From assembly GCA_021731145.1 (NCBI GenBank), contig JAKFXX010000021.1, positions 1 to 64,000 on the forward strand: a DNA stretch of 64,000 nt, given 5' to 3'. The notes beneath the pieces were generated by a model. That model was not told the DNA's origin. It saw nothing but the letters and a program-made list of their open reading frames with translations, and did not search any database. Source of the DNA: Gammaproteobacteria bacterium. Lineage in GTDB: Bacteria > Pseudomonadota > Gammaproteobacteria > Ga0077554 > Ga007554. Positions 1-64,000 of this stretch are shown one piece after another (within the stretch, counting starts at the first letter, position 1; every line of letters starts with the position of its first letter). A program made the position numbers and the translations under genes.

Positions 1-626
1 CCCGCCCTACGCAGGCGATGCTCAATATAGGATTTGGTCTCATCCGCATCAAGCGGAGATAAATGATAGGCGGCAATCACCCGCTGGCGTAATTGCTCCA
101 TGCCATCCGATTGCAGGGTGTGACGGAACTCCGCCTGACCCAGCAAAAAACTTTGCAAAAGGGCCTTGTCACCCGTCTGAAAGTTGGACAACATGCGCAA
201 TTCCTCAAGGGATCGCACCGGGATATTTTGTGCCTCGTCAACCACCAGCAGTACACGTTTACCTTCTCTGGCGCGCGCCGCCAGAAAGGTTTCCAGATTT
301 TTAAGCAGTGCTGCCTTGCTGATCCCTTCGTGGGCCAAACCAAATGAGGCTGACACCATGCGCAGCATGTCATCCGCTTCGAGTTGCGTGGTCACCAATT
401 GCGCGGCCACCACATTTTCCCTCACTAAATCGTTAAACAGGGTGCGCATCAGGGTAGTTTTACCTGTGCCAATGTCGCCTGTGATTACGATAAAACCTTC
501 ACCCTGATTCAGTCCATAGCGCAGATAGGCCATGGCGCGCTTGTGGCTGCGGCTGCCGAAAAAGAAGCGCGGATCAGGGCCAAGTTGAAACGGCTTGTCA
601 CGTAATTTATAGAAAGTCTCGTACAT
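1..626 (-). CDS. XrtA/PEP-CTERM system-associated ATPase (ExeA-like), 3' end outside window
   Basis: An open frame runs from the ATG at 626 off the left edge, giving 208 codons. The protein begins MYETFYKLRDKPFQLGPDPR, the usual N-terminus of ExeA/GspA-like AAA ATPases found in exosortase-linked exopolysaccharide clusters. Walker A (GDIGTGKT) is at residues 50-57 and Walker B (LLVVDEAQ) at 126-133. The family is thought to energise or regulate envelope export; its precise role in XrtA clusters is not settled. It starts 12 nt after the outer-membrane protein gene, so it is the fifth gene of the same minus-strand unit. The function rests on family similarity plus context. The C-terminus cannot be assessed. 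Confidence 0.88.
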   Translation of the reverse strand, partial: MYETFYKLRDKPFQLGPDPRFFFGSRSHKRAMAYLRYGLNQGEGFIVITGDIGTGKTTLMRTLFNDLVRENVVAAQLVTTQLEADDMLRMVSASFGLAHEGISKAALLKNLETFLAARAREGKRVLLVVDEAQNIPVRSLEELRMLSNFQTGDKALLQSFLLGQAEFRHTLQSDGMEQLRQRVIAAYHLSPLDADETKSYIEHRLRRA

Positions 627-637
627 TGGCGTGTCTC

Positions 638-2119
638 TTAAAAAGTCATGTTCAAGCCGGCGATAATCCTGTTTTCAGCATAACCGGCGGTGCCAATACT
701 GGAATCACGCGTGAAATAACGATAATTAACGTTACCTGTCAGATGCGGATTAATGTTACGGCTTAGACCTACACCCATATTCCAGAAGGTGTTCTGCCGG
801 TTCAGCGGGGCACCAAAATCCGTGTGTTGCCAGCCGGCAGTGGTTATCGCCTGCGTATTTGGCGCAAGGCGCAAGCTCCATGAGCCCTGCCCTCCATAGG
901 ATTCATCGATTCTCGGATTGTTTTGAAATTCAAATCGTTGATCAAAAAAAGTCAGCGTAAAACTGTTTCTGCCAGGGTTGTACCCGACAGTGCCCTGCAG
1001 GCGCTTGATTATAAATACCTCGTTGGTGAGCGTGGGGACATTCAGCGCCAGCAACACAGGAAACCCAGTAACTGGATCGATAAAAGGGTTGCCCGTAGCG
1101 GGATTGGCTACCACAAAAAACTGTCTCTCAAGCTCCATCTGGCGCACAGTCATTACATTTTGACTATAGCTGGCTTGCCAGCTGGTGCGACGCGTAGTGT
1201 GCTTCAAGTTAAAAGAATAGGTCGTTCCAAAAAACCGCTTTCCGTAGGAGGCTTGCAGCGATGTGCGAGAGGTCGGCGCCCAGTTCGCGCCGGCGCTCCA
1301 GAAAGGGCCACTGGGCCGTTGTCCTGCGGCAGCAACGGCATAACTATTTTGCTCATAGCCGCCCTGTGCAAACAGGCTGAATTTACGGGTCAAAATATAG
1401 CTCACATTGCCGGTGACCATTTCGAACTTTATATCAGGACGCCCGGACCCCTCATAGCCGATTTTTTGCTGGCGATAATTCAATCCCCAGGGTATTTGAT
1501 TAAAGCTCGGCCCGCTTTTTAAGCTTGCGGAAACCGTATTGGACGCGCTATTAAATCCTCCGGCCTGGTAATTGACCGTGTCGTAGCTATAGCGCATCTC
1601 CGTAGAAGCAATTGAACCAAAGTTGTGGCGCAGATAAGGACTCACACGGAATGTAGTGACATCTGTGGTGTTGCCGGTAACCGAAACATTGTCCAGCGGC
1701 ACAGGGCCGGTGCCTGAGATGAGCCGCTGACCGATGGAGCTGCTTGCGTCAACGAAGAAGGTGTCTTCCACGAGCGTGGCTGTCCCGCTTGCAAGCAATT
1801 GATGACGAATGTTGTTGCGTGAACTGTCCTTTGCATAAAGCAGGTTTTGCATGCGGTAGTTCAACTTGAGTTTCAGCCTGGCCGCGTCGCCGGCTAACGA
1901 GATGCCCGGGTTGATCTGGGTAATGAACTCGCTCTGTTCCTTGCCGCGTGGGGCGAGCGTAATATTGTCGGAGTAAGTTTCAGACAGATTCAAGGACGGT
2001 GTAACATTCCAATCCATCGCATGCACGGCCGCCGGAGCGGCCAGCATCACCATGCAAAATAGCGATAAGCCGCCTTGCCGTATCAGCGAACCCTTGCGCC
2101 ACACTGTCAGAACACACAT
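638..2119 (-). CDS. XrtA/PEP-CTERM system-associated outer-membrane beta-barrel protein (TIGR03016-like)
   Basis: This 493-residue protein has a signal peptide (hydrophobic stretch about 17-30, cleavage after VHA-34). The body alternates short polar and aromatic strands, and it ends in phenylalanine (NMTF), as outer-membrane barrels do. Length and position match the barrel found next to the XrtA tyrosine kinase and ATPase. It is probably the outer-membrane part of polysaccharide secretion, but no catalytic motif is visible and the role is inferred from context. The ATG at 2119 lies 12 nt after the kinase stop and has no good Shine-Dalgarno sequence, so translation may depend on coupling or the true start may be internal. 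Confidence 0.82.
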   Translation of the reverse strand: MCVLTVWRKGSLIRQGGLSLFCMVMLAAPAAVHAMDWNVTPSLNLSETYSDNITLAPRGKEQSEFITQINPGISLAGDAARLKLKLNYRMQNLLYAKDSSRNNIRHQLLASGTATLVEDTFFVDASSSIGQRLISGTGPVPLDNVSVTGNTTDVTTFRVSPYLRHNFGSIASTEMRYSYDTVNYQAGGFNSASNTVSASLKSGPSFNQIPWGLNYRQQKIGYEGSGRPDIKFEMVTGNVSYILTRKFSLFAQGGYEQNSYAVAAAGQRPSGPFWSAGANWAPTSRTSLQASYGKRFFGTTYSFNLKHTTRRTSWQASYSQNVMTVRQMELERQFFVVANPATGNPFIDPVTGFPVLLALNVPTLTNEVFIIKRLQGTVGYNPGRNSFTLTFFDQRFEFQNNPRIDESYGGQGSWSLRLAPNTQAITTAGWQHTDFGAPLNRQNTFWNMGVGLSRNINPHLTGNVNYRYFTRDSSIGTAGYAENRIIAGLNMTF

Positions 2120-2131
2120 GTATTGGATGAT

Positions 2132-3160
2132 TTACTGGCCGTAGGTGCCATAATAAGCTCCGTAGTAATCGGCACCGAAAGGCTGGCGGCTTTTGTTCAA
2201 AACCAGATTGGTGCTCTTGTTGGCATCGAGTAGCGATAATGCCTCTTTGAGCGCATCCTGCGTGGTTTTTTCCGATTCCACAACCACCACAATTTGCCCC
2301 ATCAAGCTGGCAAGAACACTTGCTTCCGTAGTGGCAAGCAATGGCGGAGAATCAAAAATTACAATTCGATCAGAATAGCGCTGCGACAGCTCCCGCACCA
2401 GCTTACGCATATTCTCGCTGGCGAGCAGTTCCGTGGAGTGATGATGCCGCCTCCCCGCAGGCAGCAGCGTCAGCTTCGGGATATCGGTCCTGATCAACAG
2501 TTGCGACAAGTCGGGGTGATCGCCAGCCAGGTAATCCACCAGCCCGGGGCCGGTCTCGATGCCGAAATAGGCGGTAACGGCAGGCCGCGCCACATCGGCA
2601 TCTATCAGCAATACCGTGTTATCAAATTCCGTGGCAATGCTCATCGCCAGATTAATGGAGTTGAAGGTTTTGCCTTCGCCCGGAAAGGCGCTAGTAACCA
2701 TGATCAGGTTGCCGTTTTCGACCAGGGCCGCCCCTTGCCCGAAGGCGTTTTTCAGCAAGGGACGCTTGATCATCCGGAATTCCTCGGCAATCTGGCTACG
2801 CGCGGCATCGGGCGTTACCATACCAGCCGCTTTGAGGCGTAGCATATCAAGCTTGATCTCACGCCCTGAAACCGCCAATGCCGTCTCTTGCCCGGCAACC
2901 GTGCGGGGCTGCTCTACGTTTGGTGATGAGGATGACGTGGCGTGCTCGTTTTGTGGAGACGCTGGCTCAGCCTTGTTTGCGACATGTATCGGCGGCGGAG
3001 AAGACTGATTCCCAAATCTTTCGATAGCCTGCTGAATGCTACTATGTAGTTCTGCCCTGTTTTCTGTGGGTGTTTCGGCCTTGCCTGCTGCAGAATCCGC
3101 CTCCGGGGTCGCACTGCCCGGTCGCTCCATTTTCTCGATAGCTTTTTCGATCGTGCTCAT
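2132..3160 (-). CDS. XrtA-associated tyrosine autokinase (BY-kinase)
   Basis: The 342-residue cytoplasmic BY-kinase of the exopolysaccharide system regulates chain length through the Wzz-like partner encoded just upstream. Walker A (SAFPGEGKT) is at 157-165, Walker A' (VLLIDAD) at 183-189 and Walker B (IVIFD) at 266-270. The C-terminal tail is tyrosine-rich (DYYGAYYGTYGQ, 331-342), the usual autophosphorylation cluster. The first 120 residues are low-complexity, rich in Pro, Ala and Ser. It begins 2 nt after the chain-length gene, so kinase and membrane activator are separate polypeptides, as in XrtA clusters, rather than fused as in E. coli Wzc. Confidence 0.92.
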   Translation of the reverse strand: MSTIEKAIEKMERPGSATPEADSAAGKAETPTENRAELHSSIQQAIERFGNQSSPPPIHVANKAEPASPQNEHATSSSSPNVEQPRTVAGQETALAVSGREIKLDMLRLKAAGMVTPDAARSQIAEEFRMIKRPLLKNAFGQGAALVENGNLIMVTSAFPGEGKTFNSINLAMSIATEFDNTVLLIDADVARPAVTAYFGIETGPGLVDYLAGDHPDLSQLLIRTDIPKLTLLPAGRRHHHSTELLASENMRKLVRELSQRYSDRIVIFDSPPLLATTEASVLASLMGQIVVVVESEKTTQDALKEALSLLDANKSTNLVLNKSRQPFGADYYGAYYGTYGQ

Positions 3161-3162
3161 GC

Positions 3163-4737
3163 TCAGCTTCCCACCAGACCTTTAACTCGCCCCACGATAT
3201 CGACATCAAGCAGCAACAACGACTCAATGCCGCCGAAAACCACTAAAAGGCCAAGACCGGTCAATGCAAACGCGCCCATTTCTATGCGCCGTTTGCGCGT
3301 TTGCGCCGGCGTCCACACCATCGACACGCTGCCCAATACAGGAATTCCCGTGATTTCCGCCAGACTGCGCCGGTTGTCAAATACCGGCTTAAGCTGGGAG
3401 AACAGTAGCGCGAACACTAGGCCACCCACCAAGCCGCCGAGCAACACCAGGCTCATCAGCAAAGGGCGGTTTGGAGCCGAGGGAGCCGACGGCACAAAGG
3501 GAGGATCGATAACCCTGAACTTAACGTCGTCGGCATTTTGCCCCACTTCCTGGGACATTTTGGCGGATTCGCGTCGCGCCAACAGCGTGTCGTAGTTCTG
3601 CTTATTTACTTCATAGTCGCGGTTTAGCTGTGCCAGCTCGGTTTCAACCTGAGGAATGATGTTCACCATCCCCTTTAGCTGATTAACCCGTCTAGCGTAT
3701 TCTCCCACGCGCACCCGCAACGAGGCGACATTGGCATCCGCCTCGTTTAAGGCGATTTTCATTTGGGCATAGACCGGATTTGCCACGAATGCGCCACTAC
3801 CCTTTTTGCCCTTTGAGGCCGCTGCTGTTAACTCGTCCTGTTTTTGCTTCTGCAGTTCCGCGATGACGCGCTTTATCTCGACGATATCAGGGTGACGTTC
3901 CGTGTATTGCAACAACATGCCATCCATCTTAGATTGCAGCCCCTCAATTCGGGCGTCAATGGCGGACGTTGATGCGGTCGGGGGCGGGCTGACAGTAGAG
4001 TCGGAAGGATCTTCATCTTCAATCTGTCGTTTGAGCTCATTCCGGCGGTTTTCGGCTTCGCGCAACTCCAGTTGTGCCTGGTTGAGAAGTCCCATTTCCG
4101 TTTGCATACTATCGTAATACCCTTCGCCGCGCGCTGGCATCATGCCCACGTTTTTGCGTTTGAATTCCTTGACTTTTTCTTCAGCCTCGACAAGGCGCCG
4201 CTCGTAGTCGGCAATCTGCTTGTCAATAAAGTGCTGGGCGCTATCCGAGTCCCGTCTGCTCTCGCCCAAGCTGCTTTCCACGAAAATGGTGAGTAATGAC
4301 TGTACAACCTTCTTGGCCAGTTGCGGGTTACTATTAGCATAGGAAATTGTGTACAGGTTCTCCCGGCCCGTGCCTTCCATGGTTATGTCTTTGCCCAGGG
4401 CGGCCAGCAACCCCTCCATCTGCTCCGGCTCTTTTCCTTGCAGGTCGAGATCGGTCATGCGCGCGACTTTCTCAAGATTCGGGCGGCTAAGCAGCGTGCG
4501 CGTCATAAGGGCGATCTGTTGATCAATGTCGGTTTGGACTGTCAAACCACTCAGCAAAGGCTTAAGGATGGACTGGGTGTCCACATATACGCGCGCCGAT
4601 GCCTTGTACTGGTCAGGCATTTTATAAACAATGATCCAACCTATAAAACATACCAGCCAAGCAATCAGCAGCACGAGCCAACGATGGCGCAATACTCCGC
4701 GCGCATAGACAAGCACCTGGGCAATAACGTCTTGCAT
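3163..4737 (-). CDS. XrtA system polysaccharide chain-length determinant (Wzz/GumC family)
   Basis: This is a 524-residue inner-membrane polysaccharide co-polymerase. TM1 is at about 19-38 and is followed by a Wzz domain. A long charged periplasmic part with coiled-coil character spans about 160-400. The proline-rich segment DPPFVPSAPSAPNRP (411-425) precedes TM2 (about 426-447), and there is a further hydrophobic segment near 487-510. It controls polymer length together with the adjacent kinase. A 119 nt gap separates it from the export lipoprotein gene upstream on the same strand. Confidence 0.9.
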   Translation of the reverse strand: MQDVIAQVLVYARGVLRHRWLVLLIAWLVCFIGWIIVYKMPDQYKASARVYVDTQSILKPLLSGLTVQTDIDQQIALMTRTLLSRPNLEKVARMTDLDLQGKEPEQMEGLLAALGKDITMEGTGRENLYTISYANSNPQLAKKVVQSLLTIFVESSLGESRRDSDSAQHFIDKQIADYERRLVEAEEKVKEFKRKNVGMMPARGEGYYDSMQTEMGLLNQAQLELREAENRRNELKRQIEDEDPSDSTVSPPPTASTSAIDARIEGLQSKMDGMLLQYTERHPDIVEIKRVIAELQKQKQDELTAAASKGKKGSGAFVANPVYAQMKIALNEADANVASLRVRVGEYARRVNQLKGMVNIIPQVETELAQLNRDYEVNKQNYDTLLARRESAKMSQEVGQNADDVKFRVIDPPFVPSAPSAPNRPLLMSLVLLGGLVGGLVFALLFSQLKPVFDNRRSLAEITGIPVLGSVSMVWTPAQTRKRRIEMGAFALTGLGLLVVFGGIESLLLLDVDIVGRVKGLVGS

Positions 4738-4856
4738 CTGTTACCTCAACTATAGATAAACCGCGCAATCACTTGCCAGGGACCACACATTCCGTACCAT
4801 GCCAATTGTCACTTCAAATGCTAGCGTTCAGCATATGATTACCCTTCCGCGCCCCG

Positions 4857-5510
4857 CTATAGCCAGGACTCAGGAATAATCAGGATGTCCCCAGGTAGCA
4901 TATCGACATTTGCACTGATATCTCCATCCTTGATCAGATCCTCAAGACGTACCTGAAACTGTTTTTGTTTGCCACCGACAAAACGCACGATGCTGGCCTT
5001 GTTTCCATCGGCAGCGTTGGTGATTCCACCCACGGCAATCATCAGGTCCAGCATGGTCATCTTCTGACGATAAGGAAGCGCCTGGGGCTTGGCGGCCTCG
5101 CCCACGACACGAATCTGTTCGCTGTAAGGGCCAACAAATCCACCCACAATCACGGTAACAATAGGTTCCTTAATGTATGTCGCCAAAGCCTTTTCAAGGT
5201 CGCGCGCCAATTGAGTAGGGGTCTTGCCGCTGGCGGGGAGGTCCTCCACAAGTGGGGTGGTAATTTTGCCGTCGGGACGCACCGTCACCGTGTTGGACAC
5301 TTCAGGATTGCGCCACACAAAAATGTTGACGCTGTCACCTGGGCCAATAAGGTAATTGTAAGCATCAGGGTCAGATGCCGAGGGTAATGAACCCTTGGTG
5401 ACGGGCAGGGGAGGATACGTCTTCCCCGCACAACCTGCCAATGTCACGGACAGTACGAGCATCGCCAGCACACAGATTTGACTACGAGATTGATGCCGGG
5501 AAATATTCAT
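4857..5510 (-). CDS. XrtA system exopolysaccharide export lipoprotein (Wza/polysaccharide export family)
   Basis: This 217-residue outer-membrane lipoprotein has lipobox LAGC with the lipidated Cys at 27. A polysaccharide-export domain (IGPGDSVNIFVWRNPE, about 55-70 onward) is followed by an SLBB-like segment (about 133-190). It is expected to form the export channel for the exopolysaccharide. It is the first gene of the minus-strand cluster and is divergent from bioA across 194 nt. A GAGGGG Shine-Dalgarno-like sequence lies 11 nt before the ATG. Confidence 0.9.
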   Translation of the reverse strand: MNISRHQSRSQICVLAMLVLSVTLAGCAGKTYPPLPVTKGSLPSASDPDAYNYLIGPGDSVNIFVWRNPEVSNTVTVRPDGKITTPLVEDLPASGKTPTQLARDLEKALATYIKEPIVTVIVGGFVGPYSEQIRVVGEAAKPQALPYRQKMTMLDLMIAVGGITNAADGNKASIVRFVGGKQKQFQVRLEDLIKDGDISANVDMLPGDILIIPESWL

Positions 5511-5704
5511 TTATTATTCATCCCCTCAACAGGATTCCAGACAGAGGCATAGCATTGATTGCTATCATATGCTTGGGTAAAGTACAAATTGGTTACAGCT
5601 TTTCATTGTATCAAATAAAATGTGGTTTTGGCGCCTACTCTTTGTAGGATTTTACCCCATCGCCATGTCATACGCTCACTCCGGCAATAGGGTACTATAC
5701 ACAC

Positions 5705-7057
5705 ATGAACAACCGGTTACTTGCCCAGCGTGATTTGGCGGTGCTCTGGCACCCCTGCACCCAGATGAAGGACCACGAGCAGTTGCCTGTGATTCCAATC
5801 CGGCGTGGCACAGGGGTATGGCTGGAGGATTTTGACGGCAACCGCTATATCGACGCCATCAGCTCGTGGTGGGTCAATCTGTTCGGTCATGCCAATCCAC
5901 GTATCAATGCCGCCCTGCGCGAGCAGCTCGATACTTTGGAGCATGTCTTGTTGGCCGGTTTTTCTCACGAGACGGTGATCCGTTTATCGGAACGGTTGGT
6001 TGCGCTTACACCGCCGGGCCTCAACCGCTGCTTTTACGCTGACAATGGATCATCCGCCGTTGAAGTGTCCCTGAAGATGAGCTATCACTATTGGCGCAAC
6101 CTGGGACATACACAAAAGACCAAATTCATTACCCTGACCAACAGCTATCATGGCGAGACGCTGGGCGCCCTCGCAATGGGTAACGTCCCTCTTTATAAAG
6201 AAACCTATGCGCCGCTGCTGATGGAGACAATCAGCGTGCCCTCTCCCGATTGCTTTTACCGTGAATCAGGCGAATCCTGCGCCGATTACTCGCGGCGCAT
6301 GTTTGTCCACATGGAGCAGGCACTGGAGCAGCATGCCGGGCAGGCATGTGCAGTGATCGTGGAGCCGCTGGTACAATGCGCCGGCTCCATGCGCATGTAT
6401 GACCCGGTTTATCTTACCCTGCTGCGTGCCGCCTGCGACAAGTACAACGTCCACCTCATCGCCGATGAGGTCGCAGTGGGATTTGGACGCACCGGCACGA
6501 TGTTCGCCTGCGAACAGGCGGGCATTACGCCGGATTTCATGTGCCTGTCCAAGGGGATCACCGGGGGGTATTTGCCTCTGTCCGTGGTGTTGACCACCGA
6601 TGTGGTCTATCAGGCATTCTACGATGAATATCAGAACCTGACCGCCTTTCTGCACTCTCACAGCTATACTGGCAATCCCCTCGCCTGCCGGGCAGCGCTG
6701 GCGACGCTGGACATCTTCGAGCAAGACAATGTGATTCAGAAGAACCACGCACTTGCCGAAACAATGCGCGCCGCGACAGCCCATTTCGCGGAACACCCGC
6801 ACGTTGCCGAGGTGCGTCAGTGCGGCATGATCCTCGCCATTGAAATGGTCAAGGACAAACGCACGCGAGAGCCCTATCCCTGGCAGGAACGCCGCGGCCT
6901 GCGCATCTACCGTCACGCCCTGGAAAAAGGTGTGCTGCTCAGACCACTAGGCAATGTCGTCTACCTCATGCCCCCTTATGTCATCACGGAAGAGCAAATC
7001 GCCTATATTGCCGAAGTGGCTTGGGAAGGGATAAATCTCGCAACCCGTGATGCCTGA
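5705..7057 (+). CDS. bioA: adenosylmethionine-8-amino-7-oxononanoate aminotransferase
   Basis: BioA converts 7-keto-8-aminopelargonate to 7,8-diaminopelargonate in biotin synthesis, using S-adenosylmethionine as amino donor and PLP as cofactor. The 450-residue protein is full length. WHPCTQMKDHE near the N-terminus is the BioA-specific start, ADNGSSAVE (112-120) binds the cofactor phosphate, Asp254 pairs with the PLP ring nitrogen and Lys283 (SKGITGG) forms the Schiff base. No other bio gene is nearby, so it is separated from the rest of the pathway. No clear Shine-Dalgarno sequence precedes the ATG. rsmE follows after 6 nt. Confidence 0.95.
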   Translation: MNNRLLAQRDLAVLWHPCTQMKDHEQLPVIPIRRGTGVWLEDFDGNRYIDAISSWWVNLFGHANPRINAALREQLDTLEHVLLAGFSHETVIRLSERLVALTPPGLNRCFYADNGSSAVEVSLKMSYHYWRNLGHTQKTKFITLTNSYHGETLGALAMGNVPLYKETYAPLLMETISVPSPDCFYRESGESCADYSRRMFVHMEQALEQHAGQACAVIVEPLVQCAGSMRMYDPVYLTLLRAACDKYNVHLIADEVAVGFGRTGTMFACEQAGITPDFMCLSKGITGGYLPLSVVLTTDVVYQAFYDEYQNLTAFLHSHSYTGNPLACRAALATLDIFEQDNVIQKNHALAETMRAATAHFAEHPHVAEVRQCGMILAIEMVKDKRTREPYPWQERRGLRIYRHALEKGVLLRPLGNVVYLMPPYVITEEQIAYIAEVAWEGINLATRDA

Positions 7058-7063
7058 ATAAAT

Positions 7064-7798
7064 ATGCGTATTCCCCGAATTTATCTGCCCATCCCTTTGG
7101 CAAGCGGCGCCAGCGTGGCCTTGAGTGACAATGCCGCCAATCACGTCGTTCGCGTGCTGCGCTTAAAGCACAGCGCGCCGCTGATTCTATTTAACGGGTT
7201 TGGGGGAGAATATGAAGCCGTACTGCACGGCATGGATCGGAACCGTGCGGAAGTCAGTGTGGGAAACTACATTGCGCACGAAACCGAATCACCGTTGCAC
7301 ATCACGCTTGCGCAAGGTGTATCGCGCGGGGAACGCATGGATTACACCATCCAAAAGGCGGTGGAGCTCGGTGTGACGAAGATCGTGCCGCTGATCAGCG
7401 AGCGTTGCGAAGTACGTTTGGAAGGGGAGCGCCTGACCAAGCGCGTGCAGCACTGGCAGGCCGTGGCGGCAAGCGCTTGCGAGCAGTGCGGCCGCAACCG
7501 GGTGCCGCCGGTACTGTCTCCCGTGCCTTTGAGTAACTGGCTTGCAGAGCCGGCACATGGCCTCAGGCTGGTATTGAATCCGCTTGCCCCTGCTACGCTG
7601 ACATCGCTTGCCAGGCCCGATGATCGTCTAATTACACTGTTGATCGGCCCGGAAGGCGGCCTGAGCGATACTGAGGTCAAGCGCGCGCAGCAATCCGGGT
7701 TTGAGGGCATACGCCTTGGCCCGCGCATATTGCGCACCGAGACTGCGGCGGTGACGGCCTTATCGGCGCTGCAAATGCTCTGGGGGGATTTGGGATGA
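7064..7798 (+). CDS. rsmE: 16S rRNA (uracil-1498 N3)-methyltransferase
   Basis: This SPOUT-class methyltransferase is 244 residues, the normal length. The knot motifs are visible near the C-terminus: IGPEGGLSDTEV (about 193-204) and LGPRILRTETAAVTAL (about 218-233). The N-terminal PUA-like region starts MRIPRIYL. It methylates U1498 of 16S rRNA in the decoding region of the 30S subunit. It is probably cotranscribed with bioA (6 nt gap) and converges on the cytochrome gene with a 7 nt spacing. Confidence 0.95.
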   Translation: MRIPRIYLPIPLASGASVALSDNAANHVVRVLRLKHSAPLILFNGFGGEYEAVLHGMDRNRAEVSVGNYIAHETESPLHITLAQGVSRGERMDYTIQKAVELGVTKIVPLISERCEVRLEGERLTKRVQHWQAVAASACEQCGRNRVPPVLSPVPLSNWLAEPAHGLRLVLNPLAPATLTSLARPDDRLITLLIGPEGGLSDTEVKRAQQSGFEGIRLGPRILRTETAAVTALSALQMLWGDLG

Positions 7799-7805
7799 AA
7801 CCGAG

Positions 7806-8408
7806 TTACTTCGCCAACGACAGCACAAAAGTTACCAGCGTTTCAATATCCGCATCGGAGACGCGCGGGGAATAAGGGGGCATGGGTACGCCGCCGGTCA
7901 CTTCTGTCCAGTTGCCTTTGCCACCCGCTTTGACCTTGGCTATCAATCTGGCCTTGGCTTCGGCATCGCCTTTGTATTTGGCGGACACATCCTTCCACGC
8001 CGGACCCACAACTTTCTTCTCCACGCTATGACAGGCAAGGCAGCCGCTCTTTTGCGCCAGGGCCAGGGCGTCTGAACTGCCCTCGGATTTGGCCGGGCTA
8101 GAGGTGGCCACTTGTTCGGCAGGTGCTTTTTTCTCAACGGCCGCTGGTTTCGCCGGGACGCTTTCCTGGGGTTTGGGGACTTCGGGAGCGGCGGCCGTGG
8201 GCGAAACAGGGGTGGCCTCAGGAGCGCTAGCTACAGAGGGCGAAGCAGGCTGAGCGGCTGGGGGAGATTCCGGTGTTGATTCCGGGGGGCTGACCGACGA
8301 GACTGGAGAAGAAACGGAGGGTTCTTCCTCCTGCTGCTGTTGCTTTCCACAGGCACTCAGTGCCAGGGCAATACAGACAGATGCAATAGTAATTACAGGA
8401 AATTTCAT
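7806..8408 (-). CDS. lipid-anchored class I cytochrome c
   Basis: The start was chosen at ATG 8408, because AGGAAG lies 6 nt before it; an ATG five codons upstream lacks this. The protein has 200 residues. Lipobox LSAC anchors Cys20, residues 26-112 form a Pro/Ala/Ser/Glu-rich flexible stalk, and the C-terminal domain carries the heme-binding motif CLACH (123-127) with the axial Met about 176 (GGVPMPPY). The last 85 residues resemble cytochrome c-551/c5-type electron carriers. A tethered periplasmic electron carrier is the likely role; the partner is unknown. Confidence 0.88.
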   Translation of the reverse strand: MKFPVITIASVCIALALSACGKQQQQEEEPSVSSPVSSVSPPESTPESPPAAQPASPSVASAPEATPVSPTAAAPEVPKPQESVPAKPAAVEKKAPAEQVATSSPAKSEGSSDALALAQKSGCLACHSVEKKVVGPAWKDVSAKYKGDAEAKARLIAKVKAGGKGNWTEVTGGVPMPPYSPRVSDADIETLVTFVLSLAK

Positions 8409-8449
8409 TTTTATCTTCCTCATGGTTGTGCCAAATATTGGGTTTGTTG

Positions 8450-8992
8450 CTATTTATCGCTGTTGATATTAAGCGTTGCGATATCGCCGAGCTGGGCGCG
8501 GATCTCATTGATGCTGGGGCGGCGCGCGCGATACGGCGTATCAATCTTGCCACCGCAGATCATCCGGCGCACGTTCGGCTGGCGCGGTGATTCCAGCCAT
8601 AAGTGCCATGCCAGCAACAAGTCACGCGAGCCGGAGTTTCCTCCCCCTGAAGCTGCCATTATAAATGGGCTGCGGGACGCGATAAACTCTTCTGCCATTT
8701 GCGTCTTGCGCACCATAAACTCGTCCGCTTTGAGGGTTTGCCCGGCAGGAAGCACATCATTCACTTCAAACTGGCAGTAAGGTGAGAACGGGCTGGGACC
8801 CTTCACGACCTTTCCGTTCTGCAAATAGACACGCGCCCTATCCGGTGGAATCTGGAGATCGTGGTGCAGCACAATCCTGGATCCGGCGGGAACCGCGTAA
8901 AACGGTGATTTTTCATCCTTGGGAGCGAGGTTTGCGCACGCGGTCAAACTCAAGGCGGCGAGAACCAGACTGTATTTGAGCCATAGACTCAT
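8450..8992 (-). CDS. uncharacterised lipoprotein
   Basis: The ATG at 8992 has AGGAG 8 nt upstream and is preferred over an in-frame GTG at 9001. The 180-residue product has a signal peptide ending in lipobox LTAC. The mature part has no motif I recognise. A segment near PAGSRIVLHHDLQIPPDRARV looks like a small beta-rich domain. It sits between the cytochrome c lipoprotein and the TPM-domain genes on the same strand. Function unknown. Confidence 0.7.
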   Translation of the reverse strand: MSLWLKYSLVLAALSLTACANLAPKDEKSPFYAVPAGSRIVLHHDLQIPPDRARVYLQNGKVVKGPSPFSPYCQFEVNDVLPAGQTLKADEFMVRKTQMAEEFIASRSPFIMAASGGGNSGSRDLLLAWHLWLESPRQPNVRRMICGGKIDTPYRARRPSINEIRAQLGDIATLNINSDK

Positions 8993-9020
8993 GGTTGTCA
9001 CTCCTGTAGAAGCTAACCTG

Positions 9021-9518
9021 CTAAAGCACCACCGGCCTGTCGGGCAGCTCGTTGGGGTTAACGCCGCTCGCAGGGAAATGTTTTGTGAGATGTTCCGCTA
9101 CCGCCTGAATGCCGCCGATCACGCCCTCCTGATAACGGCCTTCTTTGAAAGCGGTCTCCATCTTGCGGCAGATTGTCTCCCATTGCTGTGGTCCAACTTT
9201 CACATGCACTCCGCGGTCGGCGACGATTTCTACGTCGCGGTCGGCAAGCAACAGATAAATCAGCACGCCGTTGTTATGTTCAGTATCCCACACCCGCAAC
9301 TGCGAAAACACCTCCAGGGCGCGTTCCCGCGCGGTTTGACCCTTGAAGAGCGGCGTGCTGTGCAGCGCCCCTTCCACGGCAAAGCGGATCTCGCCCAGAT
9401 GGGTGGTTTCGGTGGCCTTGATGGCTTTTTCTATCGCCTGCAAGGTGTCGCTCGAAAAAGCGCGATTGACCTGCCAGTGGGTCATCGTCAGATGTTTGAT
9501 GATGCGTTTTATGCCCAT
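9021..9518 (-). CDS. TPM-domain (YgcG-like) protein, short form
   Basis: The 165-residue protein starts at MGIKRIIKHL, 1 nt after the stop of the longer TPM protein; the frame continues upstream only as overlap with that gene. It is a single TPM domain (HWQVNRAFSSDTLQAIEKAI; VEIVADRGVHVKVG) without a signal peptide or glycine tail. TPM domains occur in thylakoid phosphatases and bacterial YgcG-like proteins. Pairing of a long and a short TPM protein with LemA is a common bacterial module whose biochemical role is not established. Confidence 0.85.
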   Translation of the reverse strand: MGIKRIIKHLTMTHWQVNRAFSSDTLQAIEKAIKATETTHLGEIRFAVEGALHSTPLFKGQTARERALEVFSQLRVWDTEHNNGVLIYLLLADRDVEIVADRGVHVKVGPQQWETICRKMETAFKEGRYQEGVIGGIQAVAEHLTKHFPASGVNPNELPDRPVVL

Positions 9519-9519
9519 A

Positions 9520-10353
9520 TCACCACCTTCCAGAGGCGCCGCCCCCGCCAAAGCCGCCTCCTCCACCACCAAATCCACCGCCGCCGCCAAATCCACCGCC
9601 GCTGGACCAGCCGCCGCCTCGTCCCATGCCGCCGCCCAGCACGATGAAAAATGTTATCACTGCGGCGAAAATGGCGATGAGCAATGATCCCACAAACAGC
9701 CAGGCGGCCAGCGCTGTAACCCCGCCGGTGACAATGGCGCCGGGAAATCTTCCCAGTACGGCCCGTAACACACCGCCCACGACCACTGCCAATAGAAAAG
9801 CAATGGGAATGAATTGATCAAAACCCACCGCGCCGACAGACTTGCCGGTAGGTTCCGGCAAGGGTTCACCCTCGATCACGCGTATCATCTGGTCAACCCC
9901 GCCTTTGATACCGCCATAAAAGTCACCATCCTTGAAGCGTGGCGTGATGATCTCGCTGATGATGCGTTTGCTGGTGGCGTCGTTGAGCGCGCCTTCCAAT
10001 CCGTAACCGACCTCTATGCGCATCTCCCGGTCATCTTTGGCGATCAGCAGCAGTGCGCCGTCATCTACACCTTTACGCCCAAGTTTCCACTGCTCTGCCA
10101 CACGAATACCGAATTGCTCTATGGCTTCCGGCCGAGTGGTTGGCACCACCAATACGGCGACCTGGCTACCTTTTTGCGTCTCGAAGGCGCGCAGAGTCTG
10201 CTCAAGCTGGGACTGCTGTTCTGGTGTCAGCGTGCTGGTGAGGTCGGTGACGCGGGCCTGTAGCGGCGGCACGGCAACCAGGTCATCAGCACTATACGCC
10301 GCACTGCACGCAAACAGCATCAGCAGACAGAACACACGCCATAGTTTTAGCAT
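9520..10353 (-). CDS. TPM-domain membrane protein with glycine-rich tail (YgcG family)
   Basis: The ATG at 10353 is preferred to an in-frame TTG at 10362. The 277-residue product has a signal peptide (FCLLMLFACSAAYSA), a TPM domain at about 35-155 (motifs VLVVPTT, EVGYGLEGALND), hydrophobic segments at about 175-235, and a C-terminal tail of Gly with Phe/Trp (residues 245-275). The layout is typical of YgcG-like proteins that accompany LemA. lemA ends 15 nt upstream. Confidence 0.88.
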   Translation of the reverse strand: MLKLWRVFCLLMLFACSAAYSADDLVAVPPLQARVTDLTSTLTPEQQSQLEQTLRAFETQKGSQVAVLVVPTTRPEAIEQFGIRVAEQWKLGRKGVDDGALLLIAKDDREMRIEVGYGLEGALNDATSKRIISEIITPRFKDGDFYGGIKGGVDQMIRVIEGEPLPEPTGKSVGAVGFDQFIPIAFLLAVVVGGVLRAVLGRFPGAIVTGGVTALAAWLFVGSLLIAIFAAVITFFIVLGGGMGRGGGWSSGGGFGGGGGFGGGGGGFGGGGASGRW

Positions 10354-10368
10354 GGGTTGCAAGGTGTC

Positions 10369-10971
10369 TTATTGTTTCGCTGGGGCGCCAAAATCCACCG
10401 TCGGCGGCGCTGAAATGGCCTTTTCGTTTTCTACGTTGAAGTTGGGCTTGACCTTGAAACCAAACCCCATCGCGGTCAGGTTGCTGGGAAACGAACGTAC
10501 CGTTACGTTGTATTCCTGCACCGCCTTGATGTAGCGGTTGCGCGCCACCGTGATGCGGTTTTCCGTGCCTTCCAGTTGCGCCTGGAGATCACGGAATGAC
10601 GCGTCAGACTTTAGCTGCGGATAGTTTTCCGACACCACCAGCAGTCTCGACAAGGCACTGGACAATTCGCCCTGGGCGGCCTGGAATTTGGCGAAGGCCT
10701 GTTCGTTGTTGATGAGTTCCGGCGTAGCCTGGATGGAGCCTACTTTGGCGCGCGCGTTGGTCACCTGGATAAACACATCCTTTTCCTGTGCGGCAAAGCC
10801 CTTGACGGTGTTCACCAGATTCGGCACCAGATCAGCGCGGCGCTGGTATTGGTTCAACACCTCGGACCAGCTCGCCTTGATCTGTTCGTCGGTGGATTGC
10901 AGCGTGTTATAGCCGCAACCGCTCAAGAGCATGGTAAGGCCAAGCATGAGGGTAAGGGTCAAATTACGCAT
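10369..10971 (-). CDS. lemA: LemA family lipoprotein
   Basis: LemA proteins are membrane-anchored, four-helix coiled-coil proteins of unknown function. This 200-residue member has lipobox LSGC (Cys19), then YNTLQSTDEQIKASWSEVLN and QRRADLVPNLVNTVKG, which are diagnostic of the family. AAGGAG lies 6 nt before the ATG. It is the first gene of the lemA-TPM-TPM set on the minus strand. Confidence 0.95.
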   Translation of the reverse strand: MRNLTLTLMLGLTMLLSGCGYNTLQSTDEQIKASWSEVLNQYQRRADLVPNLVNTVKGFAAQEKDVFIQVTNARAKVGSIQATPELINNEQAFAKFQAAQGELSSALSRLLVVSENYPQLKSDASFRDLQAQLEGTENRITVARNRYIKAVQEYNVTVRSFPSNLTAMGFGFKVKPNFNVENEKAISAPPTVDFGAPAKQ

Positions 10972-11028
10972 GGGAGTCTCCTTCTTGAAAAATATGAAAA
11001 CTGATTCTGAAGCTCAGAAATAACTATG

Positions 11029-11044
11029 TAGGGTGCGTCCTACG
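11029..11044 (+). repeat. half copy of the TAGGGTGCG palindromic repeat
   Basis: TAGGGTGCGTCCTACG between lemA and truD matches one arm of the palindromes at 14947, 49291 and 57774. The second arm is missing, so this is a degenerate copy. Confidence 0.6.
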
Positions 11045-11060
11045 ATTCCACTAACAATGG

Positions 11061-12101
11061 CTATGAGCCTGAAGCTATCACCTCGCGCAAAACTACCGTC
11101 GCATAGCTGCCCGGCGGGAGACGGAACTGGAGCTGCAAATCGCCCTCTGGGGTAAATTCCCAGCGCAAATCTTCCACCTTCAGACGCAGTGAACGGCGCT
11201 GCTGCTCCAATCCCGCCTCTTCAAGCCCTGCTCGCCAGGCTTCGTAATCCTTCAGGGTGCTTTCCTCTATATCTTTGGCATCCAGACAGGTGCGTAGTTC
11301 TCCCCTGCCCCACATTGGCCCGGTGGGATGAATATCCTGCTGCATCATGCGCTGCTGAATCTCTTCATCCACCGCTTCGATGGCAAAGATACTGTGCGTA
11401 CCATCGAGCATCATAACATCACCGGCTATGGCTCTGTTCCAGTTGGCTGCCGCCACGCGGTGTGCGAGCACGCGATTGAACAGTTCGGAACGCACCGCAG
11501 ACAGATAAAGGCCGCGTTGATGACGATCCTTGACGCGCACTTGTCCAGTGAACATCGCCGTGGCGCGTTCGAGGTTGGCGTGTCCGAACCGTTGTTCTCC
11601 GAAATAATTCGGCACGCCTTCCGTCGCAATTCGCGTCAAGCGCTGCTCGATAGAGGGTTTGATATCAGGCATATCGCCCTTCAAATTACGCACAACCAGC
11701 TTGAAACGGTTTGCCGTCAGCGCGCCGCGACGCAGTTTGCGGTCGTGACGGGCGATAGTAAGAAACCGTATGTCATCCGACGCGAGTTGCGTCCAGTCGG
11801 GTTCCGGCTTGCCCGCCAGATTGACGCTGAACCACTGGCTGGTCACAGCGGCGCGATCCTTGAGTCCGGCATAGCCGACATCCATTGCCTTCACGCCCGC
11901 CAGCCGCGACAATTCACGTGCCAGCCACTCGGTATTGGTGTTGCGTTTGCGGATTTGCAGCAGGATATGTTCGCCCTTGCCCGCAGGCTCAAAACCCAGG
12001 TCTTCATCCACTTGAAAATCTTCCGCCGTGGCACGGATGACGCCTGATACGCTCGGGCAGCCCCCGGCATAAGGTAATTCCTCGGACATGTTATTCGCCA
12101 T
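11061..12101 (-). CDS. truD: tRNA pseudouridine(13) synthase
   Basis: TruD makes pseudouridine at position 13 of tRNA(Glu). The 346-residue product carries the family signature [11 protein letters not shown] with the catalytic Asp at 82. The central inserted domain and C-terminal motif are of normal length. The ATG at 12101 overlaps the end of ispF by 11 nt; an ATG four codons later (12089) is also possible. It is the last gene of the ftsB-ispD-ispF-truD block. Confidence 0.95.
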
Positions 12102-12570
12102 TTTCTTTGAGCAGCACTACGGCGTATGCGGCTATCCCTTCGCCGCGCCCGGTGAAGCCCATCCCCTCGGTGGTAGTGGCCTTGATGTTGACGCGGTCTG
12201 CGGCAATGCACAGGTCGGCGGCGAGGCGCTCCCGCATGGCAGGGACATGTGGTTTCAACTTGGGCGCCTGCGCGACCACGGTAATATCGGCATTGGAAAT
12301 GGCGAGCGCGCGTTCGTTCAGCAGCGCTACAACATGGCGCAGCAGGATTCGGCTGTCGATATCCTTAAAGTCTGCGCTGGAGTCCGGAAAGTGCCCGCCG
12401 ATATCGCCTAGCCCCGCCGCACCCAGCAGCGCATCACACAGGGCGTGAATCAGCACATCGCCATCCGAGTGTGCGACCATACCCCGATCATGGGGGATCT
12501 CCACGCCGCCCAGCACCAGCCTGCGCTCCGGCGCAAAGCGGTGCGCGTCGTAACCGTGCCCTATCCTCAT
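12091..12570 (-). CDS. ispF: 2-C-methyl-D-erythritol 2,4-cyclodiphosphate synthase
   Basis: This is the fifth step of the MEP isoprenoid pathway. The start is set at [12 protein letters not shown] (12570), which overlaps the ispD stop as ATGA; longer readings run back into ispD. The 159-residue protein keeps the metal ligands Asp8, His10 and His42 ([11 protein letters not shown]) and the C-terminal [14 protein letters not shown] loop. Confidence 0.96.
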
Positions 12571-13280
12571 TGTTGATTCTCCTGTTGCTTGAGATAAAGT
12601 TCCGCCAGCACCAAGTCCTGCGGATGGGTAATCTTGATATTGTCGGCGTGACCGCTCACCATGCATGGTGAAAACCCGGCCAGCTCCATGGCGGCGGCCT
12701 CGTCAGTCACCAGCAGATTATTCTCCACCACATGCCCTAGCGCACGGGTCAAATCATCCAGCCGGAACATTTGCGGCGTGAGCGCCCGCCACAGGCCTGC
12801 ACGCGAGACCGTCTCCAGCACATTGCCCTGGCTGTCGGCGCGTTTTACGGTGTCGGAAACAGGTACGCCAAGCAGACCGCCAACGGGATGATCGGCCAGC
12901 GTGGCGATGAGATGGTCGATGTCGTCATGTCGCACGCAAGGGCGTGCAGCGTCATGCACCAGCACCCAGTCGCGCGACCGGGCAATCCCCGCGAGTTTTG
13001 CCAAGCCATTCAGTACCGAATGATAACGCTCGGCACCACCCTCGGCGATAAACAGTGATGGGGCACCTTTTAATGGGATTTGGTCCCAGTGGACATCATG
13101 GGGGGCAATGACAACCACTACCCCTTTGATGCGCGGATGGTTCAAAAAACATCGCACGGTATGTTCGATGACCGTGCTTCCATGCAACGGCAGGTATTGC
13201 TTGGGAATGGCCGTACCCATGCGCGAACCTGTGCCTGCGGCGGGAATAATGGCCCAGCAGTTATCAGATAGTGAAGTCAT
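12567..13280 (-). CDS. ispD: 2-C-methyl-D-erythritol 4-phosphate cytidylyltransferase
   Basis: IspD couples CTP to methylerythritol phosphate in the MEP pathway. The start is set at [16 protein letters not shown] (13280); codons upstream belong to the palindromic repeat at 13301. The nucleotide-binding motif [10 protein letters not shown] is near residues 13-22, and VHDAARPCV and the catalytic-site ALTPQ segment are present. The product has 237 residues, the normal length. It is translationally coupled to ispF. Confidence 0.95.
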
Positions 13281-13300
13281 AGGGATAGACTCTAAGGCTT

Positions 13301-13333
13301 CCCCCTTTTGAAAAGGGGGGGAGGGGGATTTCC
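13301..13333 (+). repeat. palindromic CCCCCTTTT/AAAAGGGGG repeat
   Basis: CCCCCTTTTGAAAAGGGGG followed by GAGGGGGATTTCC lies in the 52 nt between ftsB and ispD. A related palindrome is embedded in the uracil-DNA glycosylase gene at 24202-24245, so this is a dispersed family. It has no poly-T tail in the direction of transcription and sits inside an operon. Confidence 0.7.
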
Positions 13334-13601
13334 TATTCCACAATCCTGTAAAAAGTCTCGTCCTTTTTGATCATCCCCAGCTCGGCTCTGGCGCGTTCCT
13401 CAATGGCGTCAAGCCCGTGCTTGAGGTCCTTGACCTCGGCGTCCAATGCCGCATTACGCTCTTTGAGTACGGCGTTTTCGCGGGTCTGGGTATCGATTGC
13501 CTGATGCAACTGCCATATTTCGTTGAGGCTGCCTTCGCCCAGCCACAATCTATATTGCAAAAAAACCAGCAGGACGATAAGACCCGCGACCAGCGCTTTC
13601 A

Positions 13602-13602
<1 letters not shown>
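13333..13602 (-). CDS. ftsB: cell division protein FtsB
   Basis: This 89-residue bitopic divisome protein has an N-terminal membrane segment (about 3-20), then a coiled coil (about 28-70, ENAVLKERNAALDAEVKDLK), and a C-terminal region with GMIKKDETFY typical of FtsB. It bridges FtsL and FtsQ at the septum. The start overlaps the eno stop by 1 nt (TAATG). Confidence 0.95.
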
Positions 13603-14894
<1,292 letters not shown>

Positions 14895-14946
14895 CTACTC
14901 CACTTTCATTACAGTAAAAAAATTTCACGCCTTGGTTTGAGATGAC

Positions 14947-14996
14947 TAGGGTGCGTTCTACGCACCAAAACCTGAAGGTGCGTGAGACGCACCCTA
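14947..14996 (+). repeat. TAGGGTGCG palindromic repeat overlapping the kdsA stop codon
   Basis: Two 20 nt arms (14947-14966 and 14977-14996), both beginning TAGGGTGCGT when read inward, are inverted and separated by 10 nt. On the minus strand the right arm starts with TAG, which is the stop codon of kdsA. The same arrangement occurs at gltX (57774-57822). Confidence 0.85.
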
Positions 14997-15821
14997 CATC
15001 TCAGCGAATTTCCGCGCCTTGACGGTCGCGTCGATCTCTTTCAGGGTCTCCAAAAGCTCTTCCATCCGGCCCAGCGGCCAGGCATTCGGGCCATCGCTCA
15101 ACGCCTTGTCGGGATCCGGGTGGGTTTCCATAAACAGGCCCGCCACACCCGCAGCGACGGCGGCGCGTGCCAGCACAGGCACGAATTCACGCTGCCCGCC
15201 AGAACTTGCGCCCTGCCCGCCCGGCAACTGCACCGAGTGGGTGGCATCGAAAACCACCGGACACCCCGTATCGCGCATCACCGCCAGGGCGCGCATGTCC
15301 GACACCAGGTTATTGTAACCGAAAGACGCGCCGCGCTCGCACACCATGATTGACGGATTTCCGGTTTCCCGCGCCTTTTCCACCACATTCTTCATGTCCC
15401 ACGGCGCGAGAAACTGACCTTTCTTGATGTTTACCGGCTTGCCCTGGCTGGCTACGTTCTGGATGAAATTGGTCTGTCGGCACAGAAACGCGGGCGTCTG
15501 CAACACGTCCACCACAGCGGCCACTTCACCAAGCGGCGTATCCTCATGCACATCGGTGAGCACCGGCACGCCGATGGTCTGCCGCACCTCTTCGAGTATG
15601 CGCAGCCCTTCTTCCAGGCCTGGGCCGCGGAAGCTCTTGCTGGAGGTGCGGTTGGCTTTGTCAAATGACGATTTGTAGATAAAGGGGATGCCCAGGCGTG
15701 CCGTGATCTCCTTGAGTGCTCCTGCCGTTTCGAGCGCGAGCTGCCGGCTTTCGATGACACATGGCCCGGCAATCAAGAACAGGGGCTGGTCCAGCCCCAC
15801 ATCAAAACCGCATAACTTCAT
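14994..15821 (-). CDS. kdsA: 3-deoxy-8-phosphooctulonate synthase
   Basis: KdsA condenses arabinose 5-phosphate with PEP to make KDO 8-phosphate for lipopolysaccharide. The 275-residue protein shows [27 protein letters not shown] and [12 protein letters not shown], all KdsA signatures. The stop TAG is part of a palindromic repeat. pyrG ends 3 nt upstream on the same strand. Confidence 0.97.
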
Positions 15822-15824
15822 ACG

Positions 15825-17594
<1,770 letters not shown>

Positions 17595-17724
17595 TCAAAA
17601 AGGCGAGTTGTGAATGGCTAAATGGAAGCTTTAGCGGGCAACCCATGCACAACGGCACAGATACCCGCTCCAGCACTAACCTCAGGCCAGCTCGCCAACC
17701 CGAGAGGGTGTGGTTACAGGGGGG

Positions 17725-18534
17725 CTACAGCCTTTCCGGGCTATTCCACGTAATCTCCCCTATCTGATCCCCGGTATTGTTAAAGACAAATATTGCGTCT
17801 TTGTAACGCCCGGCGAATTTGAAGTAAATAAATTCCTCAGCCTTTTTGGCTCCCTCACGGGATAGTATTTTATCCAGCTCGCTGCGGATTTCGGCATTAG
17901 AGCCCGCTACCGTGCTGATATTTAAGGAATGTTTCTTGGAGTCTGCAAAGGATCCCTTGAACGAACGGAACAACCAGAACTGTTGTTCTCCACCGATGTC
18001 TTTGTTCAAGGTGAGCTCCATCATTTTTCCCACTTGTTCGGCATTCCTGGGCGGCTCGGCATGGATAACAGGACGAGAGCCAGCACCAAATTGCTGCAAA
18101 TCACCAAGATCTTTCCCCTGTACATGCAATGGCTCGGTAGTGAGCGGCCTGAGGGTGCCCTCCCACTCGACAGCAGCTATAGGGCGCTGGTTGTACACTG
18201 TATGACCGCCCCACGCCAACGCACCAAGTTGCAACACGGCGATGATTGACAGGTCAAGCATTATTTCCTTTCTTGATTTTCTCGGGTTGAAAATAATAAA
18301 GGTGAGCATTGGCCCCAGCACGATGTCGACCAACACCATGATCTGAACGCCTTTCCAGCCGCCATCCGTCGAAAAAAACGGTGGCGGATACCATTCAACC
18401 AATATCAGGTATAGAAAAATCAAAAAAATCGTAGCGCTAATTCCCATGTGAATCGAGGCAGCGCGCAACTTCGCAGGCAGCAAGCGTGGTTGCTTAATAT
18501 CAACTGTGCTAATTTCTGTAGTCAATGTCTCCAT
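17725..18534 (-). CDS. TfpX/TfpZ-family type IV pilin accessory protein
   Basis: The 269-residue product has N-terminal membrane segments (about 33-50, 66-85, 97-115), including HMGISATIFLIFLYLILVEW and VDIVLGPMLTFIIFNPRKSR, both characteristic of TfpX/TfpZ accessory proteins, and then a soluble domain. Such proteins modulate assembly of particular pilins and are usually next to a pilin gene. None is visible here: upstream are 600 nt of repeats and downstream is pyrG. GGAGAG lies 8 nt before the ATG. Confidence 0.82.
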   Translation of the reverse strand: METLTTEISTVDIKQPRLLPAKLRAASIHMGISATIFLIFLYLILVEWYPPPFFSTDGGWKGVQIMVLVDIVLGPMLTFIIFNPRKSRKEIMLDLSIIAVLQLGALAWGGHTVYNQRPIAAVEWEGTLRPLTTEPLHVQGKDLGDLQQFGAGSRPVIHAEPPRNAEQVGKMMELTLNKDIGGEQQFWLFRSFKGSFADSKKHSLNISTVAGSNAEIRSELDKILSREGAKKAEEFIYFKFAGRYKDAIFVFNNTGDQIGEITWNSPERL

Positions 18535-19151
18535 GGTCGCGTCTCTCCAGAAATAAAATATGCGGGCAGATCTTTAATCGGCTATTTGCTTATTTTCTTG
18601 AGGGTAGACTCGCCTGGAGGCGCAGCAGCGGGTCGCCGCTTTCTATGGGGCCGCAATTGCCAACCCACTGTTTCAGATAAAATAAAATCAGTTTTTCATA
18701 TCACACTCTCATACAGGTACAACATGCCGTGAGCATCGAGTCATGGTGTTGCCGGGTTCATGCGTTGTGTCCAAACCCGTCAGGCTTGGGACCACCTTCT
18801 ATCCGTGCCGGGGGTTTCCCAGTCACCCAAAATTGCATGCGCTGTGCTGCTGCTTGAACCCTTTGATAGTGTCGCCGTGCTCGCCATACATTTTGGGACA
18901 TCCAAGTCCCCAAAATGACTGCACTCGGCGACAAGCATACCCAAAGGGCACAAGTGCCTCCGGCGGCCCGGATAGGCCTCACCGTAACCACCGTAACCAC
19001 CGTGATCACCGTGAAGGTGACAATGAGGTGACAACGCGCCCAGACTCCGACACTTGTCCCCCGGAGGGGAGACTGCGCGCTGCCCTTCAGGGTAAAACTC
19101 CCGGCCCCTGCGGCGCGGAGGGTTTGTTCAGAGATCACCAAATAATCCGCT
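18535..19151 (+). other. 617 nt gap with a repeat copy and no gene
   Basis: No reading frame here looks like a protein. It holds dispersed element copy A (18864-19030), with GC-rich non-coding sequence on either side. Open frames that cross it on both strands exist only because the repeat lacks stops. Confidence 0.7.
18864..19030 (+). repeat. dispersed structured element, copy A
   Basis: About 126 nt from 18864 match the reverse complement of 62419-62544 with six mismatches, as I count them. The unit contains a long hairpin (CATTTTGGG ... CCCCAAAATG) and the short palindrome GGCACAAGTGCC. It ends in a run of CACCGTAACC units, which also occur alone at 23571, 60393 and 62401. It behaves like a non-autonomous repeat. 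Peptides predicted from it in either frame are not supported. Confidence 0.85.
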
Positions 19152-19754
19152 CTATTTCCGCAGCATACCCTGTAAATATTTCCACACGTTGTCCAGAACC
19201 CTTGATTGGGCAGAGGCGGCAGGATGCAGGCCGTCACCCTGCATGAGCGAGAAATCGGTGGCGATACCTTCCAGCAGGAACGGTACGAACGGCACGCGAT
19301 AGCGTTTGGAAAGATCAACGTAGGTCTCATGGAACTTCTGGGTATAACTCGGGCCATAGTTGGGAGGCAAACGCATTCCCAGCAGCAGCACCTGGGCATT
19401 GCTCCTGCGGCTCTGTTCGATGATGGCGGCGAGGTTGCTGCGCATTTCATCCAGTGGCAGGCCACGCAAGCCGTCGTTGGCACCCAGCTCGACAATCACA
19501 ATGGCCGGCTGATGGATTTTCAGGACTTGCCCGATGCGCGCCAGCCCACCGCTCGTGGTTTCACCGCTGATGCTGGCGTTGATGACCCGGTAATTGCCGA
19601 GGCGCTGTTGCAACAAGGATACCCATCCTGAGTTTTGATCTATACCATACCCTGCACTTAAACTGTCACCCAGCACCAAAATAACGGGCGCAGGCGCCGC
19701 ACTACTGGAGAATGGAATTGCAAAAAAAATCAGCAGCAGGAGTCTATTGAACAT
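19152..19754 (-). CDS. tesA: periplasmic GDSL arylesterase / acyl-CoA thioesterase I
   Basis: This SGNH hydrolase has 200 residues: signal peptide (1-20), block I GDSLSAGYG with Ser31, GANDGLRG (block III) and DGLHP with the catalytic Asp and His (block V). TesA proteins hydrolyse thioesters, aryl esters and lysophospholipids in the periplasm. GAGGAA 9-10 nt before the ATG lies inside the divergent ABC gene. The ATG overlaps the opposite ATG of that gene in a CATG. Confidence 0.94.
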   Translation of the reverse strand: MFNRLLLLIFFAIPFSSSAAPAPVILVLGDSLSAGYGIDQNSGWVSLLQQRLGNYRVINASISGETTSGGLARIGQVLKIHQPAIVIVELGANDGLRGLPLDEMRSNLAAIIEQSRRSNAQVLLLGMRLPPNYGPSYTQKFHETYVDLSKRYRVPFVPFLLEGIATDFSLMQGDGLHPAASAQSRVLDNVWKYLQGMLRK

Positions 19755-20442
19755 GCCCGATGGTTCCTCTTACCCGATCGTGCGGGCGGAAAATTTAGCC
19801 AAGCAGGTCAACAGCCCGGAAGGCGAGCTGGTGCTGCTGCATGACATAGATCTTACCATTGTACCGGGCGAGGCCGTGGCGATTATAGGCGCCTCGGGTT
19901 CCGGCAAATCCACCTTGCTGGGGCTGTTGGCAGGGCTGGACACCCCGAGCCGCGGCCAGGTGTGGATTGATGGCACTGACTTGTTCGCGCTGGACGAAGA
20001 TGGCCGCGCCCGCCTGCGCGGGGCGATGATCGGCTTTGTCTTCCAGTCGTTTCAATTGCTGCCCAATCTCACCGCACTGGAGAATGTGATGCTGCCGCTG
20101 GAGCTCGCCGGACGGAGTGATGCGCGTGACGTGTCACGGGCGGTGCTGGCACGCGTGGGGCTGGACGCACGCAGGAATCACTACCCCAAACAATTGTCGG
20201 GCGGCGAACAGCAGCGCGTGGCGATTGCGCGCGCCTTCGCACCGCAACCGAAACTGCTGTTCGCCGACGAACCGACCGGCAACCTCGACCGCGCCACCGG
20301 CAAGCGCGTGGCCGATCTGCTCTTCGAAATCAATCAGGAACTGGCCACAACCCTGGTTCTGGTGACTCATGACGAGACACTGGCGCAGCGCTGCAACCGG
20401 CGTCTCGAACTCGAAACCGGCAGATTGAAGGTAGAAGCATGA
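19753..20442 (+). CDS. ABC transporter ATP-binding protein (YbbA/LolD type)
   Basis: The 229-residue ATPase starts at ATG 19753, with AGGAG 10 nt upstream; an in-frame TTG at 19747 is an alternative. Walker A (GASGSGKST) is at about 46-54, followed by signature [14 protein letters not shown] and Walker [11 protein letters not shown]. It matches YbbA, whose gene is next to tesA and ybbP in E. coli. The stop overlaps the permease start (ATGA). The substrate is not established; lipoprotein- or toxin-related export is suggested by the MacB/LolD fold. Confidence 0.92.
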
Positions 20443-22931
20443 ACACGCTCGCGCTGGCCATGCGCATGCTGCGGCGCGACTGGCGCGCCGGTGAGCTGCG
20501 CGCGCTGGCGCTGGCACTCATCGTCGCCGTCACCAGCGTCACCGCCGTGGGTTTTTTCACTGACCGCATCGACCAGGCCCTGCACCGTCAAGCCAACGAA
20601 CTACTGGGCGCGGATCTGTTGATCGCCTCGGATCACCCGCTGGCAAATGAGCTGCGTTCAATCGCGCACCAGAATAATTTACGCAGCGCCGAAACACTGG
20701 ATTTCCCCAGCATGGTAGTCGCGGGCGAAAAAACCCATCTGGCGGAAATCAAGGCAGTGAGCGACGGCTATCCATTGCGAGGAAAGCTGTACACCGCGCC
20801 GCAGCGCTTCATGCCCGATGCACCCGTCTCCGGTATCCCCCAACCGGGTACTGTATGGCTGGACGCAGGACTGCTTGGCCCGCTCGATATTGCGGCAGGC
20901 GACCGTATCAGCGTGGGCGAGGCGCAGCTCATTGTCGCGGCGGTGCTTACCCGCGAACCCGCGCGGGGCGGCGATCTGTTCAGCATCGCACCGCGCCTGA
21001 TGCTCAATCTGGCCGATCTGCCCAACACCCAACTGGTGCAGCCCGCCAGCCGCATCCGCTACCGGCTGCTGGTGGCGGGCGAGGCAAAAAATATCGCGGC
21101 CTACCGCACCGCCATTGCGCATCGCTTGAAACCAGGTGAACGCATCGAGGGCGTGGAAGATGCCCGCCCCGAGCTGCGCACCGCGCTGAACCGTGCGCAG
21201 AGCTTTCTCGGCCTGGCAGCACTGGTCAGCGTGATGCTGGCGGGCGTTGCTGTGGCCATCGCCACACGCCGCTTCATGACACGCCATCTTGATAACTGCG
21301 CCATGATGCGCTGCCTGGGAGCGGTGCAGGCGGACATCACACGCATTTATGTATTCCAGATTCTTGCGCTGGGACTGGCCGCCAGCCTGGCCGGCTGCAT
21401 GCTGGGCTATGCGGCACAGGGTGTGCTGGCACAGGTGCTGGGGACAATGGTGACCGCCGAACTACCGCTGCCCTCATTGCAACCGGTGGTGTTCGGCGTG
21501 CTCACCGGCATGATCACCCTCGTCGGCTTTGCCCTGCCACCGCTGCTGCATCTCAAGCATGTGCCGCCGCTACGCGTGTTGCGGCGTGATATTGGTGCCC
21601 CTCCGGCGAGCAGCCTTACTGCCTATGGATTTGGCGTAGCAGCGCTGGCGGCACTCATGCTATGGCAGGCCGGAGACCTTAAACTCGGCGGTTACGTGCT
21701 GGGAGGAACCGCTGCCGCACTGCTGGTGCTCACCGCATTCGCCTTGGCATTAATCAGTGCGCTACGCCTGTTGCGCCACCGTGCCGGAGTGGCGTGGCGC
21801 TTCGGCATCGCCAACATCACGCGTCGCGCACAGGGCAGCGTAGTGCAAATCCTGGGTTTCGGCGTGGGCATCATGGCATTGCTGCTACTCACCCTGGTGC
21901 GCGGTGACTTGCTCAAAGACTGGCAAAAAAGCCTGCCTGCCGACGCACCAAACCGCTTTCTTATCAATATTCAGCCCGGCCAAGTGCTTGCCATACACGA
22001 TTTTTTAACCCGTGAAAACGGCACCGAACCCACGCTGTTCCCCATGATTCGCGCACGTCTCACCGGCATCAATGATGAGGCGATATCCGCGAACACCTAT
22101 ACCGACGAACGCGCGCAACGTCTGGTATCACGCGAATTCAACCTGTCCTGGGGCGCACAAATCCAGTCCGACAACCAGCTCGTTGCAGGACACTGGTGGA
22201 GTGCAGCAGAGCACGGCAAACGTGTCTTATCAGTGGAAGAAGGGCTTGCCAAAACACTGGGGATTAAGCTTGGCGACACGCTGCACTACATGATCGGCGG
22301 AGAAGAGTTCACTGCCAAGGTCACCAGCCTGCGCAAGGTGGAATGGGATTCGATGCGCGCCAATTTCTTTGTAATGGCCCCGCCCGGCGCACTCGACAGC
22401 TATCCCGCCAGCTACATCACCAGCCTTTATGTGCCGCAGAACCAGCCGGAGCTGATGAACAAGCTGGTCAAGGCGTTTCCCAATGTCACCGTGATCGACG
22501 TGGCCGCGATCATGGCCCAAGTGCGCCTGATCATGGAGCGCGTCAGCCTTGCCGTGGAATACGTGTTTCTGTTCACTGTCATGGCGGGCCTGCTGGTGCT
22601 CTATGCCGCCATTCAGGCCACGCTGGATGAACGCATCCGCGAAAGCGCCATCCTGCGCACCCTGGGCGCGCGGCGCGGACAATTACTGACAGGGCTGTTT
22701 TCCGAATTCGCCGTGCTCGGCCTGCTCGCCGGACTGGTAGCCTCCACCGCCGCCACACTGTTGGGCTACCTATTGGCTACCCATGTATTCCACCTGCCGT
22801 TCTCACTGAATCCCTGGATATGGTTAACCGGGATCGTGGGCGGCACATTGGGCGTGGGCCTGGCAGGCCTACTCGGCACACGGTTTATCTTGCAGAGGCC
22901 ACCGCTGGAGGTGTTGCGGAATAGTTGTTAA
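20439..22931 (+). CDS. FtsX-like ABC transporter permease (YbbP type)
   Basis: This 830-residue membrane protein has two FtsX-type modules and about ten hydrophobic segments, at both ends and in the middle. Visible features are the N-terminal helix (ALALALIVAVTSVTAVGFF), the FtsX segment ALVSVMLAGVAVAIATRRFM, and the conserved RHLDNCAMMRCLGA and ERIRESAILRTLGA coupling motifs that contact the ATPase. It is translationally coupled to the ATPase. Together they resemble YbbA-YbbP. Confidence 0.93.
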   Translation: MNTLALAMRMLRRDWRAGELRALALALIVAVTSVTAVGFFTDRIDQALHRQANELLGADLLIASDHPLANELRSIAHQNNLRSAETLDFPSMVVAGEKTHLAEIKAVSDGYPLRGKLYTAPQRFMPDAPVSGIPQPGTVWLDAGLLGPLDIAAGDRISVGEAQLIVAAVLTREPARGGDLFSIAPRLMLNLADLPNTQLVQPASRIRYRLLVAGEAKNIAAYRTAIAHRLKPGERIEGVEDARPELRTALNRAQSFLGLAALVSVMLAGVAVAIATRRFMTRHLDNCAMMRCLGAVQADITRIYVFQILALGLAASLAGCMLGYAAQGVLAQVLGTMVTAELPLPSLQPVVFGVLTGMITLVGFALPPLLHLKHVPPLRVLRRDIGAPPASSLTAYGFGVAALAALMLWQAGDLKLGGYVLGGTAAALLVLTAFALALISALRLLRHRAGVAWRFGIANITRRAQGSVVQILGFGVGIMALLLLTLVRGDLLKDWQKSLPADAPNRFLINIQPGQVLAIHDFLTRENGTEPTLFPMIRARLTGINDEAISANTYTDERAQRLVSREFNLSWGAQIQSDNQLVAGHWWSAAEHGKRVLSVEEGLAKTLGIKLGDTLHYMIGGEEFTAKVTSLRKVEWDSMRANFFVMAPPGALDSYPASYITSLYVPQNQPELMNKLVKAFPNVTVIDVAAIMAQVRLIMERVSLAVEYVFLFTVMAGLLVLYAAIQATLDERIRESAILRTLGARRGQLLTGLFSEFAVLGLLAGLVASTAATLLGYLLATHVFHLPFSLNPWIWLTGIVGGTLGVGLAGLLGTRFILQRPPLEVLRNSC

Positions 22932-23097
22932 CCGTAATCACTCCATCGTACTGAGGAGCATTGCGCTAATACGCCAGGCCTCCCCTATAAAGCCCGGTGT
23001 GTCCGTTATTGACAGGACACCTCACTCAACCGTGCTGCTGCGGGTGCGCGCCGATGAGCACGGCGGCAAGCGGGTGATACAACTATAAAAAACCTGA

Positions 23098-23550
23098 TCA
23101 CACATGCCGCGCCAGGATCAGCGCATCTTCCCTACCGCCCACTGCCGGGTAATATCCCTTGCGTACCCCCAGCTCGTTAAACCCCATCGAATGATAGAGA
23201 TGAATCGCGGCCTGATTCGAGGGGCGCACCTCTAACAGCAGGGTATCGGCCTTGAGGCGGCTTGCCTGGGTCAATATGTGTTCCATCATCATACGCCCCA
23301 GCCCCTCTCCGCGTGACTCGGGTTTGACACAGAGGTTTAGCACATGCGCCTCCCCGCCACCCGCCATCATGACGCTATAGCCATGGATTTCGCCGTTGCG
23401 TTCGATCACCCAACCGTTATAACCCACCCGCAGGCAGTCGCGGAAGATGCCCTCCGTCCACGGGAAAGGATAGGCGCGCAACTCAATCGCCATGACGGAG
23501 GTCAGATCATCAACGGTCATGGGCCTGATGTGGCTGGCGTTTAAATTCAT
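23098..23550 (-). CDS. rimI: ribosomal protein S18-alanine N-acetyltransferase
   Basis: This 150-residue GNAT acetyltransferase modifies the N-terminal Ala of S18. The start is set at MNLNASHIRPM (23550), because the eleven codons upstream lie in a dispersed repeat. The acetyl-CoA motif RGEGLG is at 80-85, preceded by VLNLCVKPESR, and the C-terminal LYHSMGFNELGVRKGYY is typical of RimI. The usual partner tsaB is not adjacent; instead a uracil-DNA glycosylase gene lies upstream. Confidence 0.93.
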   Translation of the reverse strand: MNLNASHIRPMTVDDLTSVMAIELRAYPFPWTEGIFRDCLRVGYNGWVIERNGEIHGYSVMMAGGGEAHVLNLCVKPESRGEGLGRMMMEHILTQASRLKADTLLLEVRPSNQAAIHLYHSMGFNELGVRKGYYPAVGGREDALILARHV

Positions 23551-23570
23551 TTTTGGAGGTGCAGTGCCCT

Positions 23571-23641
23571 TCACCGTAACCACCGTAAAGGTGTCAATGA
23601 GGTGACAATGTCATGGATACATTGTGCCCTTCATGGGCACA
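23571..23641 (+). repeat. CCGTAACCACCGTAAAGG short dispersed repeat
   Basis: The segment TTCACCGTAACCACCGTAAA, then GGTG and two CAATG units, runs into CATTGTGCCCTTCATGGGCAC. Related copies are at 18970, 54190, 60393 and 62401. It fills the space between the UDG stop and the rimI start. Confidence 0.7.
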
Positions 23642-23644
23642 AAA

Positions 23645-24376
23645 TTACTTTTCTTCTGAAAAGACCCTGCGCGCAAATTGCAGGTCTTCCCAGGCCTTGC
23701 GTTTTTCCCTGGGAGAGCGCAACAAATAGGCGGGATGATAGGTCACCACCACCGGAATGCCGGTATCCGCATAGCTAAACTGTTTGCCGCGTAGGGCGCC
23801 CAGGGCGCTGTCCGTTTTAAGTAGATTGTGCGCCGCGATCCGGCCTACCACGAGAATGACCTTGGGCTGAAGCAGGGCAATCTGGCGTTTGAGGTAAGCC
23901 TCGCACGCCGCAGCCTCTTCCGGCAACGGGTCACGATTGTTGGGGGGGCGGCATTTAACGACATTGGCGATGTACACTTCCTCACGCTTCAGCCCTATAG
24001 CGAGCAGCATGGCGTTGAGCAGCTTGCCAGCACGCCCCACGAAGGGCTCACCTTGACGGTCTTCGTCGACGCCGGGGGCCTCGCCGATGATCATCCATTG
24101 GGCCTGATGATGACTGCCGATACCGAATACGGTCTGGGTGCGGCCCTTATGCAGTGCGCAGGCTGTGCATGCCGCTACTTGTGCTTGCAGCTCATCCCAT
24201 GAATCCCCCCTACCCCGCTTTTGCAAAGGGGGGTTAGGGGGGATTTGCAAAGGAAGGATAGAGGGGCGGGTTTCAAGCTCGCCCCTGCCGTCGATTTCAG
24301 GCGCAGCCACAGGCACCCGGCGCTCCCACGCCTGAATGCCCATGGCATCAAGGTACTCCAATCGCCCGTCATTCAC
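23645..24376 (-). CDS. uracil-DNA glycosylase, iron-sulfur type (family 4/5-like)
   Basis: The GTG start at 24376 keeps the family N-terminus (LEYLDAMGIQAW). The 243-residue enzyme removes uracil from DNA. Active-site motif GEAPG is at 98-102, FVGRAGKLL at 112-120, and TYHPAYLLR at 212-220. Cys70, Cys73, Cys142 and Cys158 fit the 4Fe-4S cluster. Residues 44-58 (QIPPNPPLQKRGRGD) are the translation of a palindromic intergenic-type repeat, placed in the linker between the N-terminal helix and the catalytic domain. leuA is upstream on the same strand. Confidence 0.93.
   Translation of the reverse strand: MNDGRLEYLDAMGIQAWERRVPVAAPEIDGRGELETRPSILPLQIPPNPPLQKRGRGDSWDELQAQVAACTACALHKGRTQTVFGIGSHHQAQWMIIGEAPGVDEDRQGEPFVGRAGKLLNAMLLAIGLKREEVYIANVVKCRPPNNRDPLPEEAAACEAYLKRQIALLQPKVILVVGRIAAHNLLKTDSALGALRGKQFSYADTGIPVVVTYHPAYLLRSPREKRKAWEDLQFARRVFSEEK
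24202..24245 (+). repeat. palindromic CCCCCC/GGGGGG repeat inside the UDG gene
   Basis: AATCCCCCCTACCCCGCTTT is followed within 4 nt by an inverted arm ending AGGGGGGATT. It is in frame and encodes residues 44-58 of the glycosylase. It resembles the repeat at 13301. Confidence 0.75.
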
Positions 24377-24420
24377 CGGCTGTCACCCATACCCACCCGA
24401 ACCCCATGGAAAAAATTGCT

Positions 24421-25956
24421 TCACAGTTGCGGATGGGCGCGCTCCGCCGGCGTGATAATCTTGTTCAGAGCATTGATGTACGCCTTGGCAGAGGCAATCA
24501 CGATATCGGTATCCGCTCCTTGGCCGTTGACAATACGACCGCCCTTTTCCATGCGCACCGTCACCTCACCCTGGGAATCTGTGCCGCTGGTGATATTGTT
24601 TACAGAGTACAGCGTCAATTGCGTGCCACTGTTGACGATAGACTCGATGGCTTTAAAAACCGCATCCACCGGGCCATCGCCTTGGGCTGCGCCTTGTTTT
24701 TCAGCGCCGTTAATCCATAACGTCACCACCGCGTTGGGCATTTCGCCTGTCTCTGAACACACCTTTGAATAAACCAGCTTGATATGCTCGTTCTCTGCGG
24801 CAAGATTGGCCTCGGTCACCAAGGCCTGGAGATCCTCGTCATAGATCTCGTGTTTCTTGTCGGCCAAGTCCTTGAAGCGGGCAAACGCGGCGTTCAACTC
24901 TTCTTCCGAGTCAAAGCTGATATCAAGTTCCTGCAAACGCGTGCGGAAGGCGTTGCGCCCGGAATGCTTGCCAAGCACCATGCGGTTGGCGGTCCAGCCG
25001 ACATCCTGAGCACGCATGATTTCGTAGGTCTCGCGGCTCTTCAACACGCCATCCTGGTGTATGCCGGATTCGTGGGCGAAGGCATTGGCGCCAACAATCG
25101 CCTTGTTCGGCTGCACCGCAAAACCGGTGATACCTGACACCAGGCGCGAACACGGCACGATCTGGGTGGCATCAAGATCCACATGACAGGTGAAGATATC
25201 GGGCCGCGTGCGCACCGCCATGACAATCTCCTCCAGCGCGGCGTTGCCGGCGCGCTCACCCAAACCGTTAATGGTGCATTCCACCTGACGCGCACCGTTC
25301 AATACGGCGGAAAGCGAGTTCGCCACCGCCAAGCCGAGGTCGTTATGGCAATGCACGGAAAACACCGCCTTACCGGCATTCGGTACGCGTTCGAGCAAGG
25401 TACGAATCAACGCGCCGAACTGGTGCGGCAAATTGTAACCCACGGTATCGGGGATGTTGACGGTACGTGCACCCGCATCGATCACCGCCTCGATCACCCG
25501 GCAGAGAAAATCAATTTCCGAGCGCCCCGCATCTTCAGGGGAAAATTCCACATCATCGGTGTATTGCCGTGCACGTTTCACCGCCTTCACGGCCTGCTCC
25601 ACCACCTGGTCCGGCTCCATGCGCAACTTCATTTTCATGTGAATGGGCGACGTGGCGATAAAGGTGTGAATGCGCGCCGCATTGGCGCCGCGCAAGGCCT
25701 CACCTGCGCGGTCAATATCCTTGTCCAGCGCCCGCGCCAAACCACATACACGGCTGTCCTTGACTGCATTCGCCACCGCCTGTACCGCCTCGAAATCACC
25801 AGGGCTGGCGACCGGGAAACCGGCCTCGATAACATCCACCCGCATGCGCTCCAGCGCCTTGGCGATGCGCACCTTTTCATCACGCGTCATGGACGCGCCA
25901 GGGCTTTGCTCGCCGTCACGCAAGGTGGTGTCAAAAATAATCAATTTGTCGCTCAT
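24421..25956 (-). CDS. leuA: 2-isopropylmalate synthase
   Basis: LeuA condenses acetyl-CoA and 2-ketoisovalerate, the first committed step of leucine synthesis. The 511-residue protein has the N-terminal TIM barrel ([25 protein letters not shown] metal ligands, [18 protein letters not shown]) and the C-terminal leucine-responsive domain, so it should be feedback inhibited. GGAG lies 6 nt before the ATG. It is linked to pssA and ilvC upstream but separated from pssA by a 313 nt leader that may hold a structured RNA. Confidence 0.97.
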
Positions 25957-26269
25957 GATGTACTCCGCTATTTGCCTATCATGTTACTTGAATGCTCCAG
26001 ACATGGGCAATCGCTTGCATGCGCTTTATTTAAAGCACCTGGCAGATCTGGATCGTTATGTTTTACTGTAGGCTCCCAAGGGAGCCGAAAGGGGTAGTTG
26101 TCTGCCTTACGGCAGCAGGAGTCGCAGATGTGACAGCGGAAGAAAGGATGACACAGGGTGCAACCCGGCCTTACCGTAGGCGGCAGGCGACGAGCATCTT
26201 ATTGCGTGGATTGCATTCATGCGCTTTACGCTAATACAAAGCAAACCCAAATGCAAGCGAAAAAACCGC
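25957..26269 (-). other. 313 nt leader between pssA and leuA with a possible structured RNA
   Basis: No gene is visible. Read on the minus strand, three small stems occur in order: GCCT-loop-AGGC at 26181-26168, CTGCC-GTAA-GGCAG with a GNRA tetraloop at 26115-26102, and GGCTCCC-TT-GGGAGCC at 26086-26071. No T-tract follows, so the last stem is not an intrinsic terminator. I cannot match the set to a named riboswitch. It could be a leuA leader element or a dispersed repeat. Confidence 0.35.
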
Positions 26270-27043
26270 CTACTCGGGAGGAGGAGGCAGAGCTTTGCGC
26301 TGCGCACGTTTTTTGTACATGCGGAACATAGCGGACACCGGCCCCGACAGTCCGTACAGCAAAAACACGCCAAGCAGCACCTCCGGTGGGCTGAGCGAGA
26401 TGAACACAAAGATCAGCATCACCGCGACGACAGCGATGAAAGGCACCTTGTTTTTGAGATCAAGGTCCTTGAAGCTGAGGTAGTAGATGTTGGTGACCAT
26501 CAGCACACCGGCGGCGACGGTGAGAAAGAATGCCATCACCGTCAATTCCTTGCCGTTCAGGCCATAGTCGTTGCATACCCAAACCATGCCCGCGATCAAG
26601 CCGGCTGCGGCAGGGCTCGCCAAGCCTTGAAAGTAGCGTTTGTCAACCTTGCCTATGCGGGTATTGAAGCGTGCCAAGCGCAAAGCGGCTGCCGCAGCAT
26701 AGATGAAAGCCGCCAGCCAGCCGATCTTGCCAAGCGCGGACAATGACCATATGTATACCACCAGCGCGGGGGCAAGCCCAAACGAAACCATGTCGGCAAG
26801 GCTGTCATATTCCTTGCCGAAGTCACTTTGGGTATTGGTGAGACGAGCAATGCGGCCGTCGATACCGTCCATGATCATGGCGATAAAAATCGCCACCGCC
26901 GCCGGCTCGAAGCGCCCGTTCATCGCCGCCACAATGGCGTAGAACCCGGCAAACAGGCCCGCCGTGGTAAACAGATTAGGCAGCAGGTAAATGCCCCTGC
27001 TGCGCGGGACACTATCGGTATCGGGCATTTCTTCGTCCGTCAC
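26270..27043 (-). CDS. pssA: CDP-diacylglycerol-serine O-phosphatidyltransferase
   Basis: PssA makes phosphatidylserine from CDP-diacylglycerol and serine. The 257-residue multi-spanning protein carries the CDP-alcohol phosphotransferase motif: DGIDGRIAR followed by GKEYDSLADMVSFG (D-x2-DG-x2-AR-x8-G-x3-D-x3-D). The start used is GTG 27043; ATG 27028 five codons later is also possible. It lies between ilvC and leuA, a linkage seen in several beta- and gammaproteobacteria. Confidence 0.95.
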   Translation of the reverse strand: MTDEEMPDTDSVPRSRGIYLLPNLFTTAGLFAGFYAIVAAMNGRFEPAAVAIFIAMIMDGIDGRIARLTNTQSDFGKEYDSLADMVSFGLAPALVVYIWSLSALGKIGWLAAFIYAAAAALRLARFNTRIGKVDKRYFQGLASPAAAGLIAGMVWVCNDYGLNGKELTVMAFFLTVAAGVLMVTNIYYLSFKDLDLKNKVPFIAVVAVMLIFVFISLSPPEVLLGVFLLYGLSGPVSAMFRMYKKRAQRKALPPPPE

Positions 27044-27066
27044 AGGCGATTACCCTTCTCCCTGCC

Positions 27067-27089
27067 ACCCTCTCTCCGTGAGAGAGGGT
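27067..27089 (+). repeat. ACCCTCTCTC/GAGAGAGGGT palindrome
   Basis: A short perfect inverted repeat with loop CGT lies between pssA and ilvC. It resembles common REP-like palindromes. It has no T-tail, so it is unlikely to be an intrinsic terminator. Confidence 0.55.
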
Positions 27090-27107
27090 GCACTCCAGGT
27101 CGCGTGA

Positions 27108-28133
<1,026 letters not shown>

Positions 28134-28178
28134 TTATTGCAATGTAAAATAAAAATTCGTTTTTTAATCGGGCAGGCG

Positions 28179-28670
28179 CTACAAATGCAGGCTTTTCTCT
28201 CCACGGGCAATCCCGGACACACCTGACCGCACCGTCTCCAGTATCGCGGCAGAACCCACTGCCTGAATAAAGGCATCCAGCTTTTCACCCGTGCCTGTCA
28301 GTTCGACGGTGTAGGTGGCTATCGTCACGTCGATGATATGACCGCGAAAGATATCAACCAGCCGCTTTAGTTCCTCACGCGCGTCACCCGCCGCACGGAG
28401 CTTGATCAGCATCATCTCACGTTCGATGTGTGGACCTTCGGTCAAATCTATTAGTTTAACTACGTCAACCAACTTGTTCAATTGCTTGGTGATTTGTTCG
28501 ACAATTTCATCCGAGCCGCGCGTTACCAGAGTCATGCGCGACAAGGAGGGATCTTCGGTGGGCGCAACAGTGAGCGACTCGATGTTGTAGCCGCGTGCCG
28601 AGAACAATCCGGCAACGCGCGACAATGCGCCAGACTCGTTTTCAATCAGTATGGAAATAATATGACGCAT
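28179..28670 (-). CDS. ilvN: acetolactate synthase small (regulatory) subunit
   Basis: The start is at ATG 28670 (MRHIISILIENE); an in-frame TTG two codons upstream overlaps ilvB. This 163-residue regulatory subunit has an N-terminal ACT domain (ENESGALSRVAGLFSARGYN) and a second C-terminal domain, as in IlvH/IlvN, and confers valine sensitivity on the large subunit. It is 2 nt from ilvB. Confidence 0.96.
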   Translation of the reverse strand: MRHIISILIENESGALSRVAGLFSARGYNIESLTVAPTEDPSLSRMTLVTRGSDEIVEQITKQLNKLVDVVKLIDLTEGPHIEREMMLIKLRAAGDAREELKRLVDIFRGHIIDVTIATYTVELTGTGEKLDAFIQAVGSAAILETVRSGVSGIARGEKSLHL

Positions 28671-28672
28671 GA

Positions 28673-30385
28673 TCAAGCCAACTCTCTTTCCGGCGACAAA
28701 TGCATTTCATGATGGCCTTTGCCCTGGGCGATCATGGGGTAAACGTTTTCCGTCTGGTCGGTGATGAAGTCCATGAACACCAGGCGGTCCTTGAGGCTCA
28801 TGGCTTCGCGCAGCGCCGGTTCGACATCGGAAGGTTTTTCGATCTTCATGCCGACGTGACCATAGCTCTCCGCCAGCTTCACGAAATCCGGCAATGCCTC
28901 CATGTACGACATGGCATAGCGGCCTTCGTAGAAGAATTCCTGCCACTGGCGCACCATGCCCATGTAGCGGTTATTGAGATTGATAACCTTGATCGGCAAA
29001 CCGTACTGGCGGCAGGTGGACAACTCCTGGATACACATCTGGATGCTGGCCTCGCCGGTCACGCATGCCACGGTCGCGTCGGGGTGCGCGAGTTGCACGC
29101 CCATCGCGGCGGGCAGGCCAAAACCCATCGTGCCAAGACCACCCGAGTTGATCCAGCGATTCGGCTTGTCGAATTTGTAAAATTGCGCTGCCCACATCTG
29201 ATGCTGGCCCACGTCGGAGGTGACGAAGGCGTCGCCCTGCGTGACGTTATAGAGGGTCTCCAGCACGAATTGCGGCTTGATGAGCGAGCTGTTGCGGTCG
29301 TACTTCAGGCAATTGACCCCGCGCCATTCGTTGATCTGATCCCACCACTGCGCAAGCGCCTCATGATCCGGCGTGCGTTTGTCCTCTTTGAGCAGGCGGA
29401 TCATTTCCTTCACGACATGATCCACGTCGCCGACGATGGGCACGTCCACCTTGACGCTCTTGGAGATCGAGGACGGATCGATATCCACATGAACAATTTC
29501 CGCCTCGGGACAAAAATACTCAACCTTGCCCACCACGCGATCATCAAAGCGCGCGCCGATGGCGATCAGCACATCGCAATGGTGCATGGCCATATTGGCT
29601 TCGTAGGTACCGTGCATACCCAACATGCCCAGGGATTGCTTGTCCGTAGCGGGATAAGCGCCCAGCCCCATCAGGGTATTGGTGATGGGATAGCCGAGCA
29701 TGCGCGTCATTTCAGTCAGCGAGGACGACGCGCCGCTCCATATGACGCCGCCGCCGGTATAGATCATGGGGCGTTTGGCCGTCAGCATTAAATCCACGGC
29801 CTTCTTGATCTGCCCAGGATGGCCCTTCATCACTGGATGATAGGAGCGAATTGCCACCTCTTCGGGGTAGAAGTATTCCGCCCGGTGCATAGTGACATCC
29901 TTGGGGACATCCACCACGACGGGGCCGGGGCGCCCGGTAGTCGCAAGATAGAATGCCTTTTTGATGGTCGCCGCCAGATCCTTGATATCCTTGACCAGGA
30001 AGTTGTGCTTCACGCAGGGGCGGGTAATGCCGACGGCATCGACCTCCTGGAAGGCATCCGAACCGATGGCCCAGGTATGCACCTGGCCGGTGATGATGAC
30101 CATTGGGATGGAATCCATATAGGCGGTGGCAATGCCGGTGATGGCATTGGTGGCACCCGGCCCGGAAGTGACCAGTACCACGCCGGGCTTGCCGGTGGAG
30201 CGCGCATAGCCATCGGCGGCATGCGTCGCGCCCTGCTCATGGCGCACCAGAATATGCTTTACATCATCCTGCTGATACAGCGCATCATAAATGAATAACA
30301 CCGCTCCGCCAGGGTATCCAAACACATATTCGACGCCTTCATCCTTAAGGCAGCGGACGAGTATCTCGGCACCGGTCAATTCCAC
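28673..30385 (-). CDS. ilvB: acetolactate synthase large subunit
   Basis: This thiamine diphosphate enzyme forms acetolactate, the first shared step of valine, leucine and isoleucine synthesis. The 570-residue protein begins MELTGAEILVRCLKDEGVEY and includes the catalytic Glu region (LVRHEQGATHAADGYAR), the FAD/central domain and the TPP-binding motif GEASIQMCIQELSTCRQYGL with LNNRYMGMVRQWQ. The start is GTG, with GGAG 8 nt upstream. A terminator hairpin lies 20 nt before the start. Confidence 0.97.
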   Translation of the reverse strand: MELTGAEILVRCLKDEGVEYVFGYPGGAVLFIYDALYQQDDVKHILVRHEQGATHAADGYARSTGKPGVVLVTSGPGATNAITGIATAYMDSIPMVIITGQVHTWAIGSDAFQEVDAVGITRPCVKHNFLVKDIKDLAATIKKAFYLATTGRPGPVVVDVPKDVTMHRAEYFYPEEVAIRSYHPVMKGHPGQIKKAVDLMLTAKRPMIYTGGGVIWSGASSSLTEMTRMLGYPITNTLMGLGAYPATDKQSLGMLGMHGTYEANMAMHHCDVLIAIGARFDDRVVGKVEYFCPEAEIVHVDIDPSSISKSVKVDVPIVGDVDHVVKEMIRLLKEDKRTPDHEALAQWWDQINEWRGVNCLKYDRNSSLIKPQFVLETLYNVTQGDAFVTSDVGQHQMWAAQFYKFDKPNRWINSGGLGTMGFGLPAAMGVQLAHPDATVACVTGEASIQMCIQELSTCRQYGLPIKVINLNNRYMGMVRQWQEFFYEGRYAMSYMEALPDFVKLAESYGHVGMKIEKPSDVEPALREAMSLKDRLVFMDFITDQTENVYPMIAQGKGHHEMHLSPERELA

Positions 30386-30404
30386 GTCATCATCTCCACT
30401 GGTA

Positions 30405-30428
30405 GAAAAACGCCCGTAACAACGGGCG
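30405..30428 (-). terminator. intrinsic terminator in the ilvB leader (candidate attenuator)
   Basis: On the minus strand, a 7 bp stem CGCCCGT-TGTT-ACGGGCG (30428-30411) is followed directly by TTTTT. It lies downstream of a TATAAT box (30457-30462) and 20 nt upstream of the ilvB GTG. It could end readthrough from the gene upstream or attenuate ilvB. No leader peptide rich in branched-chain residues is visible. Confidence 0.75.
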
Positions 30429-30456
30429 GTTTACGCTTTCGATATATTAAACCACG

Positions 30457-30462
30457 ATTATA
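30457..30462 (-). promoter_or_regulatory. possible -10 box of the ilvBNC operon
   Basis: A perfect TATAAT lies on the minus strand 72 nt before the ilvB start. The -35 position is poor (TATCCC at 17 nt). If it is used, the transcript would begin upstream of the terminator hairpin. Confidence 0.4.
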
Positions 30463-30538
30463 ATGCGGCGCGCGGCCTAGGGATAGTGGAAAAAGGGCTG
30501 CAACCTGACTCTTTGGGGGCGCTTTCGGCCATACAGCT

Positions 30539-31312
30539 TCAATCAGCAAGATGCCGCGCCAGAAATTCCTCGGTCTTGCGCCAGGCTTCGTCGGCCAACG
30601 TGCTGTCATAGACCCTGTTTATGGGATTGGCAAAGCCGTGATCGGCATCGTATTGCACGACTGTCAACGGCGCAGTACCCGCTTCACGCAACGCATCCTG
30701 GAAGGCGGTTACCTTGGCCGGGGTAATCCAGGCATCACGCTTGGCGAAAATCCCCAGCACCGCCCCACCTTGCAACGTCCGCAGACGCGCGAGATCCGTT
30801 ATCAAAGGGCCATAGTAAATCACCGTAGCAGATACCGCGCCGGGATCTTGCAGTGTCGCCCACAAAGCCTGCCCGCCGCCGTAATCCCAGCCTAGCGCCG
30901 CAAGTTTGCGTCCTGGCGCTTTCAGGTAATCCAGGCCAGCACTCAGGTTGGCATTGACTGAATCCTGGTCAACCGAGGTCATGATCTGGGTTGCCAGCGC
31001 CGGATCATTGGAATAGCGGCCATCATAGAGATCAACCGCCAGCGCCCGGTAACCCAGCCCGGCGAAACGATCGACCCAACCCTTGGCGTAATTGCCCAGG
31101 CCACGGCGATCATGAAGAATGAGGATGCCGCGCTTGGCGTCTTCCGGTCCGGCGACATAGGCATCAAGCGTTGTGCCATAAGCGGTCGTCAGCACCACAC
31201 TCTTGCCGCTCACTGCGGCACTGGCAGCCTGCGGCGCATCCGCAGCAGAAAGGCTGGCGGCAGGCCCGCTCAGAAAACAAAATAAAAATAACCGCACAAA
31301 ACGCCGGAACAT
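30539..31312 (-). CDS. exported dienelactone hydrolase-family alpha/beta hydrolase with Asp at the nucleophile position
   Basis: The 257-residue protein has a signal peptide (1-24) and an alpha/beta hydrolase fold: ILILHDRRGLGNYAKG, the nucleophile elbow GWDYGGG (141-147), AKRDAWITP with the acidic residue, and YDADHGF with the triad His. Dienelactone hydrolases use Cys, and related esterases Ser, where this protein has Asp143. It may be an inactive relative or use an Asp nucleophile. The gene stands alone, upstream of ilvB on the same strand. Confidence 0.8.
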   Translation of the reverse strand: MFRRFVRLFLFCFLSGPAASLSAADAPQAASAAVSGKSVVLTTAYGTTLDAYVAGPEDAKRGILILHDRRGLGNYAKGWVDRFAGLGYRALAVDLYDGRYSNDPALATQIMTSVDQDSVNANLSAGLDYLKAPGRKLAALGWDYGGGQALWATLQDPGAVSATVIYYGPLITDLARLRTLQGGAVLGIFAKRDAWITPAKVTAFQDALREAGTAPLTVVQYDADHGFANPINRVYDSTLADEAWRKTEEFLARHLAD

Positions 31313-31430
31313 CGCTCATCCCCAGAAACTTTGGCCGAATCGGCTTCCACGATACCATGGTATTTTGCGGCAAAACAACCATCATTACAGACCGGCATGT
31401 CCGCTTCAAGAATCCCCCTGTCGATGCTCC

Positions 31431-31577
31431 TTAGAACCTGTTCACGATCTTGATCAAGGGATGCAGTGCAAGGCAAAATCGAACGAAAAAGCGGAGCATA
31501 CACGAAGTATGTGAGCATTTTGAGTTCGATTTTAACGCCGCAATGCGCCCTTCAGCGAGATCGTGAACAGGTTCTTA
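31431..31577 (+). mobile_element. MITE-like palindromic element, 147 nt
   Basis: The terminal arms TTAGAACCTGTTCACGATCT (31431-31450) and AGATCGTGAACAGGTTCTTA (31558-31577) are inverted copies with a near-perfect match. Inside, AAAATCGAAC and GTTCGATTTT pair across a second imperfect stem that includes GCATAC/GTATG. There is no coding capacity. Terminal repeats, full self-complementarity and intergenic position suggest a non-autonomous transposable element. No clear target duplication is seen. Confidence 0.75.
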
Positions 31578-31589
31578 CAACCCGCCGGA

Positions 31590-31874
31590 CTAGAGTGACG
31601 TGGATTCTTGCGGGGTATATGCCTGTATGCTCAACGCGTGTATCTCACTCTGCATGGCGCTGTCGAGGGCAGCATAAACCATGCGGTGGCGTTGCAGCAG
31701 CCCCTTGCCCTCAAACGCATCGGCCACGATAGTGACGGTGAAGTGGCCGCCTCCTCCCCGTGCACCGGCATGGCCGGCGTGTTTGTGGCTGTCGTCTATG
31801 ATGTCCACCTTGGCGGGAGACAGTGCGGCGGTGAGCCGTTCGCGGATCAGGGTGATGCGATCGGAATTCGACAT
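31590..31874 (-). CDS. BolA family protein
   Basis: This small 94-residue BolA-like protein has IRERLTAALSPAKVDIIDDSHKHAGH and GGGGHFTVTIVADAFEGKGLLQRHRMVY, with the conserved His and HxM-type helix. BolA proteins partner monothiol glutaredoxins in Fe-S trafficking. The ATG overlaps the yciI stop by 1 nt; yciB-yciI-bolA is a conserved gammaproteobacterial trio. Confidence 0.93.
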   Translation of the reverse strand: MSNSDRITLIRERLTAALSPAKVDIIDDSHKHAGHAGARGGGGHFTVTIVADAFEGKGLLQRHRMVYAALDSAMQSEIHALSIQAYTPQESTSL

Positions 31875-32173
31875 CAGGGCAAGACTTTCTTGAAGGGTTT
31901 GACGATGACACGGGCGTAAACACCCGCCGCCACGTAAGGATCGGCATCCGCCCAGGCCTGAGCTTCCTCCAGGGAAGGGAATTCGGCAATCACCAGGCTA
32001 CCGCTAAAACCAGCGGGGCCGGGGGTTTCGCTGTCGATAGCGGGATGGGGGCCTGCGATCACAAGACGCCCCGCATCGCGCAGCGCCTCCAGACGCTTGA
32101 GGTGTTCGGGACGCGCGGACATGCGCAGCGCCAGGCTTTCTTCCACATCCTGACTGATGATGGCGTATAACAC
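31874..32173 (-). CDS. yciI: YciI family protein
   Basis: The 99-residue ferredoxin-like-fold protein starts [20 protein letters not shown]. The His-Asp region ([26 protein letters not shown]) is the proposed active site of the family. Function is not established. It sits 1 nt after yciB. Confidence 0.92.
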
Positions 32174-32174
32174 G

Positions 32175-32744
32175 TTAACCTTCCTTATTGGTGGAATCTT
32201 GCGTTACCGGTTCCGGTGCGGGTTGAACGTGGCGTGAGAGGTAAATGGCCTGCATGATGACAAATACCAACATCAGCCCCATCATGCCAAACAGCTTGAA
32301 ATTGACCCAGGTATCGGTGTCGAAGTTATAGGCAACATAGAGATTAAGCACGCCAAGACCGAAGAAAAATATCGCCCAACTCGTGGTCAAACGCGACCAG
32401 ATCAGCTTGGGCAGCACAATGTTGGCGCCCATCATACGCTCCAGCATGGTCTTTTTGCCAACGAACAGACTACCGAGAAATACAGCGGCAAACAGCCAGT
32501 TTACCCCGGTGGGCTTCCATTTGATGAAGGTTTCATCATGCAGCAGCAATGTGGCACCGCCCAGCACGGCAATAAGCACCAGGGTAATCACGTGCATCAT
32601 TTCAACGCGGCGATGTTTTAGCCAAAAGAAGCCGACTTGCAGGCACGAGGCGACTATCGCCACGATAGTCGCGGTATAGATGCCATATATCTTGTAGGCG
32701 ACAAAGAAAAGGAAAATAGGAAGAAAATCAAAAAGAATCTTCAT
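32175..32744 (-). CDS. yciB: inner-membrane septation protein A
   Basis: YciB (IspZ) is a 189-residue inner-membrane protein with about five hydrophobic helices, linked to envelope synthesis and septation. The N-terminus [19 protein letters not shown] and the motif [22 protein letters not shown] are characteristic. It is the first gene of yciB-yciI-bolA and is divergent from yciO. Confidence 0.95.
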
Positions 32745-32858
32745 GCTTGGATTTGGTTTCCTGTAATGCCGGGGTTAATGTCCAGCCACATTTGGGATGA
32801 CAGCGTTATCGTGATATTGTACCGCCACGATGCTGTCCCGTCACTGTAATGGTTATAT

Positions 32859-33482
32859 ATGGCCCTGTTTATTGAAATTCACCCCGAAAATCCTCAACCA
32901 CGCCTGATAAAGCAGGCAGCGGAGATCATCCGCGCGGGTGGTGTGATTATTTACCCAACCGATTCGTGTTATGCCCTGGGTTGCCAAATCGGCAACAAGG
33001 ATGCAATGGACCGCATCCGGGTGATACGCAAACTGGGTGAGAAGCATAACTTCACCCTCGTCTGCCGCGACCTTTCCGAAATCGCCACTTATGCAATGGT
33101 GGATAACGCTGCATACCGGCTGTTGAAAACGCACACGCCCGGCCCTTATACCTTTGTCCTCAAGGCAACCCATGAAGTTCCGCGCCGCTTGCAACACCCC
33201 AAGCGTAAAACCATCGGATTGCGCATTCCAGGCAACCCGATTGCCCAGGCCATACTGAAAGAGCTGGGGGAACCGCTAATGAGTTCCACGCTGATCTTGC
33301 CGGACGACGACATGCCCATGACCGACCCGCAGGAAATGTATGACATACTTGGACATCAGGTCGATCTCGTAATCAATGGCGGCAATTGCGGCGCCATACC
33401 TACCACGGTGGTTGAGCTCATCGAAGGCGCGCCGGTCGTGGCCCGGCGCGGCCTGGGTGATGCGGAGCCTTTTGAGACTTAA
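32859..33482 (+). CDS. yciO: YciO/Sua5/YrdC-family L-threonylcarbamoyladenylate synthase-like protein
   Basis: The 207-residue YrdC-domain protein has YPTDSCYALGC, the nucleotide/RNA-binding KRKTIGLRIP segment and PGPYTFVLKA. YciO is a paralogue of TsaC; its ability to make threonylcarbamoyl-AMP for tRNA t6A is weaker or uncertain. It heads a plus-strand run to the M50 protease and trpS. Confidence 0.9.
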   Translation: MALFIEIHPENPQPRLIKQAAEIIRAGGVIIYPTDSCYALGCQIGNKDAMDRIRVIRKLGEKHNFTLVCRDLSEIATYAMVDNAAYRLLKTHTPGPYTFVLKATHEVPRRLQHPKRKTIGLRIPGNPIAQAILKELGEPLMSSTLILPDDDMPMTDPQEMYDILGHQVDLVINGGNCGAIPTTVVELIEGAPVVARRGLGDAEPFET

Positions 33483-33547
33483 ATAGCAACACAACTTGAT
33501 TATCTGGACGATTACAGCGAACCCCTCAAAACAGCTATACTCTGCCT

Positions 33548-34201
33548 ATGGAAGAACTAAATATAATGCAGCGCCTGGCGGTATGGGCACTGCCAGTGTT
33601 ATTTGCTATCACCGTCCACGAAGTCGCTCACGGCTGGGTGGCGCAACGCTTTGGAGATCCCACGGCGAGGATGCTGGGCCGCCTGACCCTCAATCCCATC
33701 AAGCATATTGATCCGGTAGGCACACTGCTCGTACCTGCCCTGTTGCTGTATTTTGGCGGTTTTCTTTTTGGCTGGGCGAAACCTGTGCCGGTGACCTGGG
33801 AAAACCTGAAAAACCCCAAGCGCGACATGGCGCTGGTGGCGCTGGCGGGACCCTCCGCCAACCTGCTGATGGCGATACTCTGGGCGGTGGTCATGAAGCT
33901 GGGGCTGGTGCTGGGAGGTCAATTAGACTGGCTGGCCCGGCCATTGGTATATATGGGGAGCGCAGGCATTTCCATCAATGTCATGCTGATGGTGCTTAAC
34001 CTCATACCGTTACCACCGCTGGATGGCGGGCGCGTGGTGTCCGGCCTGCTGCCGGATCGTGCCGCTTATTCGTTCAACCGTATTGAACCCTATGGTTTTT
34101 TTATACTGATCGGGCTGCTGGCAACAGGGGTTCTCGGCTCTATCATGTTGCCTGTAGTGAATATGGTGCAGGCGGCACTGTTTTTTATCATGGGATTGTA
34201 A
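33548..34201 (+). CDS. site-2 protease family (M50) membrane metalloprotease
   Basis: The 217-residue multi-spanning protein has the zinc motif HEVAH at 24-28 and the third ligand in NLIPLPPLDGGRV. It is the short rhomboid-like M50 group without PDZ domains. The substrate is unknown. The position upstream of trpS-scpA-scpB-rluB is conserved in many gammaproteobacteria. An ATG at codon 7 has a better-placed GGAAG and may be the real start. Confidence 0.92.
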   Translation: MEELNIMQRLAVWALPVLFAITVHEVAHGWVAQRFGDPTARMLGRLTLNPIKHIDPVGTLLVPALLLYFGGFLFGWAKPVPVTWENLKNPKRDMALVALAGPSANLLMAILWAVVMKLGLVLGGQLDWLARPLVYMGSAGISINVMLMVLNLIPLPPLDGGRVVSGLLPDRAAYSFNRIEPYGFFILIGLLATGVLGSIMLPVVNMVQAALFFIMGL

Positions 34202-34258
34202 AGCAGCGTCGGCTTCTGACCCAACCTGCGCGATAATTTTTTTACTTCGGAGCAACCT

Positions 34259-35476
34259 TTGAATTCCTTGGCGACACAACACCAGCGCGTGCTGTCGGGC
34301 ATGCGTTCCAGCGGCCAGTTGCACCTTGGCCACTATCATGGCGTACTGAAAAACTGGGCGCGCCTGCAACACGAATATGAATGTTTCTTCATGGTCGCCG
34401 ACTGGCACGCACTGACCACGGAATATGAAAACCCTGCAATCATTGCCAACAGCGTGTGGGACATGGTGATTGACTGGCTGGCGGCGGGGGTTGATCCCGG
34501 CGCGGCGAAGCTTTTCATTCAGTCGCATGTGCCTGAGCATGCCGAGCTGCATCTGCTGTTGTCGATGATCACCCCGCTGGGCTGGCTGGAGCGGGTGCCG
34601 ACCTATAAGGATCAGCAGGAAAAGCTCAAGGAGAAGGATCTTGCCACCTACGGCTTTCTCGGTTACCCGCTGCTGCAAAGCGCCGACGTGCTTATCTACA
34701 AGGCGGGGCTGGTGCCGGTGGGCGAAGATCAGGTGCCGCATATCGAACTGACCCGTGAAATCGCGCGGCGCTTCAATCATTTCTATGGACGTGAAGCCGA
34801 TTTTACCGGGAAGGCCGAGGCCGCCGCCAAAAAGATGGGCAAGAAGAGCGCCAAGCTTTATCAGGATCTACGCAAGCGTTATCAGGAGCAAGGCGATCAC
34901 GAAGCATTGGAAACCGCCCACGCCCTGCTGGAAGCGCAGCAAAACATCACGCTGGGCGACCGCGAACGCCTGTTTGGCTATCTGGAAGGCGGCGGCAGAA
35001 TCATCCTGCCTGAACCCCAGGCGTTATTGACGCCGATGTCCAAAATGCCGGGGCTGGACGGCCAGAAGATGTCCAAGTCGTATGGCAACACCATCACTTT
35101 GCGCGAAGCGCCGGAATCGGTGCAACACAAACTGCGCACCATGCCCACCGATCCGGCCCGAGGACGCCGCACCGACCCCGGTGATCCGGAAAAGTGCCCG
35201 GTGTGGCCGCTCCACCAGGTCTATTCGACGGATGAGGTAAAAGACTGGGTGCAGCAGGGCTGCCGTTCTGCGGGCATCGGTTGCCTGGAGTGCAAACAGC
35301 CTGTGATTGATGCGGTGCTTGCCGAACAGGTGCCGATCCGTGAGCGGGCGCAGGAATTTATCGCCAATCCCAACCTGGTGCGCAACATCGTTGCCGACGG
35401 CTGCGAGGCGGCGCGCGATGTGGCGCGTGCGACGCTGACAGAGGTGCGTCAGGTGATGGGACTACAGTATTTATAA
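34259..35476 (+). CDS. trpS: tryptophan-tRNA ligase, long form
   Basis: TrpRS charges tRNA(Trp). A TTG start (34259) has GGAG 5 nt upstream; a second TTG three codons on is possible. Class I signatures are HLGH (22-25) and KMSKS (270-274). At 405 residues it exceeds the usual 330-350, the extra being a Lys/Glu-rich segment at about 183-247 before KMSKS. Long forms like this are known from other gammaproteobacteria. scpA follows after 2 nt. Confidence 0.95.
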   Translation: MNSLATQHQRVLSGMRSSGQLHLGHYHGVLKNWARLQHEYECFFMVADWHALTTEYENPAIIANSVWDMVIDWLAAGVDPGAAKLFIQSHVPEHAELHLLLSMITPLGWLERVPTYKDQQEKLKEKDLATYGFLGYPLLQSADVLIYKAGLVPVGEDQVPHIELTREIARRFNHFYGREADFTGKAEAAAKKMGKKSAKLYQDLRKRYQEQGDHEALETAHALLEAQQNITLGDRERLFGYLEGGGRIILPEPQALLTPMSKMPGLDGQKMSKSYGNTITLREAPESVQHKLRTMPTDPARGRRTDPGDPEKCPVWPLHQVYSTDEVKDWVQQGCRSAGIGCLECKQPVIDAVLAEQVPIRERAQEFIANPNLVRNIVADGCEAARDVARATLTEVRQVMGLQYL

Positions 35477-35478
35477 CC

Positions 35479-36363
35479 ATGAGCGGCCGCTTGTCATCCA
35501 CCGCAAACGTTGAAAGCCAAGTGGCCGGCATTGCCGCCTCTACGGTGGAAACGCCGCAGCAGCAGGAATTGCCGTTTGCCATGGTGAATGGTGAGGCGAT
35601 GGCGCTGCAACCGCAGGATCTCTATATCCCCCCGGATGCGCTTGAAGTATTTTTAGAGACGTTCGAGGGGCCGCTGGATCTGCTGCTGTATCTGATCAAA
35701 CGCCAGAATCTGGACATCCTGAACATACCGATTGCCGAAATCACCCGCCAGTACATGGTGTACATCGAGCTGATGAAGACGCTGCGTCTGGAACTGGTGG
35801 CCGAGTATCTGGTGATGGCGGCGATGCTGGTGGAGATCAAATCGCGCATGTTGCTGCCACGCCCGGCAGGTGTGGCGGAAGGCGAGGAAGGCGATCCACG
35901 CGCGGAACTGGTGCGGCGCTTGCAGGAATACGAGCGCTACAAAAAGGCCGCATTGGATATCGACACCCTGCCGCAGATGGGGCGGGACGTGTTCCCCGCG
36001 CAGGTGGACAAGCCTGATGCGCAGGTGTTTAAAATCGCGCCCGCCGTGACACTGCACGAAGTGCTGCTCGCACTGAAGGATGTGCTTGCGCGCGCCGATA
36101 TGTTTTCGCACCACCATATCCAGCTTGAGCCACTGTCGGTGCGTGAACGCATGTCCAACATACTCAACAGCATCAGCGCCGAAAAATTCACCGAATTCAC
36201 CACGCTGTTCACGATTGAGGAAGGACGCCGCGGCGTAGTGGTAACATTGCTCGCTATCCTGGAGCTGGTAAAAGAAACACTTATTGAATTGATCCAGACC
36301 GAATTATTTGGCCCGATTTATGTGAAAGTACCAGGTCATGTCAATGAACTCGCAGCATCTTAA
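35479..36363 (+). CDS. scpA: segregation and condensation protein A
   Basis: ScpA is the kleisin that joins SMC and ScpB for chromosome condensation. The 294-residue protein has the family core (LETFEGPLDLLLYLIKRQNLDILNIPI split across 54-80, then LVMAAMLVEIKSRMLLP) and a C-terminal winged helix. Its end overlaps scpB. Confidence 0.95.
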   Translation: MSGRLSSTANVESQVAGIAASTVETPQQQELPFAMVNGEAMALQPQDLYIPPDALEVFLETFEGPLDLLLYLIKRQNLDILNIPIAEITRQYMVYIELMKTLRLELVAEYLVMAAMLVEIKSRMLLPRPAGVAEGEEGDPRAELVRRLQEYERYKKAALDIDTLPQMGRDVFPAQVDKPDAQVFKIAPAVTLHEVLLALKDVLARADMFSHHHIQLEPLSVRERMSNILNSISAEKFTEFTTLFTIEEGRRGVVVTLLAILELVKETLIELIQTELFGPIYVKVPGHVNELAAS

Positions 36364-37009
36364 AAACATTGTCGAGGCGGCACTGCTGGCGGCAGGGCAT
36401 CCTTTGACGCTGGAGCAACTGACGGCGCTGTTTGCCGAAGGCGAACAACCGGCGCGCGAAGAGCTTCGCAGCGCCCTGGACGAATTGCGCCAGGATTGCG
36501 GGCAGCGCGGCATCGAACTAAAAGAAGTCAGCAGCGGTTACCGTTTTCAGGCAAAGGAGGCGTTTGCGCCGTGGGTTTCCCGCCTGTGGGACGAGCGCCC
36601 TACACGCTATTCACGCGCCCTGCTGGAAACGCTGGCCTTGATGGCCTACCGCCAACCAATCACGCGCGCCGAAATCGAAGATATTCGCGGTGTCGCAGTC
36701 AGTTCAAATATTGTAAAAACCCTGCTGGAGCGCGAGTGGATACGCGTAGTGGGCCACCGTGAAGTGCCGGGCCGCCCTGCCCTGTACGGCACGACCCGCC
36801 AGTTTCTGGATTCCTTCAATCTCAAGACCCTGAATGATCTGCCGCCACTGGCCGAGATTCGCAACCTGGATGAACTGTCGAAAGATCTTTTTGAAGACTT
36901 ACCCGAGGCCGAATTCATCATTGCAGGCCTACCCGATGTTGCAGAAGATGCAACACATGATACCGTCGCTTCCGCGATGACAACGGAACAACACAATCAC
37001 ACACCATGA
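36338..37009 (+). CDS. scpB: segregation and condensation protein B
   Basis: ScpB forms the dimer that binds ScpA. The 223-residue protein has two winged-helix domains, with LKNIVEAALLAAGHPLT at the start and LALMAYRQPITRAEIEDIRGV in the second. ATG 36338 overlaps scpA by 26 nt. ATG 36344, two codons later, sits 8 nt after an AGG and may be preferred. The stop overlaps the rluB start. Confidence 0.95.
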   Translation: MSMNSQHLKNIVEAALLAAGHPLTLEQLTALFAEGEQPAREELRSALDELRQDCGQRGIELKEVSSGYRFQAKEAFAPWVSRLWDERPTRYSRALLETLALMAYRQPITRAEIEDIRGVAVSSNIVKTLLEREWIRVVGHREVPGRPALYGTTRQFLDSFNLKTLNDLPPLAEIRNLDELSKDLFEDLPEAEFIIAGLPDVAEDATHDTVASAMTTEQHNHTP

Positions 37010-38121
37010 AAAGACGCCCACCACCCACCAAGACCCAAACCACGGCTCCCCAGGCCCCTGCTGAAAGACTGCAAAAGGTACTCGCCAACGCAGGTCTCGG
37101 CTCACGCCGTCAGATCGAGGAGTGGATAGAGGCCGGGCGCATAGCCGTCAACGACAGCCCCGCCAAATTGGGCGACCGCGTGACGCTGCAAGACAAAATC
37201 GCCATTGATGGCCGCGATGTGCAAGCCTATAAGCTGGAGCCAATCAAGCGCCGCGCGCTGGTCTATTACAAACCGGAAGGCGAGGTCTGTACGCGCTCCG
37301 ACACCGAAGGACGCCCCACCATTTTTGGCCACCTCCCCAGGCTGCCTAGCGCACGCTGGATCGCCGTGGGGCGTCTCGACATCAATACCGCCGGGCTGAT
37401 TTTGCTGACCACCGATGGCGAGCTGGCCAACAAGCTCATGCACCCTTCCACAGAGGTGGAACGCGAGTACGCGGTGCGCGTGCTGGGCAAGGTGGACGAG
37501 GCGATGCTGGCGCGCCTGAAACAGGGCGTAATGCTGGATGACGGCATGGCGAATTTCGATGGCATCGAAGACGCCGGCGGTGAAGGGAGCAATCATTGGT
37601 ATCATGTAATACTCAAAGAGGGACGTAACCGCGAAGTGCGACGTTTGTGGGAAAGTCAGGGCGTGAAAGTCAGCCGCCTGATGCGCGTGCGCTATGGCCC
37701 CATCCTGCTGCGCAAAGGGATGCGCACCGGGCAGATGGAGGAGCTTGATGCCGGTGGCATCGCAAAATTGATGCAGGTCGCAGGGCTGGAAGATGCCCCT
37801 GTGCCTGACAGCCAGCCGCAGACGAGGGATCGGAAGCACGGCGCCAGGGGCCGGGGAACAGCGACCCGAGGCCGAGAACCCCAACGTGAAACGGGTAGCT
37901 CTCAGCGCGAAACGCGTAGCCCACAGCGTGAGACTCGTAGCCCACAGTGTGAGACTCGTAGCCCACAGCGTGAGACTCGTAGCCCACAGCGTGAAACGCG
38001 TAGCCCACAGCGTGAAACGCGTAGCCCGCAGCGCGAAACGCGTAGCCCTCAACGTGAAACGCGCAACTCAAAACCCGATTCGCGGAGTCCGCAGCGCAAG
38101 CCGTCCAAAACCAAACGGTAA
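37006..38121 (+). CDS. rluB: 23S rRNA pseudouridine(2605) synthase with a repeat-built tail
   Basis: RluB modifies U2605 of 23S rRNA. An S4 RNA-binding domain (about 22-70: RLQKVLANAGLGSRRQIEEW) precedes the RsuA-type synthase domain, with catalytic Asp in GRLDINTAGLILLTTDGEL. The enzyme core ends near residue 260. The last 110 residues are a basic tail containing about eight tandem copies of SPQRETR (37895-38068), a 21 nt DNA repeat. The tail is likely disordered and RNA-binding. Confidence 0.95.
   Translation: MKRRPPPTKTQTTAPQAPAERLQKVLANAGLGSRRQIEEWIEAGRIAVNDSPAKLGDRVTLQDKIAIDGRDVQAYKLEPIKRRALVYYKPEGEVCTRSDTEGRPTIFGHLPRLPSARWIAVGRLDINTAGLILLTTDGELANKLMHPSTEVEREYAVRVLGKVDEAMLARLKQGVMLDDGMANFDGIEDAGGEGSNHWYHVILKEGRNREVRRLWESQGVKVSRLMRVRYGPILLRKGMRTGQMEELDAGGIAKLMQVAGLEDAPVPDSQPQTRDRKHGARGRGTATRGREPQRETGSSQRETRSPQRETRSPQCETRSPQRETRSPQRETRSPQRETRSPQRETRSPQRETRNSKPDSRSPQRKPSKTKR
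37895..38068 (+). repeat. 21 nt tandem repeat in the 3' part of rluB
   Basis: About eight units of a 21 nt sequence (consensus CGTAGCCCACAGCGTGARAC plus one base) encode the heptad SPQRETR. Units differ mostly at silent positions, with one Cys replacing Arg, which suggests recent slippage or recombination under selection for the peptide. Confidence 0.9.
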
Positions 38122-38122
38122 C

Positions 38123-38887
38123 ATGGACTTCGCCGCTCCTGCGCATCCATGTGCCCACGCCGCGCATGGATGCGCAAGTGTCGCCAGAGGCATGATGCCG
38201 GGAGCGACCGGCATTCGTGCATCCCTGCACATCACGAAGGTCTACGACACCCTTTACGCACACTACGGCGCGCAGCACTGGTGGCCAGGGGATACCCCTT
38301 TTGAAATCATGGTCGGCGCGGTGTTGACACAAAACACCGCGTGGACCAACGTCGAAAAAGCCATCGCCAATCTCAAGGCGCAAGATCATCTCGATCCCGC
38401 GCGCATCACCCATGCCTCACATGAGCATCTTGCTCAATGGCTAAAGCCTTCCGGCTATTTCAATATCAAGGCGCAGCGCCTACGAAGTTTCTGCGCCTGG
38501 TACATGGCACAGGGCGGACTGGAAACATTATCGACGCTGGATACACATGCCCTGCGCCATGCCTTGCTGGCTGTGCATGGCATAGGCCCTGAAACCGCCG
38601 ACGACATCCTGCTATATGCGTTTCACCGCCCCGTGTTCGTCATCGACGCCTATACCCGGCGGCTATTTTCCCGCCTCGGCCTGATCAAGGGCGATGAAGG
38701 CTACGAGACACTGCGCCATAGCTTCGAGACGGCGCTGGGCAGCGACGACAGCAAAGCCGATACGCACCTGTTCAACGAATACCACGCACTGATTGTCAAT
38801 CACGCCAAGAATATCTGCCGCAAGCAGCCGTTGTGTGCGCGCTGCTGCCTTGCGGATGTCTGCTCATCGCGAAGTGATTGGAGTTGA
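38123..38887 (+). CDS. endonuclease III-like HhH-GPD DNA glycosylase
   Basis: The 254-residue product from ATG 38123 may really start at 38192 (MMPGATGIRASLHITKVYDTLY), since earlier codons look unlike the family. Core features are WWPGDTPFEIMVGAVLTQNTAWTNVEKA (across 53-80), the hairpin VHGIGPETADDIL, the conserved Asp in VIDAYTRR, and a C-terminal iron-sulfur motif C-x5-C-x2-C-x5-C. The hairpin has Glu where Nth has its catalytic Lys, suggesting a monofunctional glycosylase. Confidence 0.87.
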   Translation: MDFAAPAHPCAHAAHGCASVARGMMPGATGIRASLHITKVYDTLYAHYGAQHWWPGDTPFEIMVGAVLTQNTAWTNVEKAIANLKAQDHLDPARITHASHEHLAQWLKPSGYFNIKAQRLRSFCAWYMAQGGLETLSTLDTHALRHALLAVHGIGPETADDILLYAFHRPVFVIDAYTRRLFSRLGLIKGDEGYETLRHSFETALGSDDSKADTHLFNEYHALIVNHAKNICRKQPLCARCCLADVCSSRSDWS

Positions 38888-38914
38888 TCCGCCCAGGGTA
38901 TGGAGCCTGCCCGT

Positions 38915-40060
38915 TTAAAAATCCACCTGCCCCCGCATCTGGAAGACATCTCCATTGCCTTGCGCGATGCCTTTTTCGTAACCGGCACGCACATAATTCG
39001 CCATCAGCCGGGCATGGCGGTTTATGTACCAGTTGAGCCCCAGGGTGACGTCGTTCAACTTTTCGCCGCTATCATCGCTGATGGCGCTGTTGCGCACGGC
39101 CACTTCCCAGGCGCCCCAGCGGTTTTCGGGTTTGATCGTGCCAAATCTGCCATCCCGGTAAGGGCGCGATTCCCCGGTCAGGAACCAACTGGCATAGACA
39201 TAATAACCGTCGATATTCCGCCCTGCCCTGCCATCACTACGACTGACATCGGAGCGCATGTATTCCGCCTGCAAGGAAACGGACCCGTTGACGGCAGCGG
39301 CTTCCACGCCGGTCAGCACGGTGTTGTCGACATTTCTTATCGTCCCGGTGCTAAACCAGGCCGGGGCCAGATCGGACTCGGGGCGGGCACGGTAGCGTAA
39401 CGTGCTATCTCCCGGTACACGATAGCTGGCTCCCGCGCCAAAGTGCAGCAGCCTGCCTTTTGCATCAATGGGGGCATAGGCAACGCGTCCGGTGAACGCC
39501 CTTTTGAGGTTGCCGGCGGAGTTCAGATCTTCGGTGAATCCCCCTGCTTCCAGATACAGTCCTTTTGCGGGAGCGGCGGAAAAACCGATGCCTACGCTTC
39601 TGACAGGGGAAAATGCGTATGGCAAACCGCGCTCCATGAAGGTGGTCGCTCTGGAGCTGGTGGCCGCTTCCAGACTGAAGGGTTCATAGAACTGCCCTGC
39701 CTTGATCTTCATCGCCCTAAAGCCCGAATAGGAAACAAACGCCTGCCAAATCTCGACAGGATCAGCATTGTTGGCATTATTAAGGGCATTACTGAAATCC
39801 AGCGTCACATTATAATCCCAATCCCCATATACGCTCCCCTGCGCGGAAAGGCGCGCGCGGCGGAATCCGGTCTCATCGGTATAGCCTGTTGTCTTTCCCT
39901 GCAACGCGTCATGGCCCTGATACCAGACGGCATCGTACATAAGCAGTCCGCCGAGCCTGAAAGTGGATTGCGGGTCTTTTTGGACTTTATTGGCCGATTC
40001 GGCAAAAACCGGGCTGGTAGCCAGTGCGGCCACCATTAGAGCAGCGGGAAAACATTTCAT
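38915..40060 (-). CDS. OprO/OprP-type porin
   Basis: This 381-residue outer-membrane protein has a signal peptide (cleavage after VFA-20), STFRLGGLLMYDAVWY, the family segment GFRRARLSAQGSVYGDWDY, and KIKAGQFYEPFSLE; the C-terminus QVDF ends in Phe. OprO/OprP porins are anion-selective, often for phosphate or polyphosphate, but specificity cannot be read from sequence. It overlaps the hydrolase gene by 4 nt and is the last gene of the four-gene operon. Confidence 0.9.
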   Translation of the reverse strand: MKCFPAALMVAALATSPVFAESANKVQKDPQSTFRLGGLLMYDAVWYQGHDALQGKTTGYTDETGFRRARLSAQGSVYGDWDYNVTLDFSNALNNANNADPVEIWQAFVSYSGFRAMKIKAGQFYEPFSLEAATSSRATTFMERGLPYAFSPVRSVGIGFSAAPAKGLYLEAGGFTEDLNSAGNLKRAFTGRVAYAPIDAKGRLLHFGAGASYRVPGDSTLRYRARPESDLAPAWFSTGTIRNVDNTVLTGVEAAAVNGSVSLQAEYMRSDVSRSDGRAGRNIDGYYVYASWFLTGESRPYRDGRFGTIKPENRWGAWEVAVRNSAISDDSGEKLNDVTLGLNWYINRHARLMANYVRAGYEKGIAQGNGDVFQMRGQVDF

Positions 40061-40941
40061 TTTTCATTCCCGAACAGACAATCAAAAACCATTTCGCCCA
40101 TCCCGCCACGCCTCATGCTCTGGGTGAAAGAGTGACGGGAACGTGGCAGCGTGTGGAAGGTGTAGGACGTATTGAGGCCCTGCGTCTCGGCGGCGCGCGT
40201 CATCGCGGCAATCCAGTGCTCGCCGCGTTCAAGACGGGTGGATCCCTGCTGCTGTGCAATCTTCGGGGATTTATTCAGCGCCACATCCTGCCGCACGTCC
40301 CGCTCGCCGACGAGTACGCAGGTGGGGATGGTCAGGAAACCAGCCGGATCAAAGGAGACACCCGGCAAGCCCTTCGTCTGCGCTATGCCCTTGGGATATT
40401 TTACGGTGGGATCGGGGAAGGTATACCAGCCAGGCGCGCCCAGCACGACCTTTGCGACCCGCTCTGGATGCGCCAAGGCATAACGATGCACAAACTGCGC
40501 CCCGCCGGAATAACCAAACAGGAATAACTTGCCGGTCTGGGCGCCCGTCAAACGGCCCACCTCAGCGACGATCCTGTCCAACGCCAAATCCGCGCGCTCG
40601 CCTTTCCCCTTTCGCCCCAGGCGCTGATAATCAGGAAAACGGTCTTTCGAAAAATAAGGAGCGATCAAGACCACGCCGTAGCGTTCGGCGAATGACGCAA
40701 AGCGCTCGGCGTGCTCACGCGCATTGCGCGAGATGCCATGCACCGTAACGAAGACCGGTGCATTGGCGCCGCCGCGCTGCGGCACATAGAGAAAATATCG
40801 CTGGCGGGTGGCATCGCCAAGCATCCGCTTCGATACCATACCCACGGTGGAGAAACCATCCCTGCCATTCTCTGTTTCCACAGCCATGGTCGATGCAACA
40901 CTCGCAAACATAAACACCACTCCCAAAAAAATCCGTATCAA
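40057..40941 (-). CDS. secreted alpha/beta hydrolase (PHB-depolymerase/esterase-like)
   Basis: The 294-residue protein has a signal peptide (1-20), YVPQRGGANAPVFVTVHGIS with the oxyanion region, the nucleophile elbow GYSGG with Ser145, Asp in VGERDVR and a C-terminal RSRHSF His. It resembles polyhydroxybutyrate-depolymerase-like esterases. It overlaps the ABC exporter gene and the porin gene by 4 nt each, so it is translated with them. A periplasmic or extracellular substrate that the porin and exporter also handle is a reasonable inference. Confidence 0.88.
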   Translation of the reverse strand: MIRIFLGVVFMFASVASTMAVETENGRDGFSTVGMVSKRMLGDATRQRYFLYVPQRGGANAPVFVTVHGISRNAREHAERFASFAERYGVVLIAPYFSKDRFPDYQRLGRKGKGERADLALDRIVAEVGRLTGAQTGKLFLFGYSGGAQFVHRYALAHPERVAKVVLGAPGWYTFPDPTVKYPKGIAQTKGLPGVSFDPAGFLTIPTCVLVGERDVRQDVALNKSPKIAQQQGSTRLERGEHWIAAMTRAAETQGLNTSYTFHTLPRSRHSFTQSMRRGGMGEMVFDCLFGNEK

Positions 40942-42644
40942 CTTGCTGCCGCCATGCCCGCACGAAACATGCGCGCCGTCGGGCCATTTCCAGACAATAG
41001 CTTTGCCGGCGGACCCGCCTCCACCACCCGCCCGGACTCCATGTACCAGATGACATCCGCGCTCGACAGATGATCCAGGCGGTGAGTGACCAGAAGGATG
41101 GTGCCTCGATACCCGGCCAACACACGATCCACCACCGCACTCGCCTTGGGATCGAGGTTGGCGTCAATTTCATCGAGCAGCAGCAGCGGCGGATTGCCCA
41201 GCAGCGCGCGCGCCAGGGCAATGCGTTGACGCTGCCCCGCCGACAGGCCCACGCCACCTTCCGCCACGCGGGTTTTCTCGCCCTCCGGCAATTCAGCCAG
41301 CACTTCATCGACGCCACATAGCGCCCGCACCCGGGCGATTTCCTGCGCCGGGGCACCCGGCCAGCGGTAGCGCAGATTCTTCTCCACCGTGCCACGCAAC
41401 AGCGGCAGATCAGGCCCCGCCATGCCTATCGCACGGCGTACCGAGGCCAGACTGTGCTTCGCCAGATCCTGGCCATCCAGGCGCACCACGCCTTGGTCGG
41501 GGTCGATCAGGCGCGCCGCCAGTGACAGCAGTGTCGACTTGCCTGCGCCATTGGGGCCGACCAGAGCCACCACCGTGCCCGGCTCCACAGCCGCCATGAC
41601 CTGATCTACGCCGCCCGCCACGCTCACCGCATCAAATTCCAGACGGCCCGCGCCCAGACAAAGATCCGGCGCATCAGGGACATCTGTTACCAATGACGGA
41701 GCGTCGAGAAATTCCTGGAGCTTTTCCCGAGACACGCAGGCGCCGTGCCAATATTCCTGAACGCGCCCCAGATCGCGCAACGGCGGCATCAGTATGCCAA
41801 CGAGGGCCATGGCCGCCACCACCGTCCCCACACTGGCCTGCCCGGCGGCCACCTCGAACACCCCCATCAACAGCGCCGCTGCGGAGGCGAGTGCCGCCGT
41901 AGCCTCGGTTACGCCCAGAATCTGACCCGCTACCCGCGCCCGCTCGACCATCGCATCATGAAGCCGCTGCCCCTGTCGTGAAATACGCTCGCGCTCGCGC
42001 TCGGATTGACCGAACATCTGCACCACGGCAATGGTCGCCACCTTCTCATTGACGTTCGCGGCAAGATGGGAAAGACGCCGCCGCGATTCGCGGGCCGCCG
42101 TGCGCAACCGCTCGCCCAGACTGAAGGCGACTGCGGCACCGGTACACAGCACTACAGTGACTATCAATGCCAACGGCCAATTGATCACCGCGAGGGCTGA
42201 CAAGGCTGCCACCGTCATCACGGCGGCTACCGCCAGGCGCGCCAACCCCAGGCTGACCCAGCGGCGCAACGCCGTCATGTCCCCCACAAAGCGCAACGCC
42301 ACGCCACCCTGACTACGCTTTTGCAGCGCACGGGGCGCCAGCGAGCTGAGACGGTCGTACAGCACCATGCGCACATCCGAGGCGTAGCCCTGCCCCATAC
42401 GCTCGGCATCAACCCGCTCCATCATGCGCAACCAGGCGATAACGCCCGCCGCTGCCACCAGCCCCAATCCCGCCCACATCAGGCCAGGGTCAATTACACG
42501 ACTCTGCGGCGCCAGCATGTGATCGAACACTTGCTTCACCAGCCAGGCGGTACACACCGCCGCCCCCGCCTGGGCCAGACCATTGGCGACCAGGCGGGCA
42601 AGCAGTGTGCGGCGCCCTCCTTGAAATACGCGAGGGATGTTCAT
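40938..42644 (-). CDS. ABC exporter, fused membrane and ATPase domains
   Basis: The 568-residue half-transporter, probably a homodimer, has an N-terminal type 1 exporter membrane domain (about 15-300) and an ATPase domain with Walker A GPNGAGKST, variant signature LSAGQRQRIALARA and Walker B LLLLDEIDANLDP. No substrate can be read from sequence. The ATG overlaps the stop of the P-loop protein gene by 1 nt. Confidence 0.9.
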   Translation of the reverse strand: MNIPRVFQGGRRTLLARLVANGLAQAGAAVCTAWLVKQVFDHMLAPQSRVIDPGLMWAGLGLVAAAGVIAWLRMMERVDAERMGQGYASDVRMVLYDRLSSLAPRALQKRSQGGVALRFVGDMTALRRWVSLGLARLAVAAVMTVAALSALAVINWPLALIVTVVLCTGAAVAFSLGERLRTAARESRRRLSHLAANVNEKVATIAVVQMFGQSERERERISRQGQRLHDAMVERARVAGQILGVTEATAALASAAALLMGVFEVAAGQASVGTVVAAMALVGILMPPLRDLGRVQEYWHGACVSREKLQEFLDAPSLVTDVPDAPDLCLGAGRLEFDAVSVAGGVDQVMAAVEPGTVVALVGPNGAGKSTLLSLAARLIDPDQGVVRLDGQDLAKHSLASVRRAIGMAGPDLPLLRGTVEKNLRYRWPGAPAQEIARVRALCGVDEVLAELPEGEKTRVAEGGVGLSAGQRQRIALARALLGNPPLLLLDEIDANLDPKASAVVDRVLAGYRGTILLVTHRLDHLSSADVIWYMESGRVVEAGPPAKLLSGNGPTARMFRAGMAAAS

Positions 42645-43702
42645 CAGGCGGACAGCGCGATTTTGGAGTACATCCCAAGCTCGGTTGCGATAGCGGCATC
42701 ACGCAACATCTTTTTGTCAAACACCGGCAGACCTGTTGCGTTGGTAGCCTCGGTAATCGCCAGCGGCGACGCCGTCAACAGGCCGCTCACGGCACTCACA
42801 GGCAGGCCCTTGCGGCGCAGCCACTCCACCCCGGCCGCCGCACCCATCGCATCACCCGCAGCGAAAATCACCTCGTTTACCGTCCGGGCAAACAGCGGCG
42901 AATCCAGCAGTGCCGCCGTCTCGGCCTGGTACAGACCGTCCGCCACCTCCAGCACGATAACATCCATCCCGGCCTTTGCCAGATGGCCGGTCAGCGTGGC
43001 AAGAATGCCTTCCACCTCCGCCGCTGTGGTACGGAACGTGGAAGGAAAACCGGCATCAGTGAAATCGAGCGCGAGCCTGGCCCCGGCATCGCCCATAAAC
43101 CAGATGTCCTTGCCCGACCCCGTGCCAGTCACCTTGGCCGCACCCACCTTGAGGCCGGCGTTGGTCAGGCCATGGATCAGATTGGCCGCCGTGGTGGTCT
43201 TGCCAGCATTCATCGCGGTGCCGACCACGGCCACCGTATAGGGCAAGGGGCGCGGGTGACCCGGCTTAGCCACCGCTGCGCCAGACAGATTGATGCGTTG
43301 CCCGTTGACATCAGCCAGCAGACCAACGGGGGAAATAACAGTAGGCGATTTCATATTGGCATGCCAGGACAAGGCCCGCGCAGCGATACCGCCTGCCGCC
43401 ACCAGATGACACGCCGCCAGATCGTCCGGCACCTCCGCTTCGAACTGATCGGGGGCATAGCGGTTGCCATAACACACCACAACCTCATCCCCGGTGAACA
43501 AAATCGCACGGCGGCCGTTGGTCAGCTCCAGGCCCGCATGCTGGCCGATCTTCTCCACACGCGCCAGCACCAGATCACCGACATTGGGCACGACATCCTC
43601 CCCGGCCAGCAGCGTTGCCGCCGCCTCAAGGTTGACATGGCGAGGGGTGTAGGAAACCTTGGCGCGAAGAATACGCTCGTGGCTGATAGTTAACATGTTC
43701 AT
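42644..43702 (-). CDS. P-loop NTPase of uncharacterised family (MobB/BioD/DUF1611-like fold)
   Basis: The 352-residue product has an N-terminal beta-rich region (about 25-95; GDLVLARVEKIGQHAGLEL), then a linker and a P-loop domain with GTAMNAGKTT at 161-170, AKVTGTGSGKDIWFMGD and VIVLEVADGLYQ. The P-loop half resembles dethiobiotin-synthetase/MobB-type and DUF1611 proteins; I am not certain of the family. It might be a ligase or kinase acting on a small molecule. AGGAG is 6 nt before the ATG. It is the first gene of the operon. Confidence 0.75.
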   Translation of the reverse strand: MNMLTISHERILRAKVSYTPRHVNLEAAATLLAGEDVVPNVGDLVLARVEKIGQHAGLELTNGRRAILFTGDEVVVCYGNRYAPDQFEAEVPDDLAACHLVAAGGIAARALSWHANMKSPTVISPVGLLADVNGQRINLSGAAVAKPGHPRPLPYTVAVVGTAMNAGKTTTAANLIHGLTNAGLKVGAAKVTGTGSGKDIWFMGDAGARLALDFTDAGFPSTFRTTAAEVEGILATLTGHLAKAGMDVIVLEVADGLYQAETAALLDSPLFARTVNEVIFAAGDAMGAAAGVEWLRRKGLPVSAVSGLLTASPLAITEATNATGLPVFDKKMLRDAAIATELGMYSKIALSA

Positions 43703-43875
43703 GGTAAGCTCCTTGCAAACAATCGTTTATGGTATGGAAAATAATTTCCAGGTTCTTCAACAACTTCAATCCCGAAGCCGCCACACAACGATAGTTATGT
43801 TTTGTGACTACCCCATTACAAAAGGAGGGAACACTGCCGCTGTGATTATTGCCGCTTAACCCCTTCCTCTTGTTT

Positions 43876-43907
43876 GGGAATTTATTCCCATTTTTTGGTG
43901 GTGTCAA
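43876..43907 (-). promoter_or_regulatory. promoter and operator-like palindrome of the P-loop/ABC/hydrolase/porin operon
   Basis: On the minus strand: TTGACA (43907-43902), ten bases, then ATGGGAATAAATTCCC, a near-perfect palindrome overlapping the expected -10 (TAAATT at 17 nt, or AATAAA at 15 nt). The same TTGACA-N10-ATGGGAATAA occurs before the DUF6502 gene at 46260-46288. A repressor or activator site covering the -10 is likely. Confidence 0.65.
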
Positions 43908-43957
43908 CACCTTTCTTATAATTTTAGGAAATTTTTCACATATATTTTCCTGGCGAT

Positions 43958-43988
43958 AAAAAAAGGGACCCGAAGGCCCCCGTTTTTT
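43958..43988 (-). terminator. intrinsic terminator with UUCG loop
   Basis: On the minus strand, GGGGCC-TTCG-GGTCCC (one G-U pair) is followed by a run of seven Ts. It lies 175 nt after the DUF5666 stop and just upstream of the next operon's promoter, so it separates the two units. The A-tract on the other side may let it work in both directions. Confidence 0.85.
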
Positions 43989-44049
43989 GGCGTTTCCGCC
44001 TTGGCTAGTGTAGTGCTTCGTTCTTGATGGTACTTATGTGCAAACCCTT

Positions 44050-44096
44050 GTAGGTCGGGCTAAAGCCCGACATGTCGGGTTGAAACCCGACCTACA
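44050..44096 (+). repeat. TAGGTCGGG palindromic repeat
   Basis: Arms TAGGTCGGGCTAAAGCCCGA and TCGGGTTGAAACCCGACCTA are nested inverted repeats separated by CATG. It belongs to the same class of palindromes as the TAGGGTGCG and TAGGTTGGG elements in this window. Confidence 0.75.
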
Positions 44097-44162
44097 GTGC
44101 AGCACTGGCCGTTGGCATAAGTTCCAAGCAGAATGCAACACTACACTAGCAGATTGGCGCGA

Positions 44163-45413
44163 TCAGTCGTCACGCTCGACCTTGATGGCGATGCTCGTTT
44201 GGCCTGTTATATAGAATTTGATCTTCAGGGGATCCACTTTGGTTATATTCCCCAGATCACGCCGGATGCCGTCTTCGAACAAAGTGTCGTTGTTAACAGT
44301 GATTGTCACGGTCCGCGCACCATCGGATATGGAGAGGGTATCAGAGGACGTGACCGAGGTGACCTGCCCCTTAATCTCATCGAAAACAATTCCGCCTCCA
44401 TCACCACCACCGCTGCCACCACCACTCGCACCATCGTCGCCACCCAGCTTGAATTTCACCTTCTGCGCTATCAGCACGCCATTGGTGATTTTACCTTCCA
44501 CCTCGACCCTGACGTTATTATCCAGGTCGGCCTTGATGCCATTCTCGTAACCGGAATCGAGCATACTGGCGACGCTCACCGCCACGCCATTGACGTTAAA
44601 GGTGCCACCAGGCAGGCCCGTCACAAAACCTTCGATTTCGACCTCTTCGCCATTCTTGGCGCCGCCCAGCGAACAACTGTCATCGGATTCGATACTGGTT
44701 GCCGTGATCACATTGTCGGTTGCTGTGCCTTTGACTTCCACGCACGTGCCTTCCCTCACGTCGCTGGGAAGGCCGCCGGGAACGCTGCTGTAATTCACAG
44801 TAGTAGTCACACCAATAGTGAAAGTCCCAGGTGAGTTGTTGAGGTTGCTGACAACGCCCTTCAACTCGACTTCGCCAGCAGTCCCCGTTTTAACCTCTAC
44901 ACGCGTGGCGCGGATATCCCCATTGGCATCGCGCAACCCGCTCACTTCAACGATCTGACTTGGTTGCAAGCCAGCAAACCCCGCTATTCCCGAAAACACC
45001 GTCAGGGCATCCACTTTGATAGTCTGCCCCAGCACAGTGAAGGTGCCACCCGTACCTGTCGTCGCTGGACTAATGCCCGCCACCGGCCCCTGCACATCAT
45101 CGGAATACTTGATACGCTTCGCGGTGAACTTGCCGCTGGCGTCCTTCTCCCACTCCACGCGCACCACCATGCCAACCCCCAGATTGGCTTGCGTGATGCC
45201 GCTGGTCTGACCCTCCACCTCAATCTCCGCCCTTTCGGTGGCAAATTCGATACCGTTGACAAACACACTGCCAAACCCGGTCACCGGCCCCTGGCTCATA
45301 CCCGTGCCGCCGATCCCGCCGCCCGCGAGTCCTCCTGCGCCGCCGCCACAGGAGACCAGCCCCGATAGGACGAAAGACACCAGCAAACCCCTGGCAAACA
45401 ATCTGGCTTTCAT
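44163..45413 (-). CDS. DUF5666-repeat lipoprotein
   Basis: The 416-residue protein has lipobox LVSC (Cys22) and a glycine-rich segment. It then has several copies of a beta-rich repeat of about 70 residues (VTGFGSVFVNGIEFATERAEI; VQGPVAGISPATTGTGGTF), which is the DUF5666 pattern, and a second Gly/Ser-rich stretch near 340-360. Function unknown; a surface or periplasmic anchor protein is likely. It is coupled to the DUF6502 gene by a 4 nt overlap. Confidence 0.85.
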   Translation of the reverse strand: MKARLFARGLLVSFVLSGLVSCGGGAGGLAGGGIGGTGMSQGPVTGFGSVFVNGIEFATERAEIEVEGQTSGITQANLGVGMVVRVEWEKDASGKFTAKRIKYSDDVQGPVAGISPATTGTGGTFTVLGQTIKVDALTVFSGIAGFAGLQPSQIVEVSGLRDANGDIRATRVEVKTGTAGEVELKGVVSNLNNSPGTFTIGVTTTVNYSSVPGGLPSDVREGTCVEVKGTATDNVITATSIESDDSCSLGGAKNGEEVEIEGFVTGLPGGTFNVNGVAVSVASMLDSGYENGIKADLDNNVRVEVEGKITNGVLIAQKVKFKLGGDDGASGGGSGGGDGGGIVFDEIKGQVTSVTSSDTLSISDGARTVTITVNNDTLFEDGIRRDLGNITKVDPLKIKFYITGQTSIAIKVERDD

Positions 45414-46252
45414 TTCAGCTCCTCTTCTGATGACGCATCATAATCTTCTTCGAAATAATAAATACCCACACCCGCATTTTTGCGCCCCGTCCCGCCGGCG
45501 GAAGGATTGGCATCACGGTCATGCCCGGCGAGATAACGATCCAGCTCTTCCAGCAATGCCTGCGCGCGCGCAGCGCTCAGTGCGCGAAACTGCGGCAGAA
45601 TATCTTCCGGCAGATTGTCGTAAGCCACCTTACGCTGAAATAAACGCTCATCGGCAGTGTGGCGGAGGTTGTGATCAATGGTGGCTATGAGCAATCTCAC
45701 GTCGGTGCCCAGTATTTCGAGCTTGGCTATGTCATCGGTTTGAGGTAGATAGGCACGGTTGCACAGCCGAATGCGGTCATCATCAAGACGCTCGACTGTG
45801 CCGACGCGAATCAGTTCATCGAGCATGGCGCGCGCCGGCACATCGCGGCTGAATTCCTTGACCAGCCCTTCAAACGTCGCCCCCTCGCCACTCAAGGGAA
45901 GATCGGCGGGATTGCCCTTCGTGTCGGCAAAGCGCACATCCCGCACCCAGCCGCTGACCACCCGTGCGGCACGGTTATAACGCTCCTCGGCGGCATCATC
46001 ATACGGCGCGCCCAGCTCCTGCAGCCGCGTAATTTCCTTGCGCGACAAACCAGTAATGACCGCCGCCCGAGACACGGACTGCTTGCGGCCTGCTATGCTA
46101 AACTCACGCAACGCCACATCCGCATACACCCAGCGCGCAATATCCTCAAACACGCCATAGGGCACACCATTGCGCAGCAGGATGCGCACCAGTGGGCGCA
46201 GCAATCTGGCGACAGCGGAAGAAAGCGCTTTGGTAAACTTTTTATTTGGCAT
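45410..46252 (-). CDS. DUF6502 family protein with helix-turn-helix
   Basis: The 280-residue protein is soluble. Residues 57-80 (SVSRAAVITGLSRKEITRLQEL) look like a helix-turn-helix, following the conserved start SSAVARLLRPLVRILLRNGV. DUF6502-DUF5666 pairs recur in proteobacteria, but the function is not known. No Shine-Dalgarno sequence is present: the promoter lies so close that the transcript would begin at or within a few bases of the ATG. A regulatory role is inferred. Confidence 0.83.
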   Translation of the reverse strand: MPNKKFTKALSSAVARLLRPLVRILLRNGVPYGVFEDIARWVYADVALREFSIAGRKQSVSRAAVITGLSRKEITRLQELGAPYDDAAEERYNRAARVVSGWVRDVRFADTKGNPADLPLSGEGATFEGLVKEFSRDVPARAMLDELIRVGTVERLDDDRIRLCNRAYLPQTDDIAKLEILGTDVRLLIATIDHNLRHTADERLFQRKVAYDNLPEDILPQFRALSAARAQALLEELDRYLAGHDRDANPSAGGTGRKNAGVGIYYFEEDYDASSEEELK

Positions 46253-46259
46253 GATTAGG

Positions 46260-46288
46260 AAATTATTCCCATTTCATGGGATTGTCAA
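46260..46288 (-). promoter_or_regulatory. promoter of the DUF6502-DUF5666 operon with shared operator-like motif
   Basis: On the minus strand: TTGACA (46288-46283), ten bases, then ATGGGAATAATTTCC. The -10 would be TAATTT (17 nt spacer) or AATAAT (15 nt). An additional CCCATGAAATGGG palindrome lies in the spacer. The predicted transcription start is within about four bases of the ATG at 46252. Confidence 0.6.
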
Positions 46289-46417
46289 GTTTTTTACTTT
46301 CGGTTCTTACCCGCAAGCGCTTAAACACGCACCTTTTCTATCGCTGATTGACTGCTATAATCCCTCGTTTGCATACAGACTGGTAAACCTCTCAGCCGCA
46401 ACCCGGAAGTTACGTCC

Positions 46418-48085
46418 ATGGCCCAATACATCTATACCATGAATCGCGTCGGCAAGGTCGTGCCGCCCAAACGCGAAATTCTCAAGGACATATCCCTGTC
46501 GTTTTTCCCTGGCGCCAAGATCGGCGTGCTGGGCCTGAACGGCTCGGGAAAATCCACCCTGCTGCGCATCATGGCAGGCGTGGATAAAGAGCACCTGGGC
46601 GAGGCGCGTCCCCAGCCCGGCATCCGCATCGGTTATCTGCCGCAAGAACCGCAGCTCAATCCCGCCAAGGATGTGCGCGGCAATGTGGAAGAGGCCATAC
46701 AGCCCGTCAAGGATGCGCTAGACCGGCTGAACGCAGTCTATGCCGCCTACGCCGAGCCAGAGGCCGACTTCGACGCGCTGGCCAAGGAACAAGCCGAGCT
46801 GGAGGCGCTCATTCAGGTCGCCGATGGTCACAATCTGGACCGCACACTGGAAGTCGCCGCCGATGCACTGCGCCTGCCACCCTGGGATGCCGATGTCACC
46901 AAGCTGTCCGGCGGCGAGCGGCGCCGTGTCGCCCTGTGCAAGCTGCTGCTATCGTCCCCCGACATGCTGCTGCTCGACGAGCCCACTAACCATCTGGACG
47001 CCGAATCAGTGGCCTGGCTGGAGCGTTTTCTCCAGGAATACCCCGGCACCGTGGTCGCCATCACCCACGACCGCTACTTCCTCGATAACGTCGCAGGCTG
47101 GATACTGGAACTCGACCGCGGCCATGGCATACCGTGGGAGGGCAATTATTCCTCCTGGCTGGAGCAGAAAGAAAAGCGCCTGGAGATCGAAGAGAAGCAG
47201 GAATCCTCCCGCCAGCGCGCCATGAAAGACGAGCTGGAATGGGTGCGCAGCAATGCCAAGGGGCGCCACGCCAAGAGCAAGGCGCGCCTTGCCCGTTACG
47301 AGGAAATGGCCTCGCAGGAATACCAGAAACGCAACGAGACCAAGGAGCTGTATATCCCGCCAGGGCCACGCCTGGGTGATCTGGTAATAGAGGCCAAGGA
47401 TCTGCGCAAGGCCTTTGGCGACCGCCTGCTCATCGACAACCTCAGCTTCAACCTGCCACGCGGCGGTATCGTCGGCATTATCGGCCCCAACGGCGCAGGC
47501 AAGACCACCCTGTTCCGCATGATGACCGGCCAGGAAAAGCCTGATAGCGGTGAGCTGCGTATCGGCGACACCGTGCAATTGGCCTATGTGGATCAATCGC
47601 GCGACACGCTCAATGGCAGCAAGACCGCCTGGGAAGAGATCTCGGACGGGTTGGACGTGATCGCTGTCGGTAAATTCGAGATGCCGTCGCGCGCCTACCT
47701 GGGACGCTTCAACTTCAAAGGCACCGACCAGCAAAAACTGGTCAAGGATCTCTCGGGCGGCGAGCGCAACCGCATTCATCTTGCCAAACTGCTGAAAAGC
47801 GGCGGCAACGTGCTGCTGCTCGATGAGCCGACCAACGATCTCGACGTGGAAACCCTGCGCGCCCTGGAAGATGCGCTGCTGGAGTTCCCCGGCTGCGCCG
47901 TGGTCATCTCCCATGACCGCTGGTTCCTGGACCGCGTCGCCACCCACATCCTCGCCTTCGAGGGCGACAGCCAGGCCGTGTGGTTCGAGGGCAACTACGC
48001 CGATTACGAGGCTGACAGACACCGCCGCCTCGGCATCGCCGCCGACCAGCCGCAGCGCATCAAGTACAAGAAACTGACGGGATAA
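46418..48085 (+). CDS. ettA: energy-dependent translational throttle protein EttA (ABC-F)
   Basis: This ribosome-associated ABC-F ATPase of 555 residues gates the first elongation steps according to the ATP/ADP ratio. Two ATPase domains are present: the first Walker A is GLNGSGKS (39-46) and the signatures are [15 protein letters not shown] and [15 protein letters not shown]. The intervening arm and P-site tRNA interaction motif ([18 protein letters not shown]) are EttA features. It has no membrane segments. Confidence 0.97.
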
Positions 48086-48119
48086 TTCATTTCCCAATTC
48101 AATTCAACGGTTGCAACTA

Positions 48120-48156
48120 CCCCCTCTCCCGCCCTGCGGGAGGGTTGGGGTGAGGG
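48120..48156 (+). repeat. CCCCTCTCCC/GGGAGGG REP-like palindrome
   Basis: CCCCTCTCCCGCCCTGCGGG followed by AGGGTTGGGGTGAGGG sits between ettA and the antiporter gene. It is of a type common in proteobacterial intergenic regions. It has no T-tail. Confidence 0.6.
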
Positions 48157-48252
48157 AATATAAAGCACCCATCCCTCCCCGCAGGAAAATGCTGGGGAAA
48201 AACCACCGTTTCCGGATAACTATCAGCAAATATTATTGAGGAAGAATTTTTA

Positions 48253-49257
48253 ATGAGTGTATTCGTAACATTGTTTTTGATGCTCGTCGTTATTCTGATT
48301 GCCGCCGAGATTTTCACCAACGCACTGGAACATCTGGGCGAAAAACTGAAAATCTCCGAAGGCGTCACCGGCTCTTTATTCGCCGCCGTGGGTACCGCAA
48401 TGCCGGAGACCATGGTGCCACTGCTGGCCATTTTCGCGGGCACAGACAATCAACATGTGAATGAGGAAATCGGCGTGGGCGCAATCCTCGGCGCGCCGCT
48501 GATGCTGGCTACGCTATCCGTTTCGTTGCTGGCGTTTTTCACCTTCCGCAAACGCGGCATTAGCGGGCACTTCACGCCGGAAAGAACCGGCTTCAAACGC
48601 GATCTGGACTTCTTCCTGTTCGCGTTCGTGCTGGCCGCGATTGCGATGTTCATTCCACACGACATGAGCTATCTGCGCGCCTTCGTTGGCCTGTCGCTGG
48701 TGCTGACTTATTTCGTCTACATCCTGATGACCTTGCGCGCCTCGTCAAAACTGGTGCAGGAGGGCCACGCCACGGAAGCCCACTCGCCCATGCTGCTCAG
48801 CCGCATCGGCATACCCACCAACATGGCCACCATCATGCTGCAACTTGCCCTGGGCCTGGGCCTGCTGGTAGCAGGCGCCAAGGGCTTTATCGGCGGCGTG
48901 CAAGAGGCATCGACAATCCTCGGCATATCGGCGCTGATGCTGTCGTTGATGATTATCCCCATCGCCACTGAACTGCCGGAAAAGTTCAACAGCATCCTCT
49001 GGGTGCGCCGCCACAAAGACACCATGGCCTTCGGCAACATCACTGGCGCCATGGTCTTCCAGGGGACGTTGCTACCGGCCATCGGCATCATGCTCACCCC
49101 CTGGTCACCGCGCCCGGAGGTGCTGGCAGGCATCGTAATCGCATTTCTAGGCGCGCTGTGGTTACGCCTCATGATCATGCGCGGACAGTTGAAGGTCTGG
49201 CATGTGCTGGTCAATGGCGGGCTATATATTGCCTATCTGGCAATCGCGTTGGGTTAA
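48253..49257 (+). CDS. sodium/calcium exchanger-family membrane protein
   Basis: The 334-residue protein has about ten hydrophobic helices and the two inverted alpha-repeat motifs of CaCA exchangers: GSLFAAVGTAMPETMVPLLA (40-59) and PIATELPEKFNSILW near residue 240, both with acidic residues that bind the cation. GAGGAAG lies 8 nt before the ATG. The transported ion is not certain. Confidence 0.9.
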   Translation: MSVFVTLFLMLVVILIAAEIFTNALEHLGEKLKISEGVTGSLFAAVGTAMPETMVPLLAIFAGTDNQHVNEEIGVGAILGAPLMLATLSVSLLAFFTFRKRGISGHFTPERTGFKRDLDFFLFAFVLAAIAMFIPHDMSYLRAFVGLSLVLTYFVYILMTLRASSKLVQEGHATEAHSPMLLSRIGIPTNMATIMLQLALGLGLLVAGAKGFIGGVQEASTILGISALMLSLMIIPIATELPEKFNSILWVRRHKDTMAFGNITGAMVFQGTLLPAIGIMLTPWSPRPEVLAGIVIAFLGALWLRLMIMRGQLKVWHVLVNGGLYIAYLAIALG

Positions 49258-49290
49258 TTCCAATTTGCGTTAAAAACGACAATGATTTTG

Positions 49291-49335
49291 TAGGGTGCGT
49301 CCTACCCGTGAAGGGCACAATGCACGCACCCTACA
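49291..49335 (+). repeat. TAGGGTGCG palindrome with a second repeat in its loop
   Basis: Arms TAGGGTGCGT (49291) and ACGCACCCTA (49324-49333) flank CCTACCCGTGAAGGGCACAA, then TGC. The loop matches the GTGAAGGGCACAATG part of the other dispersed family. Confidence 0.7.
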
Positions 49336-49377
49336 AAATTTCACTTTTTATTGCGAAATGAAATCAAGCGAAGCGCC

Positions 49378-49959
49378 CTACTCCCCATCCGTCTCCTCGC
49401 CAAACAACTCCTTTTGAAACCCGAAGTTGTGCATATCCTTGATCCGCAGGGGATACAGGACGCCGTCCAGATGATCACATTCGTGCTGAACCACGCGCGC
49501 ATGAAAACCGTTCACCTCGCGCTGAAAGCGTGTGCCATGCTGGTCAAAGCCGGAATAGCGAATGTGGCTATAGCGTGGCACGAGTCCGCGCATGCCCGGC
49601 ACGCTCAGGCAACCTTCCCACCCCTCCTCCAGCGCATCGCCTAACGGCTCGATCACGGGATTGATCAACACTGTGGTGGGCACGGGGTCCATGTCAGGAT
49701 AGCGCGGGTTTTTATCAATACCGACCGCCAGGGATGGCGGAAGTGCCGGAAACGCAGGAGCATCTTTCCGGCCGAAAATCACCACACGCATTCCAATCCC
49801 TATCTGCGGCGCGGCCAGCCCGGCCCCATTCATGGCCTCCATGGTGTCGAACATGTCATCAATCAACGTTTGCAGCGCCGGGACGTGAAAATCGGTAACC
49901 GGCTCGGCTACCTGCCACAACAACGGATCACCCATACGCAAAACTTTTCGAACAGCCAT
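49378..49959 (-). CDS. def: peptide deformylase
   Basis: It removes the formyl group from nascent N-terminal methionine. The 193-residue protein has all three motifs: GAGLAAPQ (45-52), EGCLS (115-119) and HECDH (159-163), the Cys and two His binding the metal. It is not next to fmt, so it may be a second deformylase. AAAGGA is 4 nt before the ATG. Confidence 0.95.
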
Positions 49960-50030
49960 AGCATCCTTTAAATCACTTTATCGTCGGATATTATACAATT
50001 GCTGCATTAACATTGCGGCGGACAAAAGGT

Positions 50031-51901
<1,871 letters not shown>

Positions 51902-51905
51902 TGCA

Positions 51906-52328
51906 ATGACTCAAGATAATACCAATGACGAACGGCGTCATTTCAAGCGCATCCCATTTGACGCCGAAGCAGAGTTATCCAGCTCCAGTGGCCGCTGGCG
52001 CAGCAGATTGATCGACCTTTCACTGCATGGAGCCTTGGTGGAACGGCCGACAGACTGGGTTGGCGCCACGGGTGAGCCGTGCTTACTGCATATTCACCTT
52101 GCCGGCAATGACATTTCCATCCACATGGAGGTGATGGCTACCCATGTGGAGTGCCCCGAGGGCACGCAGTACCCCGAGGGCACACGGCCTGGCAAAATTG
52201 GATTGCGCTGCACCCATATCGACATTGACAGCATTGCGCATCTGCGGCGTTTTGTGGAGTTGAATCTGGGTGACACGGCGTTGCTGAACCGGGAATTATC
52301 CGCGCTGGTAGACGCGCATGAGCAGTAA
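51906..52328 (+). CDS. PilZ-domain protein (cyclic-di-GMP receptor)
   Basis: The 140-residue protein starts at ATG 51906. It has RRHFKR (10-15) and DLSLHGALV (37-45), matching the RxxxR and D/NxSxxG motifs that bind cyclic-di-GMP. It has no other domain, so it is likely an adaptor. The target is unknown; the exopolysaccharide cluster in this window is one possibility but is 46 kb away. Confidence 0.92.
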   Translation: MTQDNTNDERRHFKRIPFDAEAELSSSSGRWRSRLIDLSLHGALVERPTDWVGATGEPCLLHIHLAGNDISIHMEVMATHVECPEGTQYPEGTRPGKIGLRCTHIDIDSIAHLRRFVELNLGDTALLNRELSALVDAHEQ

Positions 52329-53151
52329 TACCCTTTCAGCAAACAACCAGCCCGACTGGGGCCGCATCGCCGAAAAGTTTGATCTATGGCTACCGCAAAT
52401 CGCGCCGGTTGGCGAGGCATTATTGGCAGCACTCAATGCCCAGGCTGGCGACGTCATACTGGATGTTGCTTCCGGCACCGGCGAACCGGCATTGACCCTG
52501 GCGCGACGCATGGGCAACACCCTGAGAATTACGGGAACCGATGCCGCAGAAGCGATGGTAAAAGTAGCTCAAAAAAAAGCGACACAGGAAAACCTGCCGC
52601 ATATTCAGTTTCAGCATATGGCAGCAGAAAAGCTGCTCTTCGGCGACAGTGCTTTCGACAAGATCATGTGCCGTTTTGGCGTAATGCTGTTTGAGGATTC
52701 GCTGCAGGGGTTGCGAGAGATGCACCGCGTCCTCAAGCCTGGGGGGCGTTTCAGTATCGCAGTGTGGAGTACGCCGGAAACCATGCCCACAATGTATTGG
52801 GCGTATCAGGTTTTCAAAGACAGGGTGCCACCGGAAAAGTATCCTCCCCTCGCCAAGGTCACCTCATTGGGCGCGCCAGGCGCACTGGACAATCTCCTTC
52901 GGCAGGCAGGTTTCACCAATTTCACGATACGCGCACACACATTCAATTACCGCTTCCCGTCGTTTAATGATTATTGGGATATTGTCGAGCAGTCAGACAT
53001 CATGAAGATGCAATACGACGCATTAGCAGCAGGGGAAAGAGATAAAGTCAGAGAGGATGTTGCGGCGTTGGCGCATGCTTTTATAAGTTCAGAAGGGTTG
53101 ATTATCCCGCATCAGTTTTTGCTTGCAGAAGGGAATAAACAAAAAACCTAA
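52318..53151 (+). CDS. class I SAM-dependent methyltransferase
   Basis: The 277-residue protein has motif I ILDVASGTGEPAL (47-59), an acidic residue in ITGTDAAEAMV and the post-I region MCRFGVMLFEDSLQGLREMHRVLKPGG, like UbiE-type enzymes. The substrate is unknown. It overlaps the PilZ gene by 11 nt and converges on the next gene with a 4 nt overlap. Confidence 0.88.
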   Translation: MSSNTLSANNQPDWGRIAEKFDLWLPQIAPVGEALLAALNAQAGDVILDVASGTGEPALTLARRMGNTLRITGTDAAEAMVKVAQKKATQENLPHIQFQHMAAEKLLFGDSAFDKIMCRFGVMLFEDSLQGLREMHRVLKPGGRFSIAVWSTPETMPTMYWAYQVFKDRVPPEKYPPLAKVTSLGAPGALDNLLRQAGFTNFTIRAHTFNYRFPSFNDYWDIVEQSDIMKMQYDALAAGERDKVREDVAALAHAFISSEGLIIPHQFLLAEGNKQKT

Positions 53152-54041
53152 ACCCCGGCACTTGGCTGGAGACTCCCTTGGGGATTCCCGAGAAGCTGCC
53201 TCATCACCTCATCAAAGTAAGGCTTCTCCTTGAGGCCGGCATAGCTTCCCGGGAAATAGATCAAGGTAATGTAGGCGCTTTTCTGGTCATATCTATTGAT
53301 CACTATCGCACAGCGCTGCCCGGGCAACAGGCGAACATTATCTATCATGGGAAAATCAAACGAACCCACCCAAAATTCGCTAACACTGGTCTCTTCCTTG
53401 CCATCCTTGGTGGGCGTGGCGACCGTCAACATGGCCTTCATCTCCCGCGTTGCGGGATCTTCTTCTGTAATACGAATCCTGAAAGTCCGCTTGATGCCAT
53501 TCACCTCGAGCGTTCCTTCGTCCAGCGCGACACCAACACCTGTGTCGCTCGCACGTAAATCCTCCAAATCGACAACCCTGTCAAAGCTGCTGCCCGCCCC
53601 GCCGAGCACCATGACCTGTTTCATCGCCACATCATGGCCCACGCGCTCTAACCGCTCCCGGTAATCCTGCTTGTTGGGATCCGTGCTGGCATTGACCTGT
53701 TTGGCCACATGCAGGAATAGCGGTTTAAGATTGAGTGCTTCATGAAAGTTATAGGCGAGCAGTTCGAGATTGAGCACCTTTTTTTCAAGTGAATCAGCGC
53801 CCTTGTCAAGAAAGGACTGAAGGATAGATACAAACATATCCTTACGCAGGGCGCTTTCCGCCTCTTCGCGCTTGCTCATTAATTCAGCATAGAGTTGGGA
53901 GCGTGTTTCATTGGCTTTCATTCTTTCCAATGAATTGTTGGTGTAGTAACCAACCAGGGCTATCGTTATCGCGGTCAGCAAGCCACCCGACGCCTTGAGC
54001 AAATCAATGATGTTCCAGCGCTTGCTCTCCTTGTCTTCCAT
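53148..54041 (-). CDS. uncharacterised single-pass membrane protein
   Basis: ATG 54041 (MEDKESKRWNIIDLLKASGG) has AGGAG 6 nt upstream. The 297-residue product has one membrane helix at about 18-36 (LLTAITIALVGYYTNN), a helical region at about 40-110, then a beta-rich C-terminal domain (VDLEDLRASDTGVGVALDEG, VSEFWVGSFDFPMIDNVRL). I do not recognise the family. The topology suggests a large soluble domain outside the membrane. Confidence 0.65.
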   Translation of the reverse strand: MEDKESKRWNIIDLLKASGGLLTAITIALVGYYTNNSLERMKANETRSQLYAELMSKREEAESALRKDMFVSILQSFLDKGADSLEKKVLNLELLAYNFHEALNLKPLFLHVAKQVNASTDPNKQDYRERLERVGHDVAMKQVMVLGGAGSSFDRVVDLEDLRASDTGVGVALDEGTLEVNGIKRTFRIRITEEDPATREMKAMLTVATPTKDGKEETSVSEFWVGSFDFPMIDNVRLLPGQRCAIVINRYDQKSAYITLIYFPGSYAGLKEKPYFDEVMRQLLGNPQGSLQPSAGV

Positions 54042-54117
54042 CAATGGCTCCTGTGTCAAAATATCACTTTAAAAAAATTTAATTCCACTATGTTCAATCT
54101 GCATTATCTGTAGTGTG

Positions 54118-54252
54118 TAGGTTGGGTCAAGGAGCGCAAGCTCCGGACCCAACAAAATCATTGCTTCAGGCATCGTAGCCTTCACGGATACATTGTCCCT
54201 TTACGGGGATTCACGGGTGCCATGTTGGGTCCGCTACGCTTGACCCAACCTA
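54118..54252 (+). repeat. TAGGTTGGG palindromes flanking a CATTGTCCCTTTACGG repeat
   Basis: Arms TAGGTTGGGTCAAGGAGCGC (54118) and ACGCTTGACCCAACCTA (to 54252) are inverted. The 70 nt between hold a second GTTGGGTC pair and CACGGATACATTGTCCCTTT, another member of the dispersed CCGTAAAGG family. Two repeat families are therefore nested in one gap. Confidence 0.7.
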
Positions 54253-54324
54253 CTTTAAGTGAACAGTTTTAGGGATAATGGGTAATCCGGGTTCAATCTG
54301 ACACCGTGCCATAATTGAACACAC

Positions 54325-54879
54325 TCAACCCTGCCACTGCCGCACCCTGCCCACATCCACGTGGACAAAATCAGAGCCGGGATAATAGCCAACGCCACCA
54401 CCCTGCATCATCAGCGCGGCGCGACGCACCTGGATCAACTCACGGCCTGGAACACGGATATCCGTCGCCATGCCATCCAGATGCATGCTGTGTTTGGCCA
54501 CGCCATTGCTGCGCGCGGCGAGCATGGCATTGGTGGCGGGCGAGCGGTAACCGGAAATAATATGGAAGGGCTGACGGGCATCCACGGCATTATTGACGCT
54601 GTAAAGCAAGTCCAGCAATGCGGGAGACATGTCTTTTATTGCATCATTGCGGTGATCGCGCAAAATATGGTTGATGTCCGCGAGTGCATCAGGGATATAA
54701 CTACCCTCCGCCCAATAGACGGTCTTGATGCTTTCTCCGGTGTGGGTATTATACAAGGCCAACACCCGTTCCGGTGCCATAACATCGCGCAGTGCAGCAC
54801 GCGCCGGGGAGGGAAGCAGCCCTGCCGCTGCGACCAGCAACCCTAATTTCAGAAATTGGCGCCGGCTGGCATCTTTCAT
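54325..54879 (-). CDS. Tat-exported M15-family peptidase-like protein (DUF882/YcbK)
   Basis: The 184-residue protein starts SRRQFLKLG, a twin-arginine signal, followed by a hydrophobic stretch and PARAAL cleavage. The DUF882 domain keeps the likely zinc ligands His133, Asp140 (MHLDGMATD) and His173 (DFVHVDVG). YcbK-like proteins are related to murein peptidases of the D-Ala-D-Ala carboxypeptidase group. It overlaps the L,D-transpeptidase gene by 4 nt; the two are probably partners in wall remodelling. Confidence 0.92.
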   Translation of the reverse strand: MKDASRRQFLKLGLLVAAAGLLPSPARAALRDVMAPERVLALYNTHTGESIKTVYWAEGSYIPDALADINHILRDHRNDAIKDMSPALLDLLYSVNNAVDARQPFHIISGYRSPATNAMLAARSNGVAKHSMHLDGMATDIRVPGRELIQVRRAALMMQGGGVGYYPGSDFVHVDVGRVRQWQG

Positions 54880-55799
54880 TGAGTACCTCCATTTGAAACA
54901 GGAACAGGAACCGGCAACCCTACTTCACGGGCCAGCCCTTCCTTGAGTCGAATTACGTCTTTCACTTTGTCCCAGTTTAACATATTGGAGATCCCCTGGG
55001 CCTGGGCTGATCTCTCCACTATGGTTATCGGATCAATCCCCTTTTTATAAATATCCCGGTTTACCTCAAGAAAGATGCGGCCATCCTCAAGACGCGCCAG
55101 CAACACAGGGGTATATATGATCTTGCCGGACTCGCCTTTGGTCACACGCTGAAAAAGCGCGGCGATATCATCCGGATGCGAGCGAATACAACCATGACTC
55201 TGAAAGTGGTAGATACTCGCCGGGGCGATAGTGCCATGAATGCCAATGCCCGGAAGACTCAGGCCAATCCAGTGTTTCCCCAAAGGATTATCCGGGCCCG
55301 GCGGCACCTTGGTCAGCACAACTTTCCCTTCCCGGCGCATCTCCTCCTGGATGGACTTGGGCACATGCCAGGTTTTGTTTTCCTGGGGATCGACAACCTT
55401 GAAGCGCCCGTCCGGTGTCGGCCAGCTTGGGCGCCCCAAACCAACCGGATAATGGATCTCCAACTTACCCGCCTGAAAATAATACAGCATGCGCTGCGGC
55501 AGGTTGATCAGTATGCCCCCCTCCAGCCGCTCCGGAACGATATGGCGATTATCAATCCGCAACATCTGTCCAGGATGGAGCATGGCGCTGTATTTTATGT
55601 CATTTGTCCGCGCAAGAACGGTCTGTTCAACACCAAAGCGGGCACCGATACGGGTCAGGGAATCACCGGATTGCACCGTGTATTCAAACGGCCCACCCAC
55701 CAGCTCCGCCGGATACGCCGCCGTCTCTTGTGCCCCGGCAACGGGCATCCATGCGGCAAATACCAACCATGCCAATACCGAGAGAACCCTGCTATTCAT
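54876..55799 (-). CDS. L,D-transpeptidase (YkuD) with LysM domain
   Basis: The 307-residue periplasmic enzyme has a signal peptide (1-23), a LysM domain at about 38-83 that binds peptidoglycan, and a YkuD domain with HGT (188-190) and SHGCIR (201-206), Cys204 being the nucleophile. It forms 3-3 crosslinks or attaches lipoprotein to murein. GGAG lies 4 nt before the ATG. Confidence 0.94.
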   Translation of the reverse strand: MNSRVLSVLAWLVFAAWMPVAGAQETAAYPAELVGGPFEYTVQSGDSLTRIGARFGVEQTVLARTNDIKYSAMLHPGQMLRIDNRHIVPERLEGGILINLPQRMLYYFQAGKLEIHYPVGLGRPSWPTPDGRFKVVDPQENKTWHVPKSIQEEMRREGKVVLTKVPPGPDNPLGKHWIGLSLPGIGIHGTIAPASIYHFQSHGCIRSHPDDIAALFQRVTKGESGKIIYTPVLLARLEDGRIFLEVNRDIYKKGIDPITIVERSAQAQGISNMLNWDKVKDVIRLKEGLAREVGLPVPVPVSNGGTQ

Positions 55800-55808
55800 A
55801 TAACTCCA

Positions 55809-56912
55809 CTATTGAACCGGCAACGACGCCTTGACCCTTCCCCAATCATACGGGAGAGGCTGGCTGCGCCATGTGCCGGCCTCTTTTATAGCGGCACCCA
55901 ATGCCTCCATCCGTTCCTTGCTTGCGGGATGAGTGGATAATAGGGCAATCTGCACACCACCTTGCTTGGACAACTTGTCAAAAAAACGTTCCATGCCGTT
56001 TGGATCGATCTGCGCCTGCTTGAGGAGCTGCAACCCTTTCAGATCGGCCTCGGACTCTTTGTCTCTACCATACTTCAAAATGCCCATCTGAGTGGCGAAT
56101 TCGCCCAGCAGACTGCCCGTCCAGTCGCCGGTCACCATGGCAATCACCGCACGCCATCCCAGGTTGTGTACCATTGCCTTCAGAGTATGGCGCTGCAAGA
56201 CATGCTCGGTTTCATGCGCTAAAACACCAGCCACTTCCTCCGGTGTATCGGCCGCCTTGATCAGGCCGGAAAAAACCACAACATGCCCGCCTGGTATGGC
56301 GAAGGCATTGATTGCCGGATCATCGGCGACATGCCATTTGAACGTATATGGGGAACCTGCGGCCAATTTCTGGCCGATCTCTGCAATAACGCGCTGCGCT
56401 TCACCCTGCGTGACGAGCTTGAGCGAGGGCCGGGTCTGCTCAAAGATAAGATCACCCAGCTTCTGCTCGTTTTCTATCGAGATGCGGTTGACCGCCCAGC
56501 CGATGACCGGATCGGGATTCCACAACAGCACTGCCAGCAGGAGAAAGGGGGCCAGCAAAAACAGCACCAGCGCAAGCCATCCCGCCCGCATCCTTTTTTT
56601 GGCGCCATGGATCTTCTTGCACCACTGCACCAATTGCGGAGCCAGCGCGGGGGGCGCGTGGGCGAGCAGGATATCCCTGGTATGTTTATCCGTCAGCGTC
56701 AGCGACCAGGCCTGCGCATCCTTGCTCCATGCCAGGATCATTTGTTCATGGTCAAAGCCGCCCGCAGAAACCTGGATATCCTGATACGGGATGATCTGTT
56801 CCCGTGGCTCTGCCGGCCAAAGGCATAGGCCCTCCTCCCCTATCCGGACAGGAATTTTCTCGCCATGAGGCTGCAACCCTGGGCCAAAACATAATGCGGA
56901 GAAAGATGCCAT
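55809..56912 (-). CDS. M48 family zinc metalloprotease
   Basis: The start is at ATG 56912 (MASFSALCFGPGLQPHGEK), since upstream codons overlap the neighbouring gene. The 367-residue protein has an N-terminal soluble domain, one membrane helix (111-131), and a peptidase domain with HETEH at 233-237 and the third ligand Glu in DKESEADLKGL. Such proteases act in the periplasm or membrane in envelope quality control. A 9 nt gap separates it from the L,D-transpeptidase. Confidence 0.93.
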   Translation of the reverse strand: MASFSALCFGPGLQPHGEKIPVRIGEEGLCLWPAEPREQIIPYQDIQVSAGGFDHEQMILAWSKDAQAWSLTLTDKHTRDILLAHAPPALAPQLVQWCKKIHGAKKRMRAGWLALVLFLLAPFLLLAVLLWNPDPVIGWAVNRISIENEQKLGDLIFEQTRPSLKLVTQGEAQRVIAEIGQKLAAGSPYTFKWHVADDPAINAFAIPGGHVVVFSGLIKAADTPEEVAGVLAHETEHVLQRHTLKAMVHNLGWRAVIAMVTGDWTGSLLGEFATQMGILKYGRDKESEADLKGLQLLKQAQIDPNGMERFFDKLSKQGGVQIALLSTHPASKERMEALGAAIKEAGTWRSQPLPYDWGRVKASLPVQ

Positions 56913-56931
56913 CGGAGAAGAGTAGCCCTGA

Positions 56932-57726
56932 CTACCTGTCTCCACCCAGAATATTCCCCAACCCGCCCAACACAGACCCCTCTTCGCGGCTTCCCCCCGT
57001 AGCAGGCATGGCGGCATAGATACGGTTTGCCAAGCGGCTCAGCGGCAGTGATTGCAGCCAGACCTTGCCCGGCCCGCGCAGCGTGGCGAAGAATAGGCCT
57101 TCGCCGCCGAACAAGGCTGACTTCACCTTGCCGACATACTCGATGTCATAGGACACCGAGGGTTGCAACGCCACCAAACAACCGGTATCGACCCGGATCA
57201 ATTCGCCGGGGGCAAGCGTTCGCTCCATTAGCGTTCCACCCGCATGCACAAAGGCATACCCGTCGCCTTCCAGCTTTTGCATGATAAAACCTTCGCCACC
57301 GAACAAGCCGACACCGAGCTTTTTCTGAAAGGCGATACCGACCGAGACACCCTTGGCGGCGCACAGAAAGGAATCCTTCTGGCAAATGATTTGCCCCCCC
57401 ATATCCGCCAAGTGCAATGGGATAATCTTGCCGGGGTACGGCGCAGCGAAGGCCACTTTTTTCTTGCCGCTGCCCTGGTTCATGAAAATCGTCATAAACA
57501 GCGACTCGCCGGTCAGCAGGCGCTTGCCCGCCCCCATCAGCGCGCCGAGAAACCCGGATTTCTGTTGCGAGCCATCACCAAACACCGTTTCCAGGGCGAT
57601 GCCGTCCTCCATGTACATCATGCCACCCGCCTCCGCCACTGCCGCCTCCTGCGGATCGAGTTCGATCTCGACGTACTGCATCTCCGAGCCGAAGATTTGA
57701 TAATCAATTTCATGCATTTGGGCCAT
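56932..57726 (-). CDS. AIM24/TIGR00266 family protein
   Basis: The start is at ATG 57726 ([20 protein letters not shown]), with AGGAG 6 nt upstream. The 264-residue protein has the tryptophan-RNA-binding-attenuator-like beta fold seen in AIM24 proteins: [27 protein letters not shown] and [20 protein letters not shown]. Function is unknown in bacteria. It is next to an M48 protease. Confidence 0.93.
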
Positions 57727-57773
57727 TTTTATCTCCTGGGAAATAATCAATTGATTTGGGTGTGGGACAAACG

Positions 57774-57822
57774 TAGGGTGCGTTCCACGCACCAACGATA
57801 ATGGTGCGTGGAACACACCCTA
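57774..57822 (+). repeat. TAGGGTGCG palindromic repeat overlapping the gltX stop codon
   Basis: Arms TAGGGTGCGTTCCACGCACC (57774-57793) and GGTGCGTGGAACACACCCTA (57803-57822) are inverted. The outermost TAG of the right arm, read on the minus strand, ends gltX. Confidence 0.88.
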
Positions 57823-59247
57823 CTTACAATCCGCCATCTCCAGACAGGTCTGCAAGCGCGCCCGCGCCCGTTCCAACGACAGCAGCGGCATCACATTCGT
57901 CATTTCAGGCCCGTCCAACTCCCCCGTCAGCGCCGCGCGCAGGGGATGAAACAGCGCCTTGCCTTTGGCGCCGGTTTCCTGTTTTATGTGACTGACCAGC
58001 TCCTTGAAATCGCTGTGATGCCGCTCCAACCCAGCCAGTGCATGTTCAAAAAATGCACGACCGGCCTCGCTGATCACCTGCCTCGCGGCGTTGTCATTCA
58101 GCTCCAGTGGATCGGTGCAGAGAATCCGCGCCCACTTCAATGCATGTTCCGGGAAAATGACATTGGTCCGCACCGCCGCGACAAAGGCGGGCACATCATC
58201 CTCCGGTACCAGGGCATGCACCTCCGCCCCCATCCACTGCCATAAAACATCAGAGTGTGCATGGACAATCGCCTCGCGCTGCCAGTGCAACAAATGGGTG
58301 GTGTCATAATGCGCGGGCGCACGGCCCAGATGTTGGGAGCCGAACTCCGCCGCGAGTCCATCCAGGCCCATATAAGCATTGTTTTCATAATGGTGGCCCA
58401 GGCGCGCCATATAATTGGTGACCGCCCCCGGCAAATAACCCGTCTCGCGCAACTCACGGATGCTGCGGCTGCCATGACGCTTGGAGAGCGGCGCGCCGTC
58501 AGCGCCAAGTATCATCGAGATATGTCCATAGCTCGGCACACGCAGCCCCAGCGCCTCAAGCAGCAGAATCTGGCGCGGTGTGTTGGTGAGATGATCTTCC
58601 CCGCGCAACACATGGGTCACCCCCATCAAGGCATCATCAATCGCATTGCTGAAGAAAAACGCAGACGAGCCATCGGCGCGGCGGATGATGAAGTCCCCGA
58701 TATCACCACTGTTAAACTTCTGCGGCCCACGCACCAGGTCATCGAACTCCACCACTTGACGGGGCGGGACACGAAAACGCAAGGTTGGCTGCAAGCCGCG
58801 CTGCAATCGCGCCACCACTTCATCGGGACTCAATCGCGCACACGTGCCGGGATAACGCGGCGGCTGGCCGGCAGCAAGCTGCGTCTTGCGCGTCAGATCA
58901 AGCTCACGGTCGCTGCAAAAACACAGGTAGGCCAGGCCCTCCTGCTCCAGCACGTCGAAATAATTCCGATAAATCGTGTCCCGCTCCGATTGCAGATAGG
59001 GGCCATGCTCGCCACCCACGGACGGCCCCTCCTGCCAATCCAGACCCAGCCAGCGCAAATCTTCCTCCACCGCCTGGGTATATTCGGCCTTGCTGCGCCC
59101 CTGATCGGTATCCTCTATACGCAACAGGAAAACACCCGGCTCAGGCCGGGCAAGCAGCGCGCTGAACAGCGCCGTGCGGGCATTGCCAAGGTGCAGAAAA
59201 CCAGAGGGGCTAGGGGCAAAACGGGACTTAATAGTATTCGTAGTCAT
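57820..59247 (-). CDS. gltX: glutamate-tRNA ligase
   Basis: The 475-residue class I synthetase begins with SRFAPSPSGFLHLGNAR (the HIGH-like motif ends HLGN, 19-22) and has the KMSKS-like LSKRHGSRS. It charges tRNA(Glu) and possibly tRNA(Gln). The C-terminus (RLQTCLEMADCK) ends at a TAG contributed by the adjacent palindrome, so the last residues may have been changed when the repeat inserted. Confidence 0.96.
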   Translation of the reverse strand: MTTNTIKSRFAPSPSGFLHLGNARTALFSALLARPEPGVFLLRIEDTDQGRSKAEYTQAVEEDLRWLGLDWQEGPSVGGEHGPYLQSERDTIYRNYFDVLEQEGLAYLCFCSDRELDLTRKTQLAAGQPPRYPGTCARLSPDEVVARLQRGLQPTLRFRVPPRQVVEFDDLVRGPQKFNSGDIGDFIIRRADGSSAFFFSNAIDDALMGVTHVLRGEDHLTNTPRQILLLEALGLRVPSYGHISMILGADGAPLSKRHGSRSIRELRETGYLPGAVTNYMARLGHHYENNAYMGLDGLAAEFGSQHLGRAPAHYDTTHLLHWQREAIVHAHSDVLWQWMGAEVHALVPEDDVPAFVAAVRTNVIFPEHALKWARILCTDPLELNDNAARQVISEAGRAFFEHALAGLERHHSDFKELVSHIKQETGAKGKALFHPLRAALTGELDGPEMTNVMPLLSLERARARLQTCLEMADCK

Positions 59248-59361
59248 ATGCCAACATGGTAACGTAAACGTGCTTCAACGACAAAAAATATATGCGGACG
59301 CCCTACCCGGCCATCCCCATTGCGCAGACAAAATCACTGAGCCGACAGGAGCGGCGCATGA

Positions 59362-60207
59362 TCAAGATTCGCGCCGGTTAATGGGATAGTCGCCCGTCTT
59401 GCCCTTGAACGGCAGAGCCAGCATCCATGGCAAGGTAAGCCGCTTCGGATCGCGGAACTGCTTGAGCCCAATGGTCATGCCCTCATGCCCTTGCTCCGGC
59501 TGGGCGCGATAGGTGCCGCATAGCCTATCCCACCAAGGCAGGTTAAAACCGAAGTTGCTGTTGGTTTCGCGCGCGATCACTGAGTGATGCACGCGGTGCA
59601 TGTCCGGCGTCACCACGAAAAGCCGCAGCACCCGGTCCATGGACGCAGGGATGCGCAGGTTGCCATGATTAAACATTGCCGTGGCATTCAACAGCACCTC
59701 GAAAATCAGCACGGCCAGCGCGGGAGGCCCGAGAACGCTCACCGCAGCCAATTTGATCAACATCGACAGAATGATCTCGATGGGGTGAAAGCGTGCGCCA
59801 GTGGTCACATCATAATCCAGGTCGGCATGGTGCATCATGTGCAGGCGCCACAGCAGTGGAACGGCATGAAACATTACATGCTGAATATAAATAACGAAAT
59901 CCAGCACCACCACGGCTACCACCACCGCCAGCCAGTAAGGCATCTCAATATTATTCAACAACCCCCAGCCGCGTTCTTCGGCCAGCAATGCCATACCCAC
60001 CGCCGCCACAGGGAACAGCGCGCGCACCGTCAGTGTGTTAAGAAATACAATACCCAGATTGCTAAACCAGCGCACGCCCTTGGGGGTGCTCAGGGTGCGG
60101 CGTGGCGCCAGCATCTCACCCACGGCCACCAGGATGAAAATCCCCAGAAAAACGCCTAGCCGTATGGCCGCCTCATGGCTCATGACGAATTCATTCATAT
60201 TCCGCAT
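59362..60207 (-). CDS. sterol desaturase/fatty acid hydroxylase-family membrane protein
   Basis: The 281-residue membrane protein has four to five hydrophobic helices and the histidine clusters of the non-heme di-iron superfamily: QHVMFHAVPLLWRLHMMHHA and HRVHHS near the C-terminus. It probably hydroxylates or desaturates a lipid. The substrate is unknown. The start used is 60207; ATG 60198 is also possible. Confidence 0.92.
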   Translation of the reverse strand: MRNMNEFVMSHEAAIRLGVFLGIFILVAVGEMLAPRRTLSTPKGVRWFSNLGIVFLNTLTVRALFPVAAVGMALLAEERGWGLLNNIEMPYWLAVVVAVVVLDFVIYIQHVMFHAVPLLWRLHMMHHADLDYDVTTGARFHPIEIILSMLIKLAAVSVLGPPALAVLIFEVLLNATAMFNHGNLRIPASMDRVLRLFVVTPDMHRVHHSVIARETNSNFGFNLPWWDRLCGTYRAQPEQGHEGMTIGLKQFRDPKRLTLPWMLALPFKGKTGDYPINRRES

Positions 60208-60392
60208 TCCATTTGGATCACATTCAGCCTTTCGGAGTAACGTTATTCTATCGGGTTACCGGCCCTATGTCCGGCAGGTTCGGGCTATTTGGCGTAATCT
60301 TCGCACTGAAAGATAGCGGTGCAGCGCGGGTTTGAATAAACTACTCACCACTACACTTTAAGAAAGCCTACTCGTACCCGTAACATTATCAC

Positions 60393-60434
60393 CTCATTGC
60401 CACCTTTACGGTGGTTACGGTGAAGGGGCACAAT
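60393..60434 (-). repeat. CCGTAACCACCGTAAAGG dispersed repeat before recN
   Basis: The reverse complement gives GCATTGTGCCCCTTCACCGT, then AACCACCGTAAAGGTGGCAA. It ends 6 nt before the recN ATG. Its AAGGGG could act as a distant ribosome-binding site. Confidence 0.7.
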
Positions 60435-60440
60435 GCAACC

Positions 60441-62171
60441 ATGCTGACACACATCGAAATTCGTGACTTCACCATCATCGACCACCTTGACCTGGAGCTG
60501 AACCCCTGTATGACGGTGCTCACCGGAGAGACCGGAGCGGGCAAGTCCATTCTGGTGGATGCTCTCGGCCTGGTGCTGGGCGACCGCGCCGACAGCGGCG
60601 TAGTCCGTCATGGCTGCGAGCGCACCGAGATCAATGCGGCGTTTGATGTGAGTGGCATGGCTGCGGCCCAGGCGTGGCTTGCGGAACACGAACTGGATGC
60701 GGACGGCGAATGCCTGCTGCGCCGCACCATCTCCGCCGAAGGACGTTCCAAGGGCTACATCAATGGTCGCACCGTTCCCCTGCAGATGCTTCAGGAGCTG
60801 GGGGAAAAGCTGGTGGATATTCATGGCCAGAATGAACACCAGTCACTATTAAAAAGCGATGTACAGCGCCAGTTACTGGATGATTATGCGGGGCACACCG
60901 CACTGCTCGCCGGCCTCGAAAAAACCTACAAACAGTGGAAGGCGTCAGGTGCGGAGCTGGAGACATTGCGCCGCGCCGCGCATGACCGTGAATCGCGTCT
61001 GGAACTGCTGCGCTATCAGGCGGGCGAGCTGGAGGCGCTGGAACTGGGCGAGCAGGAAGTCGGCGCGCTTGAGGAAGAACATGCGCGGCTGGCCAATGCC
61101 GGGCGCCTGCTGGAAACCTGCCAGTCCGCGCTGCACAGCCTCTACGAAAGCGACGAGGGTGCGGTGCTCACCCTCCTTGACAAGGTGCTGGGCGAAGTCG
61201 AGCAGTTGCGCGCCATCGACAACCGCCTCGCCGCCGCTTGCGACCTGCTCAACAATGCAGTCATCCAGACCGGCGAATGCGCAAACGAGCTGCGCCATTA
61301 CCGCGAAAGCCTGGAGCTCGACCCGGAACGCCTGCAATGGATAGAGCAACGCCTTGATACGATACATCAACTGGCACGCAAGCACCGCGTCCCGCCCGGC
61401 GAGCTGCCCGCCCTGCTGACGCGTTTGAGCGACGAACTGGCGGCGATAGAACACAGCGGCGCGCGCCTTGGACAGTTGCAAAACGATCTTGACCAGATTG
61501 CCCTCGCCTATCGCGAACAGGCGCGCGCTTTGGGTGAAGGCCGCAGCCGCGCTGCGGGCAACCTGGCCGGACGGGTGACCACCGCCATGCAGCCGCTGGG
61601 CCTGCCAAATGCGCGCTTTGAAATCGCGCTGCACCCGCTGGATGATGAGCGCTTTTCACCCACAGGCATGGAGCGCATGGAGTTTCTGGTCAGCACCAAT
61701 CCTGGCCAGCCCGTGAAACCGTTGCACAAGGTAGCATCAGGCGGCGAGCTGTCGCGCATCAGTCTTGCCATCCAGGTGATCACTGCCCACAGCAGCCACA
61801 TTCCGACACTGATCTTCGATGAAGTGGACACCGGTATCGGCGGTGGCGTAGCGGAGACCGTCGGCCGACAACTGCGCGCACTGGGCGAATCCCACCAGGT
61901 GCTGTGCGTCACTCATCTGCCCCAGGTCGCTGCGCTCGGCCACCATCACCTTTATGTCAGCAAACAGACTCAACCCAACAGCACCACCACCGGCATCCGC
62001 AGGCTGGATGACAACGCACGCAACGAAGAAATCGCCCGCATGCTGGGCGGCGTGGAAATCACTGAGCAAACGCGGGCGCATGCACGGGAGATGATTGGAC
62101 GGGCGGGCGCAAGCGAAAAAACACCCGGCCCGGCAGGCCCCAAGACCCGCCGGAGAACAGGCTCAGCGTAA
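60441..62171 (+). CDS. recN: DNA repair protein RecN
   Basis: RecN is an SMC-like ATPase in double-strand break repair. The start is at ATG 60441 (MLTHIEIRDFTIIDHLDLEL); an upstream in-frame GTG lies in a repeat. The 576-residue protein has Walker A GETGAGKS (29-36), a coiled-coil middle, signature ASGGELSRISLA and Walker B LIFDEVDTGIGG. I see no LexA box in the upstream 230 nt, which is unusual for recN. Confidence 0.96.
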   Translation: MLTHIEIRDFTIIDHLDLELNPCMTVLTGETGAGKSILVDALGLVLGDRADSGVVRHGCERTEINAAFDVSGMAAAQAWLAEHELDADGECLLRRTISAEGRSKGYINGRTVPLQMLQELGEKLVDIHGQNEHQSLLKSDVQRQLLDDYAGHTALLAGLEKTYKQWKASGAELETLRRAAHDRESRLELLRYQAGELEALELGEQEVGALEEEHARLANAGRLLETCQSALHSLYESDEGAVLTLLDKVLGEVEQLRAIDNRLAAACDLLNNAVIQTGECANELRHYRESLELDPERLQWIEQRLDTIHQLARKHRVPPGELPALLTRLSDELAAIEHSGARLGQLQNDLDQIALAYREQARALGEGRSRAAGNLAGRVTTAMQPLGLPNARFEIALHPLDDERFSPTGMERMEFLVSTNPGQPVKPLHKVASGGELSRISLAIQVITAHSSHIPTLIFDEVDTGIGGGVAETVGRQLRALGESHQVLCVTHLPQVAALGHHHLYVSKQTQPNSTTTGIRRLDDNARNEEIARMLGGVEITEQTRAHAREMIGRAGASEKTPGPAGPKTRRRTGSA

Positions 62172-62584
62172 AGCTCTGATACTTTTACGATAAAGTAACC
62201 TCAAAGAGTCTACTGTCCATGTAAACCCCGGCGCCAGCCAGGGAAAGTGACGCGTAAGCGAGTGCAGGCTGGCAACCCCCGGATAGCCACCGTGATCACG
62301 GTGATAAGCCCGGGCGTAGACAAAACACAAGGCCAACCGATCAACGGCGGCATTGTGGTAGCCATGACGCCCCGCGCAGTAGCGTGTCGTGGCGGACGCA
62401 CATTGTCCCCTTTACGGTGGTTACGGGGAGGCCTGTCCGGGCCGCCGGAGGCACTTGTGCCCTTTGGGTATACTTGTCGCCGAGCGCAGTCATTTTGGGG
62501 ACTTGGATGTCCCAAAATGTATAGCGAGCACTGCGACACTATCAGAGTGTTCCAGGATGGAATTATTCAGAGCCTGCTTAACCA
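62172..62584 (+). other. 413 nt gap after recN with dispersed element copy B
   Basis: Non-coding. It contains CACCGTGATCACGGTG near 62289, then element copy B (62401-62544). No promoter or gene is evident in the first 220 nt. Confidence 0.65.
62401..62544 (-). repeat. dispersed structured element, copy B
   Basis: This is the inverted counterpart of copy A (18864-19030), about 95% identical over 126 nt by eye. It has the same hairpin and GGCACTTGTGCC palindrome and the terminal CCGTAACCACCGTAAAGG unit. Confidence 0.85.
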
Positions 62585-62903
62585 GAATGGCACTGACTTA
62601 AGGTTCTACGGATGACCATGAATTGCAATCTGTGCTCGCGCCTGAGCACGAGGAACTTTCAGCCACGGGTAAGGTTTGGGTCTACGTTTGCGCGCTCTGG
62701 GTTCGATTCGTCCCGGTCGGCAGCCGACTCGCACCTGCGCGATCCCCACTCCGTCCACATCTGCACGGTGTGCTTGAAACTCACTGACGTGGATGCACTG
62801 CGGCGTTCATGGCGGCCTGCGCCATGAACAGGCGGATCACGTTATAGGCGAGCAAGCGGACCCATGCCTCTTTCTCGTTCAGCGGCTTAAGTCAGTGCCA
62901 TTC
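62585..62903 (-). mobile_element. internally deleted IS4-family element
   Basis: Perfect 18 nt terminal inverted repeats GAATGGCACTGACTTAAG (62585-62602) and CTTAAGTCAGTGCCATTC (62886-62903) bound 319 nt. On the minus strand the interior encodes the C-terminal part of an IS4-type transposase in broken frames: LNEKEAWVRLLAYNVIRLF, VSFKHTVQMWTEWG and RVGCRPGRIEPRARKRRPKP, ending IHGHP-stop. The N-terminal two-thirds and a small internal segment are lost. No target duplication is obvious. Confidence 0.88.
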
Positions 62904-63055
62904 GCATCAAAGTGTTTATACCTAAAGAGTATCAGCCTTTTTTAGACGGTGTTGTGGTGGGATGTGAAGACAGCCTGATGCACACCACCCTGACTTTTGC
63001 CAACCCCAACGCAGCGGCGAGCTGCGGCTGCGGCACCTCCTTTGCGCCGCAATAG
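62903..63055 (+). pseudogene. 5'-truncated A-type Fe-S carrier (IscA/ErpA-like) gene
   Basis: The frame directly after the IS4 remnant reads RIKVFIPKEYQPFLDGVVVG to FANPNAAASCGCGTSFAPQ-stop (63053-63055). The CGCGxxF ending and preceding NPN are diagnostic of A-type carriers, which deliver Fe-S clusters. About the first 55-60 residues, including the first conserved Cys, are missing. The 5' part is not found on the other side of the element, so sequence was deleted as well as interrupted. Confidence 0.85.
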
Positions 63056-63134
63056 AGAACACAACGAACAATTTAACAATTCATGACGCAGGGCCGATAT
63101 ACATAGGCTGATCTCCCACAGGAAAGCAAACACT

Positions 63135-64000
63135 ATGAAAGCGGAAACCTCGGCCCGCACCCTGGTCGAAAACATCATCCTGCCGCCGGCCACAGCGGCT
63201 GACGCCGGGTCACTGAGTGCCGAGATACGCACCCTGATGGCCGGCACCCATGCCTTCTTTGAACGGCATGCTGAAGATCCGGACCTGCTGCAGCTGTTGC
63301 GGCTGTCCAACCTCAATCAGCAACAACTCGAACACGCCTTCCTGGCATGGCGGGCGGTGTTCGATGCCGTGCGCGATCCGATCTTCGTTCATGACGCCGA
63401 GTTCCGGCTGACGCGCATCAACCAGGCCTATGCCGAGATGGCAGGCATGCCCATCAAGGCCGCACTGGGCAAACGCTACTGGGAAGTCTTCCCGAAGATG
63501 GACGGCCCAAGCAAGGGTTGCGAGATCATTGATAATATCCCAGCCGCCAAAGGCGCTGAATGTGATGAGATCGTGCTGGAGGATGGCCGGATATTTCAGT
63601 CCCGCGCGTTTGTGATGCAGGACACGCAGGGCAGGTTCATGCAAGTCGTCCAGATCCTGCGCGATGTGACACACCAGAAACACATTCTGGCGGCGCTCAG
63701 GGAAAGTGAAGAAAAACTGCGGATCATATCCGACTTCGCCCAGGACGCCATCATCATGCTCGATGATGAGGGCATGATCCAGTTCTGGAATCCGGCGGCG
63801 GAGAGAATCTATGGCTATCCAGCCTCGGATATCCTGGGAAAACCGCTGCATGAACTGCTCGTCGATACAGAGCAACTATCGCTATTCAGACAGGGGCTGT
63901 CAGAGTTCAAAAACACTGGCAAAGGCCCCATCATCGGCAAGGTCGTCAAGCTTGCTGGCCGGAGAAAGGACGGAAGCACCATTGTCTCCGAGCACTCGAT
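63135..64000 (+). CDS. PAS-domain sensor/signalling protein, 3' end outside window
   Basis: ATG 63135 has AGGAA 10 nt upstream. The 288 visible codons give an N-terminal helical region (1-70) and a first PAS domain (about 72-180: FDAVRDPIFVHDAEFRLTRI, MAGMPIKAALGKRYWEVFP). A second PAS domain begins about 195 (LRIISDFAQDAIIMLDDEG, FWNPAAERIYGY). The output domain (kinase, GGDEF or EAL) lies beyond the edge. It is soluble as far as visible. Confidence 0.85.
   Translation, partial: MKAETSARTLVENIILPPATAADAGSLSAEIRTLMAGTHAFFERHAEDPDLLQLLRLSNLNQQQLEHAFLAWRAVFDAVRDPIFVHDAEFRLTRINQAYAEMAGMPIKAALGKRYWEVFPKMDGPSKGCEIIDNIPAAKGAECDEIVLEDGRIFQSRAFVMQDTQGRFMQVVQILRDVTHQKHILAALRESEEKLRIISDFAQDAIIMLDDEGMIQFWNPAAERIYGYPASDILGKPLHELLVDTEQLSLFRQGLSEFKNTGKGPIIGKVVKLAGRRKDGSTIVSEHS

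Follow-up and report, generated by a model that had tools for sequence, protein, structure and literature searches.

The window, by which we mean the whole stretch of DNA that was analysed (64,000 nucleotides of contig JAKFXX010000021.1 of a Gammaproteobacteria bacterium), contains two neighbouring operons on its minus strand. One encodes a DUF6502 and a DUF5666 protein, and the other a P-loop NTPase, an ABC exporter, a hydrolase and a porin. The features of this region are as follows.

46283..46288, minus strand: -35 hexamer TTGACA of the DUF6502-DUF5666 promoter, read from the sequence and kept in orthologs
46255..46272, minus strand: putative operator O1, ATGGGAATAATTTCCTAA, which encloses the -10 TAATTT (46265..46260); the start codon is at 46252
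45410..46252, minus strand: DUF6502 regulator gene (280 aa; Pfam PF20112, E 7e-87), with a predicted helix-turn-helix (HTH) at residues 60-80 of the AlphaFold model
44163..45413, minus strand: DUF5666 gene, lipoprotein-like (416 aa; Pfam PF18914 in four stretches), overlapping the DUF6502 stop codon
43902..43907, minus strand: -35 hexamer TTGACA of the P-loop operon promoter, read from the sequence
43874..43891, minus strand: putative operator O2, ATGGGAATAAATTCCCAA, which encloses the -10 TAAATT (43884..43879)
43703..43873, minus strand: 171-nt 5' leader that precedes the P-loop NTPase gene, with strong conservation across five genomes
42644..43702, minus strand: P-loop NTPase (352 aa), with weak MobB/DUF1611 similarity
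40938..42644, minus strand: ABC exporter with fused membrane and ATPase domains (568 aa), from domain matches
40057..40941, minus strand: alpha/beta hydrolase (294 aa), with weak esterase or PHB-depolymerase-like matches
38915..40060, minus strand: outer-membrane porin of the Porin_O_P type (381 aa), from a domain match

The DUF6502 protein is a full-length member of its family (291 bits against PF20112 over residues 8-271 of 280, with a gathering cut-off of 27), and the N-terminus of the DUF5666 protein is signal-like and carries SCGGG. Neither protein matched NCBIfam, and Rfam gave no match around the two loci. The conservation of the 171-nt leader reaches another genus among the five genomes compared; RNAalifold predicted hairpins within it, but none of the 44 predicted pairs changes on both sides, i.e. 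there is no covariation. A MITE-like element lies between the two operons (44004-44150), with 35-nt terminal inverted repeats (80% complementary, GCTAGTGTAGTGCTTCG...) and a core formed by a 24+24-nt palindrome (TGTAGGTCGGG...CCCGACCTACA); a second copy of this inner palindrome was not found in the window. Further along (37006-38121) there is a pseudouridine-synthase-like open reading frame, which ends in a C-terminal run of near-identical 7-residue repeats (RETRSPQ).

A sequence-only reading of this region had proposed that one motif stands at the same spacing upstream of both operons and that chance was an improbable source of this coincidence. Both points were borne out. Only two exact matches to TTGACA-N10-ATGGGAATAA exist in the whole 2.89-Mb genome, namely the DUF6502-DUF5666 promoter (TTGACAATCCCATGAAATGGGAATAA, minus strand 46288..46263) and the P-loop operon promoter (TTGACACCACCAAAAAATGGGAATAA, minus strand 43907..43882). 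All remaining matches carry three mismatches, and a reversed-pattern control yielded 10 such chance matches; for 16 fixed bases in 2.9 Mb, about 0.001 matches are expected by chance. Both promoters have a near-consensus sigma-70 architecture (TTGACA, a 17-bp spacer and the -10 TAATTT or TAAATT). The palindrome that had been placed over the -10 of the downstream operon is also real, and it is now redescribed as an 18-bp dyad, TTGGGA-N6-TCCCAA, which spans the -10 at both promoters. The P-loop site differs from this dyad at one of the 12 arm bases, while the DUF6502 site is at most three of 12 letters off the dyad as drawn and was scored with two mismatches in the scan of upstream loci described below.

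A palindrome search of the genome revealed a third site of the same architecture, TTGACT-N10-TTGGGAATATATTCCCAA (contig C2:175695..175662, minus strand). The gene downstream of it encodes a second DUF5666 protein; DUF5666 domains occur at only two loci in this genome, and each has the operator upstream. In addition, TTGGGACTAGACTCCCAA is located approximately 55 bp 5' of a gene for a small glycine-zipper protein (L106 1501-1518; G000:C11:6311-6328). An identical site is present in genomes G004 and G006, and in the latter it lies 55 bp before the homologous gene; the glycine-zipper gene may thus be a further member of the regulon. A few other operator-like sites resemble chance occurrences or have no clear gene downstream (L096; L275, L276).

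The refutation offered for the original proposal was that the motif might be found at hundreds of loci, or might not be conserved upstream of orthologous operons. Neither was the case. In six genomes of the family, TTGAC-N11-WTGGGAATANNTTCC occurs three to four times per genome. The genes that follow these sites are the DUF6502-DUF5666 pair, additional DUF5666 genes and the P-loop operon, joined in a single genome by a glycosyltransferase operon; no clear gene follows closely behind one further site (L059). In two genomes (G006 and G007) the P-loop operon is located apart from the DUF6502 gene and still keeps its operator site. The operator, DUF6502, DUF5666 and the P-loop gene are all present in six family genomes and all absent from two, one of which is only 85% complete. 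Across 18 promoters, TTGAC carries 2.0 bits per position, the dyad 1.7 and the spacer between them 0.6. These sites were selected by pattern, so the conservation of the arms partly reflects the selection; the spacer and the outer bases of the dyad were free to vary. An origin of the two window sites by recent local duplication or by chance, which the 2.4 kb between the units might suggest, has a negligible likelihood and is ruled out by the genome scan and the comparative data, since spacers and flanks differ, the dyad is kept at distant loci in relatives, and the chance expectation is so low.

The analysis was extended to 80 DUF6502 loci, scanned from named records of Gammaproteobacteria, Nitrospirota, Desulfobacterota, SAR324 and other groups, most of which are metagenome-assembled genomes. 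The dyad TTGGGA-N6-TCCCAA, with at most one mismatch, was found upstream of DUF6502 at 57 of the 80 loci within 150 bp, and at 64 within 500 bp. The best of 59 permuted half-site controls reached 1/80 and 2/80, respectively, and other centre lengths of the dyad occurred at no more than two of the 80 loci (150 bp). No site with at most one mismatch was detected within 500 bp at the remaining 16 loci, six of which have a site with two mismatches; the DUF6502 proteins of loci without an operator do not visibly differ in the recognition helix. When the set was restricted to proteins less than 70% identical, 38 of 46 loci contained the operator (up to two mismatches). The arms of these 38 operators are nearly invariant (GGG of the left arm in all of them; CCC of the right arm in 36, 38 and 38 of 38); their centre is variable and A/T-rich.

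At 40 loci, only 1-4 bp separate the operator from the start codon. TTGACA (at most one mismatch) stands near the expected offset in 31 of these 40, against a background of 3.5% in shifted windows; the -10 mostly reads TATAAT, TATATT or TAAAAT. If the start of transcription lies at the typical distance from the -10, the mRNA of DUF6502 is predicted to be usually leaderless. Some operators are instead located 85-195 bp upstream, several of them without a good -35, and the mechanism may therefore vary among loci. It might be argued that the motif is no operator and merely marks a class of promoters, recognized by an alternative sigma factor, or a strong promoter shared by the loci, as the pattern does include TTGACA, the 17-bp spacing and the -10. 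We consider this very improbable: the constant part consists of the dyad arms, TTGGGA and TCCCAA, held exactly 6 bp apart, the letters of the -10 that fall within the centre of the dyad vary, some sites lack a -35, and the site is confined to DUF6502-bearing genomes.

This confinement was evident from a survey of the class, in which 369 genomes were sampled. The operator was detected in 31 of them, as the union of 18 genomes with the first pattern and 23 with the generalised operator TTGGGANTANANTCCCAA. All 31 are among the 99 genomes with DUF6502 (Fisher p = 4e-20; the p-values were not corrected for kinship among genomes), and no operator was found in the 270 sampled class genomes without DUF6502. 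There was likewise no operator site in the 11 class genomes that have DUF5666 without DUF6502. Sites found blindly in other orders are mostly upstream of DUF6502 or DUF5666 genes.

The AlphaFold model of DUF6502 (built from 88 sequences, mean pLDDT 88) predicts an HTH formed by helices 60-67 and 71-80, in which R62 and R71 are invariant and K72, E73 and R76 nearly so. The binding of the palindrome by another conserved regulator, with DUF6502 as just one of its targets, cannot be entirely dismissed, as there are no binding data and the two are linked only through co-occurrence and position. This seems to us a slim chance, because the site tracks DUF6502 across phyla regardless of its neighbours, is missing from the 270 sampled class genomes without DUF6502 and from the DUF5666 genes they contain, and DUF6502 itself has an HTH. 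The original suggestion that DUF6502 “or another local factor” controls both operons thus shifts strongly towards DUF6502, whose own promoter carries the operator across phyla, although both the binding and the sign of control remain inferred.

The number of targets is small in distant genomes as well. Among 39 distant genomes with DUF6502, 37 have between one and eight sites, with controls near zero. Judging by the longest open frames downstream of the sites, and not by annotated genes, the same targets recur: DUF6502 itself, genes for DUF5666 lipoprotein-like proteins, the operon encoding a P-loop protein, an ABC protein and an outer-membrane barrel, and glycosyltransferase/export clusters. 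The regulon of six genes proposed at the outset is too small, since the second DUF5666 locus belongs to it as well, as may one additional gene. In a Nitrospirota genome, divergent operators serve DUF6502-DUF5666 and an operon of a P-loop protein, an ABC exporter and an alginate-export-type barrel. The P-loop protein is 37% and the exporter 23% identical to those of the window, but the barrel cannot be aligned with the window porin; the outer-membrane slot is therefore filled by different families. Behind other sites there are a glycosyltransferase-28/glycosyltransferase/ABC/alginate-export operon (in Nitrospirota and in a relative of the window) and an ATP-grasp/MFS/Porin_O_P cluster. The common theme of these targets is enzymes of synthesis or ligation, an inner-membrane exporter and an outer-membrane barrel; a role of the module in the cell envelope or in export is inferred, with its product unidentified.

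Two side observations were made in Nitrospirota. An operon with an operator upstream (L258 2958-9436) combines three ATP-grasp genes of the RimK type with genes for a mannitol-dehydrogenase-like protein, an MFS transporter and a Porin_O_P protein, and looks like an undescribed biosynthesis-export cluster. One genome (G381, L220-L227) carries eight operators that match perfectly, along with at least three genes for DUF6502, which suggests an expanded regulon.

Taken together, we regard it as likely, in the absence of binding or expression data, that DUF6502 is a dimeric HTH regulator which recognizes TTGGGA-N6-TCCCAA and represses its own operon together with partner operons. Very probably, the family is one of gene switches that control their own expression and have not been recognised as such. 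Sequence evidence supports the sites, with their promoter geometry, conservation, specificity and co-occurrence with DUF6502; the remainder of the mechanism is inferred. A DUF6502 dimer would bind the palindrome covering the -10 of the sigma-70 promoters of the DUF6502-DUF5666 operon, of the P-loop/ABC exporter/hydrolase/porin operon and of the second DUF5666 gene. The bound dimer would block RNA polymerase, resulting in repression and negative autoregulation, and release would be triggered by an unidentified signal, presumably sensed by the rest of the DUF6502 protein. Three features expected of an autoregulated local repressor are present: a conserved dyad at its own promoter, overlap of this dyad with the core promoter, and the regulator in every operator-bearing genome of the class sample.

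Repression is the likeliest sign because the -35, the spacer and the -10 are near consensus and the operator overlaps the -10, but this preference is based on promoter geometry only. Alternatively, DUF6502 might bind the same operator and act as an activator, or switch between activation and repression, as HetR, the heterocyst master regulator of cyanobacteria, does for its targets. A loose fold resemblance to HetR and the minority of operators that lie 85-195 bp upstream, from where a promoter is less readily blocked, speak for such a role. We nevertheless hold it to be unlikely, though less so than the other alternatives: most loci have a near-consensus promoter, with a 17-bp spacer, whose -10 is covered by the dyad; a dimer bound there would exclude the polymerase, and no activator would be needed.

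If this reading holds, a large family of unknown function, present in 99 of the 369 sampled class genomes and in several other phyla, gains a specific job, that of a transcription regulator with a defined operator. The DUF5666 proteins and the P-loop/ABC/outer-membrane operon are thereby tied into one regulon, and the operator makes regulon prediction possible in DUF6502-bearing genomes.

PF20112, to which the window regulator clearly belongs, is a Pfam family of unknown function. Among the open-access papers searched, none names DUF6502 and none prints the five operator cores searched. A Pfam scan of 32 DUF6502 proteins (E up to 10) matched no characterised regulator family, with only stray HTH matches in single members, and the only PDB sequences retrieved with the profile of DUF6502 were those of designed helical proteins and, weakly, of a ribosomal protein.

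For both AlphaFold models, HetR gave the best structural match and the only one that spans the full length. In the VIA comparison, residues 8-270 of the DUF6502 model were superimposed on residues 10-298 of HetR (Z 7.8; rmsd 10.8 A over 222 residues, i.e. in the range of 10-11 A), and the HTH occupies a similar position in both chains. This Z lies in the range where the tool warns of a mere common arrangement, and a Foldseek match to HetR (E 0.015) vanished with the better model. Comparison by hhalign of the 32- and 88-row DUF6502 alignments with HetR gave nothing significant, with only two HetR sequences in the profile; a search of plasmids and viral contigs provided no HetR relatives to enrich it. 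Within this limited comparison, homology to HetR at the sequence level is not supported. HetR controls its own gene and recognizes a GGG..CCC dyad, with the consensus GGG-N5-CCC (PMC4649674), from which the GGG-N8-CCC of the DUF6502 operator departs. It also differs in scale and distribution: 38 direct HetR sites have been reported in Anabaena, compared with one to eight sites per DUF6502 genome, and HetR is cyanobacterial, whereas DUF6502 is found in Gammaproteobacteria, Nitrospirota, Desulfobacterota and others. Because of a Z in this range, the lost Foldseek match, the null profiles and the different site spacing, the HetR-like layout of the modelled fold serves as no more than a lead, unsupported by sequence profiles. 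The bolder idea, that DUF6502 is a widespread non-cyanobacterial regulator of HetR-like architecture, which senses a signal through its C-terminal part (perhaps a peptide or export product) and acts through TTGGGA-N6-TCCCAA on an envelope or export module made up of DUF5666 proteins and biosynthesis-export operons, remains doubtful.

Residues 85-168 of the DUF6502 model are winged-helix-like and resemble regulators of the MarR and IclR types (Z about 6 over 60-70 residues). This likeness is limited to one subdomain and is not accompanied by a sequence family match, and the cullin WHB domain, among other winged helices without kinship, reaches a similar Z. Classical autoregulated repressors place a palindrome over the core promoter of their own gene and have few targets. 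DUF6502 is unlike them in that its family has no described function, its operator is undescribed and the regulator mRNA is usually predicted to be leaderless, but it shares with them both the palindrome over its own core promoter, at the -10, and the small number of targets.
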